DNA of 64,000 bases from Nitrospira sp. KM1 (GTDB lineage Bacteria; Nitrospirota; Nitrospiria; Nitrospirales; Nitrospiraceae), in assembly GCF_011405515.1 (NCBI RefSeq), contig NZ_AP022671.1, positions 3,658,001 to 3,722,000 on the forward strand. The letters are read 5' to 3'. Position numbers and translations under genes: made by a program. The notes beneath the pieces are model-generated. The model searched no databases. It was given only the letters and a program-made list of their open reading frames with translations, and had not been told where the DNA came from. Positions 1-64,000 of the stretch are shown in pieces; within the stretch, counting starts at the first letter, position 1; every line of letters begins with the position of its first letter.

Positions 1-124
1 GAACTCGATCCAAGCCGCAGGGTTGGCCTTCGTAGACGCGCGCCATGTACCACCCCAGCGGCTTGACCAGCGCCAGCAGCACGACAAAATAGAGTCCGAT
101 TTGAACGAGTCCATTGATCGTCAT
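1..124 (-). CDS. kdpA: KdpA, potassium-transporting ATPase potassium-binding subunit (N-terminus only)
   Basis: Only the first 41 codons are inside the window; the gene continues past base 1. The visible part is one hydrophobic helix followed by VKPLGWYMARVYEG (about residues 21-34), the characteristic start of KdpA, the channel-like subunit that selects and passes K+ in the KdpFABC inner-membrane P-type ATPase. Its ATG shares one base with the kdpF stop (TGATG), so translation is probably coupled. kdpB and kdpC would lie beyond the window. Recognition rests on the motif and on the kdpF gene directly upstream. Confidence 0.93.
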   Translation of the reverse strand, partial: MTINGLVQIGLYFVVLLALVKPLGWYMARVYEGQPCGLDRV

Positions 125-213
125 CAGAACCACTCCGGCTTGAGCAACGCGACCATCAGATAGCCCACCAATCCAACGGACAGAATGCCACCGAGCACGT
201 ACATGACGTTCAT
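124..213 (-). CDS. kdpF: KdpF, small subunit of the potassium-transporting ATPase
   Basis: A 29-residue single-pass membrane peptide. It begins MNVMYVLGGILSVGLVGYL and ends ALLKPEWF, matching the KdpF pattern of one hydrophobic helix followed by a short polar end. KdpF stabilises the KdpFABC complex. AAGGAG lies shortly upstream of the ATG. The stop overlaps the kdpA start by one base, as in a translationally coupled kdp operon. It follows a 26-aa leader ORF after 11 bases. Confidence 0.92.
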   Translation of the reverse strand: MNVMYVLGGILSVGLVGYLMVALLKPEWF

Positions 214-224
214 CGCGACACTCC

Positions 225-305
225 TTACAATCGCTCAAGACCCACAATCAGCCAGACAGAGAGGACAAAGAAGCCGGCCACTACGGCAATGAAAATGAAG
301 TCCAT
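225..305 (-). CDS. 26-aa membrane peptide at the head of the kdp operon
   Basis: This very short ORF starts MDFIFIAVVAGFFVLSVWL and ends GLERL. It is one hydrophobic helix with a charged C-terminal tail. It has a good ribosome binding site (AAAGGA) and sits 11 bases before kdpF. Similar tiny ORFs ending in a Glu-Arg-Leu-like tail occur upstream of kdpF in other bacteria; this is from memory and no function is established. It could be a structural peptide of the complex or a translated leader. Coding status is supported by the binding site, helix-like composition and tight spacing. Confidence 0.7.
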   Translation of the reverse strand: MDFIFIAVVAGFFVLSVWLIVGLERL

Positions 306-330
306 CACGAAGGTCCTTTCTTTCTTGATC

Positions 331-363
331 ACCCTACCAAGCGCTTTGTAAAAACGGTGTCAA
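331..363 (-). promoter_or_regulatory. KdpE/OmpR-type direct repeat with -10-like box upstream of kdp
   Basis: Read on the minus strand, TTGACA (363-358) is followed by five bases and TTTACA (352-347), an 11-bp direct repeat. Ten bases further on is TAGGGT (336-331), a possible -10 box, about 25 bases before the 26-aa ORF. Known KdpE boxes of enterobacteria are TTTATA-N5-TTTACA, and OmpR-family activators bind 11-bp direct repeats. The same arrangement recurs at 2726-2758. Function is inferred. The stretch 364-540 upstream holds no gene that I can support. Confidence 0.5.
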
Positions 364-540
364 AATGAAGCATGCCTCCAGGGTTCATGCGGGAGCCGGC
401 TGCCACCTCGTGTGACCATCTCTTGCAGGCGAAGGGCGAATGCTCCCTTTGAATGGACCTTCGAACTCCGGCGAGACGTTGGACAGGGACGGAGCAATCG
501 CCGATCCGTTGGGCAAGCAAAGATGGTTGAACGAACACGC

Positions 541-1086
541 TCAGAACGGCCTCGGTTGCAGCAAGAAGGCCCTGGGACGTACCGTCGAGCAATGTTCGTG
601 TCGTATCGACCATGTGTCCGCCTGCTTTTTGAGAATGGCCGTACATTGACCTTGTGAAACTTCCTGAAGCACGCCGCTCCTTCTGACGGTGTATTCATAC
701 TCGTAGGTGGCCCATCCTAACGTCCCTTCGACACCGGGCGTGATGTTCATGAACTTGGATGAAATACCGATGGGTTCGCCAAGCCTCATCCGATCCAACA
801 CCTCTGCAAGGTATGTGTGCTTGTCCTTGACCGTTTCGGGTTTGCCGTCCTTGATTCCTGCATAATCTTCCGCGTAGAAACCGAGAATGGAGGCGGGGTC
901 TTTCGTGCTGTACAATTGCGACTCGGCGTTCGCGACTTCGTTCAGGGTCGTGACGATGAGGCCGCCTTCTTGGGTGACTTCCGGCCTTGCGTCTTGTTGG
1001 GACGTAGGGCTGTCGCCGTTGCCGGTGCACCCCTGGACCAGAGTCAGGGCGAAGAGAGAGGCAACCATCGCGAGATGGCGGTTCAT
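541..1086 (-). CDS. lipoprotein with NTF2/SnoaL-like domain
   Basis: A 181-aa protein. I chose the internal ATG at 1086 because it begins a classical lipoprotein signal (MNRHLAMVASLFALTLVQGC, Cys20 as the lipidated residue) that a longer reading would bury. The mature part (about residues 45-170) resembles the NTF2/DUF4440 fold: a helical start (TTLNEVANAESQLYSTKDPA), then GFYAEDYAGIKDGKPE and strand-rich sequence ending in WSIRHEHCS. This fold often binds small ligands but its role cannot be told from sequence. It lies between the porin gene and kdp, 195 bases after the porin stop, with no strong Shine-Dalgarno. Confidence 0.72.
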   Translation of the reverse strand: MNRHLAMVASLFALTLVQGCTGNGDSPTSQQDARPEVTQEGGLIVTTLNEVANAESQLYSTKDPASILGFYAEDYAGIKDGKPETVKDKHTYLAEVLDRMRLGEPIGISSKFMNITPGVEGTLGWATYEYEYTVRRSGVLQEVSQGQCTAILKKQADTWSIRHEHCSTVRPRAFLLQPRPF

Positions 1087-1281
1087 AAGCTGTGGCGGCG
1101 GCCCGCCAGGCCTGGCAACACTCGCCGTGATCTGCGGCAGCGTATGGAACGTCTCACGCATGTCTCGCCCGTGTTGGCAGCCACCTCTATGACAGCAGCC
1201 GGCATGAATTCCGCTCAGCCGGTCTTTGCACAAAAGCATGTTCGCATTCATCGTCGGCCATCTCTCATGCAACGGTCTCGT

Positions 1282-2502
1282 TTACGGCGAGTCGAGCGTC
1301 CAGATCAGACCGACAATCAGCAGGTGCTGCGCCGGCGTCAGGCCGATGACCCCCGGGGCGATTTCATTCCCTTTGAAGAATCCACCGCCCGGTCCACGCG
1401 ATTCGTCATAGCGGTATTCCACACGGGCAATCATGTTGGTCCATTTGTAGGGGAATTTGTATTCGCTCGTGGTCGTGATAGCTTTGATCAGCTGCTCCGA
1501 GCCGGTCATCAAGCCGTTCCTGTCCCAGTAGACCTCAGGGCGAAACGCCAGGCTCCAGGGCCCGCCGATATGCCACCTCATGGGAAAGGCAGCGCCCATG
1601 TAGAACGTGCGGGGATTGCCGGGGGCCGAGGCGGTTCGTTGCGTGCCGACTTGATACTCGCCCGCAATCGTCACATTCTCCGAGGCCTTCCATTCGACGA
1701 TGCTGTCGGAAAATGTCCGCCAGAATTCCAATGACGTATCGGATTGATCCGGGCCGTAATAGACTGTTTCTTTGATCGTCCAGGATGCGTTGGGCTTGTA
1801 CGCGGCTTGTGCCCCGTAACTCGGAAGACTGTTCGCATTTTGGAGGTGAAAGTATTCGTTGACGACGAAAAACGCCGTGCTCCATCGATCATTGAATGCG
1901 TACTGGACGTTGGCGCCGAACATCAGATAGGGAGAATAGTCGGCGATCCAGGCCCGCGTGTAATTGAAATTGTCCTTTGCGTAGAGCGATTCGTATCCGA
2001 TGAAGCTGTTGAATAGGCCCGCTTGTATGGTCAGGCCGGTTCCGATGGGAGCGAGGTACGATACATTGGCTCGTCCAAAATGGCGCAACGCATCGGATCC
2101 TTCGACTTTCGGCAGATTGGCGCCGAACCCGAAGTCCTTGGCGTCCTGCCCGCCTTGACCTAAGAGTTCCATCCCCCAACGTGATCGTTCGGTGGCGTCT
2201 TTTCTCAGATAGACGGCGCCCATGTTCAGATCGAGTTCATTGACTCTCGGAGTGGTGCTGCGGTTGCGGAACAGATGATTCTCGGGAAAGTTGAAGTCCA
2301 CGGCATAGCCGAGATCGATGAAGCCGCCGTAGTGCCACTCCGATGGTTGCGGCGTCTGTGCGACAACGGAATCCGTTGATCCGGCGGAGTCATGCCGCTG
2401 GTCGGAACCGGCGGTCTGCGCAATCGCCCCCGTAGTCGTCCATATGGCCAGTGCACATCCAAAAAGGATCGAAATGCGGAGTGGGATGCGTTGGGGATTC
2501 AT
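1282..2502 (-). CDS. outer-membrane beta-barrel porin (OmpL/BBP2-like)
   Basis: A 406-aa protein with an N-terminal signal peptide (MNPQRIPLRISILFGCALAI, cleaved near AIAQT). The rest is alternating polar and aromatic strands typical of a beta-barrel, such as WHYGGFIDLGYAVDF, IQAGLFNSFIGYES and a terminal strand LLIVGLIWTL. It resembles the putative beta-barrel porin-2 group. The start at 2502 overlaps the stop of the 53-aa ORF (ATGA), indicating translational coupling. Its position in the kdp neighbourhood and the KdpE-like site at 2726-2758 suggest an outer-membrane route for ions, which is inference. No signature fixes the substrate. Confidence 0.8.
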   Translation of the reverse strand: MNPQRIPLRISILFGCALAIWTTTGAIAQTAGSDQRHDSAGSTDSVVAQTPQPSEWHYGGFIDLGYAVDFNFPENHLFRNRSTTPRVNELDLNMGAVYLRKDATERSRWGMELLGQGGQDAKDFGFGANLPKVEGSDALRHFGRANVSYLAPIGTGLTIQAGLFNSFIGYESLYAKDNFNYTRAWIADYSPYLMFGANVQYAFNDRWSTAFFVVNEYFHLQNANSLPSYGAQAAYKPNASWTIKETVYYGPDQSDTSLEFWRTFSDSIVEWKASENVTIAGEYQVGTQRTASAPGNPRTFYMGAAFPMRWHIGGPWSLAFRPEVYWDRNGLMTGSEQLIKAITTTSEYKFPYKWTNMIARVEYRYDESRGPGGGFFKGNEIAPGVIGLTPAQHLLIVGLIWTLDSP

Positions 2503-2660
2503 GCGACGCTCTGTCCCTTCGTCGAAACTCCGGCCGCTCCTATGCGCCCTCGCGGATCGTCGGTTTTCGGGCGTACGTCGGCTTGAAGGATACTGATGAC
2601 CAGGAGCCACAGCAATCCGACTTCCCCCGCCAATAGTCCGCAGATGATCACCGCTTCCAT
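2499..2660 (-). CDS. 53-aa single-pass membrane protein coupled to the porin
   Basis: It starts at an ATG (2660) with AGAGAGG upstream and encodes one hydrophobic helix (MEAVIICGLLAGEVGLLWL, then LVISILQAD) plus a basic tail. The stop overlaps the porin ATG by four bases, which argues that it is translated. It could be a small inner-membrane partner or simply a leader whose translation opens the porin site. No family recognised. Confidence 0.55.
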   Translation of the reverse strand: MEAVIICGLLAGEVGLLWLLVISILQADVRPKTDDPRGRIGAAGVSTKGQSVA

Positions 2661-2725
2661 GTCGGCACCTCTCTTTCTTCGCGCGTTGTTTGCTAAGGTT
2701 GTCATGCTCAAACACGCTGTCGATA

Positions 2726-2758
2726 AGTGTACCGGTTGCGATGTAAGGACGATGTAAA
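2726..2758 (-). promoter_or_regulatory. KdpE/OmpR-type direct repeat with -10-like box upstream of the porin unit
   Basis: On the minus strand TTTACA (2758-2753) and CTTACA (2747-2742) are separated by five bases, and TACACT (2731-2726) follows after ten bases. Spacing is identical to the kdp site at 331-363. The predicted transcript start, near 2719, would give a leader of about 60 bases before the 53-aa ORF. Binding by KdpE or another OmpR-family regulator is inferred from architecture only. Confidence 0.45.
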
Positions 2759-3230
2759 AGCCGGAGGGAATAAGGTCAAGATGGTATCAGGACAGGACTG
2801 ACACGAAGGACGATAAGGGCGAGCAAGGTGCTGGAGGATTGTGACTGAATTTGGAACCCCGAAACTTTACATGTGAACCGCGCTGGATTTCCGCATGGCG
2901 GAGTCTAGGCGGGGTTATGTAACAGCATGGTCCGGCCCATCAGTCATGTTTCAGGAGACGGGCAATAGGCATATCGGGCTATTGCCGCGCCGCGCGCATG
3001 GACGACCGTTCGGGGGCTCGTGATCGAAATGAGTGATTGTTTCTCGTAGTTGGAATCTTCGAGGAGCGAAAGGATCCCCGTTCTCCGGCCTTCCGTGAAT
3101 TGTGATCGTCGTTGATGCGAAGGCTCTTGTTGGTGGTGAGATATTTCTGTTGCGAGTGCAGGAACGACAATCCGGGCAAGTCAACCTTGGGGCCTTGCCC
3201 GGGATGTCGCCTGCCCATCCAGGCGTCTGC
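2759..3230. other. intergenic stretch without a recognisable gene
   Basis: I find no ORF here with a plausible start, ribosome binding site and protein-like composition. The only structure noted is a perfect 8-bp inverted repeat (GGCAATAG at 2961-2968 and CTATTGCC at 2979-2986). It lies downstream of the minus-strand gene ending at 3231, so it could act as a weak terminator, but no T-run follows it in that direction. Confidence 0.4.
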
Positions 3231-3542
3231 CTAGTTATCGCGTTGGAGAGTCGTCGTATGCCCCTGGTCGGTGACATACGCCTTGACCATGTCGCCAACA
3301 ACAACTTTATCCATTTTCGTGCTCTTATCTACATGGATACGGTTGACCTTGCCGTCGGTGTCCTTGATTGAATAGTACTCGCCGTCTACCTTCATCAAGG
3401 TTCCTGTGATCGTATCTTTGGTCAGACGCTCCTTGATCGTCGGAGTCGCTTCCTTGTCCGACATCGGATCCGCCGCCTGCACCATCCCTGAGCCGAAGCC
3501 CAGTAATGCCAATCCGAACATGAATACCACAGTGCGTTTCAT
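3231..3542 (-). CDS. small periplasmic protein, OB/SH3-like, unknown role
   Basis: A 103-aa protein with a clear signal peptide (residues 1-23, cleaved after VQA). The mature part has a short beta-rich module: ITGTLMKVDGEYYSIKDTDG, then KVNRIHVDKSTK and VVVGDMVKAYVTDQG. This G-x-hydrophobic-x-K-V plus VGD layout resembles DUF5666-type modules and the repeats of the larger protein at 12941-13864, so the two may share a fold. GGAGGGAG precedes the ATG. Monocistronic on its strand. Function unknown. Confidence 0.7.
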   Translation of the reverse strand: MKRTVVFMFGLALLGFGSGMVQAADPMSDKEATPTIKERLTKDTITGTLMKVDGEYYSIKDTDGKVNRIHVDKSTKMDKVVVGDMVKAYVTDQGHTTTLQRDN

Positions 3543-3850
3543 AGCTCCCTCCTTAAACTGTTTTGATCAACGGGTCGCTCTAGAGCTAAAAAGCAAGGAA
3601 TGAACCAAATGCGAAACCTGCGTGAAACGAGAGTATTTGTTTTTCGGATCGGACAAGGTGTCCTGGGGACACTATTGATGGACATAATGTGCGTTCGAAT
3701 CGCTCGCTGGTCAGTCCCCTGGACTCAAGACGCGCAAGGGTCCAATTTTAGTGATTGCGGACAATTGCCTAAGAGCCCTATGATGCCCATGACAGTCTCT
3801 CTGGTTCTGGGAGTCGTCCATGCTCCTCACATCCACCAAGGAGGTTCGTT

Positions 3851-4363
3851 ATGGTCTCAGGTGCTAAAGCATTGTGCCTATTGTGTCCTGCATTGGGCAT
3901 GCTAGCGCTCGCGGCCGGGTGCAGTTCTGGTCCTCCAGCCCCCAAACAACCCCATCGTGTCCACACGGTGAACATCGGCCAGACCGTAGAACCGGGGCAG
4001 ATCAATGTAGGCAGGGGAGACGAGGTGCGCTGGTTGAATCAGGGGTCGCAGCCCGTCGCGGTCATATTCCCAAAGCCGGATTCGATTCTCGTGACCTGCC
4101 GCAGTGGATTTAGAACTCCGAACGCCAAAATGCTCTCGGCCTTAATTGCTCCCAATGCCTCTGCCAGTCTCTGTTTTGCCGAACACGGCAAATATAATTA
4201 TTCGATTCGTGATAACGAGTCTGCGGGTGCTGCCCAGACAGACAGATCCGGAACGGTCATGATTGTCGCAGGAGCGGACCGGAGTACCGACACCGTGCCG
4301 CCGGCGGCGACCTCCACCGGCCAATCCACGGGAGTTCAACCGATGGAAACTCCCAACCCATAA
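3851..4363 (+). CDS. lipoprotein with cupredoxin-like domain
   Basis: A 170-aa protein preceded by AAGGAGG at 3838. The lipoprotein signal ends LALAAGC, with the Cys at about residue 24. Residues 38-140 look like a cupredoxin-type beta-sandwich: VNIGQTVEPGQINVGRGDEV, RWLNQGSQPVAVIF and the late segment CFAEHGKYNYSIRDN. The normal type 1 copper set (His, Cys, His, Met) is not clearly complete, so copper binding is uncertain. The C-terminus is a Pro/Thr/Ser-rich tail. A strong stem-loop follows at 4393-4426. Confidence 0.68.
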   Translation: MVSGAKALCLLCPALGMLALAAGCSSGPPAPKQPHRVHTVNIGQTVEPGQINVGRGDEVRWLNQGSQPVAVIFPKPDSILVTCRSGFRTPNAKMLSALIAPNASASLCFAEHGKYNYSIRDNESAGAAQTDRSGTVMIVAGADRSTDTVPPAATSTGQSTGVQPMETPNP

Positions 4364-4392
4364 CGAAATGCCCGGCGGGTACGAATGGTGAG

Positions 4393-4426
4393 AGCGGCTG
4401 CTCTCGCATGAGTGTCAGCAGCCGCT
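4393..4426 (+). terminator. probable Rho-independent terminator
   Basis: A perfect 10-bp stem (AGCGGCTGCT 4393-4402 with AGCAGCCGCT 4417-4426) and a 14-base loop are followed by TTCCTT. It lies 30 bases after the stop of the cupredoxin-like lipoprotein and 50 bases before the convergent glgX stop, so it could serve both genes. Confidence 0.75.
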
Positions 4427-4475
4427 TTCCTTGTCGAGAGGGTGATCTTAGGGAGACTTTGTTCCCCAGCCGTCG

Positions 4476-6653
4476 TCACAGGGAATCGAGCAGATCCCGT
4501 GAAACGAGACTGCGCCGTTCCTTGTGACTGATCATCAGTACGGCAAGTGAGCGGGCCTCCAGTTCGTACTGCTCTCCCCCCTTGAAAATGATCCTGACGG
4601 CACCATTGGTGGCCGTCACCGACGTATCGAGAGTCAACTGCCACCGCACCCCGCGCTTGTGGGCCGGCAGGGTAAATCTCAACGGCTCATGATGCGCATT
4701 GAGCAAGATCAGCAGGGTCTCATCGACGATCGTCCTGCCTTTGTCGTCCGTTTCCGTAATAGCATCTCCCGCCAGCCGTAAAGAGAGCGATCGCACGTAA
4801 CCCGCATTCCAGTCCTCGTCCGTCAATTCCTTGCCGTCGGGCCGGAACCAGGAGAGGTCTTTGACTTCTGATCCGCGTATATGCCGGCCCTGAAAGAACA
4901 GACGGCGGCGCAACACCGGATGGCTTTTGCGAAACTCGATGAGTTTCCGTACAAAGGTCAACAACTCCCGTTCGGCTCCGTTCAGCTTCCAATCGAACCA
5001 GCTGATTTCGTTGTCCTGACAGTAGGCATTATTATTCCCCCGCTGTGTCCGGCCAAACTCGTCCCCGCCGCAGATCATCGGGACGCCTTGGGAAAAGAGG
5101 AGCAGTGCGAAGAAGTTCCGCTTTTGGCGTGCACGCAGCGAGACGATGGCCGGGTCATCGGCCGGACCTTCCGTGCCGCAATTCCAGCTGGCGTTGTCGT
5201 CAGTTCCGTCTCGGTTATCTTCACCGTTGGCTTCGTTGTGTTTGTTGTCGTAGGAAACGAGATCATGAAGCGTGAACCCGTCGTGAGCCGTGAAGAAGTT
5301 CACGCTTGCATAGGGCCGGCGCCCGCTCGTGCTGTAGAGGTCGCTGCTGCCCGTCAAGCGATAGGCGAGCTCAGCCACTTGGCCTCCGTCGCCCTTGACG
5401 TACCGACGGATCACGTCGCGATACTTCCCGTTCCATTCGGCCCAGCCGACGGGGAAATTTCCTACTTGGTATCCGCCCTCGCCGACGTCCCACGGTTCCG
5501 CGATCAGCTTGACCTGCGACAGCACCGGATCTTGATGGAGGATGTCGAAGAATGCGCTCAGTCGATCGACAGCATGGAGTTCGCGCGCGAGCGCAGACGC
5601 CAGGTCGAACCGGAACCCGTCCACGTGCATGTCCATCACCCAGTACCGGAGACTGTCCATGATCAATTGCAGCGTCCGTGGATGCGTCACGTTCAAGGTA
5701 TTGCCGCAGCCGGTGTAATCCATATAGTACCGGCGGTCTTCATCGACCAGCTTGTAGTAGGCCGCATTGTCGATGCCGCGAAAGCAGAGCGTCGGGCCCA
5801 GATGATTCCCTTCGGCGGTGTGATTGTAGACGACATCGAGGATGACCTCGATGCCGGCGCTGTGAAACGTCTTGACCATCGTCTTGAATTCCCTGACATG
5901 GCGGCCACGGACAGGCGACCGTGCATACCGGATGTCGGGGGCGAAAAATCCGATCGAGTTATATCCCCAGTAATTGTTGAGTCCGCGGTCGATCAAATGT
6001 TTGTCGCTGACAAAATGATGCACGGGCAGCAGTTCCACCGCCGTGATTCCAAGGTCCAGCAGGTGGTCGATGACGGCCGGTGTCGTCAGTGCGGCATAGC
6101 TTCCGCGGGTATCCTGCGGCACATCGGGGTGGCGTGCCGTAAACCCCTTGACATGCATCTCATAAATGATCGTACGGTCCCAGGGGGTGTTGAGCTGACG
6201 ATCGCCGCCCCAGGTGAATGCCTGGTCGATGACCACGCATTTGGGGATGCTGCCGGCATTGTCTCTCGTGTCGAAAGAAAGATCGCCCGAGGGGGCGCCG
6301 ATCTGATATCCGAACATGGCGTCGGACCATTTGATCGTTCCGGCGATAGATTTCGCATAGGGGTCGATCAGAAGCTTGTGCGGGTTGAAGCGATGACCTT
6401 CCTCGGGCGCGTACGGCCCGTGCACACGATAGCCGTAATGCTGGCCGGGCCAGAGGCCCGGGAGGTAGGCATGCCAGATCTGATCCGTCCGTTCTTCCAT
6501 GCGCACGCGGAAAGATTCCGTGGTCGAATCAGGACCATCAAACAGGCAAAGGTCTACGGCCGTTGCATTTTCGGAGAAGAGCGCAAAGTTCACACCCTCT
6601 CCATTCCATGTGGCGCCCAGTGGATACGGTTTTCCAGGCCAGACTCTCATCAT
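4476..6653 (-). CDS. glgX: glycogen debranching enzyme GlgX/TreX
   Basis: A 725-aa GH13 enzyme that hydrolyses alpha-1,6 branches of glycogen or maltodextrin. Start: the ATG at 6653 gives the family-typical opening MMRVWPGKPYPLGATW, while a longer ORF reading would add an unrelated leader. A CBM48-type domain (about residues 8-100) is followed by the catalytic barrel. Visible catalytic residues are Asp350 in VDGFRFDLA, Glu386 in LIAEPWDVGEGGYQVG and Asp458 in FFTAHDGFTLHDLVSYD. It is divergent from treZ with 115 bases between. With treZ and treY it completes the TreX-TreY-TreZ route from glycogen to trehalose, releasing linear maltodextrins for TreY. Confidence 0.95.
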   Translation of the reverse strand: MMRVWPGKPYPLGATWNGEGVNFALFSENATAVDLCLFDGPDSTTESFRVRMEERTDQIWHAYLPGLWPGQHYGYRVHGPYAPEEGHRFNPHKLLIDPYAKSIAGTIKWSDAMFGYQIGAPSGDLSFDTRDNAGSIPKCVVIDQAFTWGGDRQLNTPWDRTIIYEMHVKGFTARHPDVPQDTRGSYAALTTPAVIDHLLDLGITAVELLPVHHFVSDKHLIDRGLNNYWGYNSIGFFAPDIRYARSPVRGRHVREFKTMVKTFHSAGIEVILDVVYNHTAEGNHLGPTLCFRGIDNAAYYKLVDEDRRYYMDYTGCGNTLNVTHPRTLQLIMDSLRYWVMDMHVDGFRFDLASALARELHAVDRLSAFFDILHQDPVLSQVKLIAEPWDVGEGGYQVGNFPVGWAEWNGKYRDVIRRYVKGDGGQVAELAYRLTGSSDLYSTSGRRPYASVNFFTAHDGFTLHDLVSYDNKHNEANGEDNRDGTDDNASWNCGTEGPADDPAIVSLRARQKRNFFALLLFSQGVPMICGGDEFGRTQRGNNNAYCQDNEISWFDWKLNGAERELLTFVRKLIEFRKSHPVLRRRLFFQGRHIRGSEVKDLSWFRPDGKELTDEDWNAGYVRSLSLRLAGDAITETDDKGRTIVDETLLILLNAHHEPLRFTLPAHKRGVRWQLTLDTSVTATNGAVRIIFKGGEQYELEARSLAVLMISHKERRSLVSRDLLDSL

Positions 6654-6768
6654 TGGTCGTTTCCGTGTTGAATAGGGTTGCGTACAGGGACACCTACGTA
6701 TAACCATACCGATAGGCTTGTGCAAGGTCGTGAATGGTGCAGAAAAGTCCATTGAAAGGAACAATCGA

Positions 6769-8646
6769 ATGTCGCAGCGATGGGCACTGGATATTGGAGC
6801 GAATCAGGTAGGGGATAACGCGACGCGATTCCGGGTCTGGGCTCCGAAAGCCAATAGGGTCGCGGTCAAGATTGAAGCAGATCATCGGCAGGTCGTTCCC
6901 ATGACCGCCGACGGACAGGGACATCACGAGGCGCTCGTCCAGGGAGTGACGACCGGCTCGCGGTACCGATATGTTCTCGACGGTTCGCTCGAACGGCCCG
7001 ATCCCGTATCGCGGTTCCAGCCGGACGGAGTCCATGGCACGTCGATGGTCGTCGATCCTGGAGAGTTTCCCTGGACCGATCGCGAGTGGAGAGGGCTCTC
7101 ACTCAAAGAACTCATCATGTATGAGCTGCATGTCGGCACGTTCACGAAGGAAGGGACCTTCGACGCCGTCATTCCTCATCTTCCCTACTTGAAAAACACG
7201 GTAGGCATCACGGCCATCGAACTCATGCCGGTTGCACAGTTTCCCGGAGGGCGAAACTGGGGGTATGACGGAGCCTTTCCGTTCGCACCGCAATCCACCT
7301 ATGGAGGACCGGAAGGGCTGAGGCGTCTGGTGAATGCCTGCCATGCGGAGGGAATGGCCGTCATTCTGGACGTGGTCTACAACCATATGGGACCGGAAGG
7401 AAATTATCTGGGAGACTTCGGGCCCTATTTTACCGACCGCTATCGGACGCCATGGGGTTCGGCCATCAACTACGACGGACCGGACAGCGACCCCGTCCGG
7501 CATTATGTGGTGAGTAACGCCGTCTACTGGGTGACCGAGTATCGAATCGACGGGCTCAGGCTCGATGCCGTGCATGGAATCTATGACTTCAGCGCCAGAC
7601 ATGTCTTGAGAGACATCGCTTCGGCAGTGCATGTTCAAGCCAAGGCGTTGAACCGGCAGATCGTGGTCATCGCTGAAAGCGATTTGAACGATACCCGGGT
7701 CATTGATGCGCCGTCGGCCGGTGGTTTCGGACTCGACGGGCAATGGAACGATGATTTCCATCACTCTCTGCGCGTCGTCCTTACGGGTGAACAGAAGGGG
7801 TATTACAGCGACTTTCAGGGATTGCATGATCTGTCGACGGCCGTGCAGAACGGATACGTCTATAACGGCAAATATTCCCCGCACCGGCGCCGCCGTCACG
7901 GGAATTCATCCACCCATTGCCGGCCGGCGCAATTCGTCGTCTTCGCGCAGAATCACGATCAGATCGGTAACCGTGCCGAAGGCGATCGTTTAAGCGCACG
8001 GATCCCGAGCGAGGCATTGAAAGTGTCGCTGGCGCTGACCCTGCTCTCGCCTCAGATTCCGATGCTGTTCATGGGCGAGGAGTACGGGGAAACAGCCCCT
8101 TTCCAATACTTCATCGAACACAGTGATCCGGAATTGATCGAAGCAGTCCGGCGGGGACGGCGACGGGAGTTTGCGCTGTTCGGATGGGATCCGGACCAAA
8201 TTCCAGACCCGCAGGCACCCAGTACGTTCGAACGGTCCCGCGTGAATCGGAGTGGTTTGGACGCCGTCAAGCATGGCCTCTTGCGATGGACGCATGCGCT
8301 CATTGAAGCCAGGAAGGCCCATCCGGTCCTTGCCGCCGGTGAATCGGCCACCCCGCTCCATTCAGTGCGCGCCATGGAAGAGGAGAGGGTATTGATCGTG
8401 CACCGGTGGGCCGAGTCCGAACGTCATGCCGTGCTGATTTTCGGCTTCAATGCCGCTCCCGTCGCGATCACGATCGACAAGCCCGAGGGACCCTGGCATC
8501 TGCTGCTGGATTCCAATTCGAGGGAATTCGGGGCGGACGAGCAAGGCCGCCCTGCGCCGGAGTTGAGCGTCACCTCGGGTGGCACATCACTCACACTTTC
8601 CCCCTCTACCGTTCTGGTGTATATCTCGCCTGATCCCCGCATGTGA
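6769..8646 (+). CDS. treZ: malto-oligosyltrehalose trehalohydrolase TreZ
   Basis: A 625-aa GH13 enzyme that cleaves maltooligosyl-trehalose to free trehalose. The ATG at 6769 has AAAGGA at 6755-6760. An N-terminal CBM48-like domain (about 17-95) precedes the barrel. Catalytic residues in view are Asp266 in DGLRLDAVHGIYD, Glu303 in VIAESDLND and Asp397 in FAQNHDQIGN. The family-typical segments GGRNWGYDG (160-168) and MGEEYGE are present. It is followed by mscS, a 52-aa ORF and treY on the same strand, suggesting one transcript. Confidence 0.95.
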   Translation: MSQRWALDIGANQVGDNATRFRVWAPKANRVAVKIEADHRQVVPMTADGQGHHEALVQGVTTGSRYRYVLDGSLERPDPVSRFQPDGVHGTSMVVDPGEFPWTDREWRGLSLKELIMYELHVGTFTKEGTFDAVIPHLPYLKNTVGITAIELMPVAQFPGGRNWGYDGAFPFAPQSTYGGPEGLRRLVNACHAEGMAVILDVVYNHMGPEGNYLGDFGPYFTDRYRTPWGSAINYDGPDSDPVRHYVVSNAVYWVTEYRIDGLRLDAVHGIYDFSARHVLRDIASAVHVQAKALNRQIVVIAESDLNDTRVIDAPSAGGFGLDGQWNDDFHHSLRVVLTGEQKGYYSDFQGLHDLSTAVQNGYVYNGKYSPHRRRRHGNSSTHCRPAQFVVFAQNHDQIGNRAEGDRLSARIPSEALKVSLALTLLSPQIPMLFMGEEYGETAPFQYFIEHSDPELIEAVRRGRRREFALFGWDPDQIPDPQAPSTFERSRVNRSGLDAVKHGLLRWTHALIEARKAHPVLAAGESATPLHSVRAMEEERVLIVHRWAESERHAVLIFGFNAAPVAITIDKPEGPWHLLLDSNSREFGADEQGRPAPELSVTSGGTSLTLSPSTVLVYISPDPRM

Positions 8647-8713
8647 ATGGATTACGAGCGTTCTGCCATGCCCTGTCGACGCCCGTCTGTATCGTTTACC
8701 GAGGAGGTTGATC

Positions 8714-9628
8714 ATGTCCCCGATGTATCTCGCGCGGTTCTTTGACCGGTCGTTCGATTGGATTTCGACATCAGGATTGAGGATCCTGCTTATCTCCACT
8801 GCCATCGCCGTTTTTCTCGTCATCGTGAAGCGGTTATTGATGCGATTTCGCCGCCTCTATGAGGGAACGCTCTCCGCTCCCGCACAGATCAAACGGGCCG
8901 ACACGCTGTCGCAAGTGATCCGCGACGTGGCGAGGGTTGTGATCCTTGTCGTCGGAGGCATGATGATTCTGTCGGAAGTCGGCATCGATTTGAAGCCTCT
9001 GCTGGCCGCCGCCGGACTCGGCGGGTTGGCGATAGGCTTTGGCGCACAGAGCCTCGTCAAAGACGTCATCTCGGGGTTTTTTATCCTGCTCGAGGATTCG
9101 GTTCAAATCGGAGACGCCGTCGAGATCGCCGGTGTCAGCGGAGTCGTAGAGGAAGTCAATCTCAGGACGATCACGTTGCGGGACGGTGCTGGGAGCGTCT
9201 ACGTGGTTCCGAACGGAAGCATCGACAAGGTCAAGAACATGACCAAATCGTATTGTTACTACCTCCTCGACATCAATGTCTCCTATCGTGAAAATGTCGA
9301 TGAGGTGATGGCGGTCGTGCGGGCCCTTGGCGAAGAATTGCGCAGCGATCCGGCATTCGGCACAGATATCCTCGAACCGCTGGAGATGTTCGGCGTGGAC
9401 CAATTCACCGATTCTGCGGTGGTGATCAAATGTCGTATCAAGACCACGCCCACACAGCAGTGGCGGGTCGGTCGCGAAATGAACCGGCGGATCAAGAACA
9501 CATTCGACGCGCGCGGCATCGAGATGCCGTTCCCGCATCGCACGATTTACTGGGGTGAACCCAAGCACGGGACTCCTCCTCCAGTCTATGTCGCACAGTG
9601 GCGGGGAGAGCCGGCGGCGTCGACCTGA
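8714..9628 (+). CDS. small-conductance mechanosensitive channel, MscS family
   Basis: A 304-aa protein with GAGGAGG at 8701 before the ATG. There are two hydrophobic helices (about 18-40 and 74-95), then the pore helix AAAGLGGLAIGFGAQSLVKD, whose Gly/Ala packing is diagnostic of TM3. The beta domain follows (GDAVEIAGVSGVVEEVNLRT, VPNGSI) with the C-terminal vestibule ending IEMPFPHRTIYW. The channel opens under membrane tension to release solutes after osmotic downshock. Its place between treZ and treY fits trehalose as a compatible solute. Confidence 0.93.
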   Translation: MSPMYLARFFDRSFDWISTSGLRILLISTAIAVFLVIVKRLLMRFRRLYEGTLSAPAQIKRADTLSQVIRDVARVVILVVGGMMILSEVGIDLKPLLAAAGLGGLAIGFGAQSLVKDVISGFFILLEDSVQIGDAVEIAGVSGVVEEVNLRTITLRDGAGSVYVVPNGSIDKVKNMTKSYCYYLLDINVSYRENVDEVMAVVRALGEELRSDPAFGTDILEPLEMFGVDQFTDSAVVIKCRIKTTPTQQWRVGREMNRRIKNTFDARGIEMPFPHRTIYWGEPKHGTPPPVYVAQWRGEPAAST

Positions 9629-9729
9629 TCGGCGGCCGGACCGAACGAGCGGCCGATTCCATGAGATGGCGATCACGGGGGAGTGGAACAATCCAACGGC
9701 CGGTTGTAGACTCGGCAGAAGGAGGGGCG

Positions 9730-9888
9730 GTGATCAAATATCTGAGGACGCGGGCAAAGCATCGCCGGCCTCGCTGGTGGGGCGGGTGGCAGACCGAGTT
9801 GTCGATTCGTGATTACGTGTGGTGGTGCTGCATCGTCGGATTCGGCCTCTTTACGATTGTCGGCATGTGGTTCATGTTAGCCGGCTAG
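9730..9888 (+). CDS. 52-aa membrane protein between mscS and treY
   Basis: A GTG start at 9730 follows AAGGAGG (9719-9725) with a short spacer. The peptide has a very basic, Trp-rich N-terminus (RTRAKHRRPRWWGGWQTEL) and one hydrophobic helix near the C-terminus (IVGFGLFTIVGMWFMLAG). A longer reading from 9598 would overlap mscS and lacks a better binding site. No family recognised. Its position suggests a role linked to the channel or to trehalose synthesis, which is inference. Confidence 0.55.
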   Translation: MIKYLRTRAKHRRPRWWGGWQTELSIRDYVWWCCIVGFGLFTIVGMWFMLAG

Positions 9889-9933
9889 GATGCGTGACGC
9901 GTCCGTTCCTTCTCGCGTGTGGAAAGGATAGTC

Positions 9934-12834
9934 TTGCAGCGTATCAGCCATCCGCGCATTCCGCTTTCGACCTACCGTCTCCAAATGAACCGTACCTGCA
10001 CGTTCCGTGACGTGACAGCCCGTGTGGCATACTTGCACGCCCTGGGCATTACGGATCTTTACTGCTCGCCCTATTTTGCATCCGTCCCGGGCAGCATGCA
10101 CGGCTATGATGTCGTCGATCCAACCATTTTGAATCCGGAGATCGGGACGGAGGAGGACTACCGCGCGTTGGTCGCGGAGTTGCATCAGCGGGAAATGGGA
10201 CAACTGTTGGACGTCGTCCCCAATCACATGAGCATCGCATTGCAGATCAACCGCTGGTGGCAGGACGTGCTGGAAAACGGTCCCAGTTCCACCTATGCGT
10301 CCTTTTTCGACATCGATTGGGTTCCACTCAAGGCGGAACTTCTCGATAAAGTCTTGCTGCCGATTCTGGGCGATCACTATGGCGTGGTGTTGGAGAACCA
10401 GCAGCTTCAATTGGGATACGAAGAAGGGCACTTCATACTCCGCTACGCGGATCATCATCTTCCGATCGGTCCGAAATCCGCCGCCATGATCCTGTCGTAC
10501 CGCCTGGATCCCTTGAAACAGAAAATCGGAGCGGATCATGCGGATCTTCTCGAACTGGAAAGCATCATCACCGCATTGCGTCATTTGCCGTCGCGCCATG
10601 AACGCTCACCGGAAACGATCGCCGAGCGCTATCGGGAAAAGGAGATCACCAGAAGGCGGCTGAAGGTGCTGACGGGGCAGAGTGAGGCGATCAAGACCTT
10701 CATCGAAGACAACGTCCGCCGGTTCAATGGCATCACCGGCGATCCTCGGAGCTTTGATCTCCTCGATGAACTGCTCAATGCGCAGGCCTACCGGTTGGCC
10801 AATTGGCGGGTGGCCTCCGAAGAAATCAACTACCGCCGGTTTTTCGACATCAACGAGCTGGCCGCGATCCGTATGGAGCACCCTGCCGTCTTTGCGGAAA
10901 CGCATACGCTTCTGCTTCGCCTTGTCAAGGAAGGGGCGGTGACCGGTCTGCGCATCGATCACGTGGATGGACTGTACGATCCTGCCGACTACCTCATCAA
11001 GCTGCAGGAATGGGCGAGAAAGGAATTGACGCCGGACAATCCGGTGGCGCAGCCGCTCTATGTGGTCGTGGAGAAGATTCTGGCCGTCAACGAAGAGCTG
11101 CCCTCCAATTGGCCTGTCTATGGGACAACCGGCTACGAATTCGTCAACTGGACCAATGCGCTGTTTGTCGATCGAACGGCCGAGCGGGCGTTTGACGCCA
11201 TGTATGGGCGGGTGATCGGACGGATCGAACCGTTCGAGGAACTGACGTACCGGTGTAAGCAGCTTATCATGCAGGCCTCGCTGTCGAGCGACCTCAACGT
11301 GCTCGGGCATCAACTCAACGTATTGTCGGAGCGGGACCGCCGTTCTCGCGATTTCACGCTGAACAGCCTGATCCACGCGATCGAAGAAATCATCGCCTGT
11401 TTTCCCGTGTACCGGACGTACATGACCGGTGGCACCGACGGCATTCTCGAACGCGATCGGACATTCGTGTGGCAGGCGGTGGCCAAAGCCAAGCGACGCA
11501 ACCCGGCGGTCAGCGGGCTGGTCTTCGACTTCGTGCGGGATCTGCTGTTGGGCGCATCGAATTTGACGGAGCTCCACCGCGAGGAATGCCTGAGATTCGT
11601 GAAGAAGTTCCAGCAAACGACCAGCCCGGTCACAGCCAAGGGAATCGAGGATACCGCTTTTTATCGATTCCACCGCTTCGTCTCACTGAATGAGGTCGGC
11701 GCGGATCCGCAGCAGTTCGGTATCACCCCGAATCTCGTGCACCAACAGTTCAAGGGACGTCAGGCCAGATGGTCGGCCGCGCTGTCGGCCACGTCGACGC
11801 ACGACACGAAGCGCAGTGAAGACGTCCGTGCCAGGCTCAATGTGCTGTCCGAAGTCCCGAAACGGTGGAATGATCACGTCGTGCGGTGGCGGAAGGCGAA
11901 CCGGCGGTTCAAAAGCGAGGTGCAGGGCGAAACGGCACCGGGTCAAAATGAGGAATATCTTCTGTACCAGACTCTCCTGGGCGCCTGGCCTCTGGAACGG
12001 ATGGATGAAGACGCGTACGCGCAATTCGTCGAACGCATTCAGCGCTACATGATCAAAGCCGTGAAAGAAGCCAAGCAGCTCACCAGCTGGGTCAGTCCCG
12101 ACTCCGAATATGAGGAGGCGTTGGGAACGTTCGTCGGAAAGATTCTGGACCGTTCCGAGTCGAATGCATTCCTCGAGGACTTTCTTCCCTTTCAGGAGGA
12201 GATCGCCCAGTTCGGCCTGTATAACTCCTTGTCGCAAGTGCTGCTGAAGATCGCAGCTCCCGGTGTGCCGGATTTCTATCAAGGCACCGAACTGTGGGAT
12301 TTCAGTCTGGTGGACCCTGACAACCGGCGGCCGGTGGACTATGAGAAGCGAGCCCGTTGGCTGGCGGAGTTGAAAACCGCCTCCGAGTCCACTGCACGCC
12401 GAACGCTCATGGGGGAGTTGGTGGAGCACCGACTGGACGGGCGCATCAAGATGTTCGTGACGGCAGAAGGGTTACGATACCGGAAGGAACATGCCCAGCT
12501 ATTCCAACGCGGCGATTACGTGCCGCTCGAAGGAATCGGCGTCCAGCGCGAGCACATTTTCGCTTTTGCGCGGATATTCGAAGGGGAAGCTTTGGTCGCG
12601 GCTGTGCCGCGTCTCGTCACGTCGATCGTGCCGGCTGCCATGACGCCCCCGCTGGGGGAAAAGATTTGGGCAGACACCCACATCGTCATGCCGGCCTGGA
12701 AGGACGGAACGATATTCCGAAACCGATTCACCGGTGAAGAATTATCAACGGCGAGTCGTGAAGGCAAGCAGGTCATCCCGGCGGGCGGCTTGTTCAACAT
12801 CTTCCCCGTCGCCCTGCTCGAAAAACAATTTTAA
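9934..12834 (+). CDS. treY: malto-oligosyltrehalose synthase TreY
   Basis: A 966-aa GH13 intramolecular transglycosidase that converts the reducing-end alpha-1,4 bond of maltodextrins to the alpha,alpha-1,1 bond of trehalose. The TTG at 9934 has AAAGGA at 9923-9928 and places the family opening IPLSTYRLQMN at residue 9. The alternative GTG at 9919 has no binding site. Catalytic candidates are Asp342 in GLRIDHVDGLYDP, Glu380 in VVEKILAVNEELP and Asp624 in TSTHDTKRSEDVRARL. The late motif GVPDFYQGTELWDFSLVDPD is typical. Length matches long bacterial TreY. Confidence 0.95.
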   Translation: MQRISHPRIPLSTYRLQMNRTCTFRDVTARVAYLHALGITDLYCSPYFASVPGSMHGYDVVDPTILNPEIGTEEDYRALVAELHQREMGQLLDVVPNHMSIALQINRWWQDVLENGPSSTYASFFDIDWVPLKAELLDKVLLPILGDHYGVVLENQQLQLGYEEGHFILRYADHHLPIGPKSAAMILSYRLDPLKQKIGADHADLLELESIITALRHLPSRHERSPETIAERYREKEITRRRLKVLTGQSEAIKTFIEDNVRRFNGITGDPRSFDLLDELLNAQAYRLANWRVASEEINYRRFFDINELAAIRMEHPAVFAETHTLLLRLVKEGAVTGLRIDHVDGLYDPADYLIKLQEWARKELTPDNPVAQPLYVVVEKILAVNEELPSNWPVYGTTGYEFVNWTNALFVDRTAERAFDAMYGRVIGRIEPFEELTYRCKQLIMQASLSSDLNVLGHQLNVLSERDRRSRDFTLNSLIHAIEEIIACFPVYRTYMTGGTDGILERDRTFVWQAVAKAKRRNPAVSGLVFDFVRDLLLGASNLTELHREECLRFVKKFQQTTSPVTAKGIEDTAFYRFHRFVSLNEVGADPQQFGITPNLVHQQFKGRQARWSAALSATSTHDTKRSEDVRARLNVLSEVPKRWNDHVVRWRKANRRFKSEVQGETAPGQNEEYLLYQTLLGAWPLERMDEDAYAQFVERIQRYMIKAVKEAKQLTSWVSPDSEYEEALGTFVGKILDRSESNAFLEDFLPFQEEIAQFGLYNSLSQVLLKIAAPGVPDFYQGTELWDFSLVDPDNRRPVDYEKRARWLAELKTASESTARRTLMGELVEHRLDGRIKMFVTAEGLRYRKEHAQLFQRGDYVPLEGIGVQREHIFAFARIFEGEALVAAVPRLVTSIVPAAMTPPLGEKIWADTHIVMPAWKDGTIFRNRFTGEELSTASREGKQVIPAGGLFNIFPVALLEKQF

Positions 12835-12902
12835 CGGTTGGGATCCCTCTGCCGAATCGGTAATCAGAAATCGTCCAAGGAGAAACGTGGCTGAGGGAGG
12901 AG

Positions 12903-12932
12903 AGAGCCGCCCGCTTGGCGACGGGCGGCTCT
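12903..12932. terminator. GC-rich stem-loop between convergent genes
   Basis: A perfect 11-bp stem (AGAGCCGCCCG 12903-12913 and CGGGCGGCTCT 12922-12932) has an 8-base loop. It lies between the treY stop and the stop of the convergent gene at 12941, so a two-way terminator is likely. A clear T-run is missing on either strand, which lowers confidence in intrinsic termination. Confidence 0.6.
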
Positions 12933-12940
12933 GTGTTCGA

Positions 12941-13864
12941 CTACTGTGCTTTGCGGAGATCGACGACGCTGCCTTCTTCGTTCAATTCCACGACGATGTA
13001 CGATCCTTCCTTGATCGGCTTGGTCTTGACCTCCATGCGCTCAAGCGGGAAAACCTTTTCGCCTTCCGGGGTCTGCAACTTGATTTCCTTTTTGGTCTTC
13101 CCGGCATAGATCAATTTCCCGAAGATGAGGCGATGCGCTCCCTGCGTGTGCTTTGCAGTTCCGTGGTGATCGATGACCATATTCTCTTCATTGATCCAGA
13201 GCGACACCTCGTCTCCAACTGCGGCGTCTTTGGGAGCCGTCTTCGCGCTGATCGTGTATTGTCCCGCCGGCGTCTTCACGAAAATCAGCCCGGATTGAAT
13301 CTTCGCTACCGTCCCGTTGACTTGAAGGATGTGGCCGGGCTTGGTGCGGGGATGGGAACCAATGGTCATCTCGACGGTGAAGCGATGCACATCGATGACT
13401 TTGCCCGCTTCGTTCAATTCGATCGTGACGGGCGTACCTTCCTGAATCGACGAGAGCTGAGAGCGTCCCGTCTGTACATCGAATGCCTTCTCTCCCTCCG
13501 GCGTCCACAGTTTGATCTCCTTCCTGTCTTCGGAGGTATAGGTCAAATTGCCGGAGACGAATCGGTGCGCGTGCGCCTTGTCGCCTTTCCGGTGCACGTC
13601 GATCACGGCATTGTTCTCGTTGACCTGCATATCGACCTCTTCCCCCACCGTAAGATTCTTTGGAGTCAGGGTCGACGCAATCGTCATGGTGCCCCACGAA
13701 GTCTTGACCGTCGTCTGGCCGGACTTCACTTTGGTAACCACTCCGCTCACTCTCAAGTGTGTCGATTTGTGCGCGGCGCTTCCTCCCTCGTCGGCGAACA
13801 CTCCCGGAACCGACCAGTTGAGCATCAGAGCGATGGATCCGAGAACCAGTAACTTACGCATCAT
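12941..13864 (-). CDS. periplasmic protein made of two homologous halves
   Basis: A 307-aa exported protein (signal peptide to about residue 24, cleaved near VFADEG). AAAGGAGA precedes the ATG at 13864. The mature chain is an internal duplication. Half one runs VSGVVTKVKSGQTTVKT, VGEEVDMQVNENNAVIDVHR, KEIKLWTPEGEKAFDVQ and VTIELNEAGKVIDVHR. Half two runs VNGTVAKIQSGLIFVKTPAG, VGDEVSLWINEENMVIDHHG, KEIKLQTPEGEKVFPLE and VVELNEEGSVVDLRK. Each half is about 130 residues and probably holds two small beta-barrels. Function unknown. It is convergent with treY. Confidence 0.75.
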   Translation of the reverse strand: MMRKLLVLGSIALMLNWSVPGVFADEGGSAAHKSTHLRVSGVVTKVKSGQTTVKTSWGTMTIASTLTPKNLTVGEEVDMQVNENNAVIDVHRKGDKAHAHRFVSGNLTYTSEDRKEIKLWTPEGEKAFDVQTGRSQLSSIQEGTPVTIELNEAGKVIDVHRFTVEMTIGSHPRTKPGHILQVNGTVAKIQSGLIFVKTPAGQYTISAKTAPKDAAVGDEVSLWINEENMVIDHHGTAKHTQGAHRLIFGKLIYAGKTKKEIKLQTPEGEKVFPLERMEVKTKPIKEGSYIVVELNEEGSVVDLRKAQ

Positions 13865-14125
13865 GCAATCTCCTTTGCGACGAGTGACCATACACTTCTG
13901 CATCGGGAAGGAGACATATAGTTAAAACCACAGAGAAAAGCAACCAGGCCGTTTGCGGGAATGCAGGCACCCCGCGCTTCTCAATGGGTGAACCCTCGGC
14001 AGGTCCTAGTGACGAGAAAAGAGTCTCTTGTGTAAGGGCAGTTCGGTTGGCATACTCAAATTCATCACACAAATGAAAATTTCGGCAGGATGGGATGATC
14101 ATCCTGTCGCAACGGGAGGGAGCCC

Positions 14126-14566
14126 ATGAGCTATGGAAAGACCGATGTGAAGGCGACGGGGGAGGCATTTCTCGGCGAGGTGGCGAGCGTCATTGCCGGA
14201 TTGAGGGCCGCGACGCAGGTCATGCGTGAACGGACACGATATGGGGGCAGAATGCCGGTTATTGAGGAACGAGATACTTCCGCCACGGCACTGGTGGCCC
14301 TGTTGAGCGGCGCGGCCGTTGGAGCAGTGGCGGCCTTATTGTTGGCCCCGCAGTCCGGAGAGAGATCCCGCAACCAGCTTCGTCGATACGCCAGGCGGGC
14401 GCAAAGAAACATTCGGGACATGGCGGATCGGGCTGGGGACGCATTTGATGAGATGCTGGAAGACGGCAAGCAATACGTTGAGTCCAAGAAAGCCGTCTTG
14501 CGCGAAAGTATCGACAGCGGGCTCGAATCCGTGCAGCACGAACGGGGACGGTCTCGTCAGGAATAG
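14126..14566 (+). CDS. YtxH-domain protein
   Basis: A 146-aa protein with GGGAGGGAG before the ATG. A glycine/alanine-rich helix (LVALLSGAAVGAVAALLLAP, about residues 55-74) is followed by QSGERSRNQLRRYARRAQ and an amphipathic, charged region, the layout of YtxH proteins. These are membrane-anchored general-stress proteins without known enzyme activity. The first 50 residues are atypical and probably cytoplasmic. It has no obvious operon partner. Confidence 0.75.
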   Translation: MSYGKTDVKATGEAFLGEVASVIAGLRAATQVMRERTRYGGRMPVIEERDTSATALVALLSGAAVGAVAALLLAPQSGERSRNQLRRYARRAQRNIRDMADRAGDAFDEMLEDGKQYVESKKAVLRESIDSGLESVQHERGRSRQE

Positions 14567-14681
14567 GTCATCAGTTCGACATTGCAGAGGCTCAGGGCTT
14601 CCCTTTCGATCGCCGGATGCGGTCCGGTGGCAGGTGTCGGAGGATGGTCCCTGTGGAGAGGGGCTCTCCTTGCCGATGACG

Positions 14682-15563
14682 TCATTGATATGCGATCTCG
14701 CGCTCGACCTGTTCCACGTCATCCTCAATCGGCTGTCCGTTCGCATCGACAGGATTCAGGACGCGCCTGATGGTGCGTGTGGTCCAGTTGCCGCGTAAGT
14801 CATAGTCGTACGAGATCAGCTCCGTTTTGTTGAGGGAAGGATTCTCAGCGTCTTTCTGCGTGATCTCAGCGGCAAGTCCTCTCTCATCGTACCGAATTCG
14901 CATGGTGCGCACTTCACCGCCACTCGGTGGACCTGACCGAACCGTCACGACCCGTCCGGCAGTATCGTACTCATAAGACGATGCGGCGAAGGGAAGCCCA
15001 TTTCGTTCAGTCATGGTTCGTGCCAGCGTTCCGTCGGCTGCATAAGAAAAATAGCGCCGTAAAAGACGCCGACTTTCAAATCGGGTCTCTTCGACCAGCC
15101 GTCCGATCGAGTCATAGGCGTAGAGCACGAGGGAGGAAAACGTGCGGCAGGCATGGTAGGCCGCCTCGGCCGCAGTACGCCCCTCTTTGCTGTATGACAG
15201 AAGTCTGATCGGGACCGGTCCGAGATCGGGATCCGTCAGCCACTCTCCCAACAGTCGGCCCGTTCTTTCATACCGATACACATAGCGTTCGGGCGGGTCG
15301 TCCGGGGCACCATGGCGATTCCAGACCGACCGGCTCGTCACGGTCCCTGAGTCTGAATAACTCAATGACGCGCGCACATCCGCGGCGGTGATCGTGAGCA
15401 TCTGTGCGGGTCCTGAGATGCCTTCCACGTTCAAGCCGGGAACCGCGGGAAGAAAATCGGTGGCAGAATTCGCAAAGATCTCCGTTGGGTTGCAGAGCCA
15501 CCCCAACATGAGCAGGAACATGAGCAAGACGGCAAGGGGTGACCGGTTTTGGAAAAGTTTCAT
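14682..15563 (-). CDS. exported YD/RHS-repeat-like protein
   Basis: A 293-aa protein with a signal peptide (residues 1-31, ending EIFANS). The body has degenerate YD-type repeats: YVYRYERTGRLLGEWL, LYAYDSIGRLVEETRFES, SYEYDTAGRVVTVRSG, IRYDERGLAAEITQKD and SYDYDLRGNWTTRTI. These Y-D-x-x-G-R units form shell-like beta structures in RHS proteins, but here there is no RHS core or toxin tail, so it is a short stand-alone member. The ATG overlaps the stop of the upstream membrane-protein gene by four bases (ATGA), indicating coupling. Confidence 0.72.
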   Translation of the reverse strand: MKLFQNRSPLAVLLMFLLMLGWLCNPTEIFANSATDFLPAVPGLNVEGISGPAQMLTITAADVRASLSYSDSGTVTSRSVWNRHGAPDDPPERYVYRYERTGRLLGEWLTDPDLGPVPIRLLSYSKEGRTAAEAAYHACRTFSSLVLYAYDSIGRLVEETRFESRRLLRRYFSYAADGTLARTMTERNGLPFAASSYEYDTAGRVVTVRSGPPSGGEVRTMRIRYDERGLAAEITQKDAENPSLNKTELISYDYDLRGNWTTRTIRRVLNPVDANGQPIEDDVEQVEREIAYQ

Positions 15564-16027
15564 GCTCGGCCGCCGTTCAGACGCTGATTGGAGAAGTGCA
15601 GCAATAGGGCGATGGCGATACCAGTCATCGCACCGATGAGATAGCTTAACAGCCGGACAGGAAACCATAGCAAGGCGGCAACCGCCTCCAGGGTGGGAAG
15701 TCGTAGCGACTTGAGAAATAAATCCCATCCATTGGCTTGCGCCAGCGGATGAAGCAGCAATGCGGCCAGGCCGGACAGATACCCGAGACCGGTACCCCAG
15801 GCGGCCATTGCGAGAAAGGAGCGAGGTCTTTTAAGATACCGTCGTGCAATCCATACGGCGCAGGGTAAGAAAAGTAGGACGAAGAACACTTGGTAGGCAA
15901 CCACGAACGATCCTCGGAGCCAGAAGCCGGTCCACTCGTGCAACGGTGTGATATATGCGATGGCATGGCTGATTGCCAGTGAAAGACTTCCTGTCACCCA
16001 CGCTCGTCGAACCTGCCTTGTTTCCAT
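15560..16027 (-). CDS. integral membrane protein of unknown function
   Basis: A 155-aa protein. Start METRQVRRAWVTG at 16027 was chosen over an upstream in-frame start that would run into the divergent gene. Four hydrophobic segments are visible (about 11-30, 35-58, 68-90 and 110-142), with an Arg/Lys-rich loop RRYLKRPRS. It overlaps and probably co-expresses the YD-repeat protein. No family recognised. It is divergent from the VTT gene with 53 bases between. Confidence 0.65.
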   Translation of the reverse strand: METRQVRRAWVTGSLSLAISHAIAYITPLHEWTGFWLRGSFVVAYQVFFVLLFLPCAVWIARRYLKRPRSFLAMAAWGTGLGYLSGLAALLLHPLAQANGWDLFLKSLRLPTLEAVAALLWFPVRLLSYLIGAMTGIAIALLLHFSNQRLNGGRA

Positions 16028-16080
16028 GTCACGCCGATGAGACTGTCTCTTGGTTGTTATAGCAGAATCGAAGGCAATGC

Positions 16081-16800
16081 ATGTCACAGGATGCGACGAC
16101 GACTGTCGGCCGACCTGACGAGCCATCCATGACGGGGCGAATCGCTCTCGGAGGATTTGTGCTTGTAACGGTGTTCGCGTTCGTATATTTCGACGTCACG
16201 ACGTACTTGTCGCTGGATGTCATCAAGGCGAATCGAGACCGGCTGCTGGAACTCGCACAGAGTCACTATCTTCTGGCGGTGACGGCCTTCATCGGCCTGT
16301 ATATCGTTCAAACCGCCTGTTCGCTACCCGGGGCTACCATGATGACACTCCTTGGCGGGTTCCTGTTCGGGGGCTTGCTGGGAACCCTGTTCGTCAATAT
16401 CGCCGCCACGACCGGCGCAACGCTGGTGTTCCTGGCCGCCCGCTATCTCTTGCAAGACTGGGTGCAGCGAAAATTCGGGCATCGCATGGAGGCGCTGCAG
16501 GAGGGATTTAGCAAGAACGCCTTCTCGTACCTGCTGACATTGCGCCTGATCCCGTTGTTTCCGTTCTTTCTTGTGAATCTCTTGTCAGGACTCACGCGCA
16601 TGTCCACTGCCGCCTACGTTGGGGCGACGGCCCTGGGGATCATTCCCGGAAGTTTCGTCTATGCCTATGCCGGCAGCCAACTCGGCAGTATCAATTCCCT
16701 GTCGGAGATTGCATCGCCAAGGGTGATTCTGGCCCTGACGTTTCTGGGGCTGCTGACGTTGAGTTCGATCCTTTACCGCCACCTGACGGACAAACGATAG
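16081..16800 (+). CDS. TVP38/TMEM64 (VTT/DedA-related) membrane protein
   Basis: A 239-aa inner-membrane protein. Features of the VTT domain are present: GATMMTLLGGFLFGGLLGTL followed by NIAATTGATLVFLAARYLL, the loop FSKNAFSYLLTLRLIPLFPF, and GIIPGSFVYAYAGSQLGS. In E. coli and eukaryotes this superfamily is linked to lipid scrambling or proton-dependent envelope homeostasis; the activity here is unproven. The ATG at 16081 has only a weak AAGG, and an in-frame ATG at 16129 is possible. Only 26 bases separate it from the pentahaem cytochrome gene, so they are likely co-transcribed. Confidence 0.88.
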   Translation: MSQDATTTVGRPDEPSMTGRIALGGFVLVTVFAFVYFDVTTYLSLDVIKANRDRLLELAQSHYLLAVTAFIGLYIVQTACSLPGATMMTLLGGFLFGGLLGTLFVNIAATTGATLVFLAARYLLQDWVQRKFGHRMEALQEGFSKNAFSYLLTLRLIPLFPFFLVNLLSGLTRMSTAAYVGATALGIIPGSFVYAYAGSQLGSINSLSEIASPRVILALTFLGLLTLSSILYRHLTDKR

Positions 16801-16826
16801 CCGGCCTTGCACGATTCCACTTCTTC

Positions 16827-18113
16827 ATGAAGCTGGCAGCGAAAATTCTTCCGGCACTGGGCGTGATTGCCGGGCTGGTCTATGTGTATTACACCGAGAT
16901 CAAGCCGACCGTGATTTTCGGTCTGCGCTCGGACTATGCGCACGCCATCCCGCTTCAGAAGATTCCAGAAGGGTTGACCAGCCTCAAAGCGGAATCATGC
17001 GGGCAGTGCCATCGAGCGATCTACGAGGAATGGAAGACCAGCATCCACTCACAGGCCTTTGTGGATCCGTTCTTTCAAGCCTACTGGAACAAGGACAAAC
17101 ATGTATGGGTCTGTTTGAACTGCCATACGCCGTTGGAGAACCAGCAAGCCACCTTGATTAAGGAGATTCCACGCAACCGAGTCGAAAAATCCCATCAGAT
17201 CCCCAATCCGCACTTCGATGCCGAGTATCAGAAGGAAGGCGTGACCTGCGCAGCCTGTCATGTGCGCGACGGTGCCATTCTCGGACCGTTCGAAGATTCA
17301 GTGGCACCGCATCCGACCAAGTTCGATCCGTCCTTCCGTACCACCCAGGTCTGCTACCGCTGCCACAGCGTCGTCGGAGGGCCCGCGCAATTTTACAATG
17401 GGGGGCCGTGCGGAACCTATGCCGAATACGAGGGCAAGTTTTTCATGAAGGAGCGGGGATTTATTTGCCAGAGCTGCCACATGCCCGAGATCACCCGTCC
17501 AGTTGCGGCTGACGGTCCCATACGGCAGGGACGTCAACATCTCTGGCGCGGAGGGCACGATCCGGACATGGTCAAGCGGGCGGTCGCCGTACAAGTCGTA
17601 GCAAATCCCTCACAACCCAAAGGGGGAGACAACATCGAAGTGACGCTGACGGTGGTCAATGCCGGCGCCGGTCACAAACTTCCCACCGGTGATCCCGACC
17701 GCCATTTCACGGTCGAGTTCGAACTGTTGGATCGGGACGGCCGGGTCCTCAAACAACAGCAGGACACGATGGGACGGTGGATCATGTGGCAACCGGCCAT
17801 TGTCGAATTGTACGATAATCGTCTCATGCCGTTGGCCAGCCGGAATTACACGTTCACACACCGCTTGCCGGAGGATCTGTCAGGGCTCACGATCAAGACT
17901 CGCGTCCGTTACCATATTCAGTCGGAACGCCAGCATCAGATGCTCATCAACAAATATGGCCTTACGGCGAACGATCCATACAACTTTGTCGTGTACGAGC
18001 GGGAGGTGCCGCTTACAGCTGATCTTGCCCAGGTCTTCGAGGACGCTCCGGATCCGCGATTGGGTTGTTCGATCTCACCTGGTGACTCCACGATCGGACG
18101 ACACCCCGGTTGA
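16827..18113 (+). CDS. membrane-anchored pentahaem cytochrome c with C-terminal beta domain
   Basis: A 428-aa protein. An uncleaved N-terminal helix (about residues 7-22) anchors it to the membrane, facing the periplasm. Five CxxCH haem sites are visible: C58GQCH, C96LNCH, C141AACH, C176YRCH and C214QSCH, with extra His in HSQAF and HLWRGGH as possible axial ligands. This is similar to the cytochrome c554 family. Residues 250-400 form a beta-sandwich-like module (IEVTLTVVNAGAGHKLPTGD) common in such multihaem proteins. It should carry electrons in the periplasm; partner and substrate cannot be told. It follows the VTT gene closely. Confidence 0.88.
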   Translation: MKLAAKILPALGVIAGLVYVYYTEIKPTVIFGLRSDYAHAIPLQKIPEGLTSLKAESCGQCHRAIYEEWKTSIHSQAFVDPFFQAYWNKDKHVWVCLNCHTPLENQQATLIKEIPRNRVEKSHQIPNPHFDAEYQKEGVTCAACHVRDGAILGPFEDSVAPHPTKFDPSFRTTQVCYRCHSVVGGPAQFYNGGPCGTYAEYEGKFFMKERGFICQSCHMPEITRPVAADGPIRQGRQHLWRGGHDPDMVKRAVAVQVVANPSQPKGGDNIEVTLTVVNAGAGHKLPTGDPDRHFTVEFELLDRDGRVLKQQQDTMGRWIMWQPAIVELYDNRLMPLASRNYTFTHRLPEDLSGLTIKTRVRYHIQSERQHQMLINKYGLTANDPYNFVVYEREVPLTADLAQVFEDAPDPRLGCSISPGDSTIGRHPG

Positions 18114-18362
18114 TCCACCGGAGCCATCGGTATCGGTTCCCACGCACACATCAGTCGCGACCATGACGTTGCATGGCGTCAAGGGTATGACCAGTCGCCG
18201 TATCTCTATGGTTCGGCTGTTTCGTCTCCGGGCCGAAAAGTGCGGGCACTGTCTTTCCCGGCAGGTCGCAGCTGCGACAGCTCGGGCAGATAGCGTGACG
18301 TAAGAAGGAAGAAACACATTCGGCCTGCTGAGGAGGAATTTCCACCGAGCAGAGGGCTGATA

Positions 18363-18692
18363 TCAGCGGCGGTAGATGACGTCGACCTTCATGAGAAAGT
18401 CCTGTAATTTGCCAACTTGGTTCCTGATAACCTGCTGGTCCCCCCGTATCGCAGCCTGCTCGAGAACATCGCCGATTTCACTGATCGCCTCAAAGCCGTA
18501 ACCGCCTCCGTCACCCTTCATGCGATGTCCCAGGAGGCGAATGGTTTTCATGTCGTTGGTTTGCAGCGCGTCGTACAACGTGTCGATGTCTTTTCTGCGA
18601 TTGTCGAGGAACCCCGGGACGATCTCTTCGAGATCGGCGTCGATGGTCACAATGACGCGCGCGCCGTCCGGAGTGGAAGATCGGTCGGTCAT
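18363..18692 (-). CDS. Hpt histidine-phosphotransfer protein
   Basis: A 109-aa single-domain Hpt protein. The phosphoryl-accepting residue is His56 in [14 protein letters not shown], the standard Hpt signature (H-R-x-K-G). It is a four-helix bundle that passes phosphate between response-regulator domains. Its ATG overlaps the stop of the hybrid kinase gene (ATGA), so it is the dedicated partner of that kinase and translationally coupled to it. Last gene of the minus-strand signalling block. Confidence 0.92.
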
Positions 18693-20977
18693 GATGTTGG
18701 ACGTCCTTTGCAGGCCTGGAGAACTTCCAGGAGCGTCTGTTTCTTGACCGGTTTCGTCATGTGCGCATTGCAGCCCGCCTCGAGAATCCGTTCGCTCTCT
18801 TCTTTCAAGGCCAGTGCGGTCAGGGCGATGATGTTGGTTTGTGGGACGTCATGCTCGAATTCCCATGCGCGGATGGCCTTTGTCGCTTCATACCCGTCCA
18901 TCACCGGCATCTGCATGTCCATGAGAATCAAATCGTAGTGACCGGTCTTGAACTTTTCGATGGCGACGGCTCCGTGTTCGGCGATATCCAGTTGATACTG
19001 CGTCTGCTTGAGATAGGACCGGATAAGGAACTGATTGTCGGGTGAATCTTCCACCAACAGGATATTCAATGGTCTCGTAGGAGCAGGGGTAACAGTCGGT
19101 GTTGATCGCGGGGCAGGAGTGCGGGAAAGTCCCTTCGAACGATCGAGCGCAATGCTGATCGTTTGAAGGAGGTCGGAGCGTCGGATCGGCTTGATCAGAT
19201 ATCCGCCAAGTCCGAGGTCGTAGGTCTTGGCGATATCGTCGACCCAGTTCTGAGACGCGAGCATGACGATGGTCATCCCGGCATCGTACTTCTCCTGTCT
19301 GATCTGCTCCACGAGGGCGAAGCCTTCCATATCGGCCATACGGCAATCGAGCAGGAGCAGCGAGAACGGCTGTGTCATCTCCGCCGCCCGGCGCAGTTCA
19401 GACAGCGCCTTGACGCCGCCGGACGCCGCGACCACCTCGGCACCCCATGCGGTCAACGTTTCGCGGAGAATTTGCCGATTCGTGTGGTGGTCATCGACGA
19501 CCAAAGCGCGAACCCCGGAAAGATTGATCCCTGCTGTATCGTGTGCCGGGGGTCGATTGAGCTGAATCCCAAGCTTCACGCAGCAATGAAACGTGCTGCC
19601 CCCGCCCACGGTGCTATCCACCCAGATGCGCCCTCCCATGAGTTCGGCCAATTGCTTCGAAATCGTCAGGCCGAGCCCCGTCCCGCCGTATTTGCGGGTC
19701 GTCGAGGCGTGAGCTTGCGTAAAACTTTCAAAGATCATTGCCAACTTATTGCCGGGGATGCCGATCCCGGTATCTGTGACCGAGAAGCGGACGGCGCCGG
19801 CGCTGCGTCGGTCGGGATCGTTGCAAACCTCGACGATGACGGACCCGGCATCGGTGAACTTGATCGCATTGCTGAGCAGGTTGATGAGGATCTGGTGCAG
19901 CCGGTTCGGATCACCGATGACGGCGCAAGGGACGTCAGGGTTGACGTGACAAGCCAACTCCAGACCCTTCTCGTTGGCCCGCATCGCCAGGATTTCGATC
20001 GCTTTCTCCACCAGATCATTGAGGTCGAATTCGATGGATTCCAATTCGATATGCCCGGCTTCGACTTTCGACAGATCCAGGATGTCGTTGATCAGGGTGA
20101 GCAGGTTGCTGCCGGCACGGCGGAAGCTGCGCAGATATTTGCGTTGATCCGACGTCAGCTCCGTTTCCCAGAGCAAGTCCGCCATTCCAATGATCGCGTT
20201 CATCGGTGTTCTGATCTCGTGACTGACGCTGGCCAGGAATTCACTCTTTGCGCGGCTGGCGACTTCGGCGGCTTCTTTGGCGAGCCGGAGCGCCGCCTCG
20301 GCTTCGCGCCGTTCGGCCGCGACGAGTGCGAGCGTGGTCATCGTCGCAAGCGAACTCGCGACTTGCTCCTCATAGACGGTCCATCGTCTCGGTCCACCGG
20401 TGTGTTCGAGGCATAACACCCCTGCCACAAGGCCCTTCTGACGGATCGGAGCATCGAGCATGGCCCCGATATTCAGCGGCGTGAGATAGTTCTTGATGAA
20501 CTCTCTCGTTCTGGGATCCCGGTGTGCATCGTGAGCCGCGATGGCCCGCTCTTCGCGGGCCAGTGTCTGAAAATAGAAGGGATAGTCGGTCGATTTGAGC
20601 GTCAGGCCGGCGCTGTGCTGTTGCGATGCGTGATCATACAGGTCGGCCAGTCCAATGGACATCCGGTCCTCGGCGAACAGCCAGATGCTGGCGCGGTCCA
20701 CCTGCAAAAGGTTTCTGCAGGCTTCCGTGATGACTTGAAAGGCCTGCAGCAGATCGCCGCTGTTCAGCGCCTCGCTCTGCGCGAGGGACCTCAGCGTTTC
20801 CTGATAGCGCTCCATGAGCACCCCGGGATCTTGGAAGGCAGGCTGCGGTTGCTGTTGAGGTTGGGCCGTACGGGAAGTTGGACGGATGGTCAGGAGCGGC
20901 CGGCTACGTTTGCCGGTGGAGCCGGAGGCGGTATTCTTCTTACCTTTAGACCTGACCGGACGTGGATGACGTGGCAT
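18689..20977 (-). CDS. hybrid sensor histidine kinase (GAF-HisKA-HATPase-REC-REC)
   Basis: A 762-aa cytoplasmic kinase without membrane helices. A basic, Pro/Gln-rich start (1-50) leads to a GAF domain (about 70-220), a short coiled coil, and HisKA with His253 in [20 protein letters not shown]. HATPase boxes follow ([37 protein letters not shown]). REC1 ([12 protein letters not shown], acceptor Asp in [13 protein letters not shown]) and REC2 ([13 protein letters not shown], acceptor Asp in [16 protein letters not shown]) complete it. This BarA/TorS-like order needs an Hpt partner, which is encoded immediately downstream. The signal sensed by GAF is unknown. Confidence 0.94.
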
Positions 20978-21019
20978 GGCCTGGCTGATTGAACCCCAAA
21001 ACGTTTGCAGCGCAATGCG

Positions 21020-22024
21020 TTAGTCGTCGTGCGAGTGGGGCACGAGGGTGAGGATGCCGGCCTGCCTGGCGCGGTTGCGGCCATCCTGTTTGGCCTGATA
21101 GAGAGCCTGATCCGCAGCCTTGATCAAATCAGTTTGTGAGGCGTTTCGGTTGGGAATGGTGCTGGCAAAGCCCACGCTGATGGTCATCAGATCTCCGTCC
21201 GAGTGGGTGATGCCGAGCGATTCGATCCGGCGGCGCAACGTCTCGGCGACCTGTGCGGCGCCGTCCGTGGTGGTGCCCGGCAGCACGACGACAAACTCGT
21301 CGCCACCATATCGTGCGACGAGGTCTCCGGGGCGGTTCACTGCTCCGGAGATCGCATTGGCCACTTGGCGAAGACACTCGTCACCGGCCGTGTGTCCTTG
21401 GTTATCGTTGTAGGTTTTAAAACGATCGATGTCCAGCATGATGAGCGAGAGCGGCGTCGATTCGCGGACTGCGCGGCGCCATTCCTGATCCAGGAAGTCG
21501 TCGAACTGCCGCCGGTTCGTGATTCCCGTCAGACCGTCAAGACAGGAGAGACGGAGCAACATTTGGTTGGCTTCCTGAAGTTGGCGCATCACTTCGAGCA
21601 ACTCCTGCTCGCGCGCGCGCCGCCGTTCGATTTCGTGAACGAGGCGAAGCACCGAACGGACTCTGGTCAGTAATTCAATCTTGTTGATCGGCTTGGCGAT
21701 ATAGTCCAGCGCCCCGGCGGCAAAAGCCAGTTGAAGGTCCACCGGGTCGGTCTTGACCGTCACCATGATGATGGGGGTGTCCCGGTAGCGCTCGACGGCC
21801 TTGATTTGTCTGCAGGCCTCGATGCCGTTCATTTCGGGCATGATGATGTCCATCAGGATCAGATCGACGCGGGCGGCCCCGTGCTTGCCACCGTCCATGC
21901 CCAAATGCCTGAAGGCAGTGGAGGCGGATTCAGCGACGAGAATGCTGTCATAACCGGCCGCGGAGAGGATGGATTGGAGAAGCGCGCGATCGTCCGGAGA
22001 ATCGTCAACCAGAAGGATGCTCAT
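21020..22024 (-). CDS. response regulator diguanylate cyclase (REC-GGDEF)
   Basis: A 334-aa PleD/WspR-like protein. The REC domain (1-125) has the acid pair in LLVDDSPDD, acceptor Asp in [16 protein letters not shown] and Lys in YIAKPINK. A coiled linker (about 130-165) leads to a GGDEF domain with the intact catalytic signature [14 protein letters not shown], so it should make cyclic-di-GMP from two GTP. A classic RxxD inhibitory site is not obvious at the usual position before GGDEF. It sits 42 bases upstream of the hybrid kinase and 49 bases after another REC gene, likely one operon. Confidence 0.94.
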
Positions 22025-22073
22025 GTCCTCGGTGCCTCTGAAATCAGGGGAAATGCTGAAGAAATCCTAACAG

Positions 22074-22712
22074 CTAATCCGGGTAAACACCAGGATAAAG
22101 CTTTTTAATACAAGGGTGGCACAGGCCGTGGCTGAATTCAGCCTCGGAATGTTCCCCCAAATATTCTTCGATCTGTTGCCAGAACCCGCCGTCATTGCGA
22201 ATCTTTTTGCACGATGCGCAGATTGGAATGAGACCGCGGAGGACCTTGACCTCCTTCAGCGCACGTTGGAGTTCCTCATTGGACCGCTGAAGTTCCTGTT
22301 CTCTGGCCTTCCGTGCATCCGTCTCCTGTTTGAGTCGCAGAGCAGAGGATACGCGCGCCAGGAGATCGATGCTCTGGACAGGCTTGTTGATATAGTCGTT
22401 GGCGCCGGCGGCGAAGGCTGCTCGCAGATTCTCCAAGTCATTTTTTGCGGTCACCATGATGACGGGGATGTCGCGAAGGTGCGCGCATTGCTTGATCTGT
22501 TTGCAGGCCTCCACGCCGTCCTGCTCGGGCATCAGCACGTCCATGAGGATCAAGTCGACGCGCTTCGTGGCTTCGTGCCCACTCGTATTGAGAAAGGCAT
22601 CCGCCGACTTGGCTGAATCGGCGCTCAGGATATCGGTGTGACCCGCTTTCCCGAGAATGGAACGAAGAAGTGTGTGCTGGTCCGGTGAGTCGTCAACGAT
22701 CAGGATGCCCAT
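22074..22712 (-). CDS. response regulator with Cys-rich C-terminal tail
   Basis: A 212-aa protein. The REC domain (1-125; LIVDDSPDQHTLL, acceptor Asp in LILMDVLMPEQDGVEA, KPVQSIDLL) is followed by a coiled coil (130-165). The tail has two CxxC pairs, ICASCKKIRNDGGFWQQIEE and GLCHPCIKKLYP. These four cysteines could bind zinc. The tail is a recurrent but unassigned C-terminal module on response regulators and PAS proteins, known to me from memory. It is the first gene of the signalling block. Confidence 0.88.
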   Translation of the reverse strand: MGILIVDDSPDQHTLLRSILGKAGHTDILSADSAKSADAFLNTSGHEATKRVDLILMDVLMPEQDGVEACKQIKQCAHLRDIPVIMVTAKNDLENLRAAFAAGANDYINKPVQSIDLLARVSSALRLKQETDARKAREQELQRSNEELQRALKEVKVLRGLIPICASCKKIRNDGGFWQQIEEYLGEHSEAEFSHGLCHPCIKKLYPGVYPD

Positions 22713-22830
22713 AACAGGATGTCTGCGCTCGTCTGTTCAATCCGGAGAACGAGAGATCGTGAAAAGCGTAGGTTGAGTATAGCAGGGGCGCGACGGGAGG
22801 AAAGAGAAACCTGAAGTTTGACGGGCGCCG

Positions 22831-23277
22831 TTATTGAAGACGGGCGCGTACCAGATCGCTGACCAGTTTGCCGTCGACCGGCGCGCCGGCAAGCTTGGCC
22901 ATCACGGCCTTCATGACCGTGCCCATCTCCTTGAGCGACGCGGCCTGGGTTTCGCGAACGACGGAATCCACGATCTCGGCCAACTGGTCCTGTGAGAGGG
23001 CGCGAGGCAGGTAGGCTTCGATGATCGAAATTTCCTGACGCTCCTTGGCAGCCAACTCCACCCGGTTGCCTTTTTCGTACTGCTCGACCGATTCCTTCCG
23101 CTGTTTGATCATGGTCGTCATGATGCGGCTCATCTCTGCATCGTCGAGGTCCTTTTTCACCTCGACTTCCTTGTTCAGCACAGCGGCCTTGATCATCCGG
23201 ATCACGTCCATGCGCAGTTGGTCGCGGGCTTTCATGGCGAGCTTGAGGTCTTCTGTGAGGCGATCGCGCAATGACAT
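22831..23277 (-). CDS. GatB/YqeY domain protein
   Basis: A 148-aa YqeY-family protein. The ATG at 23277 (MSLRDRLTEDLKLAMKARDQ) has GGAG eight bases upstream; a longer in-frame ORF exists but lacks a site. Typical segments are LRMDVIRMIKAAVLNKEVE, KQRKESVEQYEKGNR and EISIIEAYLPRALS, and a C-terminal MGTVMKAVMAKLAGAPVDG helix bundle like the tail of GatB. These proteins may bind tRNA or aid amidotransfer, but the role in bacteria is not settled. It is usually near rpsU/dnaG in other genomes, which is not the case here. Confidence 0.9.
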   Translation of the reverse strand: MSLRDRLTEDLKLAMKARDQLRMDVIRMIKAAVLNKEVEVKKDLDDAEMSRIMTTMIKQRKESVEQYEKGNRVELAAKERQEISIIEAYLPRALSQDQLAEIVDSVVRETQAASLKEMGTVMKAVMAKLAGAPVDGKLVSDLVRARLQ

Positions 23278-23460
23278 GACATGCTCCAGATTAAGGTTCC
23301 AAGCGAGAATAGCGCGCCGAGCCATCTCAGTCAATGACGACTCCATCGAGAGAGACCGTAGTATGAATGAAGGTCGAGGAGTATGATGTCACCCGATACG
23401 GCCAAGAGGCGGTGTAACGTCTCGGACCGCTGCTCATCAATATCAGAAGGAGGGTTCGCA

Positions 23461-23673
23461 ATGGGAAAAGGTACACAGGTTGGGATGAAGACGGTCATGA
23501 TGTCGTGCATGGCGGCTGCGGCGGCCGTCCTCATCGTCGCCTGTTCGAGCGAAAAGCCAAAGCCCATGGCGCAGCCGACACCTGATCAGGTCAGGGGCCA
23601 TGCTGATAAGGGCTTTGACAATCTCAAGAAGGAAGAATCGGAGCGCGCAGCTCAGCCGCCGTCGGCTCGCTGA
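23461..23673 (+). CDS. small lipoprotein, unknown function
   Basis: A 70-aa protein with AAGGAGG shortly before the ATG. The signal peptide ends AAAAAVLIVACSSEKPK, with Cys as the lipidation site. The remaining about 40 residues are polar (VRGHADKGFDNLKKEE) and probably helical. It is short, like Lpp-type envelope lipoproteins, but lacks heptad repeats. Convergent with the MFS gene, 8 bases apart. No family recognised. Confidence 0.65.
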   Translation: MGKGTQVGMKTVMMSCMAAAAAVLIVACSSEKPKPMAQPTPDQVRGHADKGFDNLKKEESERAAQPPSAR

Positions 23674-23681
23674 ATACCGGG

Positions 23682-25100
23682 TTATTTCTCGGTTCGAGAA
23701 GCAGGACCGATCAGGAAATGAGAGATGGTTTTAAGGAACGGAAGCTCCCGTACAAGATGGCGGCGACGGAAGCGTTCCGTGCGGCGGGCTTCGCCGAAGC
23801 TGTTCAGAAGACCGGCAGAAACTCCCAATCTAAAAATTCCGGATAACAGAAACACGAGGGGCAGGTTCGAGACCAACTGGAATGAAAACAGCTCGGCCTC
23901 CATACGAGCAGGAAGCGTTTCGACCAGCAAGCTTCCTGCGAGCGCTCCCACCATCCAACCCGATGCATTGATCGTGCTGTAGACAGCCACGGCTTTCCCG
24001 CGGTCTTCTGACCGCGCGGCGTCGAACACATAGTTCTGCAGGCCAAGGGCGAGGCCTCCCCAGGTCACCCCGCCGAAAAAATTCACCATGCACAAGAACG
24101 ACGTATCCGTACTGATCAGGTACATCATGGGAAGAAAGGGGACCATGAGACCGGTCACCGAAAGCAGCGCTTTGTTGCCGAAACGGTCTCCGATCCTGCC
24201 CCAGGCTTGCAGCGAAACCAGTTGGCCCAGGATGCCGGCTGCCAGCCATGTCCCGTAATTGAAATATGACAAGTGAAGATCCCGAAGCATGTAGACCACG
24301 AAGAACGGGCCCGCTACCATGACGGACATGTGCATGAGTCCTGAGAACAACAGGAACCGCCGGTAGTTTGGACTCGTCTCGGCGAGAAAGCTTCGAAAGC
24401 CCCGCCGTCCTTCGCCGTGGGGTGTAGGATGCGTACGCGGGATCCTCGAAAGGGCAAAGAGCGATGCGATGCGGGCCGCGCCCGCGACGAGAAAAATAAA
24501 CACGAATCCGACCCAGGCGGCAGGAATGTGTTGCCACAGACTGAGGAGGCCACCTGCAGCGCAAAGAGCGAGAAAGCTGATGCTGGCAATGATTTGCGCG
24601 CGTCTGGCAAAGTACGCCCCGCGCGCATGTTCGTCGAGATGGTCGGCAATGAAGCTGTTCCAGGTAGGTGTCGTGAAGTGGTTGCATGCGAAGTACAGGG
24701 AGGCTCCGGCAATCAGCAGCCATCCGCCGATTTCTGGAAAGAGCAACGGCAGCATGACAATAGGAAGCCAGGAGACGGCTTGCCCGATGGTGCCGGCTCG
24801 GATCAGCGCTGTGCGGTCTGGAAACCATTGGAGCAATTTGATCGAGGCAATCTGTGCCGCAGTTCCAACCAGTTGCGGTAAGGCGGACAGAATGCTCAAT
24901 TGAAATGAGCCCGCGTGCAAAAGTAGGGCGAACGCGGAAAGATATTGTTCGCCGCATCCTTGCGTGATGGCCTGGCAGGCTCCGTCGCGGAAACCGTATC
25001 GCCGGGTCAGTTGTGCGAGGTCGTGGTGGGCGGGAACGGTCACCGATTCCGGTGTTGCACCGAAGTGGCCGGCCTCACCGGCAGTCTCTTTGATGTCCAT
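23682..25100 (-). CDS. major facilitator superfamily transporter
   Basis: A 472-aa protein with about twelve hydrophobic segments and the usual cytoplasmic loop between helices 6 and 7 (PRTHPTPHGEGRRGFRSFL). The loop 8-9 motif AWGRIGDRFGNKALL is the MFS A-like signature. The N-terminal 50 residues are unusually long and soluble. The substrate is unknown; no neighbours help. The start codon has no clear Shine-Dalgarno, yet no better ATG exists. Confidence 0.85.
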   Translation of the reverse strand: MDIKETAGEAGHFGATPESVTVPAHHDLAQLTRRYGFRDGACQAITQGCGEQYLSAFALLLHAGSFQLSILSALPQLVGTAAQIASIKLLQWFPDRTALIRAGTIGQAVSWLPIVMLPLLFPEIGGWLLIAGASLYFACNHFTTPTWNSFIADHLDEHARGAYFARRAQIIASISFLALCAAGGLLSLWQHIPAAWVGFVFIFLVAGAARIASLFALSRIPRTHPTPHGEGRRGFRSFLAETSPNYRRFLLFSGLMHMSVMVAGPFFVVYMLRDLHLSYFNYGTWLAAGILGQLVSLQAWGRIGDRFGNKALLSVTGLMVPFLPMMYLISTDTSFLCMVNFFGGVTWGGLALGLQNYVFDAARSEDRGKAVAVYSTINASGWMVGALAGSLLVETLPARMEAELFSFQLVSNLPLVFLLSGIFRLGVSAGLLNSFGEARRTERFRRRHLVRELPFLKTISHFLIGPASRTEK

Positions 25101-25229
25101 AAATTACGAGTGTGATGACAGCCTACCATAGGCCGGCGAAGTTCCCTAATGAGTCCTGGCGAACGGCGTGCGTATTGACCGGCCGACTAACTCCCGATAC
25201 CATGGTGAAGAGAGGACTTCACGAGTCCC

Positions 25230-25871
25230 ATGCAGATTTTCTCGTCATATGTCCGGTTTGGGGTTGGTTCGCTCCTGACCGTGTTCTCGGTCGTCTTCCA
25301 CCTCACCACCACAGTACAGCCTGCATCGGGGGCCAGAGATCTGGTCACGCCGAAGGAACAGTCGAATACCGAGATTGATTCCTCGCAGCTTCCCTCGTTC
25401 GACGATCAGAGGAAAGGGGTTCCCCAAGCGTTATTCATCTGGATCAAGATGGCGCGGGGATATGACGTAGAGTGGGACAGCTTTGGTCGAAAGGGATGGT
25501 ACACTCAGGATCCCCGGCTGAAGCCGATCGATCCCGCCTCGACGTTTACTCCGGACCAACAGGCCATCTACATCGTGTTCGAATCGGCTCCACTTGAGGA
25601 TCCCGCACAGTTCAGCGCTCAATGGTTTCTGGAACGCGGGGACGGGCAATTGTCCGCCACGCCGCTCGGTAAAGACAGTTTGGAAGTCCCTGGCCATGAA
25701 CGCTATGGATTTCTGGAGCTGAAACGGCCGGCAGAAAAGTGGGAAATCGGGAAATATGTCGTCAAAATTTATATCACGCCGCTGGGGCAGCAACCGTTTC
25801 ACGCAGTGAATCAAGTCGGTACTATGCGGTTCACCATCGTGGATTCCCTTCCGGCCTCTCCATCCAAATAG
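25230..25871 (+). CDS. exported protein of unknown function
   Basis: A 213-aa protein with an N-terminal signal peptide (about residues 1-34, ending QPASGARD). The mature chain is strand-rich with a regular immunoglobulin-like feel: FTPDQQAIYIVFESAPLED, FSAQWFLERGDGQL, ERYGFLELKRPAEKWEIG and KYVVKIYITPLGQQPF. No catalytic motif seen. The ribosome binding site is weak (AGAGGAC, distant). The gene is followed by an unrelated small ORF. Confidence 0.65.
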   Translation: MQIFSSYVRFGVGSLLTVFSVVFHLTTTVQPASGARDLVTPKEQSNTEIDSSQLPSFDDQRKGVPQALFIWIKMARGYDVEWDSFGRKGWYTQDPRLKPIDPASTFTPDQQAIYIVFESAPLEDPAQFSAQWFLERGDGQLSATPLGKDSLEVPGHERYGFLELKRPAEKWEIGKYVVKIYITPLGQQPFHAVNQVGTMRFTIVDSLPASPSK

Positions 25872-25954
25872 TGCTCTGTTTCCACTCTCTTGATTCCCGC
25901 CTCCGCAACCGGTAATGCTACATGCCTTCAATCTTTGTACGCATAGGGGTGCGC

Positions 25955-26239
25955 ATGACAGAACGAATCCGTGTGACCGACCCTGAGAAACTTGCACTGC
26001 TGTATGAACGGTTCCGCGATGTGTGCCTGGTCGAAAAGGAGGTATGGAAGGAGATCTTCATGCCCAGGGAGGTGACGGGAGGGCCCGTGCGCACGAATGT
26101 TCAGGACCGGTATGATGTGGAGATCGATGATGCACAGGTCGAAGACGCGCTGGATGCCAATATACCCCGCGGGGCACCGGCGCTGGGAGCTGCGATCCAG
26201 GAATACCGGGACCACATCGCATTCTTCAGGAAAATATGA
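25955..26239 (+). CDS. 94-aa cytoplasmic protein of unknown function
   Basis: Starts MTERIRVTDPEKLALLYERF at the ATG at 25955, which follows AGGGGTG; an upstream in-frame ATG at 25922 is less likely. The protein is acidic and mixed helix/strand (DRYDVEIDDAQVEDALDANI), ending EYRDHIAFFRKI. No signal peptide or membrane helix. It is convergent with the glutathione peroxidase gene, 3 bases apart. No family recognised. Confidence 0.6.
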   Translation: MTERIRVTDPEKLALLYERFRDVCLVEKEVWKEIFMPREVTGGPVRTNVQDRYDVEIDDAQVEDALDANIPRGAPALGAAIQEYRDHIAFFRKI

Positions 26240-26242
26240 CGG

Positions 26243-26833
26243 TTACTTTTCCGCCAATACCCGCTCAACCTCTTTGACCACTTCCGGAGAAAGCGGTTTT
26301 GTCCGGTGTGCGAAGCGGGCTACGACATTGCCGGACCGGTCGACCAGGTACTTTTGAAAGTTCCACTCGACCTCGCCAGGGAATGCAGTTTGTTCGGTCA
26401 GGTACTGATACAGCGGATGCTTGTCGGAGCCCTTCACGCTGATCTTGCCGAAGAGCGGGAAGCTCACGCTGTATTTGGTGAGACAGAACCCTTTGATTTC
26501 CGCATTGGTCCCCGGTTCCTGTTGCCCGAAATTATTGGCAGGAAACGCGAGGACTTCAAAACCACGCTCGTGATACTGCTCGTAAATGGTTTCGAGATCG
26601 GTGTATTGGGGCGTGTTTCCGCAAAAGCTCGCGGTGTTCACCACCAGAAGCACTTTGCCCTTGTATTGCCCAAGATTGACCGGTTTCCCGTCGATGTCCT
26701 CCATCGTGAAATCGTACAGACTCGTGGTCTTGGCTGCCATGAGAAGTCCTTCCTCCGCCGCGTGACCTTCAGGGAGGCCGGTCAGAAGTCCGATGCCTAA
26801 AGCGAGCACTGTGACCACCGCCTCGAACCTCAT
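26243..26833 (-). CDS. exported glutathione peroxidase-family protein
   Basis: A 196-aa thioredoxin-fold peroxidase. A signal peptide (1-25, cleaved after GHA) puts it in the periplasm, unusual beside the cytoplasmic BtuE type. The active-site cysteine is in VNTASFCGNTPQY, and the Gln and Trp of the catalytic set appear in FPANNFGQQEPG and EWNFQKYLVDRSG. Cys rather than selenocysteine implies a thioredoxin-linked peroxidase. GGGGAGG precedes the ATG. It lies 29 bases downstream of htpX on the same strand, possibly a stress operon. Confidence 0.9.
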   Translation of the reverse strand: MRFEAVVTVLALGIGLLTGLPEGHAAEEGLLMAAKTTSLYDFTMEDIDGKPVNLGQYKGKVLLVVNTASFCGNTPQYTDLETIYEQYHERGFEVLAFPANNFGQQEPGTNAEIKGFCLTKYSVSFPLFGKISVKGSDKHPLYQYLTEQTAFPGEVEWNFQKYLVDRSGNVVARFAHRTKPLSPEVVKEVERVLAEK

Positions 26834-26862
26834 GACGACCTCCCCGTGGTGAATGTGATGCC

Positions 26863-27777
26863 TTACAGTTGCTCCAGAGCGGCTATCCGCTCTTCAATGG
26901 GGGGATGCGTGGCAAACAAATGCATCACCCCTGACGACGTGCCTGAAATTTTCATCGTCGCCAGTGCATCCTGATTCGAATATTCGAATTGAGCGCGTTT
27001 CACCCACCGGTCGATGCCCTGCAGCGCACCGATCATCGATTGCTTGCCGTAGACCCTGGCGGAAAACGCGTCCGCAGCATATTCGCGCCGCCGTGAATGC
27101 CAACTTACGACGAGCATGGCCAGGAATGACAGCACGATCTGTAAAAAGATATACGTCACGAACGCCAGAATTGGATTTCCGGCTGTATTGCCTTCTTCAC
27201 GATCCGACGGCTGTCCGACGATATTCGACAGGAAGTTGCTGATGTAATGCACGAACGTGTTCATCAACCCGGCCAGGATGGTCGTAGTGAACATGTCTCC
27301 ATTGAACACGTGGCCCATTTCGTGGGCCAGCACCGCCTTGACTTCCTCTTCCTTGAGGTTCTGCAACAGACCAGTCGATACCGCGACCATTGAATTGTTC
27401 TTACTCGGCCCGGTGGCGAAGGCGTTGGGGTCCGGAGACTGATACACCCAGACCTCCGGCATTGTGATCTGCAGGCGCTCGGAGATTTCCCTCACAGAAC
27501 CATAGATCACCTGTTCGGCATGCGAGCGCGGCTGCGTGATCTGCTGGCAGTCGAGCATGGCCCTGGCCATCTGTTTGGAGAAGGCCAAGCTGATAAAGGC
27601 GCCGCCAAAGCCGATCACGAGAGACCATACGAGGAGCTGCTGATTGAAGACCCCTCGGACGTCAATCCCGAATGCCGGCAGAACCGCATTGATGAGCAGG
27701 TTCGCGGTAAATGACAGGGTGATGTAGATGAGAAAGTTCGCGATCAGAAACAGCCCGATACCTTTGATCCACTTCAT
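26863..27777 (-). CDS. htpX: HtpX-type membrane zinc metalloprotease
   Basis: A 304-aa M48-family protease of the inner membrane. Two N-terminal helices (about 4-25 and 47-68), the zinc motif HEMGH with the following VFNGD, further hydrophobic segments and the downstream glutamate in RRREYAADAFSARVYG complete the active site. It degrades misfolded membrane proteins alongside FtsH. A strong AAGGAGGA precedes the ATG. The glutathione peroxidase gene follows, fitting an envelope-stress unit. Confidence 0.94.
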   Translation of the reverse strand: MKWIKGIGLFLIANFLIYITLSFTANLLINAVLPAFGIDVRGVFNQQLLVWSLVIGFGGAFISLAFSKQMARAMLDCQQITQPRSHAEQVIYGSVREISERLQITMPEVWVYQSPDPNAFATGPSKNNSMVAVSTGLLQNLKEEEVKAVLAHEMGHVFNGDMFTTTILAGLMNTFVHYISNFLSNIVGQPSDREEGNTAGNPILAFVTYIFLQIVLSFLAMLVVSWHSRRREYAADAFSARVYGKQSMIGALQGIDRWVKRAQFEYSNQDALATMKISGTSSGVMHLFATHPPIEERIAALEQL

Positions 27778-27953
27778 CGAAAATCCTCCTTGCCCAACCG
27801 GCGCGCTCGTGGGTTTACAGACGAGCTGTTGGTGGGACTATTATACAATACCGACAGTCGGCACGTTCTACAAATAATCCCTTCACCCGAAAGGTCAAGC
27901 AGGGGCAGGGCTGATTGACCCGGTGGCGGCTTCCTGTTAGAACCTTCTCATCT

Positions 27954-28385
27954 ATGAAGCTCACGAAGTGCCTGGCCGCAGCCTTATTGATGACCGCGCC
28001 CTTCGTCATGACGTCGTTGAGTCATGCCACGGAGCCGGTCAAGCTCGGCCCGCCGGTCGTGGTCCCGGCAAGTGCCGACGGCGTTCAACGGATGAAGGTG
28101 ATCCTGGACAGCTACTCTTATCAACCTGACCACTTGGTCGTGGAAGCAGGGAAGCCAGTAGAGTTAACACTGACGAGCGTCACGACCATCACCCCGCACA
28201 ATTTTATCATCAAAGACCCGGCCGGAAGTCTATCCGTGGAAAGCGACGTGAGTGCCGGCAAGACAGTGATCGTCACGTTCACGCCGACGAGACCCGGATC
28301 ATTCGACATCTACTGCGACAAACGACTCTGGCCGTTTCCGAGCCATCGCGACAAGGGCATGGAAGGCAAGCTCGAAGTCAAATAG
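27954..28385 (+). CDS. periplasmic cupredoxin with type 1 copper ligands
   Basis: A 143-aa protein (start MKLTKCLAAALLMTA at 27954; an upstream in-frame ATG exists). The signal peptide ends SHATE. The cupredoxin core has the first His in TITPHNFII and the second ligand group in DIYCDKRLWPFPSHRDKGME (Cys, His and Met), so a His-Cys-His-Met site is complete. Likely a small electron carrier or copper-binding protein. The next gene, squalene-synthase-like, begins 59 bases after its stop. No strong Shine-Dalgarno is seen. Confidence 0.82.
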   Translation: MKLTKCLAAALLMTAPFVMTSLSHATEPVKLGPPVVVPASADGVQRMKVILDSYSYQPDHLVVEAGKPVELTLTSVTTITPHNFIIKDPAGSLSVESDVSAGKTVIVTFTPTRPGSFDIYCDKRLWPFPSHRDKGMEGKLEVK

Positions 28386-28444
28386 GTGCGGCCACGAGCA
28401 CAGAGCCCTCCAAGTCTCACCTGCTTCGCGATCTGCTGAAGCGT

Positions 28445-29434
28445 GTGTCACGCCTGTTTTATACGACGTTAGCCGTTGTGCCATCGGACGTGCGGGATCA
28501 GGTCGGTCTCGCCTATCTGTTCGCTCGCGCAGCCGACACGATCGCGGACACCGATCTCATCGATCGGCCGAGACGGTTGGACTACCTGGCCCGCCTCAGA
28601 TCGCAATTTACCAGCGATGACATTTCCTGGACGGAAGTACGCGAGATTCAACAAGCCGTCGCGCCCTTGCAACGTGATTCTGCCGAACTCACTCTACTCG
28701 AACGGCTGGACGATTGTTTCCGCCTCTTTCTGGACTTTTTCCCGGACGACAGACGTCGAGTGCGGCGTTTGATGGCGACGCTGACCCAGGGCATGGAAAT
28801 GGATTTGACCGTGTTCCCCGGCCAATCGGTCGGAGAACTCGTTGCGCTGAAGACAGCCGATGAACTCGACCGCTATACCTACTACGTGGCGGGATGCGTC
28901 GGAGAATTTTGGACCGATCTCATGTGCGCGCACCGAAAAGCGCTGTCATCGTGGGACATCGCGCAGATGTCGGAAACTGGCGTACGCTTTGGCAAAGGAT
29001 TGCAGCTCACGAACATCCTGAAGGACATTTCCCATGACCTTCGGAAAGGGCGTTGTTACATACCCGAAACCATGCTCTCTGAAGCCGGTCTGAAGCCGGC
29101 AGACTTGCTGGATGCACAGTGCCTACCTGCCCTGCGCCCCGTGCTGCGGAAGCTGGCCCGAACGGCCGTCGAGCATCTTGATCAAGGATGGGCGTATACG
29201 ATGAGCGTTCCTCGACATGAGATCCGCCTGCGACTTTCCTGTATGTGGCCGATATTGTCGGCCGGTGAATCGCTCAAGCTGATCATGAATGCTCCGGATT
29301 TGCTGGACCCGTCGGTCAAGGTCAAGATTCCCCGAAACAAGGTGTATCAAATCATTGCGTTGACAATGTTGACCGGCGCATGTGGGTACGTCGGCACCGC
29401 GTATTGGGGACAGTTGCGCAAGTACATCATCTAG
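28445..29434 (+). CDS. squalene/phytoene synthase family protein
   Basis: A 329-aa isoprenoid head-to-head condensing enzyme. Both Mg-diphosphate motifs are present: D31TIAD35 and D194ISHD198 within LQLTNILKDISHDLRKGRCY, together with GMEMDL and YTYYVAGCVGE. The GTG at 28445 falls inside the conserved N-terminus: the preceding codons read LLRDLLKRV, which matches what family members carry before SR-FY. So the real start is probably upstream with a rare codon, or the gene uses this internal GTG. Product is likely squalene, a hopanoid precursor, but phytoene-type activity is not excluded. Confidence 0.86.
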   Translation: MSRLFYTTLAVVPSDVRDQVGLAYLFARAADTIADTDLIDRPRRLDYLARLRSQFTSDDISWTEVREIQQAVAPLQRDSAELTLLERLDDCFRLFLDFFPDDRRRVRRLMATLTQGMEMDLTVFPGQSVGELVALKTADELDRYTYYVAGCVGEFWTDLMCAHRKALSSWDIAQMSETGVRFGKGLQLTNILKDISHDLRKGRCYIPETMLSEAGLKPADLLDAQCLPALRPVLRKLARTAVEHLDQGWAYTMSVPRHEIRLRLSCMWPILSAGESLKLIMNAPDLLDPSVKVKIPRNKVYQIIALTMLTGACGYVGTAYWGQLRKYII

Positions 29435-29459
29435 AGCTGAAAAAGGAACGGTGCATCCG

Positions 29460-30320
29460 ATGGGTTCGTGGTCGCAGCGGCTCGCCAGGACTCAGGCGAT
29501 CATGTCGGCGGCATGGCAGATACTCCGGGCTGATCCAGCGTTGCTCATCTTTCCAATCATGTCGTCGGTCTGTTTGCTGCTGCTCGCCGCGCTGTGGGCG
29601 TTCCCTGCGCTGATGAATCTCTTGATGGATGGCTCGGCTCGCCAAACGACGCCATCGAACGATGTGCCGTCCTACGTCGGGTTGTTTGTCTTTTATGTGG
29701 TGACGTACGGGGCAGGAGTCTTCTTCAATGCTGCGCTCGCGTCCTGCGTGCTGCGCAGGCTTGCGGGTAAGCCGTCCTCGGTCCTGGACGGTTTACGTGA
29801 TGCACTTTCCTGCACGGTGCAGATTCTCGGGTGGGCCGTGATTGCTGCGACGGTCGGCACGGTGCTGAAGGCCTTGGAGCGGCGGTCCGGGTTTCTCGGT
29901 GGCATGGTCGTCAGGATGATCGGATTGGCCTGGAGCGTCGCGACGTTTCTGGTCGTGCCGATATTGGTTGCCGAGCGCAAGGGGCCGGTCGAGGCGGTCG
30001 AGGAATCGGTGGCGCTGTTACGCCGGACGTGGGGGGAAAACTTGTTGTCCGGAATCGGGTTCGGGCTCCTCTCCTTTTTATGGGCAATTCCTGGAGCATT
30101 TGTCCTTGTGGTCGGCGCCGGCATGATCCCATCGCGTCCAGTCGCCGCGATGGTCGTGATGGCACTGGCATTGTTGTACTTCCCCTCGCTCTGGCTGATC
30201 CTCTCGACGATGTCCACGATCTTCGATGTCGTGCTGTATCGGTATGCGCGGCTCGGGATGGTCACTCCCGGTTTCGATCGCGAATTGCTCGAATCTTCAT
30301 TTGTCAAAAAACCTGCATAG
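29460..30320 (+). CDS. DUF6159-like multi-pass membrane protein
   Basis: A 286-aa protein with about six hydrophobic segments. The start MGSWSQRLARTQAIMSAAWQ, the segment ADPALLIFPIMSSVCLLLL and the loop VPILVAERKGPVEAVEESVA followed by LLRRTWGENL are typical of DUF6159/YihY-like proteins. AAAAGGAAC lies before both the ATG and a nearby in-frame GTG at 29451. It begins 25 bases after the squalene-synthase-like gene, so they may form one unit. Role unknown. Confidence 0.75.
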   Translation: MGSWSQRLARTQAIMSAAWQILRADPALLIFPIMSSVCLLLLAALWAFPALMNLLMDGSARQTTPSNDVPSYVGLFVFYVVTYGAGVFFNAALASCVLRRLAGKPSSVLDGLRDALSCTVQILGWAVIAATVGTVLKALERRSGFLGGMVVRMIGLAWSVATFLVVPILVAERKGPVEAVEESVALLRRTWGENLLSGIGFGLLSFLWAIPGAFVLVVGAGMIPSRPVAAMVVMALALLYFPSLWLILSTMSTIFDVVLYRYARLGMVTPGFDRELLESSFVKKPA

Positions 30321-30480
30321 GGCGTTGGTCTCGACCGGGCCAAGATGGAGTGGGGGGGGGACAAGCTGTACCCTGGATGCTCCGTCACGACCTCGTCGAG
30401 TGACTGAGGAATAGAGTGGAGATATCGAGCAGGCGCTGAGAATGAAACGAACTGCGCCCTCGCTGGATGCCGGAAGCGAG

Positions 30481-30777
30481 TTATTTTTTCTGCGGCCCCA
30501 GAATCTTATCTCCCTTTTTGAACACGGCGTAGATGGCCTGCGACGGACAGGCATCCAGGCACAGCCGGCAGCTCTCGAGACAACGGGAAGGGTCGAACTT
30601 GTAAGGCGGTGTCGAGAGCCAGGCTCCGGTGGGACAAATCGGAACGCAGATCGCTTGGTGCAGACACCGGTCGGGATGGCGAACAAGGTGATCGCGGGTG
30701 ACCATCATGGGCTTGACTCCTTCGAAGAGACCTTGCGAGAAGATCTCGAACATATTTTTTTCAGGCAAACTGCTCAC
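30481..30777 (-). CDS. ferredoxin-like protein with seven cluster cysteines
   Basis: A 98-aa protein. The GTG at 30777 overlaps the stop of the previous gene (GTGA) and has AAGGAG at a good distance. Two Fe-S motifs are visible: C38-x5-C44-x3-C48-P, where the usual second cysteine is Gln41, and C66-x3-C70-x2-C73-x3-C77-P, which has one extra residue in its first gap. This suggests one three-cysteine site (possibly [3Fe-4S]) plus one [4Fe-4S] site. Last gene of a four-gene minus-strand cluster. Partner unknown. Confidence 0.82.
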   Translation of the reverse strand: MSSLPEKNMFEIFSQGLFEGVKPMMVTRDHLVRHPDRCLHQAICVPICPTGAWLSTPPYKFDPSRCLESCRLCLDACPSQAIYAVFKKGDKILGPQKK

Positions 30778-31187
30778 TCCCACTCCTTGACGAGGTCTTT
30801 CAGCCGGTTCTTCAATTCCGGAATCTGCTGGAGATTGTTCTGAATGGCGCCGAGAATCTTCTCAACACGCGCCGCTTTCAGCGCCTCCCGGTCTTTCTGT
30901 TCCAGGTGATCAAATTCTGCATACGCGTCACGATGCTTCGCTTCGAGATGCTGTCGGGCGACCGCGAGTGTTTCACCCAATTCATAGGGCTCGGTCATCA
31001 TCGGGGGGGCGACTGTGAACGTTCCGTCGGTAAAAACAATTGCCGCGGCGCCCTGCTTGCCCTTGAGGGCGATGACAGCCTGAATCGTTTTTCCGTTCAA
31101 GGCCTCCCAACTAGCCAATAAACCGGGAAATTTCTTCATGAAGGCGACTTTTTGCAAGTTGGCCTTCCATTTGTCCTCAACAGCCAT
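30774..31187 (-). CDS. 137-aa cytoplasmic protein in the Fe-S cluster
   Basis: The ATG at 31187 (MAVEDKWKANLQKVAFMKKF) has AGGAC upstream. The N-terminal half is mixed beta (LLASWEALNGKTIQAVIALK, AAAIVFTDGTFTVAPPMM). The C-terminal half is long charged helix (HREDAYAEF-like region, then EQKDREALKAARVEKILGAI). There are no cysteines, so it does not bind a cluster itself. It lies 14 bases after the [2Fe-2S] gene and overlaps the seven-cysteine ferredoxin gene. No family recognised; a partner for the two ferredoxins is plausible. Confidence 0.7.
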   Translation of the reverse strand: MAVEDKWKANLQKVAFMKKFPGLLASWEALNGKTIQAVIALKGKQGAAAIVFTDGTFTVAPPMMTEPYELGETLAVARQHLEAKHRDAYAEFDHLEQKDREALKAARVEKILGAIQNNLQQIPELKNRLKDLVKEWE

Positions 31188-31201
31188 GTTGTCCTGGGAC
31201 G

Positions 31202-31552
31202 CTACGTGTTTAGCGGAGGGAGCTTTGCCGGGGCCGGATGATCGGGCATGATCAGACGCGTCACCACTTCGCCACGCATCACATGACGCTCCATAATCTC
31301 CGTCACGTCGGCAGTGGAGGTCACTGTGTACCAGATGCCTTCCGGATAGACCACCACGCTGGGTCCTTCGGCGCAATGGTCGAGGCAGCCGGCTTTGTTG
31401 GCCCGAACGATATTTTTCAGATTCAGGCGTTTGGTTTCCTGCTTGAAGTGGGCGTGCAGCGCTTCCGATCCCAGTTTTGCGCAGCTCCCGCGAGGATCGT
31501 CGGGGCCGCGCTGATTCGTACAGACAAAAATATGACGTTTGAAGGATGGCAC
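31202..31552 (-). CDS. thioredoxin-like [2Fe-2S] ferredoxin
   Basis: A 116-aa protein of the Shethna/Aquifex type. The four cluster cysteines are C11 (HIFVCTNQRG), C24 (DPRGSCAKLG) and C56/C60 (ANKAGCLDHCAEGPSVVVYP), in the spacing of this family. A GTG start at 31552 with GGAG five bases before is the only one giving a complete N-terminus. It donates or accepts single electrons in the cytoplasm. It is flanked on both sides by genes of the same cluster. Confidence 0.92.
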   Translation of the reverse strand: MPSFKRHIFVCTNQRGPDDPRGSCAKLGSEALHAHFKQETKRLNLKNIVRANKAGCLDHCAEGPSVVVYPEGIWYTVTSTADVTEIMERHVMRGEVVTRLIMPDHPAPAKLPPLNT

Positions 31553-31564
31553 GAACGCTCCGTG

Positions 31565-31948
31565 TTAGGCCCGCATCGTCGTGGCCTGAAAGCGATCGAT
31601 CAGTTGTTTGACCTCTGCGGCGCTCAAGAGTTGCGACTGTCCGCCGGATCCGCCCAATATGGCAACGATTTCACGCAGACGAAGCGTGGCGCGTTGAAAC
31701 GCGTCGCCGTTCGAGAGCTCCGATTGCTGGCCTGCAGCAAGTTTTTCATGCTCCATCCCAATGTCCCGGAAATCACGTTGAAGGTTCTTTTGCATGGAGC
31801 AGGGCTCGCAATACCATTTCGGACTCTGATCGCTCGAAGGGGACAGGCGGTCGTAAGACCTCCCGAAAAAATCCTTGCCAAGCGAAAGCTTCATCAACGA
31901 GATGCCGCTTGCATTGCAGGCATTACAGGATCCCGACGCTGGGCTCAT
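31565..31948 (-). CDS. 127-aa protein with two CxxC pairs
   Basis: The ATG at 31948 follows GGAGGA at good spacing; the ORF could extend far upstream but without supporting signals. The cysteines form SGSCNACNASGISL near residue 8 and WYCEPCSMQKN near residue 47, fitting one zinc or Fe-S site. The C-terminal part is helical (LREIVAILGGSGGQSQLL, AAEVKQLIDRFQATTM). It begins the four-gene Fe-S cluster, 12 bases before the [2Fe-2S] ferredoxin gene. No family recognised. Confidence 0.65.
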   Translation of the reverse strand: MSPASGSCNACNASGISLMKLSLGKDFFGRSYDRLSPSSDQSPKWYCEPCSMQKNLQRDFRDIGMEHEKLAAGQQSELSNGDAFQRATLRLREIVAILGGSGGQSQLLSAAEVKQLIDRFQATTMRA

Positions 31949-32119
31949 GCCGATTCCTCCACGTAAAATGACGTGTAAAGAAGCGAATTTTACACCAGGG
32001 TCTTGCGCACTGTCCACCGAGCGGCCCTTCCGGCAAACGCGAGCCATGTTCAAATTCAGCTGCGCGGTCGATAAAATAGGCATGCGGCCAAGGAGTGAAC
32101 CAAGGATGGAGGCGAGTGC

Positions 32120-33223
32120 ATGATCATCGGGATTCCAAAGGAAATCAAAGACCACGAATTTCGAGTGAGCGTGACGCCGGAGGGTGCGAGGGCGCTCGTC
32201 CATGCCGGTCACGACGTATGGATCGAGTCAACAGCAGGAGTCGGAAGCGGGTATCTCGACGAAGAGTATGGGAAAGCGGGCGCCCGCATCGCGCAGTCGA
32301 AGGCACAGGTGTTTGAAAAAGCCGACCTGATTGCCAAGGTCAAGGAACCACTTCTTTCGGAATGCTCCCTCATGCGGCCGGGGCAAATTCTTTACACCTA
32401 TTTGCATCTTGCAGCGCTACCAGAACTGACCAGGGCGTTGCTCGCGGCCAAGGTGACCGCTGTCGGATACGAGACGATCGAAGCCAGGGACGGAACGTTG
32501 CCTATGTTGCGACCCATGAGCGAAATTGCGGGACGCATGTCGATCCAGATCGGCGCGCGCTACCTTGAAAAGATGCAGGGAGGCAGGGGGCTGCTGCTGG
32601 GGGGCGTGCCTGGTGTGGAACCGGCCCATACTGTGATCCTGGGTGCCGGCGTCGTCGGTAGCGCCGCCACGCGGATTGCTGTCGGCATGGGGGCTCGGGT
32701 GACCGTCATCAACCTCGACATCGAACGGCTGCGGTTTCTCGATGACCAGTACTTTGGCCGCGTCGTCACGCGGGCGTCGACGAAGTTGGCAATCGAGGAG
32801 GCCGTTCCCACAGCCGATCTGCTCATCGGCGCGGTGCTGGTCGCAGGAGCGCGTGCGCCAAAACTCGTTTCCCGCGAGTTGATATCACGGATGAAAGCCG
32901 GATCCGTCATTGTCGACGTGGCGGTTGACCAAGGCGGATGCATCGAAACGACTAAACCGACGACCCATTCGGAGCCCGTGTATACAGTTGACGGTGTGGT
33001 GCACTACTGCGTCGCCAACATGCCGGGGATCGTTCCGCGAACGTCGACCGATGCCTTGACCAATACCACACTCCCGTATCTGCTCCGGCTGGCCACGGAG
33101 GGCATGGAATCGACGGTTCGAACCGACCCAGGGTTCGCCAAGGGCATCAACCTGCATGATGGCAAGGTAACCTGCCGCGCCGTTGCGGAAGCACATGGCT
33201 TGCGTTTCGCCCCCTTGATGTAA
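32120..33223 (+). CDS. ald: alanine dehydrogenase
   Basis: A 367-aa NAD-dependent enzyme converting L-alanine and pyruvate plus ammonia. Family hallmarks are the start [20 protein letters not shown] with the pyruvate-binding Arg/Lys region, the segment [20 protein letters not shown] with its catalytic HLAA, and the NAD fold [20 protein letters not shown]. The signature [14 protein letters not shown] and the late [11 protein letters not shown] are intact. GGAGG lies before the ATG. It is single on its strand, followed by tRNA-Pro. Confidence 0.96.
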
Positions 33224-33257
33224 GAGAATCGCGAGTCGCATCTCGGTGTAACTGGGT

Positions 33258-33334
33258 CGGGGCGTAGCGCAGCCCGGTAGCGCACTGCGTTCGGGACGCA
33301 GGGGTCGAAGGTTCAAATCCTTTCGCCCCGACCA
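33258..33334 (+). tRNA. tRNA-Pro (anticodon CGG)
   Basis: A 77-base cloverleaf. The 7-bp acceptor CGGGGCG (33258-33264) pairs with CGCCCCG (33324-33330). The D arm reads GCGC-AGCCCGGTAG-CGC. The anticodon stem CTGCG/CGCAG encloses the loop TTCGGGA, giving anticodon CGG. The T arm includes GGTTCAAATCC, and the 3' ACCA is encoded. It lies 34 bases after the alanine dehydrogenase stop. Confidence 0.96.
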
Positions 33335-33770
33335 ACCGCCGATTCCTATCGCTTCCAGCTTTTCGCAAATACACCTAAGACTTGTTTCTCACGCACACTG
33401 ATCGAAGGCGCAGTCCCCAATCGTTCGTTCAGGCCCAGCTTTCCTATATTAATGGAGGGGAGCCGTCCGGGCCCGCACTCCGTTGCTGCCGATTTGCGTC
33501 CGTTCGTGAACGCTTCGTAAACCAGTCCTATCCGCTCGGGCGTGATGGCGTAGTTGACACTTGCGACATTCGATACGATCGTTCAGTCGGATTTCGGATT
33601 CGGACAAGGCAGCGGCGTTCGTTTGTCCGTCTCGATATAAACCCGTAAAAAGTATCTGTTCATTTCTCGCGCAGAAGTGTAAAAGACGTGACGCGTTTTC
33701 ACATGTGTGAGAATATTCGTTCGTTGCCGCGGCAGGCCCGAAATCTGCGCAGTGCCGCAATGTGCATTCG
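33335..33770. other. intergenic region between tRNA-Pro and the acylphosphatase gene
   Basis: The short ORFs here on both strands have no good binding sites and biased, Arg/Ser-rich translations, so I do not call a gene. TTGACA occurs at 33554-33559 but without a convincing -10 box at 16-18 bases. I see no terminator directly after the tRNA. Confidence 0.45.
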
Positions 33771-34067
33771 ATGACCGATCCAGTTGAACCTCTCGCAATT
33801 CGCGCGATCATTTCGGTGAAGGGAAGAGTGCAGGGAGTCGGGTACCGCGCCTTTGCCCTTGGAGCGGCCTCCAGGCGTGGTTTGCGCGGAACGGTGAGAA
33901 ACCTCGAAGACGGTCGCGTGGAACTCGAAGTCGAAGGCATGAAAGAAACCATTCTCGGTCTCACTGAAGATCTAAAAATCGGGCCTCCCGCATCCCGGGT
34001 TACGGCCGTCGATATCGACTGGCACCCGGCGACGGGGCGGTTCAGCGGATTTCACATCCGGTACTAA
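33771..34067 (+). CDS. acyP: acylphosphatase
   Basis: A 98-aa enzyme that hydrolyses acyl phosphates. The signature VKGRVQGVGYRAFALG carries the phosphate-binding loop and catalytic Arg, and the catalytic Asn is in LRGTVRNLEDGRVELEVEG. It ends FSGFHIRY, as expected for the last strand. The ATG at 33771 is preferred; an in-frame GTG at 33762 is possible, and neither has a strong Shine-Dalgarno. It lies 51 bases before the sigma-factor gene on the same strand. Confidence 0.92.
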   Translation: MTDPVEPLAIRAIISVKGRVQGVGYRAFALGAASRRGLRGTVRNLEDGRVELEVEGMKETILGLTEDLKIGPPASRVTAVDIDWHPATGRFSGFHIRY

Positions 34068-34118
34068 AGCGGAAGACGGTCAAGGAGCGCAAGACCGGCA
34101 TCAGACTGGAGTGACCAC

Positions 34119-35051
34119 GTGAGCGAAGCCCGCAGACAATATGCCGATCAGGACGATTCCGGCGACGCCCAGGAACGCGGCGAATCGGAGGAATCGGAAG
34201 GGGGATCGAGACGGCATTCCGAGGGTCTCGACACGCTCAAGAGTTATCTTCGTGAAATCCGCCATTCGAGTCTGCTGACGTTCAAACAAGAGCAGCAGCT
34301 CGGTAAACGGGTGATGGCCGGGGACGAGCAAGCCCGGCAGCAGATGATCGAATCCAATCTCCGCCTCGTCATCAGCATCGGCAAACGCTACATCCATCGA
34401 GGATTTCCTTTTTCGGATATCGTGGAAGAAGGCAACATCGGACTGATCAAGGCCGTCGAGAAATTCAACTACAAGCGCGGATTCCGCTTCAGCACCTACG
34501 CCTCCTGGTGGATCCGGCAATACATCGAACGGGCCATCATCAACCAAGGCAAGCTCGTGCGGCTGCCCGTCCACGTGGTGGAACGTCTCAACCGCTATCT
34601 GAATAGGGTCGAAGTGCTCGTACAGGAGCTGGGCCGCGAGCCAACGGCGGCTGAAGTCGCCGTCAAATTGAAGACGACAGAGGAAGACGTGCTCGACCTC
34701 AAGCAGGTCGTCCGGACAACCTGCTCGCTGGATAGTCCCATCGGCGATCGGGCCGATACCTTTCTGCGCGACATCATCGAAGATCCGATGTGCCCGTCGC
34801 CGGCTGACACGGCCGAAGGCGTCCTGCGTCGCGAGGAAATGATGGCGTGGGTGAAGGAGTTGCCGGAAAAAGAGCAAACTGTTATTGTGTCGCGGTTCGG
34901 GCTGGACGGTAGCGAAGCCAAAACGCTGGAGGAGATCGGGACCGAGATGGGTCTCACCCGTGAACGGGTCCGGCAGATCGAAATGGCTGCGCTCGGCCGT
35001 CTCCGCCATACCATCGAACGGAAAACGCTGACACGATCGGATCTGCTCTAG
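34119..35051 (+). CDS. RNA polymerase sigma factor, RpoS/RpoD (sigma-70) family
   Basis: A 310-aa group 2-like sigma factor. The start GTG (34119) has GGAG seven bases upstream. Region 1.2 (LKSYLREIRHSSLLTFKQEQ), region 2 with the DNA-melting stretch (FRFSTYASWWIRQYIERAI), region 3 (VRLPVHVVERLNR) and region 4 (TLEEIGTEMGLTRERVRQIE) are complete. There is no long region 1.1; the acidic Ser/Glu-rich 35 residues replace it. This fits an RpoS-like stationary or stress factor rather than the housekeeping one. apt begins 3 bases after the stop, so they are co-transcribed. Confidence 0.93.
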   Translation: MSEARRQYADQDDSGDAQERGESEESEGGSRRHSEGLDTLKSYLREIRHSSLLTFKQEQQLGKRVMAGDEQARQQMIESNLRLVISIGKRYIHRGFPFSDIVEEGNIGLIKAVEKFNYKRGFRFSTYASWWIRQYIERAIINQGKLVRLPVHVVERLNRYLNRVEVLVQELGREPTAAEVAVKLKTTEEDVLDLKQVVRTTCSLDSPIGDRADTFLRDIIEDPMCPSPADTAEGVLRREEMMAWVKELPEKEQTVIVSRFGLDGSEAKTLEEIGTEMGLTRERVRQIEMAALGRLRHTIERKTLTRSDLL

Positions 35052-35054
35052 TCG

Positions 35055-35579
35055 ATGCTCTCAGATTATTATCGCTCCCTCATCCGTGAGGTTCCGGATT
35101 TCCCCAAGCCCGGCATCCTCTTTTACGATATCACCACCCTGCTTAAGGATCCGAAGGCCTTCTCTGCGATCGCCGATGATTTGACGGCCTACTATCGAGA
35201 CCAGGGCATTCACAAGGTCGTCGGCATCGAATCCCGGGGATTCATCTTCGGTGGAATTCTTGCCCAACGGCTCAAGGCCGGATTCATTCCGGTCCGCAAG
35301 CCTGGAAAGCTGCCTGCCGACATCTTCGAAGTCCATTACAGCTTGGAATATGGTTCCAATACCCTGACCATCCATCGCGATGCTATTTCCAACGGCGAGC
35401 GAGTCCTTGTCGTAGACGATCTGCTGGCAACCGGCGGCACGGCCGCTGCCACCGTTTCCCTCGTCCAACAGCTGGGAGGAACGATCGTAGGACTCGATTT
35501 CCTCGTCGAGCTGAAGGAACTCAAGGGGCGTGAGAAGCTCGTCGGCCACGCGGTGCACTCTTCCATTATCTATCCCTAG
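35055..35579 (+). CDS. apt: adenine phosphoribosyltransferase
   Basis: A 174-aa purine-salvage enzyme forming AMP from adenine and PRPP. The PRPP-binding motif RVLVVDDLLATGGTAAA is intact, with the family segments IREVPDFPKPGILFYDIT and VVGIESRGFIFGGILA. The ATG follows the sigma-factor stop by only 3 bases, so translation may be coupled. Length matches the family. Confidence 0.96.
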   Translation: MLSDYYRSLIREVPDFPKPGILFYDITTLLKDPKAFSAIADDLTAYYRDQGIHKVVGIESRGFIFGGILAQRLKAGFIPVRKPGKLPADIFEVHYSLEYGSNTLTIHRDAISNGERVLVVDDLLATGGTAAATVSLVQQLGGTIVGLDFLVELKELKGREKLVGHAVHSSIIYP

Positions 35580-35684
35580 CGGCCCGCATACCTTTCGCTA
35601 CAAGCTCTTGTCAAACTCCAACTCGACGTGCTATGAATGCCGCACTTTTTAGCCTACCGACGTCCACCAGGAGGGGACGACGTC

Positions 35685-36260
35685 ATGGCCGCAAAAACGA
35701 CGGCGAAAAAAAAGGCGTTGCCGAAACCCAAAGCGCCTGTCAAACCGGTTTCGAAACTTGAACCCGCTATTGCAGCGGTCATCGAGAAGATTACCAATAT
35801 GGAAAAACCAACGAATGCCGCGATTTCTCCGTTGGCAGCCAAACCCAAAGAGTCAGCCAAAGAGCGTGAAGTCCGCGAACGTCGGCGGGATGCCTTGCAG
35901 CAGATGCTCATGCGGAAGCGCCAGGAGATCATCAAGGAGATCGAAGGCAGTCTCGGGCAGTCGCTGACCGAAGATCAGCAGCGGCGGCTTGAGTCGGCAC
36001 GCGATGTCGGAGACCAAGCCTTGATGGACCTGGACAGGGAGTTGGGCATTTCCCTCATGGAAATGCGCAATCGCCGCCGCCAGGCCATGGATGAGGCCCT
36101 GACCCGCCTGACGGAGGGCACCTACGGCATTTGCGCCGAGTGCGGCGTCGAAATCAGCGAGCGCCGTCTTGAGGCCGTGCCGTTCGCCAAACTCTGCGTC
36201 GAGTGCCAGTCGAAAGAAGAACTCCTCGAGAAGATCGAAAAGGAAGAGGATCGCGACTGA
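35685..36260 (+). CDS. DksA/TraR-family zinc-finger protein
   Basis: A 191-aa protein. The start ATG at 35685 has AGGAGG at 35669. A long Lys/Ala/Pro-rich N-terminus (about 65 residues, histone-like) is fused to a DksA-type coiled coil (KEREVRERRRDALQQMLMRK onward). The C4 zinc finger is CAECGVEISERRLEAVPF followed by LCVECQ. DksA proteins bind RNA polymerase through the secondary channel and act with ppGpp. The coiled-coil tip lacks an obvious DxxDxA, so this may be a CarD/YteA-like variant. The basic tail is unusual. Confidence 0.88.
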   Translation: MAAKTTAKKKALPKPKAPVKPVSKLEPAIAAVIEKITNMEKPTNAAISPLAAKPKESAKEREVRERRRDALQQMLMRKRQEIIKEIEGSLGQSLTEDQQRRLESARDVGDQALMDLDRELGISLMEMRNRRRQAMDEALTRLTEGTYGICAECGVEISERRLEAVPFAKLCVECQSKEELLEKIEKEEDRD

Positions 36261-36368
36261 CGCGGATCCTTCGGCGGCCCGTTCCAGCACATTCCTTCCG
36301 ATCGCGTAGGCCTTAATCCGACAAGCGCATGGCCGTGCGGCATGGCACCCCATTTCATGCTGCATCGG

Positions 36369-36374
36369 TATAAT
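36369..36374 (+). promoter_or_regulatory. possible -10 element upstream of queC
   Basis: A perfect TATAAT lies 10-22 bases upstream of the two candidate queC start codons. No good -35 hexamer sits 16-18 bases before it. If used, it would give a very short or leaderless transcript. Confidence 0.25.
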
Positions 36375-36395
36375 TGCCACGACATGCACCCCGCC

Positions 36396-37085
36396 ATGTC
36401 ACAACCTCGGGCGGTCATATTGGCGAGCGGCGGGCTCGACTCCACGGTGACCGCTGCCATTGCGCGCGAAGACGGCTGCGAGCTGTACTTCCTGACGATC
36501 GATTACGGGCAGCGGCACGCGATAGAAGTGGAGCGCGCCAGGCGGATCGCCACAGTGATGGGCGTCGCTCGGCATCTCGTGACCACGCTCGATCTCCGCG
36601 CCTTCGGCGGATCTGCCCTGACCGCGAATGTGGACGTTCCGAAAAACCGAGCTGAGTCGGACCGCGGCCACGGCATCCCGGTCACCTACGTCCCCGGTCG
36701 CAATCTCATCTTCCTCTCGCTGGCGGCTTCCTATGCGGAGACGGTCGGAGCGTCAGACATCTATTTCGGCGCCAACATAATCGACTATTCGGGCTATCCG
36801 GATTGTCGGCCGGAATTCATCCGTGCCTTCGAAGCGGCGGCCAACCTGGGGAGCAAATCAGGCGTTGAGGGGACGAGTTTCACGGTCCGTGCACCGCTGC
36901 TCTCGCTGACAAAAGCTGAAATCATCCGGCGCGGCATCGAACTGCACACGCCGATTGAACTCACGCACAGCTGCTACGACCCGTCTGGCCAACTGGCTTG
37001 TGGACAATGCGACAGCTGCCTGATCCGTCGTGAAGGATTTCGTCAGGCCGGGGTTGTGGACCCGACCTCATATCGAGTAACGTAG
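36396..37085 (+). CDS. queC: 7-cyano-7-deazaguanine synthase QueC
   Basis: A 229-aa ATP-dependent enzyme that converts 7-carboxy-7-deazaguanine to preQ0 in queuosine synthesis. The PP-loop ASGGLDSTVTAAIA, the segment FLTIDYGQRHAIEVERARRI, and the zinc site C-x7-C-x2-C-x2-C in HSCYDPSGQLACGQCDSCLI are all present. ATG at 36384 (four residues longer) is also possible; neither start has a Shine-Dalgarno. No preQ1 riboswitch is visible upstream. The 55-aa ORF follows after 4 bases. Confidence 0.95.
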   Translation: MSQPRAVILASGGLDSTVTAAIAREDGCELYFLTIDYGQRHAIEVERARRIATVMGVARHLVTTLDLRAFGGSALTANVDVPKNRAESDRGHGIPVTYVPGRNLIFLSLAASYAETVGASDIYFGANIIDYSGYPDCRPEFIRAFEAAANLGSKSGVEGTSFTVRAPLLSLTKAEIIRRGIELHTPIELTHSCYDPSGQLACGQCDSCLIRREGFRQAGVVDPTSYRVT

Positions 37086-37089
37086 CCGC

Positions 37090-37257
37090 ATGTTCGACAT
37101 GTCTACGGAAGAATTCTTCATGTATCTGACGATCGCCCTGATCGTCGTCACGCCGATCGTGGCGCGGATCTACCGCCGCATGACGCTGCAGCGCACGCAA
37201 GCCATGCTGCGGGAACAGTTTGGCGAACCGGTTTCCAAGGATCCGGGAAGGAAGTGA
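37090..37257 (+). CDS. 55-aa small membrane protein
   Basis: Starts MFDMSTEEFFMYLTIALIVV and has one hydrophobic helix (about residues 11-27) followed by a basic, helical tail (ARIYRRMTLQRTQAMLREQF). It lies 4 bases after queC and 7 bases before a lipoprotein cytochrome c, on the same strand, so co-expression is likely. No clear Shine-Dalgarno; coupling to queC could supply initiation. No family recognised. Confidence 0.5.
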   Translation: MFDMSTEEFFMYLTIALIVVTPIVARIYRRMTLQRTQAMLREQFGEPVSKDPGRK

Positions 37258-37264
37258 CACGGAC

Positions 37265-37651
37265 ATGACACGATCTCGATGGCCGCTCCTCATCGTCGCC
37301 GGTGCATTGCTGGCTGCGGCTGCGTGTGACTCTTCCCAACCCAAACCGGCGGTCGGGGGCGGACCGGTTCCCGCTGAGTTTCAGGCCGGAGAAGGCAAGT
37401 TCAACGCCAATTGCGCCGTATGCCATGGCAAGGAAGGCACCGGCACTGCCCAGGGGCCTCCGCTGGTCCATAAGATCTATGAGCCCAATCACCACGGGGA
37501 TGCCGCATTTCAACGCGCTGCCGCCACGGGCGTGAAAGCCCATCATTGGGAGTTCGGCAATATGCCGAAGATCGATACCGTCACTTCCGCCGACGTGGAC
37601 CAGATCATCCAGTACGTTCGCTGGCTGCAACGTCAGGCCGGCATCTCATAG
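37265..37651 (+). CDS. monohaem c-type cytochrome lipoprotein
   Basis: A 128-aa class I cytochrome c. The N-terminal signal ends LLAAAACDSSQPK, giving a lipid-anchored form. The single haem site is CAVCHGKEGTGTAQGPPL and the distal Met is in WEFGNMPKID, with the closing helix VDQIIQYVRWLQRQAG. It carries electrons at the outer face of the inner membrane or the periplasmic face of the outer membrane. AAGGAAG lies 13 bases before the ATG, rather distant. Confidence 0.9.
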   Translation: MTRSRWPLLIVAGALLAAAACDSSQPKPAVGGGPVPAEFQAGEGKFNANCAVCHGKEGTGTAQGPPLVHKIYEPNHHGDAAFQRAAATGVKAHHWEFGNMPKIDTVTSADVDQIIQYVRWLQRQAGIS

Positions 37652-37843
37652 TTTCCCCATAAGGTTTTCTCTTCGGCCGTGCCGACCACGCGTGGGGTCT
37701 GGAACTCCATGGAACGTCTGTATAAGTACGGGCTTTGACTTTTCAAAACAGCGCTTCGTAAGGTATTCCCATCAGTATGGATTGACGAGGCGAGCAGTTC
37801 ACTGCGTGGTCCCTCGCGGGAGGGGAGGAAGGGGAGGACAGTT

Positions 37844-38680
37844 ATGAGAGGTCCAGCGGGTTATGCTCCTGGCGTTGTGCTGGCCGTCGCGATAGCGGGT
37901 GCACTTAGCGGCTGCGTGGCGGTCGAGGCGGGACATGAGGGAGTTCTGGTCGAACAGCCGTTCTTCTTCGGGCATGGCGGTGTCGATCCGGTGCCGTCCA
38001 AGACGGGCCGCGTGTGGGTCGCGCCGACGACAAAGGTCGTCGATGTGGATGTCCGTCCGCTTCAATACTCCGAGCATTTCGATATCATCTCGGCCGAGAA
38101 CGCTCCGGTGTCTTTCGACGCGTTCATGATCGCCAATGTCGTCGAAGGCCGCTCACCGGAACTCATCTCCCGCTACGGGCCCAACTGGTATCAGAATAAT
38201 GTGAAAGAGGCCTTCCGGACATTCGTACGTGAAGAAGTGCAGAAGTACCCGCTCTTCCAGTTGACGACGGATCCCACGACGCGCAACAAGCTACAAGAAG
38301 CCATCGCGCGCGAAGTGCAGACCAAACTCATTGAAAAGCAGAGCATACCGGTACGGCTGAACCGGGTGGTGGTCGGAAGCATCCTGCCCCCGAAGGGCGT
38401 CGTCGAACAGACCACGCAGACCATCGTGCAGGAACAGCGCAAGATCACGATGGTGGAATTCCAGAAGGCCGAGGAGGCGCGTGAAAAGGCGGAAAAGCAG
38501 CGCGGCATCGCCGACCGGGCTTATCGGGAGTCGCTCGGGCTGACCGCACCGGAATTCGTCGATTTGCGCCGTATCGAAGTCCAGAAAGAAATCGTACAGC
38601 ATTCCCCGACGGCTTTGACGGTGATCATGGGCTTGGAACGGGTCGGCATCAACATGCCGCCGTTGGCATCCGAAAAATAG
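37844..38680 (+). CDS. SPFH/band 7 domain lipoprotein
   Basis: A 278-aa protein. The signal ends IAGALSGCVAVEAG with Cys as the lipid site. The SPFH domain follows (PLQYSEHFDIISAENAPVSF, EVQTKLIEKQSIPVRLNRVV) and an alpha-helical region rich in Lys, Glu and Arg (KITMVEFQKAEEAREKAEKQ). It ends HSPTALTVIMGLERVGINMP. SPFH proteins form membrane-associated oligomers; a lipoprotein version outside the cytoplasm is uncommon. GGAGGA precedes the ATG. A stem-loop follows at 38710. Confidence 0.85.
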   Translation: MRGPAGYAPGVVLAVAIAGALSGCVAVEAGHEGVLVEQPFFFGHGGVDPVPSKTGRVWVAPTTKVVDVDVRPLQYSEHFDIISAENAPVSFDAFMIANVVEGRSPELISRYGPNWYQNNVKEAFRTFVREEVQKYPLFQLTTDPTTRNKLQEAIAREVQTKLIEKQSIPVRLNRVVVGSILPPKGVVEQTTQTIVQEQRKITMVEFQKAEEAREKAEKQRGIADRAYRESLGLTAPEFVDLRRIEVQKEIVQHSPTALTVIMGLERVGINMPPLASEK

Positions 38681-38709
38681 TCGATTGAAGCCCTGTCTTT
38701 CCTCCTCTT

Positions 38710-38736
38710 GCGCGGGCACGGATGTCGTGCCCGCGC
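38710..38736 (+). terminator. GC-rich hairpin after the SPFH gene
   Basis: A perfect 10-bp stem (GCGCGGGCAC 38710-38719 and GTGCCCGCGC 38727-38736) has a 7-base loop, 30 bases after the stop. A T-run is lacking, so it may act as a terminator only with help or protect the mRNA end. Confidence 0.5.
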
Positions 38737-38899
38737 ACCCCCGTAGAGTCCCCGTAAACGCTTTGTAACCCATTGACCTTGCGCTCGATTGTCTGGTTTT
38801 TGCGGCTTGAGCAACTTCAGCGGGTTGATGCCTGTTTCGCGGAAATCGTGATTTCTTAATGAAAACGGTCTATGCTTGAGATCACCTGTCGGAGAGCCT

Positions 38900-39580
38900 A
38901 TGCGGGACCACAACGTCCTGAAACCATACCGCATGGTTTGGTTGATCGCTTTGACCGTCATCTCCTGCACCGGGTGCGTCAAGAGAAGCACCTATGATGA
39001 CGTCCAAGTCCAACTCGATGTCACCAAGACCGAGATTGAAATTGCAAGGACTGAAAAGCAGGTCCTCGCCGAACAGATCAAAATGCTTCAGATTGAGGGG
39101 CAGGAACTGACGAAGAAAGCGGAGTCTGCAACTGCCGAGACGCGGAAGGCCAGGGAAGGGGCGGCCGCCGAGCAGCAAATAACTGAGGGAACCCTTACCA
39201 AACTCAAGCGGTCCGTGGCTCAGCTCACTGCCACCAGGAATTCTTTGCGGCATGCGCTTGAGGGTGCCCGGCGAGAAGCGGCTGCATTACAATCAAGCGC
39301 CGAGGCGTACAAGAACAGACTCAGCCACGAGGAGCGCATCCGCACTCCCTTCTCAAGCGCACCGGAAACTAGTGAACCGACACCCGCCATACCGCCTCCC
39401 ACAACGGTCGTCCCGAAGACGCCGGCAGAGCCTCAATCAGCGGTGACGACCGCTTCTGCATCCACCGTCGGTTCCGACTCGCCACGAACGGCAAAGACGT
39501 CGCCGCTTCCTGCCGAGGAGGGTTTCGTTGCAACCATCAAGGGATGGCTTCTGTCTCTGTGGCATTCGGTCTTTTCGTAA
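38900..39580 (+). CDS. coiled-coil lipoprotein-like envelope protein
   Basis: A 226-aa protein with GGAGAG just before the ATG. An N-terminal hydrophobic helix ends in VISCTGC, a loose lipobox. A long heptad region (about residues 35-145) includes TEIEIARTEKQVLAEQIKML and SVAQLTATRNSLRHALEGAR. A Pro/Thr-rich spacer then leads to a Trp-rich C-terminal helix (VATIKGWLLSLWHSVF), perhaps a second membrane contact. Such a layout suggests a spacer or tether in the envelope. No family recognised. Confidence 0.65.
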   Translation: MRDHNVLKPYRMVWLIALTVISCTGCVKRSTYDDVQVQLDVTKTEIEIARTEKQVLAEQIKMLQIEGQELTKKAESATAETRKAREGAAAEQQITEGTLTKLKRSVAQLTATRNSLRHALEGARREAAALQSSAEAYKNRLSHEERIRTPFSSAPETSEPTPAIPPPTTVVPKTPAEPQSAVTTASASTVGSDSPRTAKTSPLPAEEGFVATIKGWLLSLWHSVFS

Positions 39581-39652
39581 CATCCGTGCCAATGTGAGAC
39601 CCAACCGTGCCGGCTGTACCATTGGTCGAGACGGGTCTCCCATAACGCAGTC

Positions 39653-40663
39653 TTAGTCATTCCCGAATATGTGCGGATATAAGTTGTAGCTGATCCGAAA
39701 TCCATACGTCGGTCCGAAATCCTGGCTGTTGAGCTGATCGTTCCACGTTTCCAGCGAAAAATTTCTGATCCGCATCGCGACCGTCCAGAATTGCTGCTCT
39801 AACCGGGAGCCGTTGGCATTCGCAAACAATCCCGAGTCCATTGTCGCGCCCGCCTCGACTTCGAACCAGGGTTCCTTATCGACCTTGTCATAAATGCCCC
39901 AGCTCAGAGAGGCCTGCGCCAGATAGGATTGCGGGTTCACCGTGCCGGTGGGAAAGGCCGATCCGTTTTGAATCGCCCCGAACCTGCCCATGCCGGAGAG
40001 CCGAAATCCCTTCATGAACGCTCGAAACCAGCCGATATTTTCAACGGACTTATCGCAACGATCCCACATGAGCGCCAGCGCGCAACCAAGAGGAAATCTC
40101 CTGATTCCCGCCCGCCCGAATCCCTCAGTATAGAGACTTCCCGATGACACGCCGCCTCCGATGAAGAATACGCGAGGCGAATCGAACACGCCGTGCCAGT
40201 AGGTCGCAGACGCATCGACCATGAAGTCGAATGAATTGCGTGTTTGGAGTACCGGCACCGTGGGAATGTTGTAAATAGTGTTGTGGATGAACTCATTTTG
40301 CAGGTAACGCGTCGGCTGTTCCCCGGTTGGACCGCCGCCGAATGTCACGTTCGTGCTCAAACCTTCGAGCCGCTTCCAGTGCTGCGTCCAGCTCAATGCG
40401 CCGAAGTTGAAGCCGCTCGTCTCCGAAATATTATTGAACTGTTCCCTGTCGCCGTTGAATTGTGTGAACCGGTTGCCGGTGTACCCGATCGACAACGTGT
40501 CGGCCTGGTCAGGATAGTTGAGGGCACCCCAATGGACCGATGGTGCCGGAGTTTCGGCCGTCACGAAGGAAGGGACCACCAGCAGGCACAGGGCGGTACA
40601 GACGGACTGTACGACGGTGCGGCTTAGAGATGTGAGTCGTATAGATCTCATGTTGCAGTTCAT
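39653..40663 (-). CDS. outer-membrane beta-barrel-like protein
   Basis: About 336 aa. Start uncertain: ATG at 40663 or 40651, both without a Shine-Dalgarno. A signal peptide (RTVVQSVCTALCLLVVPSFV, cleaved after TAE) is followed by strand-rich sequence with aromatic edges: DTLSIGYTGNRFTQFNGD, FDFMVDASATYWHGVFD and a terminal strand GPTYGFRISYNLYPHIF. The C-terminal aromatic strand suits Bam recognition. A PagL-like deacylase was considered, but its His-Ser motif is not evident. Convergent with the coiled-coil protein gene. Confidence 0.6.
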   Translation of the reverse strand: MNCNMRSIRLTSLSRTVVQSVCTALCLLVVPSFVTAETPAPSVHWGALNYPDQADTLSIGYTGNRFTQFNGDREQFNNISETSGFNFGALSWTQHWKRLEGLSTNVTFGGGPTGEQPTRYLQNEFIHNTIYNIPTVPVLQTRNSFDFMVDASATYWHGVFDSPRVFFIGGGVSSGSLYTEGFGRAGIRRFPLGCALALMWDRCDKSVENIGWFRAFMKGFRLSGMGRFGAIQNGSAFPTGTVNPQSYLAQASLSWGIYDKVDKEPWFEVEAGATMDSGLFANANGSRLEQQFWTVAMRIRNFSLETWNDQLNSQDFGPTYGFRISYNLYPHIFGND

Positions 40664-40885
40664 TCGAATACTAATTGCCGGTTCCCCCTTAGACAATCTC
40701 CGATCTTGGGATCGGAGGACATGATGGCGAGGGGGATGTTCTGAAACAGGACGCATTGTCCGCGTTGCAGACAAGAGTTCCCATTCCAGTGAGAACGGAC
40801 ATGTGAAACGTTCGCTTTTGCAGCCGGTTTGGTCTTTGCACCCGTTGGGACACGGGCTGTCAGAACCAGAAACACCTGCTCTACG

Positions 40886-41551
40886 ATGAATCGATCGACA
40901 CGCATCATTCACAGATTGCCTGCAGTCAAGACGCTTTTCCTCTGTCTGGTGCTCGCCGCCTGTGCGGGACCCAAATACGTGCCGGAGATCACGGTGTCGT
41001 CGTCCGGGCCCATCATCGATGCCACGGCCGAATTCCACGATCTCTATCCAACGTTTGATCTGTTATCAGGAAAGGTGACCTTTGGGATCGATACTCCTGA
41101 TGCCGAAAAGACCGAGCCAGGGGTGTTGACCGACCAGATCGGGACCGAGATCATAAAAGCAATGGCCGCGGCCGGTGTCTTTATGCGCGTGACACGATTC
41201 GATCCGCACCCTGACGTCATTCTGTCTGGGCGGATTGTGGCGCTCAATGAGCATGTTCGTCCTCAGTTCTGGACCAAAGTCCCGGTTCCGGCGTTTGCCA
41301 CGGTCGCCCAGATGCTGCAGTTCAAGACGCACGTCACCAGTGGCGAGGCGCATCTGATCATCTATGTGATGAAGCCGAACGGCACTCTCATCGGAACATA
41401 TACCGGTAAATCGGTATTCAAAGAGAAGTTCAATCCCACGAATGACGTCCCACCCGGCACTCGCCTCAATCGTGCGCTCTCCGAGGCCATGAAACAGATT
41501 CAAGAGCAGATGGTGCACGATGCGCAGTTGAGAATAATCGCCTCCCGCTAG
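40886..41551 (+). CDS. lipoprotein of unknown function
   Basis: A 221-aa protein starting MNRSTRIIHRLPAVKTLFLC, signal ending LVLAACAG (lipidated Cys). The mature part has an alternating alpha/beta look: TEIIKAMAAAGVFMRVTRFD, VILSGRIVALNEHVRPQFW and GEAHLIIYVMKPNGTLIGTY, with LNRALSEAMKQIQEQM at the end. This resembles curli-type or LPS-assembly-like lipoproteins in general shape, but no family is assigned. Upstream sequence (40665-40885) holds no gene. Confidence 0.68.
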   Translation: MNRSTRIIHRLPAVKTLFLCLVLAACAGPKYVPEITVSSSGPIIDATAEFHDLYPTFDLLSGKVTFGIDTPDAEKTEPGVLTDQIGTEIIKAMAAAGVFMRVTRFDPHPDVILSGRIVALNEHVRPQFWTKVPVPAFATVAQMLQFKTHVTSGEAHLIIYVMKPNGTLIGTYTGKSVFKEKFNPTNDVPPGTRLNRALSEAMKQIQEQMVHDAQLRIIASR

Positions 41552-41685
41552 CCCTGCTCCGGTCGATATGCGTAGAGGTCATCCCTCGCCTGCCGGTAAA
41601 ACGAATGCCGGAGACGCGGCATGCCCATCGCTGGTATAAGTGCGGCAAGGCAACGTGAGTAGTCCAGCGTTGGAGGATCGGCCAG

Positions 41686-43017
41686 TTGATCGATAGAGTG
41701 CCGTCTCAGGAGACGTCATCAACGTCGGAGAATCGCTCCCGCCTGCCGCTCTACACGCAAGTGCTCATCGCTGTGGCCTGTGGAACCCTGCTGGGAATCC
41801 TTTTCGGCCAGCAGCCGTATCTGTTCGGCTTGCGCAACGAACATCTCGGCAAGCTCGGGCTGTTCGTGATTACCGTCCTGAAGACACTCGCCATTCCGCT
41901 CATCTTTTTTGCCATTCTCGATTCGTTTCTTCGCACGAATCTGCCATTGCGGCAGGGTACCAGGCTGATCGCCATTTGCCTGATCAACGTGACGGTTGCC
42001 ATGACCATCGGTCTGCTCATCATGAACCTGTGGGAGCCCGGTCTCTCCTGGAAAGGCCGCGTCGAGGAACTGCTGAATGTCGTACCCGATTCAAAGGCGG
42101 CGCCGGCTGTCGCAGCGGCACAACCAGATGATGGAAATGCGTTTGAGCGGATTGCATCCTACATTCCACGGACGATGTTGCAGCCGTTTTCAAGCAACAA
42201 CGTCATCGGCGTCGTGATCCTGGCCTTGCTCCTGGGCGTCACGTTCCGCCGCCTCCACGCCAAACCCGACCGCACCGGCAGCGCCAAAGATCGCCTCGCC
42301 TGGGTCATCGAGCGGATCTATCAGTTCCTCGTGAAGATATTGGAATGGATCATCTTGGTCGTGCCGTTTGCGGTATTCGGCGTACTGGCCTACGTGGTGG
42401 GCCGATCCGGGGCCGGGGTGTTTCCCGTGGTCGCCGTGTTTCTCGCCGCAATCATGGCCGGCCTGACGATCCATGCATTTGTGTACTACCCATTGGTCGC
42501 ATGGCTCATCGGGAGGAAAACCCCGAAGGAGTATATCGGGAAAGGGGCCGATGCGATCATGACCGCCGTCTCGTGCAATAGCAGTCTCGCCACCGTACCC
42601 GTCACGCTCCGGTGTCTCGACCGCATGCACGTCTCGCCCGAGTCGGCCCGCCTTGCCGCTTGTGTGGGTACGAACTTGAACAACGACGGGATTACGTTGT
42701 ATGAGGCGATGGCGGCGCTCTTTCTTGCGCAGGCCCTCGGGTACGATTTACCGGTGACCAGCCAGCTCCTGATCGTGTTGGCCTCGATCATGGCTGGAGC
42801 CGGCGTTGCCGGTATTCCCGAAGCCGGGTTGATCGTCTTGCCGCTCGTGCTCTCGGCTGCCGGACTGCCCGATCACGTCATCGTGGCGGCCATCCCGCTC
42901 ATCATGACCGTCGACTGGATCCTGGCCAGGGCGCGTTCCGGGGTCAACGTGATGAGCGACATGCTGGTCGCGATTCTGCTCGATGCCGTGCAGCAGAGGC
43001 GGCAGTCCGGACACTGA
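41686..43017 (+). CDS. DAACS-family dicarboxylate/amino acid:cation symporter
   Basis: A 443-aa membrane transporter. The TTG at 41686 has GGAGGA eight bases before it and is the only start with a good signal. Eight hydrophobic segments are seen; the re-entrant motifs TAVSCNSSLATVPVTLRC (HP1 serine-rich tip), GTNLNNDGITLYEAMAAL and MAGAGVAGIPEAGLIVLPLV (HP2) mark the glutamate/C4-dicarboxylate symporter fold. A Pro/Ala-rich insert follows helix 3. The exact substrate is not fixed. Single gene. Confidence 0.92.
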   Translation: MIDRVPSQETSSTSENRSRLPLYTQVLIAVACGTLLGILFGQQPYLFGLRNEHLGKLGLFVITVLKTLAIPLIFFAILDSFLRTNLPLRQGTRLIAICLINVTVAMTIGLLIMNLWEPGLSWKGRVEELLNVVPDSKAAPAVAAAQPDDGNAFERIASYIPRTMLQPFSSNNVIGVVILALLLGVTFRRLHAKPDRTGSAKDRLAWVIERIYQFLVKILEWIILVVPFAVFGVLAYVVGRSGAGVFPVVAVFLAAIMAGLTIHAFVYYPLVAWLIGRKTPKEYIGKGADAIMTAVSCNSSLATVPVTLRCLDRMHVSPESARLAACVGTNLNNDGITLYEAMAALFLAQALGYDLPVTSQLLIVLASIMAGAGVAGIPEAGLIVLPLVLSAAGLPDHVIVAAIPLIMTVDWILARARSGVNVMSDMLVAILLDAVQQRRQSGH

Positions 43018-43205
43018 GCGCTCATGGGTAGGCAGCGCCGGCCCGGGTGATTTTCACTAGAGAAAACAGTATCCTGACAATGCAGCGACCGGGCCGTCGT
43101 GGTAGGGTGTACGATGGCATTGTAACAATGCGTCCTGGTTGCCGTCATGCGAGAACGTTCAAATAGATGCCGGAATCTCTCCGGATTTCACGCGAGGGGG
43201 TCACA

Positions 43206-43601
43206 ATGAATTACCGATGGGTACTCTGTGGACTCTGTTTTTCGATCGGCCTTGCCGGCTGTGGAGGCGGAGGCAGGGCTGAGATCAAGGATGAACGGTT
43301 GACGGTGGGCAGAGTACAAAGCGAAATCAAGGTCGGCATGCCGTCGGCCCAGGTCGTCGAGATTCTGGGTTCTCCCAACATCGTCACGACCGACGAAAAG
43401 CGGCGGGAGGTATGGATGTATGACAAAGTCTCGACCGACCGGGTGAACACCAGCAGTTCCTCCTTTGGCACCTTGATCATCCTGGGCAAGAATTCACAGG
43501 ACACCTCGAGCTCTCAGCGGCAACGCACGCTCACGATCATCATCAAGTACGATGAAGACAAGAAGGTCCGCGATCTTGCCTATAACTACACACAGTTCTG
43601 A
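43206..43601 (+). CDS. BamE/SmpA-like small lipoprotein
   Basis: A 131-aa lipoprotein (start MNYRWVLCGLCFSIGLAGCG, Cys19 lipidated). Residues 35-80 match the BamE-type fold: GRVQSEIKVGMPSAQVVEIL followed by GSPNIVTTDEKRREVWMYDK. BamE assists outer-membrane protein assembly and similar domains occur in other envelope lipoproteins. The Ser/Gln-rich stretch SSSSFGTLIILG and the tail LTIIIKYDEDKKVRDLAY follow. GAGGGGGT precedes the ATG. The next gene overlaps its end by 50 bases. Confidence 0.78.
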   Translation: MNYRWVLCGLCFSIGLAGCGGGGRAEIKDERLTVGRVQSEIKVGMPSAQVVEILGSPNIVTTDEKRREVWMYDKVSTDRVNTSSSSFGTLIILGKNSQDTSSSQRQRTLTIIIKYDEDKKVRDLAYNYTQF

Positions 43602-44196
43602 TCATGCCTCCCGATCAGATCGGCTCGCCGGCCGGGCGGCTTGCTTCGCGTGGGCCGCGGGGCTGACACTGCTGGCCGGGTGCATCCAAGAGACGAAACC
43701 CGACGAACTCTTCCAGCTCACACCGGAAAGCTTGCGCAACCGGGCGATGTCCATTCGCACGTTCGACACGGCATCCGAGACCGAATTGCTGTCGGCTTCG
43801 GCGGCTGTCCTCCAAGACTTGGGTTACCAGGTCGAGGAGAGCGTGCACGAAGTCGGCTATTTCCGTGCGGTCAAGGAGCGGCCCGCCAGCGAGCATGCCC
43901 ATGGCCTGCGGCGGAACATGTTTTTCTTTTTCCCGCTGAGGGTCGAGGTTGTACCGGTCGCTCTCCACCAGCAGCTGGTTGCGAATCTGGTCACCAAACC
44001 CATCAACGCTGAAGGTACGAAACAACAGGTAAGAATCAGCTTCTACCGCATCGTGTGGAAGGGAGACGGTCACGTCAATCGGGAATACATTCCCCCGGGC
44101 GGACAGTACATGGAGATGATCCGCGATCCGGAAATCTATCAACAGTTCTTCGTCAAGCTGTCCAAGGCGGTGTTCTTGGAAGCGCACGATATGTAG
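43552..44196 (+). CDS. tandem envelope lipoprotein, paralogue 1 of 3
   Basis: A 214-aa protein that overlaps the BamE-like gene by 50 bases. The start ATG has no Shine-Dalgarno, so coupling is probable. The lipobox LTLLAGC lies at about residues 37-43. The mature part shares with the next two proteins the core IRTFDTASETELLSASAAVL, QDLGYQVEESVHEVGYFRA and the tail DPEIYQQFFVKLSKAVFL. A central insert with a hydrophobic FFFFPLRVEVV stretch is unique. No function known. Family members next door indicate gene duplication. Confidence 0.72.
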   Translation: MKTRRSAILPITTHSSDHASRSDRLAGRAACFAWAAGLTLLAGCIQETKPDELFQLTPESLRNRAMSIRTFDTASETELLSASAAVLQDLGYQVEESVHEVGYFRAVKERPASEHAHGLRRNMFFFFPLRVEVVPVALHQQLVANLVTKPINAEGTKQQVRISFYRIVWKGDGHVNREYIPPGGQYMEMIRDPEIYQQFFVKLSKAVFLEAHDM

Positions 44197-44214
44197 CCCG
44201 AGGAGCCGGAATCT

Positions 44215-44676
44215 ATGCGGGGATCTGCGCTGAATCGACACCGGGGATGGGGAGCCGCAATCGTCCTCTTGGGACTGTTGTACGGATGCGCGATGTCGGA
44301 CCCGTCACAGACTCTGCTCGCACCGACCCAGGCTCAGTTGAAGATCCGGAATTATCAGACTCGTATCTTTGACATGAACGACCGTAATTTTGCGATCCGG
44401 TCCGTCATCGGCGCGCTGCAAGACTTGGGATTCATCATCGAACGCGCCAACGACGCCCTCGGCCTCGTGACGGCCGCCCGTTTCGCAGAGCCGAATTACT
44501 ACGACGTCCTCATGCTTACGGTGACCGTACGGCAGCTCAATGAGACCCAGCTCACGGTGCGGGCCAATGCGATTTACAACAACCGGCCGATCGAGGATCC
44601 CAAGGTCTATCAAAATTTCTTTGCCTCTCTCGAACGATCGTTGTTCATAACCAAGGATAGCCCAACTGCACCGTGA
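44215..44676 (+). CDS. tandem envelope lipoprotein, paralogue 2 of 3
   Basis: A 153-aa lipoprotein (lipobox LLYGC, Cys25). GAGGAG lies before the ATG; it begins 18 bases after paralogue 1. The shared core is LKIRNYQTRIFDMNDRNFAI, ALQDLGFIIERANDALGLVT and EDPKVYQNFFASLERSLFI. It is the shortest of the three and has only a small central region (LMLTVTVRQLNETQLTVRAN), so it probably shows the minimal fold. Confidence 0.72.
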   Translation: MRGSALNRHRGWGAAIVLLGLLYGCAMSDPSQTLLAPTQAQLKIRNYQTRIFDMNDRNFAIRSVIGALQDLGFIIERANDALGLVTAARFAEPNYYDVLMLTVTVRQLNETQLTVRANAIYNNRPIEDPKVYQNFFASLERSLFITKDSPTAP

Positions 44677-44698
44677 AAGGGACGAAGGGAATCATGTC

Positions 44699-45265
44699 AT
44701 GACGGTTTCCGTGGCATACCGGATGGTCGCTGCCTTGGCCTGCCTCGCGATTCTTTATGGCTGCAACCGTGACGAGCTTCAGGGGAACGGGTTGGACTGG
44801 CGGGACCAGGTCTGGCTTTCCGAGACGAGCCAGCTCAAGATTCGGGCCGCCCAAACCAGAATCTTCGACACAACCGATCGCCTGAAACTGCTCCAAGCGG
44901 TCGTGTCGACCATGCAGGATTTGGATTTCAAAGTCGACGTCCTTGACCAGGACCTGGGAGTCGTTTCAGGCAAGAAGTTCGTCGAAGTCGAGACCGATTA
45001 CCTGGGCGACCGGGTCTCGTACTATATGTACCAGCCTGATACCTTGTTGTTCCTTGCCAGAAGCTACCGGTCGTGGGGACCGTTCTATTACCGCAGCAAC
45101 CTCGTGCGCTTCACTGGAACGATCCGTCCGCGCGGCGAAACTCAATCACTTGTGCGCATCAGTGTCCAGTATTCCATGCGCGCGCTCGAAGATCCGAAGC
45201 CCTATCAAGAATTTTTCCGTACGCTCGAACAGTCGGTTTTCCTGCAAGGGCATGAGGAGTCCTAG
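44699..45265 (+). CDS. tandem envelope lipoprotein, paralogue 3 of 3
   Basis: A 188-aa lipoprotein (lipobox AILYGC). AAGGGA lies seven bases before the ATG; it begins 22 bases after paralogue 2. It repeats the core LKIRAAQTRIFDTTDRLKLL, TMQDLDFKVDVLDQDLGVVS and EDPKPYQEFFRTLEQSVFL. The longer middle part (YYMYQPDTLLFLARSYRSW and FTGTIRPRGETQSLVRIS) is partly aromatic. Close tandem spacing indicates a single operon with the BamE-like gene. Confidence 0.72.
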   Translation: MTVSVAYRMVAALACLAILYGCNRDELQGNGLDWRDQVWLSETSQLKIRAAQTRIFDTTDRLKLLQAVVSTMQDLDFKVDVLDQDLGVVSGKKFVEVETDYLGDRVSYYMYQPDTLLFLARSYRSWGPFYYRSNLVRFTGTIRPRGETQSLVRISVQYSMRALEDPKPYQEFFRTLEQSVFLQGHEES

Positions 45266-45378
45266 GAAGGGTGGGTGTTTCCCGTTGAAGGATGAGGTTC
45301 CGCTTTCGCTAAGCTTGCAGAACCGGACAATCGATACGATCTCAATGAGCCCTGTACAGCACGAGAAGGAGCATCTTC

Positions 45379-45552
45379 ATGGCAGAGCCGCGTAATTCAC
45401 CAATCCCCACTGGAATGAAGCCACCGAAAGGTCAGATCATCTGGCAATGTTTCCACTGCTCCCGTCGATATCTTACCGAGCAACGGCCTGCGAAATGTCC
45501 GTTCTGTCTTCAACCGGACAGAGCCACGCCCGAGGCCACCATCGGTTCCTGA
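45379..45552 (+). CDS. 57-aa zinc-ribbon-like protein
   Basis: A short ORF (ATG at 45379) with GAAGGAG seven bases upstream. It encodes two cysteine pairs, WQCFHCSRRY and AKCPFCLQPD, spaced as in a zinc ribbon. The rest is polar and unstructured. It is compact, cytoplasmic and has no family name that I can give. It sits 113 bases after the tandem lipoproteins. Confidence 0.6.
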   Translation: MAEPRNSPIPTGMKPPKGQIIWQCFHCSRRYLTEQRPAKCPFCLQPDRATPEATIGS

Positions 45553-46037
45553 CGGTCTCACCGCCCGCTTCTCAGAACGTACCGGCATTCTTGGAATTCC
45601 GAGGGATTCCACAAGGATGCAGAGAGAAGCGGATCTTTTCTCCCAACGTTCACGTCGAGGACGAATTGTCAGTCCCAGACAAGATTTCCCAGCAGCCCCT
45701 TGAGCCGGGCAGCCGGTTGCCTCATGCATCGCCATAGCTATCCCGGTGATGTCGCGTATATTTGCATGCAGGCGGACCCTTCACCGGTCGATTGGCCCTG
45801 CCTTTGCAGAGCTAGCGGCTGTACCGACTTATTAGTCTGTGACCAGAAGGCTGTTATGCCTATCAGCGCACCGGAAGTGTATGTCGAGGAACACAGCGTG
45901 ACGATCACTCCCGGCGGCCTCGTCTCCAAAGCGCGGCCAGTTGGTTGGAGCGCGATTTGGGTTGGAGCCCTCGCGGCGCCGAGCAGCAACTCCGACACAT
46001 CCATGCCTAGAGAACGGGTCCAACGGGGGAAGGTCCT
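45553..46037. other. region with only doubtful ORFs
   Basis: No convincing gene in this 485-base stretch. An ORF at 45856-46065 is described separately as a possible remnant. Another reading, 45700-46065 in the same frame, gains only Cys/His-rich leader sequence. No repeats or RNA genes noticed. Confidence 0.4.
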
Positions 46038-46065
46038 ATGCCTTATGTCATCATGTGGCTCTTAG
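45856..46065 (+). pseudogene. possible remnant of a membrane-protein gene
   Basis: A 69-aa ORF starts MPISAPEVYVEEHSVTITPG after AGAAGG. The middle part ARPVGWSAIWVGALAA looks like the start of a Gly/Ala-rich membrane helix, but it then breaks into PSSNSDTSMPRERVQRG, which is not membrane-like. The end overlaps the 25-aa ORF at 46038. Could be a decayed gene whose helix was lost by a frameshift, or chance. Confidence 0.22.
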
Positions 46066-46115
46066 GCGTACCAGTAAGTCTCATTCTCATCATCTGGCTG
46101 ATCGCCGGCCACTGA
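46038..46115 (+). CDS. 25-aa hydrophobic peptide
   Basis: An ATG following GGGGGAAGG starts a peptide that is nearly one membrane helix: MPYVIMWLLGVPVSLILII then WLIAGH. Such one-helix stress peptides are common in bacteria but annotation is uncertain at this length. A strong hairpin follows at 46127-46175, consistent with the end of a transcript. Confidence 0.45.
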   Translation: MPYVIMWLLGVPVSLILIIWLIAGH

Positions 46116-46126
46116 TGCGGAGGCAG

Positions 46127-46175
46127 CCGGAGAAAGCCGGGATAGCAAAGGAGCGTGCTGTCCCGGCTTCTCCGG
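46127..46175. terminator. strong stem-loop between convergent genes
   Basis: A 15-bp stem with one bulged A (CCGGAGAAAGCCGGGA 46127-46142 with TCCCGGCTTCTCCGG 46161-46175) lies between the 25-aa ORF and the convergent beta-propeller gene ending at 46199. Likely a two-way terminator, although T-runs are weak. Confidence 0.7.
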
Positions 46176-46198
46176 TTGTGTTCCGCGCGAGAATATTT

Positions 46199-47374
46199 CT
46201 ACTTCGCGCTCGCCCTCATCGAGCCCTTCTGAAAATGATTGGGCAATAGCATAATGCAGTTCGGATTGAATCCAGCCGATTTCAATGTGTCGATACTTCC
46301 CATGACCGTATCGTTTTTGAGATCGATGACGGTGATCGAGCCGTCGCTCATGCCGTCCAAATTGAGCAGGCTGTTCTGGACGAAGAGGTAGCGTTCGTCC
46401 GGCGACAGCACACTGTGGTGAGCACCGGCAGCCGCAGGGATCGTCTTGAGGAATTTCGGCTTTCGAGGATCGCTGTTGTCATACAGATTGACGAACCCGG
46501 GCTTCGCCGTGGTGACGTACAGCCGATCGGCCTTGGCGTTATAGAGCATTTCCAGCGGCATGCCCTGTTCACGGGGACCGAAATCATCGATCTGAGTGAA
46601 CGAGAAGGCCTTGGCGCTCGAATCCCAGACGCCGGCCCAGAGCGTTCCTTCCAACATGTTGGTAATGTGCACCACCGGCGGATTGGCATTCGGCGAAAAC
46701 ATGATTTCGACCGGGGCCGATTTGGCAGGAGAGGGTTTGGTCGAGATCTTATGCGTCGAGAGGACTTTCCCGGTGCTGGCTTCCAGCACGGTCACCGACT
46801 CCCCCGCGTCCGACATGTCAGGCTTGACGGTGCTCGTCACGAGCACGCGGTCGATGCCATTGTGAATCGCAATGCCATGCGGATAGAGAATTGTCGCGAC
46901 CGCGGGATCGGACGTGCTGACTGTCTTGGTCGGTCGATCATTCACCGCATCGCCCATGATCACGTTACTGGATCCCATGCAGGTGAGGAACCATGTCTTG
47001 TTGTCCTCGGACACCACGAGATCCTCGCCGACCTGGCAATCCGGTACGCCGATGGCGTGCAGCCGGTAAGGAAATTTGGTCAGATCCACGACGTGGAGCA
47101 GGCTCTTGCCCAGCGCGGTGACATAAAACTTCGACCGGTCGCGGTTGAAGAAAATATGGTGTGCGACGAGATCGGAAGGCAGGGGAATCTCCATCAGGAT
47201 TTTTCCGAAGTCAGCCGAGTCGGGATCGATTTCCATGATCGCAATCCCTTCGCGCCGTACCTTTTGATCCGGCTTACTTTCGTAGTTGACCAGCGCGAGA
47301 ATCTCCGCCGATACCGGCGACAGGCAGGTCACAATCAACCCAATGGTGAGCGAGAGGAGCCGGAGCGTGCTCAT
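46199..47374 (-). CDS. exported beta-propeller (YVTN/WD40-like) protein
   Basis: A 391-aa protein, start MSTLRLLSLTIGLIVTCLSP with AAGGAGG before it; the signal peptide ends SPVSAE. The mature part shows repeated propeller blades: HIFFNRDRSKFYVTALGKS, VGEDLVVSEDNKTWFLTCMG, YPHGIAIHNGIDRVLVTSTV, YNAKADRLYVTTAKPGFVN and SVLSPDERYLFVQNSLLNL. This is the seven-bladed lactonase/YncE-like style. Function unknown; possibly a ligand- or DNA-binding periplasmic protein like YncE. Confidence 0.8.
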   Translation of the reverse strand: MSTLRLLSLTIGLIVTCLSPVSAEILALVNYESKPDQKVRREGIAIMEIDPDSADFGKILMEIPLPSDLVAHHIFFNRDRSKFYVTALGKSLLHVVDLTKFPYRLHAIGVPDCQVGEDLVVSEDNKTWFLTCMGSSNVIMGDAVNDRPTKTVSTSDPAVATILYPHGIAIHNGIDRVLVTSTVKPDMSDAGESVTVLEASTGKVLSTHKISTKPSPAKSAPVEIMFSPNANPPVVHITNMLEGTLWAGVWDSSAKAFSFTQIDDFGPREQGMPLEMLYNAKADRLYVTTAKPGFVNLYDNSDPRKPKFLKTIPAAAGAHHSVLSPDERYLFVQNSLLNLDGMSDGSITVIDLKNDTVMGSIDTLKSAGFNPNCIMLLPNHFQKGSMRASAK

Positions 47375-47661
47375 AAGAGCCTCCTTGGATGAAGTGGGAT
47401 GCGGTGAGGAAGCGTACTCCCTTTTCCGAAAAGAAGAAACGTCCGGTGTGGCGCTGGTCTGCATGGAATCCTCCTTTGTGAGCGGCAATCAGGTCCTCTT
47501 CGACGAGGTAACGAGACGTCGCACTATAAGCGAATTCCTTACGCGCGTCTTATCCGGGCGTCTGATTCTCTTGCCCAAAGGGGGTCAAAGTTGACGGCAA
47601 TGGCTGCCGTGTGAGCAGCGGACCATACCGCCGGGCAAGCCCGGTTCGTTGCGGAGAGGGC

Positions 47662-47913
47662 CTATTCCTCCTGCCTTCGTACGAATTCCCTTGCCCCGCG
47701 CAAGTCGGCCCTTGTGCACAGCTGTTTCTCCAACAGGAGATGTTCGAGTGCGGCCACCCGCGCGGTGACCTCCGGCAATACGATATCGATCCGCTCGCAG
47801 AGGTCATCCAATCGATTGAGGACGTCGGCTTTTCTTTGAGAGCCGGATGATTTCTTTGGTTTCGAAGCGGCGGCCGGCTGCGTTGTCCGGTTTCGCGAAC
47901 GGATCTTGTTCAT
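47662..47913 (-). CDS. 83-aa basic coiled-coil protein
   Basis: GGAGG precedes the ATG. A basic N-terminus (MNKIRSRNRTTQPAAASKPK) is followed by an amphipathic helix (ADVLNRLDDLCERIDIVLPE, then VAALEHLLLEKQL). It probably binds nucleic acid or a partner as a small helical protein. No family recognised. It is divergent from pssA with 82 bases between. The stretch 47375-47661 between it and the propeller gene shows nothing I can support. Confidence 0.6.
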   Translation of the reverse strand: MNKIRSRNRTTQPAAASKPKKSSGSQRKADVLNRLDDLCERIDIVLPEVTARVAALEHLLLEKQLCTRADLRGAREFVRRQEE

Positions 47914-47995
47914 GTTCGTGCCTCCTTGGTTGTGATTCCGCTGTGTTCAAATCTGCGAATAGACATTTTAGGGAATCCCGCGTAAGTTTTCCCTC

Positions 47996-48622
47996 ATGGC
48001 CGAGACGCGCCGGAAACATTTTTCGATGATTCGCGAGTTTCACGTCGCGGATGTTCTGACGCTTGCCAATGCCGCCTGCGGACTCGGAGCCGTCCTGTTC
48101 AGCATGCTCTATATGGAAAGCCGCTCGCCGACCTATTTTTTCGCCGCCGCGGCCCTTGCGCCCGGTGCGCTATTGTTCGACTGGCTCGATGGCCGCGTTG
48201 CCCGCGTACGGCACGAGCATTCGGCGCTCGGCCGCGAGTTGGATTCCCTGGCCGACGTCATCTCGTTCGGCGTGGCGCCGGCGGCGCTCGGGTTCGCGGC
48301 CGGCCTGCGCGGAGAATGGGACTGGTTTGCGTTGATGTACTTTGTCTGTTGCGGCGTCAGCCGGCTGGCGAGGTACAACGTGACCGCAGAACAATTATCC
48401 GCAGGGCAGGACAAGGTCGCCTACTTCGAAGGGACACCGATTCCGACCACCTCGGTGCTCACGGCCATCCTGGCGGTTGCGGCGTGGCAGGGGCGAGTGG
48501 GCGACCACCTGTACGGAGGTGTGTGGACGATCGGTCCCTGGGAGCTGCACCCGCTGGTGCTGATGTTCATTTTGTCGGGCAGCCTGATGATCAGCAAGAC
48601 ACTCAAGATCCCGAAGATATGA
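47996..48622 (+). CDS. pssA: CDP-diacylglycerol-serine O-phosphatidyltransferase
   Basis: A 208-aa membrane enzyme making phosphatidylserine from CDP-diacylglycerol and serine. The CDP-alcohol phosphotransferase motif D-x2-DG-x2-AR-x8-G-x3-D-x3-D is exact: D62, D65, G66, A69, R70, G79, D83 and D87. Several hydrophobic helices follow, ending with MFILSGSLMISKTLKIPKI. There is no Shine-Dalgarno; an ATG further in (MIREFHVADVLTLANAACGL) is possible. The frameshifted nuclease-helicase follows after 25 bases. No psd gene is nearby. Confidence 0.93.
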   Translation: MAETRRKHFSMIREFHVADVLTLANAACGLGAVLFSMLYMESRSPTYFFAAAALAPGALLFDWLDGRVARVRHEHSALGRELDSLADVISFGVAPAALGFAAGLRGEWDWFALMYFVCCGVSRLARYNVTAEQLSAGQDKVAYFEGTPIPTTSVLTAILAVAAWQGRVGDHLYGGVWTIGPWELHPLVLMFILSGSLMISKTLKIPKI

Positions 48623-48647
48623 CTTGGCGGTTGACACAAAGGATCGA

Positions 48648-51600
48648 ATGAAAAAGTCATCAACGGGGCAGTTGCAGTATTCCCCCAGCGACCTCATGAC
48701 CTACCTGGCCTCGCCGTTCGCCTCCTGGATGGACCGGTATCATCTGGAATGTCCCGGGTCCATAACTCCGGACGAACTGACGGAGGACGATAAGCTGATC
48801 GCGAGGACCGGCGCCGAACACGAACGGGCGGTGCTCGGCGACATGAGGACAGCCGGCAGGGCGATCGTCGAAGTGTCGACGCGCAACTTCGCCCAAGCTC
48901 AGGCGCAGACACGATCTGCCGTGACTGCGGAGGCTCCCGTCATCTACCAGGCGGCACTGTGCGACGGTCCGTTTTTCGGATTCGCCGACTTTCTTTTGCT
49001 CGACGAGCGTGGCCTGTATCAGGTCTGGGACACCAAGCTGGCTCGCTCGTCCAAGCCCTACTATGCCATCCAGCTCTGCTGCTATTCCGACATGCTCAGT
49101 TCCGTGAGCGGCCGGTTGCCGCAGACCTTTGGCGTGATCTTGGGGAGCAAGGAAAGGGTCATGTTCAGGCTGGAGTCGTTCATCCATTACTACCGCCATG
49201 CGAAGAAGACCTTTCTGGATCTGCAAGACCGGTTCACCGGGAATCTCAGGAATCGTCCGCTGCCGTTTCCCCGCGCCGAACATGGCCGATGGACGTCACA
49301 TGCCGACCGGTTCTTTCGAGATCGCGACCATCTGGTCCTCGTGGCCAACATCACCTCGAGCCAGATCAGGAAACTCGCGAAGGCCGGCATTCACACCACG
49401 GCCCGCCGACGTCTCAGGAACGAAGATTCCCGGGCTCGACTCGACGACGCTCGAAAAATTGGCAGGCCAAGCCCGCCTGCAACGGCGGACGGGCGAAGCC
49501 AGGCACGCCGACCCGCAAGCGCCGCCGAGCCATGAGGTGTTGCATCACGTGGGGCCAAACGGCGAGGCGGTCGGACTCGCCGCGCTGCCGCCCGGAGATC
49601 CGGGCGACGTCTGGTTCGACATGGAGGGCTACCCGCTCGCGCCTGGCGGGCTGGAATACCTGTTCGGCATCTGCGTTCGAGATCACAGCGGAGGACAATA
49701 CCGCTTTCAAGACTGGTGGGGGCACGACCGGGGCGGGGAGAAGCTGGCGTTCGAAGGATTCGTGGATTGGGTGTTCGATCGCTGGAAGAAGCATCCGGGC
49801 ATGCACATCTATCACTATGCACCCTATGAAGTGAGCGCGGTCCGGCGGTTGAGCACCCGCCACGACAGCCGGCAGGATCAGGTCGATGACCTGTTGCGGA
49901 ACAATGTATTCGTCGATCTCTATCAGATCGTCCGGCGCGGGGTGCGCATCGGCGAAGAGAGCTATTCGATCAAGTCGGTCGAGCGCCTCTATCGTCCGCA
50001 ACGGGCCACACGGGTAGCAACCGCCGCGGATTCGATCGTCGCCTATAGCCGGTGGATCGAAAGCGGAGAATCCGGCGACTGGAAGCAGAACGGCATCCTC
50101 AACGGCATCCGCGATTACAACGAGGACGATTGCCGGTCCACCGCCGAGTTGACCGCCTGGTTGAGAGACGCAGCCAGAGCTCATGGCATCGTCCCGCCTC
50201 CTCCGACAGAGCCCGTCCAGGAGGAACAGCGGGAGATGGCACCCATCGTGATCGACCGGTTGCAGACCGTCGGAGATCTCAGAAAGCTGCAGAACAGCAC
50301 GGCCGCGGCGCTGGCCGACCTCGTAGAGTTCCACCGGCGCGAGCAGAAACCGATATGGTGGCGCATGTTCGACCGGGCGGCGGCTGCTCCAGACCAGCGG
50401 CGCGATGATCCGGGATGCATCGAGGGCATTCAGTCTGACGGACCTTGCTCGACGGAGAAAAAGTCGCTCGTCCAGGGCTATGAGTTCGATCCTGCGCAGG
50501 AATGCAAGCTGGCCAAAGACGACCAGGTGAGATTCGCGCATAATCTTGACGCCACGTTCACGCTGACTGAAATCGACGCAGCAGCCGGTCGCCTGAAGTT
50601 AAAAATCGGTCAGCAGAGTCTGAAAACCAAATGCGAGGGTTTGTTCTACAAGGAGGGATCACTCATCCACAACGAATTTATCTCGCCGGCCGGCATTCCG
50701 GACGCATTGGCTGATCTCGCCGCTTCGCATCTTCACGGCGCATTGCCGAAGTCCGTCACGGCGTTGTTGACTCGGCAGCCTCCGGCCGCACGCATGCAAC
50801 ATGAAGCGGAGACAACTATTGATGCTGCCGTACGCATCGCCAGGGGGATGGATGGGGGTTGTCTCGTCATCCAGGGACCGCCCGGTACGGGAAAGACCTA
50901 TGCCGCTTCCCGGGTGATCGTTGCGCTGCTCGAAGCGGGGAAACGAATCGGCATTGCCTCGAACAGCCATAAGGCCATCGGCAATCTGTTGAAGGCATGC
51001 GGCGAGGCGCTGAGAGAGCAAGGCGGCAAGCTGGAGGGCCTGAAGGTCGGAGGGGAGTGCGACGAGCAGCTTCATCAGGCGAACCCGGAATTGGTGCACA
51101 TTCCCGGCAGCGGAGATGCGAAAGGCCGTTACAAGTCCGGAGTGGTCGGCGGCACGGCGTGGCTCTTCAGTCGCGGCGAATGGATCGACGGCCTCGACTA
51201 TCTCTTCATCGACGAAGCGGGACAGGTCACGCTCGCAAATGCCGTGGCCATGGCAAGAAGCGCCAAGAATCTCGTGCTCCTCGGCGATCAGATGCAGCTT
51301 GAACATCCCGTTCAAGGGTCGCACCCCGACGATGCCGGCCTGTCTGTGCTGCAGTATGCCCTCAAGGATATGTCCGCCAGCTTGCCGGATGTGCCGGTCT
51401 TTCACGCGGTCGTTCCGTCGGATTACGGACTGTTTCTCGGTGAATCCCGTCGCATGCACCCGTCTGTCTGCCGATTCATCTCGGAAAGCATGTACGACGA
51501 ATGTCTCAAGTCTCATCCTGATTGCGCCAGGCAGCAGATCGACCGAGTCCTGAACCGGGCGAACCTCATCCTCAAAGGGAACGGCATCGTCCTCAGCCCG

Positions 51601-52134
51601 GTCGAACACGAAGGGAACGTCCAGCAGAGCGTGGAGGAGGTCGAAAGGGTCAAAGCGATCTATGAAGAGATGTTTGGCCGCCGCTACACCGGCAAGGACG
51701 GCAAGACGAGACCGCTGGCGCTCGAGGACTTTCTGTTCATCGCGCCCTACAACGCGCAGGTGCGTGCGCTGCAGGCCGCGCTTCCCGCTGGAGCCAGGGT
51801 CGGAAGCGTCGACAAGTTCCAAGGGCAGGAGGCGCCGGTCTGCATCCTTTCTCTCTGTTCGAGCTACGGGGAATACGGCTCGCGTGGCCTGGCGTTTATC
51901 TTGGATCGCAACCGCATCAACGTAGCCGTGTCGCGCGCCCAATGTCTTGCCGTCGTCGTGGCAGACCCCCGCATCGCCGGCTCGATCCCGTCCTCGCTGG
52001 AAGAAATGATGCTGCTCAATCTGTTCTGCAAACTGCAGGATGCGTCAGGAAGCGAAAGGGAATCAGGGATGGCTGCGTTCGAGCACATTCCGGATGCCGG
52101 CCTGCAAACGGAATTCTGGCCAGCCCGCAACTGA
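48648..52134 (+). pseudogene. TM0106-type nuclease fused to superfamily 1 helicase, interrupted by one frameshift
   Basis: Two overlapping reading frames together encode one protein of about 1161 aa. Frame A (48648 to about 49403) carries a PD-(D/E)xK nuclease: start with YSPSDLMTYLASPF, FGFADFLLLDERG and VWDTKLARSS with IQLCCYSDML. Frame B (from about 49405) has an RNase H-like part (DVWFDMEGYPLAPGGLEYLF, YNEDDCRSTAELTAWL) and the helicase: Walker A QGPPGTGKTYAA (near 50872-50900), DEAG box LFIDEAGQ, LLGDQMQLEHPVQGS, GESRRMHPSV and VDKFQGQEAPV with INVAVSRAQ. Joining needs a one-base skip in GCCCGCC (49401-49407). The total length 3487 equals three times 1162 plus one. AAAGGA lies before the ATG. 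A sequencing error or a true break cannot be separated here. Confidence 0.85.
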
Positions 52135-52815
52135 TGAAACGGCGTTCCATGCTCCGGCAATCGCATGCTTGAGGTCTGGCGCCTTCGCAGCAATCGTCCT
52201 CAGAAAGGCTTCATGGGGCCGGTTCGCCCGATAGTCGGGCTGCTGTGCGGGGTGCTTCAGATACCGCGCAATGAGATCGGCGCGCATGCCGTGTAAGATC
52301 GTTCCGTGAAACAGCAGGGCGCGCTTCGTGCGCCGCTGCGCGTTCCCGGATATTTTCATCCCGCCGGCGGCAAGGTCGCTGATCCCGCAGAAGGCTATCT
52401 CGGGTTCCCAGCGGCGGAGTGCCGACGCGATGCGGTCGAGGATGAAGCGGTTGGTGGCGCGGATATCCCCCAGGCTGGGATGCAGATCCCGTCTCGCGAC
52501 GAACGCATAGGAGAGGCAGCCTGGCCCCTGGAGGACCGTCCCGCCGCCGCTGATCCGCCTAAAAATCGGTATGCCGTCTCGTTCGCATTCGGAGACATTG
52601 ACCTCGTCGGTGGTGCGGGAACTTCGGCCGAGCACCACGAAGCAGCGGTCGCTTTCCCAGAAGCGCAGCAGGGGATGACCCCCGCGTTCTTCCATCTCAT
52701 CGAGCAACGCCTCATCGACAGCCAGATTCTCAACCGGCGAGGGCAAAGTCAGGTCGAGCAGTCGGAACCGGCCTCCCGCGCTAGCGCTTTGTATAGAGGT
52801 GGGTGGGTTGTCCAT
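52063..52815 (-). CDS. lipoate-protein ligase family protein
   Basis: A 250-aa LplA/LipB-fold protein. The signature RRISGGGTVLQGPGCLSYAF is the lipoyl-AMP-binding region and the catalytic lysine is in MKISGNAQRRTKRALLFHGT. There is no separate C-terminal accessory domain of the long LplA type, so it may be a short ligase or a lipoyl/octanoyl transferase such as LipM. The start lies inside the 3' end of lpdA (35-base overlap) and the 3' end overlaps the convergent helicase gene by 72 bases. It would attach lipoate to the E2 encoded upstream. Confidence 0.85.
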   Translation of the reverse strand: MDNPPTSIQSASAGGRFRLLDLTLPSPVENLAVDEALLDEMEERGGHPLLRFWESDRCFVVLGRSSRTTDEVNVSECERDGIPIFRRISGGGTVLQGPGCLSYAFVARRDLHPSLGDIRATNRFILDRIASALRRWEPEIAFCGISDLAAGGMKISGNAQRRTKRALLFHGTILHGMRADLIARYLKHPAQQPDYRANRPHEAFLRTIAAKAPDLKHAIAGAWNAVSSVAGWPEFRLQAGIRNVLERSHP

Positions 52816-54190
52816 GGAACGATTCGGCTGCTTCCATGACCGTCTCGCTCAGCGTCGGATGGGGATGGATCGAAGCCGCGACGTCCTCCGCCACCGCGCC
52901 CATTTCCACCGCGAGCACTCCCTCGGCGATCAACTCGCCGGCGCCCACTCCGCAGATGCCGACTCCGAGGACGCGGCCTGATTCCTTATCGAACACCAGC
53001 TTCGTGAGGCCGTCGTTGCGTCCCAATGTCGTGGCGCGTCCTGAGGCGAGCCAGGGGAATTTCGTGACGGTCACGGCCTGACCGGATGCTTTCGCCGCCT
53101 CCTCCGTGAGACCGCACCAGGCGATTTCCGGATCGGTGAAGACGACGGCTGGAATAACCGCGGCGTCGAATGAGGCATGCTTGCCAGAGATCACCCTGGC
53201 TGCGGCCAGCCCTTCATGGGTGGATTTGTGCGCGAGCATCGGCTCGCCGGTGATATCGCCGATTGCGAAGATCGTCGGCTCGGCCGTGCGCAGCTGCCGG
53301 TCCACTTGGACGAAGCCTTTGGAAGACAGCGCGGCTTTGGTGGTATCCAATCCCAGCTCCTCCGTATTAGGGCGCCGTCCCACGGCGACCAGCACCCGAT
53401 CGAACACCTCGCTTGTGCTGCCGTCCGGTCCGGCCAGCGTCGCCGCAATCCCTTCTTTTTGTGGTACCAACTTGTCCACCTTGGTCTCGAGCTTGATGGC
53501 CTTGAAGCGTTTCTCCATCCGCTGATGGAGCGGCCGAACGAGATCAGCATCCGCGCCGTTGAGCAGACGAGGCAGCGCTTCGACCAGGGTGACCTCGGAT
53601 CCCAATGCCTGGTAGACCGTCCCGAGTTCGAGACCGATGTAGCCTCCTCCCACGACGAGCAAGCGTCCCGGTATCTCCGGCAAATCCAGCGCCCCGGTCG
53701 AATCCATCACGCGCGGGTCGTCGATCTTGAGAGAGGCCGGCGCGACCGGACGCGATCCGGTAGCAAGGATCGCATGCGCGAACGTGAGTTCGCGGGAGTT
53801 TCCTCCACTGCGTAACGACAGCGTCGTTCCGTTCTTGAAAGTCGCGCGGGCCTGGATCAGCTCGACTTTGCGGCTGCCGGCCAACGTCTGGACGCCCTTC
53901 GTGAGTTTGGTGATGATCGCCCTCACCCGGCGGCGCAACGTGTCGAGGTCGATGCGTGGCTTCTCGAACTGAATACCCCAGGCCTGCGCCTCCTCCGCCT
54001 CACTGATGACACGCGCCGCATGCAGCAGCGCTTTCGAGGGGATGCAGCCGCGCAGCAAACAGACGCCGCCCGGCTGGGCTTCTTGATCGATCAACGCTGT
54101 GCGTAAGCCGAGGTCCGCCGCCTGAAAGGCTGCGGCATAGCCGCCTGGTCCTGCGCCGATCACTGCCACGTCGTAGTGGGATTCAGCCAT
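52781..54190 (-). CDS. lpdA: dihydrolipoyl dehydrogenase (E3)
   Basis: A 469-aa FAD flavoprotein that reoxidises dihydrolipoyl groups of E2 with NAD+. FAD motif VIGAGPGGYAAAFQAADLG, redox disulphide GGVCLLRGCIPSKALLHAA (C-x4-C), NAD fold VVGGGYIGLELGTVYQALGS and the C-terminal His-Glu pair in SIHPHPTLSETVMEA are complete. AGGAGA precedes the ATG at 54190; a longer upstream reading lacks a site. Third gene of the pyruvate dehydrogenase operon, 14 bases after aceF. Confidence 0.96.
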   Translation of the reverse strand: MAESHYDVAVIGAGPGGYAAAFQAADLGLRTALIDQEAQPGGVCLLRGCIPSKALLHAARVISEAEEAQAWGIQFEKPRIDLDTLRRRVRAIITKLTKGVQTLAGSRKVELIQARATFKNGTTLSLRSGGNSRELTFAHAILATGSRPVAPASLKIDDPRVMDSTGALDLPEIPGRLLVVGGGYIGLELGTVYQALGSEVTLVEALPRLLNGADADLVRPLHQRMEKRFKAIKLETKVDKLVPQKEGIAATLAGPDGSTSEVFDRVLVAVGRRPNTEELGLDTTKAALSSKGFVQVDRQLRTAEPTIFAIGDITGEPMLAHKSTHEGLAAARVISGKHASFDAAVIPAVVFTDPEIAWCGLTEEAAKASGQAVTVTKFPWLASGRATTLGRNDGLTKLVFDKESGRVLGVGICGVGAGELIAEGVLAVEMGAVAEDVAASIHPHPTLSETVMEAAESFHGQPTHLYTKR

Positions 54191-54204
54191 CGATGGTTCT
54201 CCTG

Positions 54205-55602
54205 CTAGAGTCCTAGGAACATCGCCTGGAAATCTTCGAGCACTTTCACAATCTCGTTGGTAAAACGCGCGCCGTCCGCTCCGTCCACCAGCCGGTGGTC
54301 GTAGGCAACGCACAACCGGAGGATATTGCGGGGAACGAGCTGGCCGTCGCGGTACACCGGCGTCAGTCGGGATTTGCCCACACCGAGAATGCCGACCTGC
54401 GGCGGGTAGATGATCGGCGTAAACGGTCCTGCGCCGAGACCACCCATGTTGCTCACGGTGAACGTCGCTCCGCGCAGCTCCTCGAGTTTGACCTCGCGCC
54501 TCCGCGTACGGTCGGCGAGATCGGCCAGCTCCAGTGAAATCTGCAGAAGATCCTTCTGATCCACGTTGTGGATGACCGGCACGATCAGTCCTGCCGGCGT
54601 TTCCACCGCGACACCGATGTTGTAGTAGTTCTTGTAAATCACCTCGCCGTTCGTGAGGTCGAGCGAGGCGTTCATCTGCGGATAGAGTTTGAGGGCATGG
54701 ACCGAAGCCTTGAGGAACAGGCTGCTGAGCGTCAGGATCGTGCCCTTTTGTTTGAACTGCGGGGCGTATCGTTTGTGCAGCTGCATGAGATCGGTGATGT
54801 CGGCATCCTGGAACTGATGGACGTGCGGAATATTCGTCCAGGCCTGCGTCATGTTGGCCGCAATCTTTCGCCGGAGCGATGGGAGCGCTTCCCGGCGCTC
54901 GGTGCCGTACATCGTCGAAAACACGTTGCCGCCGGCCCCCTGCGCATCTTTACCGGCCGGGCTGCCCGCACCGCGCGATCGTTCGCGCACGTAAGCCTTG
55001 ACGTCTTCCGCCGTAATGCGCCCTCCGGCCTCGGATCCTTTCACCTGCGTCAGGTCAACGCCCAATTCGCGCGCCAGCCTGCGAATGGACGGGGGAGCGG
55101 GGATGGTCGCTCCGGAAGGTTTCGAATGGTCGGCTTCGCGATCAGCTCGTGCCGGTTGCGCCGGTACCTGATCCTGGTGATCCACGACTGGAGCGTCAGG
55201 CGAGGCCGGTTGAGTTTGCGTCTTGGATTGGTCCGATGCCTGTGACGGCTTCGATTCCTTCGCCTCGACCGATTTGGCGTGGGCTGCCTCATCTTCCGGT
55301 ACCGGCTGCCGGGCAGGCGCGACGGCAGACTTTTCGGGTTTCGCTGTCTTGGAAGATTGGCCGTCGCCGTTTCCACCGTCGAGTTCGGCCAATGCCTGAC
55401 CGACCTTGATGTGATCGCCCTGATGCACGAGCAGGCGGGTCACTTTGCCGGCGGCTGGGGCGGGCACCGGCACGGTCGCTTTCTCGGTCTCAAGCTCGAT
55501 CAGCGATTGACCTTCCGTGACTTGTTCGCCTTCCTTGACGAGAACTTGGACGACGTCGCCGCCTTCGACGCCCTCAGCCAGGAATGGGAGTTCAACCTTC
55601 AT
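54205..55602 (-). CDS. aceF: pyruvate dehydrogenase E2, dihydrolipoamide acetyltransferase
   Basis: A 465-aa acetyltransferase core. One lipoyl domain (1-75) carries the target Lys41 in LIELETEKATVPVPAP. A flexible Ala/Pro/Lys/Glu-rich linker (about 78-165) leads to the E1/E3-binding domain (PPSIRRLARELGVDLTQVKG, GGRITAEDVKAYVRE). The catalytic domain ends with the active-site signature DHRLVDGADGARF. A single lipoyl domain is fewer than the three of E. coli AceF. It lies 26 bases after aceE and 14 before lpdA. Confidence 0.95.
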   Translation of the reverse strand: MKVELPFLAEGVEGGDVVQVLVKEGEQVTEGQSLIELETEKATVPVPAPAAGKVTRLLVHQGDHIKVGQALAELDGGNGDGQSSKTAKPEKSAVAPARQPVPEDEAAHAKSVEAKESKPSQASDQSKTQTQPASPDAPVVDHQDQVPAQPARADREADHSKPSGATIPAPPSIRRLARELGVDLTQVKGSEAGGRITAEDVKAYVRERSRGAGSPAGKDAQGAGGNVFSTMYGTERREALPSLRRKIAANMTQAWTNIPHVHQFQDADITDLMQLHKRYAPQFKQKGTILTLSSLFLKASVHALKLYPQMNASLDLTNGEVIYKNYYNIGVAVETPAGLIVPVIHNVDQKDLLQISLELADLADRTRRREVKLEELRGATFTVSNMGGLGAGPFTPIIYPPQVGILGVGKSRLTPVYRDGQLVPRNILRLCVAYDHRLVDGADGARFTNEIVKVLEDFQAMFLGL

Positions 55603-55628
55603 GACTCATCCTTTGTGCGCTCACCTGT

Positions 55629-58319
55629 TCACCGGTGCCAAGGCGCATCGTCATGCGGACTCAGACCCAGATCCTGCGCGGCCTGCCGGACGATCTGGGC
55701 CGTGACCTTTCCGTCCCGGCGGTGAAGCGCATACAGCGTTGCCACGGTAATATGCTCGGCATCGATCTCGAAGAACCGGCGCAGGGCCTTGCGCGTATCG
55801 CTTCGGCCGAAGCCGTCTGTTCCAAGCGCCAGTAGACCGCCGGAAATCCATGGCGAGATTTGCTGGCAGACGAGCCGGACGTAGTCGCTCACGGCCACGC
55901 AGGGTCCGTCGAACGAGCGAACGGTCTTTTGCAGGTAGCTCTCGCGCGGCGGCTCGTCAGGGTGCCACATGTTTCTGCGTTCGGCTTCGAGCGTCTGCAT
56001 GCGCAGGTTTTTGTAACTGGTCACGCTCCACACGTCTGCGGCAATGCCGTACCGTTCACGCAATAGATCTTGAGCGCGCAGCGCTTCGTTGACCAGCGGG
56101 CCGCTTGCCAATAGATGCGCACGATGTCCGCGGCGCTCGGGCGCCGGCCGGAAACAGTACATTCCTTCGCGAATTCCCGGCTCTGCGCCCGCCGGCATGG
56201 CCGGCATCGGATAGGACTCATTATAAAGGGTGATGTAGTACGACAACTCCTCCTGATCCTGATACATGCGCTTCATGCCGTCCTGCAAGATGACCGCGAG
56301 TTCGAACATGAAGGCCGGATCATAGGCCGCCATCGTAGGAAACGCGCCGGCCAGCAGATGGCTTTGTCCGTCCTGATGCTGCAAGCCTTCACCTTCGAGC
56401 GTCGTGCGTCCTGCCGTCGCACCTAGCAGGAAGCCGCGCGCTCGCATGTCGGAAGCGGCCCAGATCAGGTCGCCCACGCGCTGAAAGCCGAACATCGAAT
56501 AGAAAATATAGAGTGGAATAGTATTGAGCGAATGCGTGGCGTAAGCGGTGCCTGCGGCAATGAACGACGACATGGCTCCGGCTTCCGTGATGCCCTCTTC
56601 GAGAATCTGTCCGTTCGTGGCTTCGAAATAATAAAGCAGCGAACTCTTGTCGACCGGTTCGTACTGCTGGCCGACATGCGAATAGATGCCGTATTGGCGG
56701 AACAGCGCTTCGAGCCCGAACGTGCGCGCCTCGTCGGGAATGATCGGCACGAGATGCTTGCCGAATTCCTTCGTGCCGAGTAATCGGCCCAACATGCGGG
56801 CAAACCCCATCGTGGTCGACACCGCGCGGTCTCCCGATCCTTCGATGAACTCCTTGAGTTGCTCCAGTTTCGGCGTTTCGAGCGATTCGACCTTCACGCG
56901 CCGTTCCGGCAGGAAGCCGCCCATCGCCTTGCGGCGCTCGACGAGATACGCGGCCTCCGGGCTGGCGGCCGGCGGCTTGAAAAAGGGTGTCGAGCCGAGC
57001 TGGTCATCCGGAACCGGCACGCCGAACCGCGTGCGAAACTCGCGCAGCTCGTGTTCGTTCATCTTCTTCTGCTGGTGGGTGACGTTGCGGCCTTCGCCCG
57101 CCTCGCCCAATCCATATCCCTTGATCGTTTTGGCCAGGATCACTGTTGGTTGCCCGCGATGTTCGACGGCGGCCTTGTAGGCGGCATAGACTTTCTTCGG
57201 ATCGTGGCCCCCGCGCATCATCTTGTGGATTTGCTCGTCCGAGAGATTCTCCACCATCTTGAGGAGCTTTGGATCGGTCCCGAAGAAGTGTTTGCGGGCG
57301 TAGGCGCCGCCTTCGACGGTGTACTTCTGATACCAGCCGTCGACGACCTCGCCCATCCGCTTCACCAAAATCCCTTCATCGTCCTTCGCGAGCAACGGAT
57401 CCCAGTCGCTTCCCCAGATCACCTTGATGACATTCCAGCCTGCGCCGCGGAAGATGGCTTCCAGCTCTTGGATGATCTTGCCGTTCCCGCGAACCGGCCC
57501 GTCGAGCCGCTGCAGATTGCAGTTGACCACCCAAATCAGATTGTCGAGCCGCTCCCGCGAAGCCAGCGTGATCGCGCCGAGACTCTCCGGTTCGTCGGTT
57601 TCGCCGTCGCCCACGAATGCCCACACGCGGCGGCGGCTCGTATCCTTCAAACCGCGATCTTGGAGGTACCGGTTGAAGCGCGCCTGGTAGATCGACATGA
57701 TTTGTCCGAGCCCCATCGAAACAGTGGGAAATTCCCAGTAGTCGGGCAGCAGCCACGGATGCGGATAAGACGAGAGCCCCTTGCCGTTGTCGCTCAGCTC
57801 GCGGCGGAAGTGATGCAACGATTCTTCGGACAGACGTCCCTCCACGAACCCGCGTGCATAGATGCCAGGTATGGCATGACCCTGGAAATACACCAGGTCG
57901 CCTCCACCCTCCGTGTCTTTACCGTGAAGAAAGTGATTGAAGGCGACCTCGTACAGGGTAGCAGCCGAAGCGAACGTGGAGATGTGTCCGCCGATACCCG
58001 CATGCTGTTTGTTGGCCTTGACGACCATGGCCATGGCGTTCCAACGGATGAAGCTGCGGATGCGGCGTTCGATTTCCAGATTGCCGGGGTAGGCCGGCTC
58101 CTGCGCAGCAGGAATCGTATTGACGTAGGGTGTATTGAGCGGGGCGGAGACCTTCGTTCCTTGGGAGCCTAGTCGTTCACGGAGCCGTCCGAAGAGATAG
58201 GACGCACGATCCGCACCCTTCGCCTTGAGCACATAGTCGAGCGATTCCAACCACTCGCGTGTTTCCTCGGGGTCGCTATCGGTTTGCGATTGTTGAGGCG
58301 CGCGATTGTCGTCGCTCAT
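55629..58319 (-). CDS. aceE: pyruvate dehydrogenase E1, homodimeric type
   Basis: An 896-aa thiamine-diphosphate enzyme that decarboxylates pyruvate and loads E2. The ATG at 58319 has GGAG six bases upstream; two in-frame ATGs further up are less likely. Family features are NTPYVNTIPAAQEPAYPGN, AGIGGHISTFASAATLYEVA, the ThDP/Mg motif GDGETDEPESLGAITLASRE with NLQRLDGPVRGNGKI, and the late AYDPAFMFELAVILQDG. Length matches the E. coli type (about 890). First gene of aceE-aceF-lpdA-lplA. Confidence 0.96.
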   Translation of the reverse strand: MSDDNRAPQQSQTDSDPEETREWLESLDYVLKAKGADRASYLFGRLRERLGSQGTKVSAPLNTPYVNTIPAAQEPAYPGNLEIERRIRSFIRWNAMAMVVKANKQHAGIGGHISTFASAATLYEVAFNHFLHGKDTEGGGDLVYFQGHAIPGIYARGFVEGRLSEESLHHFRRELSDNGKGLSSYPHPWLLPDYWEFPTVSMGLGQIMSIYQARFNRYLQDRGLKDTSRRRVWAFVGDGETDEPESLGAITLASRERLDNLIWVVNCNLQRLDGPVRGNGKIIQELEAIFRGAGWNVIKVIWGSDWDPLLAKDDEGILVKRMGEVVDGWYQKYTVEGGAYARKHFFGTDPKLLKMVENLSDEQIHKMMRGGHDPKKVYAAYKAAVEHRGQPTVILAKTIKGYGLGEAGEGRNVTHQQKKMNEHELREFRTRFGVPVPDDQLGSTPFFKPPAASPEAAYLVERRKAMGGFLPERRVKVESLETPKLEQLKEFIEGSGDRAVSTTMGFARMLGRLLGTKEFGKHLVPIIPDEARTFGLEALFRQYGIYSHVGQQYEPVDKSSLLYYFEATNGQILEEGITEAGAMSSFIAAGTAYATHSLNTIPLYIFYSMFGFQRVGDLIWAASDMRARGFLLGATAGRTTLEGEGLQHQDGQSHLLAGAFPTMAAYDPAFMFELAVILQDGMKRMYQDQEELSYYITLYNESYPMPAMPAGAEPGIREGMYCFRPAPERRGHRAHLLASGPLVNEALRAQDLLRERYGIAADVWSVTSYKNLRMQTLEAERRNMWHPDEPPRESYLQKTVRSFDGPCVAVSDYVRLVCQQISPWISGGLLALGTDGFGRSDTRKALRRFFEIDAEHITVATLYALHRRDGKVTAQIVRQAAQDLGLSPHDDAPWHR

Positions 58320-58715
58320 GCGGTCTCCCATGGGATGTAGGTTCATTCTAATGGGAGGGGAGAGGTGCACGCAAAGGATAAACTCGGTGGACGCCCGCAC
58401 GCTCCGGTGCCTCAGCTCGGCCGTACGGGCTTCGCCTCTGCTCGGCTCCGCAACTTGGTCCGTCCGATGCTGTGCAGGACGGACCGGCGAACAATGCTCG
58501 CCGTCGTGGGGCACGACCGCATCGGCTTACCGTACGGTGTCCCGCGCTTCGGCACAAGTCGCGCGGCGGCCATTCCACCTTCGACTGAAGGTAAGGAACG
58601 CGGCTCAGCCGGGCGGACGCCTCGCCGCTGTGGTCAAGTCTACTGTGTTTTAGCTGGTATCAAGCGCAGGTGATGTCGAAATGTAGATAGCTAGGGCTGC
58701 TGGTATAGCGGTAAA
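58320..58715. other. intergenic region with a perfect palindrome upstream of aceE
   Basis: No ORF here has a credible start or composition, although a few run through. The notable element is a 9-bp perfect inverted repeat (GGTCCGTCC 58457-58465 and GGACGGACC 58477-58485) with an 11-base spacer, about 140 bases before the aceE start. It could be an operator or an mRNA leader hairpin. The aceE promoter must lie in this region but I cannot assign it. Confidence 0.4.
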
Positions 58716-59552
58716 TCAGCGATCTTGCTCAATGGTTCGAACGCGCTGTTCGAGTCGCTCAACTCGTTCCTGTATTTGCCCGTAAGAAAGCTGGACGAGG
58801 GCGCGGGTTTCCCTGAATTGTTCATCAAGATGAGATCTTTCCTGAACATGGAGCTGATCCAGATGTATCTGAAATCCCTCGGCGACCAACTGGAGTTCAT
58901 GCCGTAGCTCTTCAGTCAGAACACCCGTGTGGCGCCGGGTGTCAGCAATATCTGCCCGAAGTGAGTCTGCCGTCGTGTGAAGATCTTGTTTAACCTCTTC
59001 GGTCAGGACATCGGCATGGAGTTGCGCTTCAGTAATATCGGTTCGAAGCAATTCAGCCGTTGACTGAAGATCTTGCCTGAGCTCTTGAGTGAGGATTTCC
59101 GTGTGGTCTCGAGCGCTGGCAATATCGGCTCGAAGGGACTCGGCCGTTGACTGAAGATCTTGCCTGAGCCCTTGAGTGAGGATTTCCGTGTGGTCTCGAG
59201 CGCTGGCAATATCGGTTCGAAGGGACTCGGCCGTTGACTGAAGATCTTGTCTGAGCCCTTGAGTGAGGATTTCCGTGTGGTCTCGAGCGCTGGCAATATC
59301 GGCTCGAAGGGACTCGGCCGTTGACTGAAGATCTTGTCTGAGCTCTTCGGTCAGGACGCGAGTGCCGGCAATATCGGTTCGAAGTGACTCCGCAGTTGAC
59401 CGGAGATCTTGCCTGAGGCCTTCAGTGAGAACGCCGGTATGATGTCTTGCTTCCGTAATGTTGGCTCGAAGCGTTTCGGTGAGGTCGGCCCGCAGCGATT
59501 CTGTAGCCGCTCCAACTATCTCTCGAATTTGTACGAGCGATTCCTGATCCAT
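58716..59552 (-). CDS. coiled-coil repeat protein (29-residue repeats)
   Basis: A 278-aa soluble protein, start MDQESLVQIREIVGAATESL at 59552 (an in-frame TTG is at 59567). It is almost wholly alpha-helical: six full 29-residue units and two shorter ones of consensus LTQELRQDLQSTAESLRADI then ASARDHTEI, ending with a heptad region LEQRVRTIEQDR. The repeats are exact at DNA level in the middle (see repeat at 59091-59351). It resembles apolipoprotein-like or phasin-like helical arrays only in general terms. No Shine-Dalgarno is strong. Function unknown. Confidence 0.7.
   Translation of the reverse strand: MDQESLVQIREIVGAATESLRADLTETLRANITEARHHTGVLTEGLRQDLRSTAESLRTDIAGTRVLTEELRQDLQSTAESLRADIASARDHTEILTQGLRQDLQSTAESLRTDIASARDHTEILTQGLRQDLQSTAESLRADIASARDHTEILTQELRQDLQSTAELLRTDITEAQLHADVLTEEVKQDLHTTADSLRADIADTRRHTGVLTEELRHELQLVAEGFQIHLDQLHVQERSHLDEQFRETRALVQLSYGQIQERVERLEQRVRTIEQDR
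59091..59351 (+). repeat. three tandem 87-bp direct repeats within the coiled-coil gene
   Basis: Units begin with GAGGATTTCC at 59091, 59178 and 59265, a period of exactly 87 bases. By eye, unit 1 and unit 2 differ at two positions and units 2 and 3 at four. The period is 29 codons, so copy changes keep the frame. More diverged copies flank them on both sides. This points to recent duplication. Confidence 0.85.
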
Positions 59553-59741
59553 ATGTGATCCGCTCAAGGCGGGTGAAGTCTAGGCTGCTGCAAACGTCAA
59601 GTCAACGCTGTGCAAGCAAGCAACTGAAATATTCAATGCAACCATTTCGAAATGCGTGGAATTGATATTAAGAAGAACGATGGCATCTCAAGGCAATTGA
59701 ACTTAGCCTGCATCTTCGCAAAGTTCTCAGCACTTCTAGGG

Positions 59742-60431
59742 TTACCAGGGAATTGCCTTGCGGTCTTTGACGAACTGTCCCGTCATGGACTGAGGCGCTT
59801 CGGTCGCGAGCCAAACGATCGTGTCCGCGCCCTGTTCGACCGAACGCGGCGCGTCGCTTCCTCCCATGTCAGTCCTCACCCAGCCGGGGCAAACCGAATT
59901 GACTGGAATGTTCTCGCCGGTCAATGCCGAGGCGAATTGGTTGGTCACGCCGTTGAGCGCCGTCTTCGAAATGCTGTAGGCCGGCGCCCAGGTGCCCAAC
60001 TCCGAAAGTTGGCCGGCTCCGCTCGATACATTGATGATCCGCCCGGACTGACTGCTGCGGAGTAACGGCAGGAAGGCTTGGATCATGAGCAGCGGCCCGA
60101 TCGTGTTGGTTTCGAACATCCGATGAAGACGTTCGGCCGGCAGGTCGAACACCGAACCATCATCGTCATCCGCGATTGCGGCATTGTTCACCAGCACGTC
60201 CAGATGGTCCGTCTCCTGGGACACAGTTCTGAAGGCCGATTCGATACTGCTGATGCTGGTGACGTCGAGCACGATCGGCGTGACGGATGGGCCAAGTGAG
60301 GCGGCAGCATCCATGACTTGCGAGCGCGACCGGCCGGTGAGAAACACCCGCCAATCCTTGGCCGCCAATTGCCTGACGATCTCCAGGCCGATCCCCTTGT
60401 TTGCACCCGTCACCAGGGCGAGATTAGGCAT
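59742..60431 (-). CDS. short-chain dehydrogenase/reductase
   Basis: A 229-aa classical SDR. Start MPNLALVTGANKGIGLEIVR at 60431 with AAAGGAGA before it; longer readings lack support. The cofactor motif TGANKGIG, NNAAIADDDD, catalytic Ser in INVSSGAGQLSEL and the Y-x3-K pair in APAYSISKTALNG are intact, with CPGWVRTDMGG. The absence of an acidic residue at the end of strand 2 (VFLTGRSRSQ) suggests NADPH. This is the plant/bacterial carbonyl-reductase-like group. Substrate unknown; no operon partners. Confidence 0.93.
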   Translation of the reverse strand: MPNLALVTGANKGIGLEIVRQLAAKDWRVFLTGRSRSQVMDAAASLGPSVTPIVLDVTSISSIESAFRTVSQETDHLDVLVNNAAIADDDDGSVFDLPAERLHRMFETNTIGPLLMIQAFLPLLRSSQSGRIINVSSGAGQLSELGTWAPAYSISKTALNGVTNQFASALTGENIPVNSVCPGWVRTDMGGSDAPRSVEQGADTIVWLATEAPQSMTGQFVKDRKAIPW

Positions 60432-60726
60432 AGCCTGTCTCCTTTCGTCCCGATCCCCGTTAGTTCGCTCCATTATATAGACGCGCCATTTCCTTATGCC
60501 TCTATCTCTTGGTCGTTGATTAGTACCATGCGGTTGGGCTCTATCTCTATAATGTGCCCCGAGCTTCGCGCGTAAGTCTTGTGACCGCATGCACAGTTGT
60601 CTCCTCCTCTTCTTTCCTTAGTGGTATTGCAATTGGCTGTTACACCCTCGTAAGCTTCCGGCGTGCCGCCGCATCGGCAATCCGGCGCAGGCGGTCTTGC
60701 CGTTCATTCCTTCATGGAGGGACTAC

Positions 60727-61455
60727 ATGATGTCGCTGCAACGCATGATGCTCGTTGCCATGGTTCTCATCGTCTGCGGATGCGCGGCGACGAAGCAGGC
60801 ACGGACCGTCGATAACCTGGGTTTCATGAAAGATATGTATCCCATGATGTCGCACGGCAACGAGGATTTGGGAGAATCGCTGTTGATCTATAAGAATCCC
60901 AAGGTTGCCACGCTGCCGCCGAACTCGTACACCAAGATTTTGTTGGACCCCGTGTTGATCTTCCGCGGCCCGGAATCGAAGATGAAAGGCGTCTCGCAAA
61001 AGGAAGCGCAGGTCATCGCCGACACGTTCTATGCACTGATCTACCAAGAACTGTCCAAGGACTTCGAGATGGTCGACAAGACCGGCCCGAAGACCCTGCG
61101 GGCGCAAGTCGCGATCACCCACCTGGAAGAGTCCTGGCCGGTGTTGGACGTCGTGTCGTCGATCCCGGCGCCGATGAATGCGCTGGCGGCAGGATCGGTG
61201 ATCAAGACCGTCGCCACCGGGAAGCCGGCTTTTACGGGAGAGGCCGTCATCGAAGCCAAGATTACCGATGCGGAAACCGGAGAAGTCCTTCGAGCTGGAG
61301 TGGACCGCCGCGTGGGAAAGAAGAAGCTCGATGCGAATTCGTTCAACACATGGTCGGACGTGTATGAATCGCTGAGGTATTGGGCGGAAAACGGCCGCTA
61401 TCAGATCTGCAAGGCGCGCCGGCTGCACGCCGAGTGTGTTCCGCCGCGGGCATAG
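60727..61455 (+). CDS. DUF3313-like lipoprotein
   Basis: A 242-aa lipoprotein. GGAGGGA precedes the ATG; the signal ends VLIVCGCAATK, with a lipidated Cys. The body has the DUF3313 style: LPPNSYTKILLDPVLIFRGP, AQVIADTFYALIYQELSKDF and EGVD-like strands before ELVDR-type ends, here GEVLRAGVDRRVGKKKLDAN followed by SLRYWAENGRYQICKARR. Role unknown. It is followed after 39 bases by the small exported protein on the same strand. Confidence 0.78.
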   Translation: MMSLQRMMLVAMVLIVCGCAATKQARTVDNLGFMKDMYPMMSHGNEDLGESLLIYKNPKVATLPPNSYTKILLDPVLIFRGPESKMKGVSQKEAQVIADTFYALIYQELSKDFEMVDKTGPKTLRAQVAITHLEESWPVLDVVSSIPAPMNALAAGSVIKTVATGKPAFTGEAVIEAKITDAETGEVLRAGVDRRVGKKKLDANSFNTWSDVYESLRYWAENGRYQICKARRLHAECVPPRA

Positions 61456-61494
61456 AACAGGAAGCCCCGGCCGCAAGACGAATCAGGAGGACCG

Positions 61495-61953
61495 GTGACA
61501 CGCCTCATACTAGCTGTCTATCTGTTGAGCCTGAGTGCTATTGTAGCGGCCGCGTCCGACAATCCATGGGTCGGGACATGGATTCTTCGGGAGCCCGAGC
61601 CGGGAGGTCAGCTGACATTGAACATCGAAGAGGTCAGCGAAGGCTGGAAGCTGATGTACACGGTGATCGGTCCCGGAGCGCCGGGGGCGAGTTATACGAC
61701 GGTCGTCACGCCGCTGAACGGCAAGGATGCTCCGGTCATGATCGATGGCAAGACGTCCGGTCAAACCATGGGCATCACGAAGATCGACGACCTGCATACC
61801 GTCAACGTGATCAAGTACGAAGGCAAAGAGATCGGCACGTCGAAGACGGAGTTGTCCTCGGACGGCAAGATCATCAAAGTCGAGACCGACTATCCGGATT
61901 CCAACCTCGGCGCCCCCGCCTCAAAACAGATTCAGTTCTGGGATAAGAAGTGA
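61495..61953 (+). CDS. small exported lipocalin-like protein
   Basis: A 152-aa protein starting at GTG 61495, four bases after AGGAGG. The signal peptide ends AIVAAASDN. The mature region NPWVGTWILREPEPGGQLTL, GWKLMYTVIGPGAPGASY and TSKTELSSDGKIIKVETDYP recalls short beta-barrel modules of lipocalin type with a W-x-GTW start. Substrate unknown. Convergent with the phosphoesterase gene, 12 bases apart. Confidence 0.7.
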   Translation: MTRLILAVYLLSLSAIVAAASDNPWVGTWILREPEPGGQLTLNIEEVSEGWKLMYTVIGPGAPGASYTTVVTPLNGKDAPVMIDGKTSGQTMGITKIDDLHTVNVIKYEGKEIGTSKTELSSDGKIIKVETDYPDSNLGAPASKQIQFWDKK

Positions 61954-61965
61954 TCAGCCTCAGTG

Positions 61966-63735
61966 TCACGCCGGCCTGTTCTGCTTCAGGAACTCGATCG
62001 AATCGTTGATCGTATGGACTCCCGGCGGCATGTCGGAGCTGCCGGTCGCGACGGCGTTGACCATCTTCACCAGATCCCTCGCCACGGCTCCGGGAGGATT
62101 CAGCCCGTCGTTCGCCGCTTCCTGAGGCGACAGTTTGCGCAATCGCAAGCGCGGCATGTCCTCGCGAGTCCTCGGGGTGGGCAGGCAGGGAAGTGCCGAT
62201 AGGCTGGTCGAGGCCGCATCGCGTGCGGTCAATGCGTCGAGACCGAACTTCTCCTCCAGCGTCTTCATCAGCGTGGTCGCATCCAGCGGCGTACTGAACA
62301 CTGTGCCCTTGGGAATCCAGGGGGAAATCAGAATTGTGGGGATGCGCTGTCCCAGCCGGTTGAACGGGAAATTATCCTGATCGGCGTACCCGTCGCCAGG
62401 CGGCACCGCCGTCGGGGGCGGCACGTGGTCATAGCAGGTTCCGCCTTCATCGAACGTGATGATGAACAGGGTATTGAGCCAGTTGCTCCCATTCGGTGAA
62501 TTCGAATTGCGGATCGCCTGGTAGATGTCATTGACGAGGATCTCACCGCGCTTCACGGCCGGTGCGCCGTAGTCCGGATGGTAGCTGTTCGTCTCCAGAA
62601 GAAAACGCGGCTGGATAAACGTATAGTCCGGCAGGGTGCCGTTCTCCACGTCGTCGTAGAACGAGGTCATGTCTTTGAAGTAGGGCGCGGCATCTGGAAA
62701 GTCGCCCAATGTCGGATAGTGCAACAGCCGCGTCAGCGGCACGATATCGAAGCCGTCATAATAGATGGTCCAGGTATGGTTGGCGTCGGTCAGCGACTGA
62801 AAGATCACAGGCGCCGTATTCTCGAACGGCCAGCGTATAGACGGCGTATTGATGACGAATCCCGATGACGAAGCGGCGTGGAAAAAGGCACGATTGGTAT
62901 AGGTCTGGCTGGGCACGGCGCAATGCCAGTTGTCGCATACCCCATAGTTCTGAGCCAGTTGACTGATCGCCGGGACGATGCTCGGCGGGTACATCTGCAT
63001 GATGGTCGAATATTCCTCGTAGGTTCCGGCCTTTCCCATCGAAAGCAGACTCCAATAAAACGACGTGATGAACCCGGTCATCGGAGGCGGAAAGAACGCG
63101 CCCTGGTCGGGCACATTGTACGGCGTGGCATAGTCTGCCTCCGTCTTGGCAAACTGGTTGGTCAGCGGATTGAACGCGTTGTAGAGCGCCACGTTGACCG
63201 AGCCGTACTGCTCGGCCGGATCCACAACTGGGTTTAACAGGCCGGTCGCCTTGGACACGGGGATCGTCCCTTGGCCGGATCCCGGCGCATAGGGCGGGAT
63301 CGGATTGGACAAATTCTTCGTTGCGACGCCGTCGAAGGGCTGACCCTGCGGGCTCACGTCTTTCGGATACAGATAGCCCAATAAGTTATCCAGCGAGCGG
63401 TTTTCCAATTGCAGGACGACGACATGCTTGAAGGATTGCATCAAGTTGGCCGGCGCTGGCGGCGTGCCGCCGGTGAACACCGGATCCGGTCCGAAGAAGC
63501 GCGACGGGTTGGGGATCTCGGTGGGCGGAAGTTCACCGGGAGCGGTCAGGTCGGCCGGGTCTGGTTCACCTGGAAACAGAGTTGTCGAGGTCGATGAGGG
63601 TGTCGATGAGGCCGGTGGTGGGCTGGAGTCGTCCTTGCTGCAGGCCGCGAGCGCTGCGGCCATTGCCAGGCTGGCTTTCAGGAACGACCGGCGGCCCAAT
63701 GTATTGTCGGTATTGTCGTCGTCGGAGTTGTCCAT
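61966..63735 (-). CDS. Tat-exported phosphoesterase (acid phosphatase/phospholipase C family)
   Basis: A 589-aa protein. The Tat signal has the twin-arginine motif in NTLGRRSFLKASLAMAAALA, followed by a Ser/Pro/Thr-rich spacer with a Cys (AACSKDD) that could be lipidated. The catalytic segment VVVLQLENRSLDNLLGYLYP carries the metal-binding Glu and nucleophile of the AcpA/PlcC phosphoesterase family. Further metal residues appear in NYGVCDNWHCAVPSQTYTNR and ITFDEGGTCYDHVPPPT. Likely a periplasmic phosphatase or lipase; the substrate is unknown. GGGGAG lies upstream of the ATG at a rather long distance. Confidence 0.88.
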   Translation of the reverse strand: MDNSDDDNTDNTLGRRSFLKASLAMAAALAACSKDDSSPPPASSTPSSTSTTLFPGEPDPADLTAPGELPPTEIPNPSRFFGPDPVFTGGTPPAPANLMQSFKHVVVLQLENRSLDNLLGYLYPKDVSPQGQPFDGVATKNLSNPIPPYAPGSGQGTIPVSKATGLLNPVVDPAEQYGSVNVALYNAFNPLTNQFAKTEADYATPYNVPDQGAFFPPPMTGFITSFYWSLLSMGKAGTYEEYSTIMQMYPPSIVPAISQLAQNYGVCDNWHCAVPSQTYTNRAFFHAASSSGFVINTPSIRWPFENTAPVIFQSLTDANHTWTIYYDGFDIVPLTRLLHYPTLGDFPDAAPYFKDMTSFYDDVENGTLPDYTFIQPRFLLETNSYHPDYGAPAVKRGEILVNDIYQAIRNSNSPNGSNWLNTLFIITFDEGGTCYDHVPPPTAVPPGDGYADQDNFPFNRLGQRIPTILISPWIPKGTVFSTPLDATTLMKTLEEKFGLDALTARDAASTSLSALPCLPTPRTREDMPRLRLRKLSPQEAANDGLNPPGAVARDLVKMVNAVATGSSDMPPGVHTINDSIEFLKQNRPA

Positions 63736-63987
63736 GGATCGGCGCTCCCCTCTGTGTGGCTCTCGGGCGTGAGGTGTGACGCGTATCCCAGATTCGTATT
63801 GCCCCACAGCGCGCCTCCCGAAGGGCAAAAACGGCAGGCACAATAGCCACCATTCAGATTTGAAGTCAATGGCCGGGGCGGGGTTGCTGGCTAGGGGAAT
63901 GTTTGAGGATCAGGGAGAGTCGACGTATAGGGCAGTCAGTAAGAGGAAGGATTGTATTTGTCGTCTACACATTGCGGAGTGATGAAC

Positions 63988-64000
63988 ATGGGAAAGAAAC
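63988..64000 (+). CDS. possible gene start cut by the window end
   Basis: An ATG at 63988 (or an in-frame ATG at 63982) lies after GGAG at 63976 and reads MGKK before the window ends. Too short to identify. It is recorded only because the binding site and start are well placed. Confidence 0.25.

Follow-up and report, generated by a model that had tools for sequence, protein, structure and literature searches.

A patchily distributed operon of a BamE-like lipoprotein and paralogous helix-grip lipoproteins, with a possible role at the outer-membrane assembly machinery

What might a tight row of lipoprotein genes do when its first member resembles the BAM subunit BamE and the remaining ones match no named family? 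We met this question in the genome of Nitrospira sp. KM1 (Nitrospiraceae; 4.5 Mb, single contig), in a stretch of 64,000 nucleotides referred to here as the window. A preliminary description of the window had reported a BamE-like lipoprotein followed by three tandem paralogous lipoproteins, and had proposed that they form a hetero-oligomeric envelope complex grown by duplication. Below, we follow this locus through its relatives, its predicted structures and its neighbours, and arrive at a tentative reading of its function.

Anatomy, paralogy and distribution of the operon

An ORF check confirmed four packed genes on the + strand at 43206-45265, here called E, P1, P2 and P3, each of which encodes a lipobox. 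E (43206..43601) encodes a BamE-domain lipoprotein of 131 aa with the lipobox LAGC, and P1 (43552..44196) the first of the three paralogous lipoproteins. The reported overlap of 50 bases between these two genes holds if P1 starts at 43552, but shrinks to 26 bases if translation starts at an in-frame TTG at 43576. P2 (44215..44676) encodes a minimal, single-domain protein of 153 aa, and P3 (44699..45265) a third paralogue, found in Nitrospiraceae, that carries a middle insert. On the same strand of the window, two overlapping ORFs (48624-49535 and 49198-52134) appear to be one gene interrupted by a frameshift at about 49.4 kb, which we take to be a nuclease/helicase of the TM0106 type. A relative of it lies no more than 5 kb upstream of the operon in two other MAGs (L059 and L080), and near the operon in Nitrospira L027 too, possibly by coincidence.

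P1, P2 and P3 are indeed homologous: BLASTP aligned P2 with P3 at 4e-27 (34% identity) and P1 with P3 at 6e-12, and a profile-profile comparison of the P1 and P2 families gave a probability of 99.9% (E 2e-33). The three motifs that had been described as common to the trio fared less well and hold only in a loose form. RxFDxxxxxxLL occurs in P1 and P3 but not in P2; QDLGFxxE is strictly present in P2 alone, with QDLGYQVEE in P1 and QDLDFKVD in P3; and DPxxYQxFFxxLExSxF occurs in P2 and P3, while P1 has LSKAVF. In a tree of the family, every P1 grouped in a single clade (SH-aLRT 99) distinct from the P2 side, and the P1/P2 pair therefore predates its spread; P3 was placed outside the P1 clade, among the P2-side genes, its exact position being weakly supported. 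The tree shows one old P1/P2 split followed by later tandem additions.

Searches of Pfam, NCBIfam, PHROGs and PADLOC with P1-P3 returned no match beyond weak, chance-level ones; nor did querying the PDB by sequence with P3, P2 and P1 yield a credible match. A description of the operon was not found in the open-access literature searched. Taken together with the tree, the family models, which lack any match for P1-P3, bear out the view that the family is unnamed and has expanded by duplication. The four genes have a dN/dS of ~0.05-0.16 within the genus (about 0.05-0.07 for E), indicating that all four are maintained by purifying selection.

Searching 84,980 species genomes with E gave 403 confirmed loci, of which the best 80 were analysed. 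Among these 80 best-matching loci, E is followed by P1 and P2 in 70 (72 counting two plasmid loci), and most of the exceptions are cuts at contig ends. The same 80 span Pseudomonadota, Desulfobacterota, Nitrospirota, Methylomirabilota, Gemmatimonadota, Latescibacterota, Omnitrophota and others. A search for P3 in the genomes of 61 relatives gave 11 matches, and in all 11 the gene order was that of the window, with E, P1, P2 and P3 present. The recurrence of E-P1-P2, or more, across phyla, together with this constant order, places the linkage far beyond chance.

Around this arrangement, several variants were seen. Deep Nitrospirota and a plasmid-labelled Vibrio replicon carry a two-gene form, E-P, the linkage being kept even there; Nitrospiraceae carry E-P1-P2-P3; Azospirillum, Magnetospirillum and others carry P1'-P2'-E-P1-P2; and in Gemmatimonadota E-P1-P2 is joined by two more P2-like genes. 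The operon of the window is the local four-gene form of a widespread three-gene core, and P3 is a lineage-specific extra. Thus, the four-gene order on which the preliminary description built its unit is real, but the unit's core is E-P1-P2. Overall, the operon is present in 57 of 295 Nitrospirota genomes and in 6 of 274 from Gammaproteobacteria.

Resemblance of the subunits to BamE and BamC

E passes the Pfam BamE model (PF04355) narrowly, with 23.6 bits against a cut-off of 23.2, yet BamE was matched by all 30 of 30 E family members (best 1.2e-6), and in a PDB search with the E family profile it was the only credible family (E 4e-4). When the Nitrospira genome was searched in six frames, no BamE rose above the cut-off, and the best BamE-like gene was E itself, with 21 bits, just below it. 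On these profile matches, E may be classed as a divergent member of the BamE-domain proteins. BamE binds the POTRA-5 domain of BamA and BamD.

AlphaFold2 modelled P1 (pLDDT 81.4) and P2 (pLDDT 84.7, pTM 0.71) as one beta-alpha-beta4-alpha helix-grip domain after a signal peptide. When the P2 model was compared with the PDB by Foldseek, the top 13 matches were all BamC (E 1.2e-6 to 3e-4), and for the P1 model BamC took ranks 1 and 2, with a weak E of ~2e-3. VIA-align was less selective: its Z scores were 10.2 for Flpp3, 9.8 for the KA1 domains of AMPK and 9.7 for BamC (101 residues), and Bet v 1-like plant proteins tied with these. Helix-grip is a widely occurring fold, and in light of such ties with other helix-grip proteins the fold is sure and kinship with BamC only likely; by these models, P1 and P2 are likely relatives of BamC. 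Aligned by hhalign with the N-terminal domain of BamC, the P1 and P2 profiles fall in register only weakly, at a probability of 18-25% and P ~1e-3. The N- and C-terminal domains of BamC reach 7% against each other, and in 60 column shuffles each the P1 and P2 scores were never reached, but the unrelated E family also attains 13% against BamC.

BamC combines two helix-grip domains with a long N-terminal lasso, unstructured and wrapped around BamD. The P1 and P2 models lack a second helix-grip domain, and in place of the lasso they have only ~15-20 residues from the lipidated Cys to the first helix of the domain. The BamC family model, PF06804, was not listed for P1-P3 of the window at E <= 1, nor was it among the families listed for 74 relatives of P2 and 70 of P1. 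P1-P3 resemble BamC domains but fall outside the BamC family.

A self-contained cassette and its possible place at the BAM machinery

To what extent is the operon tied to other genes? Chromatium okenii (a gammaproteobacterium) and Ottowia beijingensis (a betaproteobacterium) share 1417 bases at 81% DNA identity, which comprise the operon alone, their flanks being unlike. The distance matrices of E, P1 and P2 are correlated (r 0.47-0.78; reached in 0 of 1000 permutations), the pattern that genes travelling together would give. Among 110 neighbouring proteins, no family occurred more than twice, so that the operon is autonomous, and, no other neighbour being conserved, any partner must be common to every diderm. 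BamA, BamD and other envelope genes were not linked to the operon. Candidate partners were considered and rejected: large repeat proteins adjoining the operon in Gemmatimonadota and Latescibacterota are lineage-specific, and an SDF symporter is found in Nitrospira only. The Azospirillum, Acinetobacter and Vibrio plasmid copies have no partner in common. The operon is a self-contained cassette, horizontally spread and patchy.

In E. coli, lipoproteins are sorted by the Lol system to the outer membrane when no Asp follows the lipid-bearing Cys. None of the 245 lipoproteins with a recognised lipobox has Asp at +2, which by this rule suggests outer-membrane sorting; the E and P lipoproteins would thus sit at the outer membrane.

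From these features, we arrived at the hypothesis that the operon encodes a self-standing complex of outer-membrane lipoproteins which attaches to BAM or modulates it, and we put the probability of this reading, in which complex, docking and effect are all inferred, at roughly 0.45. The complex would consist of one BamE-like E and the paralogous single-domain helix-grip subunits P1, P2 and, here, P3, anchored in the outer membrane and facing the periplasm. Most likely, E would dock on the conserved surface of BamA/BamD in the manner of BamE, while the helix-grip subunits would, like BamC domains, bind E, each other and either POTRA domains or substrates. As a result, the complex would alter the way in which outer-membrane proteins are assembled, or the choice of those that are. 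Acquired horizontally, it would serve as an optional extra rather than as a core part of BAM, which, judging from the patchy distribution, works without the operon. On anatomical grounds, the putative hetero-oligomeric envelope complex of the preliminary description fits the outer-membrane lipoprotein type, the fixed order, the joint spread and the BamE/BamC-like partners.

There is precedent for such contacts. In E. coli, BamC and BamE are reported to touch each other, both stabilise BamAD, and BamC domains can touch POTRA domains (PMC13067283). Moreover, lineage-specific BAM lipoproteins are a known theme, and other lineages may have unknown ones (PMC3359395).

Phage carriage, rival explanations and known systems

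The cassette is not confined to bacterial genomes: in IMG/VR, it turned up on only ~9 of 2.9 million viral contigs. By PHROGs annotation, E-P1-P2 follows a repressor gene on one of these (L167), near tail-fibre and baseplate genes, and on another (L169) the cassette lies near a large terminase gene. The E family also hits phrog_3135 at 7e-9 to 1e-12, a viral family that has no known function, indicating that BamE-like lipoproteins occur in other phages as well.

Some details of the phage copies are recorded here as observations. On a third contig (L166), the cassette sits between ORFs 819-2624 and 5777-6991, presumably an OLD-like ATPase/nuclease and a serine-protease-like protein, in a setting that resembles a cargo hotspot. 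All three contigs have a small, single-span companion ORF as a fourth gene (L169 3062-3670, L167 5429-5893, L166 12-467), which had no match in PHROGs on the two contigs tested. Their P1 proteins, of 242-255 aa in total, have a longer middle insert than most chromosomal ones (L167 4186-4947, L169 4368-5096, L166 4219-4986).

A bolder extension of the BAM-docking reading, which we hold to be speculative and rather improbable, is that of a mobile, self-contained and parallel BamE/BamC-like set, harboured by phages and by members of at least eight bacterial phyla, which would plug into the host's BAM and reprogram the choice of surface proteins that are assembled, e.g., so as to conceal phage receptors or to enable cargo outer-membrane proteins.

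Given the phage carriage, the main rival explanation is superinfection exclusion, in which the lipoproteins would bind, from the periplasmic side, a receptor outer-membrane protein or the machine that assembles it, thereby blocking later phages; temperate phages would spread the cassette and hosts would keep it for protection. The L167 and L169 contigs and the patchy, horizontal distribution fit this, and the lipoproteins Llp of T5 and Rtp45 do act on the periplasmic faces of outer-membrane proteins (PMC12685063). However, viral contigs with the cassette are rare, and tblastn of annotated phage records with one P2 and one E protein found no match. Among the 110 chromosomal neighbours just 2 are integrase-family proteins, with no phage enrichment, and matches to PADLOC defence families carry no weight (all at E >= 0.0098). 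Furthermore, E evolves slowly, with a mean identity of ~60% across phyla, unlike most exclusion genes. We consider this explanation unlikely, although BAM docking and exclusion could both be true if the operon alters receptor assembly.

Another improbable reading has the helix-grip lipoproteins bind lipid in a cavity. By Z score, KA1 and Bet v 1-like proteins match the fold as well as BamC does, and the self-contained operon includes neither a transporter nor BAM genes. Nevertheless, Foldseek ranks BamC first for both P1 and P2, and E, which is clearly BamE-like, has no such precedent.

The operon might also replace canonical BamC and BamE in Nitrospira, as the lineage's ordinary set of BAM subunits. 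In favour of this, no BamC match was found in the window genome, where E is the best BamE-like gene and scores below the cut-off in six frames. Yet many good-quality Nitrospiraceae genomes have no operon, and the operon coexists with BamC in 11 beta- and gammaproteobacterial genomes, usually alongside a strong canonical BamE in those tested. Given this coexistence, along with the single domain and missing lasso of the P subunits, the operon's proteins are neither canonical subunit. Replacement is very unlikely. Least credible of all are immunity lipoproteins against periplasmic lipid-targeting toxins, for although membrane-anchored, BamE-like immunity proteins of Lipocone toxins have been described (PMC12419801), these are described as fast-evolving whereas the operon's dN/dS is low, and no toxin gene recurs nearby while the gene order is fixed across phyla.

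BamC is placed in beta- and gammaproteobacteria only (PMC3359395). If the BAM-docking reading is true, a conserved, mobile BamE-like/BamC-like pair across many phyla would show that accessory modules of BAM travel as cassettes between bacteria and phages, and the operon would offer a small, tractable system for probing the role of BamC-type domains. If exclusion holds instead, the operon would be a multi-subunit kind of phage-carried outer-membrane barrier.

Among known systems, Llp and Rtp45 are small outer-membrane lipoproteins too, carried by phages and active from the periplasmic side, but they are single peptides (~6 kDa for Rtp45) that have neither a helix-grip fold nor an operon (PMC12685063). 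Flpp3 of Francisella is a single helix-grip lipoprotein and superposes on the P fold with the top VIA-align Z (2.6 A over 93 residues), yet it has only 9-11% identity to P and is described as unique to Francisella (PMC12723454). BamF (DUF3035) offers a parallel as a lineage-specific extra BAM lipoprotein of alphaproteobacteria, but has another predicted architecture, devoid of a helix-grip, and is present in all alphaproteobacterial species, whereas the operon is found in some bacteria (PMC3359395). BamC (NlpB, PF06804), ranked first by Foldseek for both P1 and P2, shares with the P proteins the helix-grip fold and the outer-membrane lipoprotein type; the P proteins differ in having a single domain, no long N-terminal lasso and no PF06804 match, and in occurring far outside the beta- and gammaproteobacteria. 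Finally, E has the lipobox, the small size and the domain core (GM...V...LG.PN...W.YDK) of BamE (SmpA/OmlA, PF04355), but it belongs to a separate subfamily that scores barely above the threshold and has a Ser/Gly-rich loop ahead of the last strand. In addition, its gene lies together with those of helix-grip partners, and in Pseudomonadota E occurs alongside canonical BamE.
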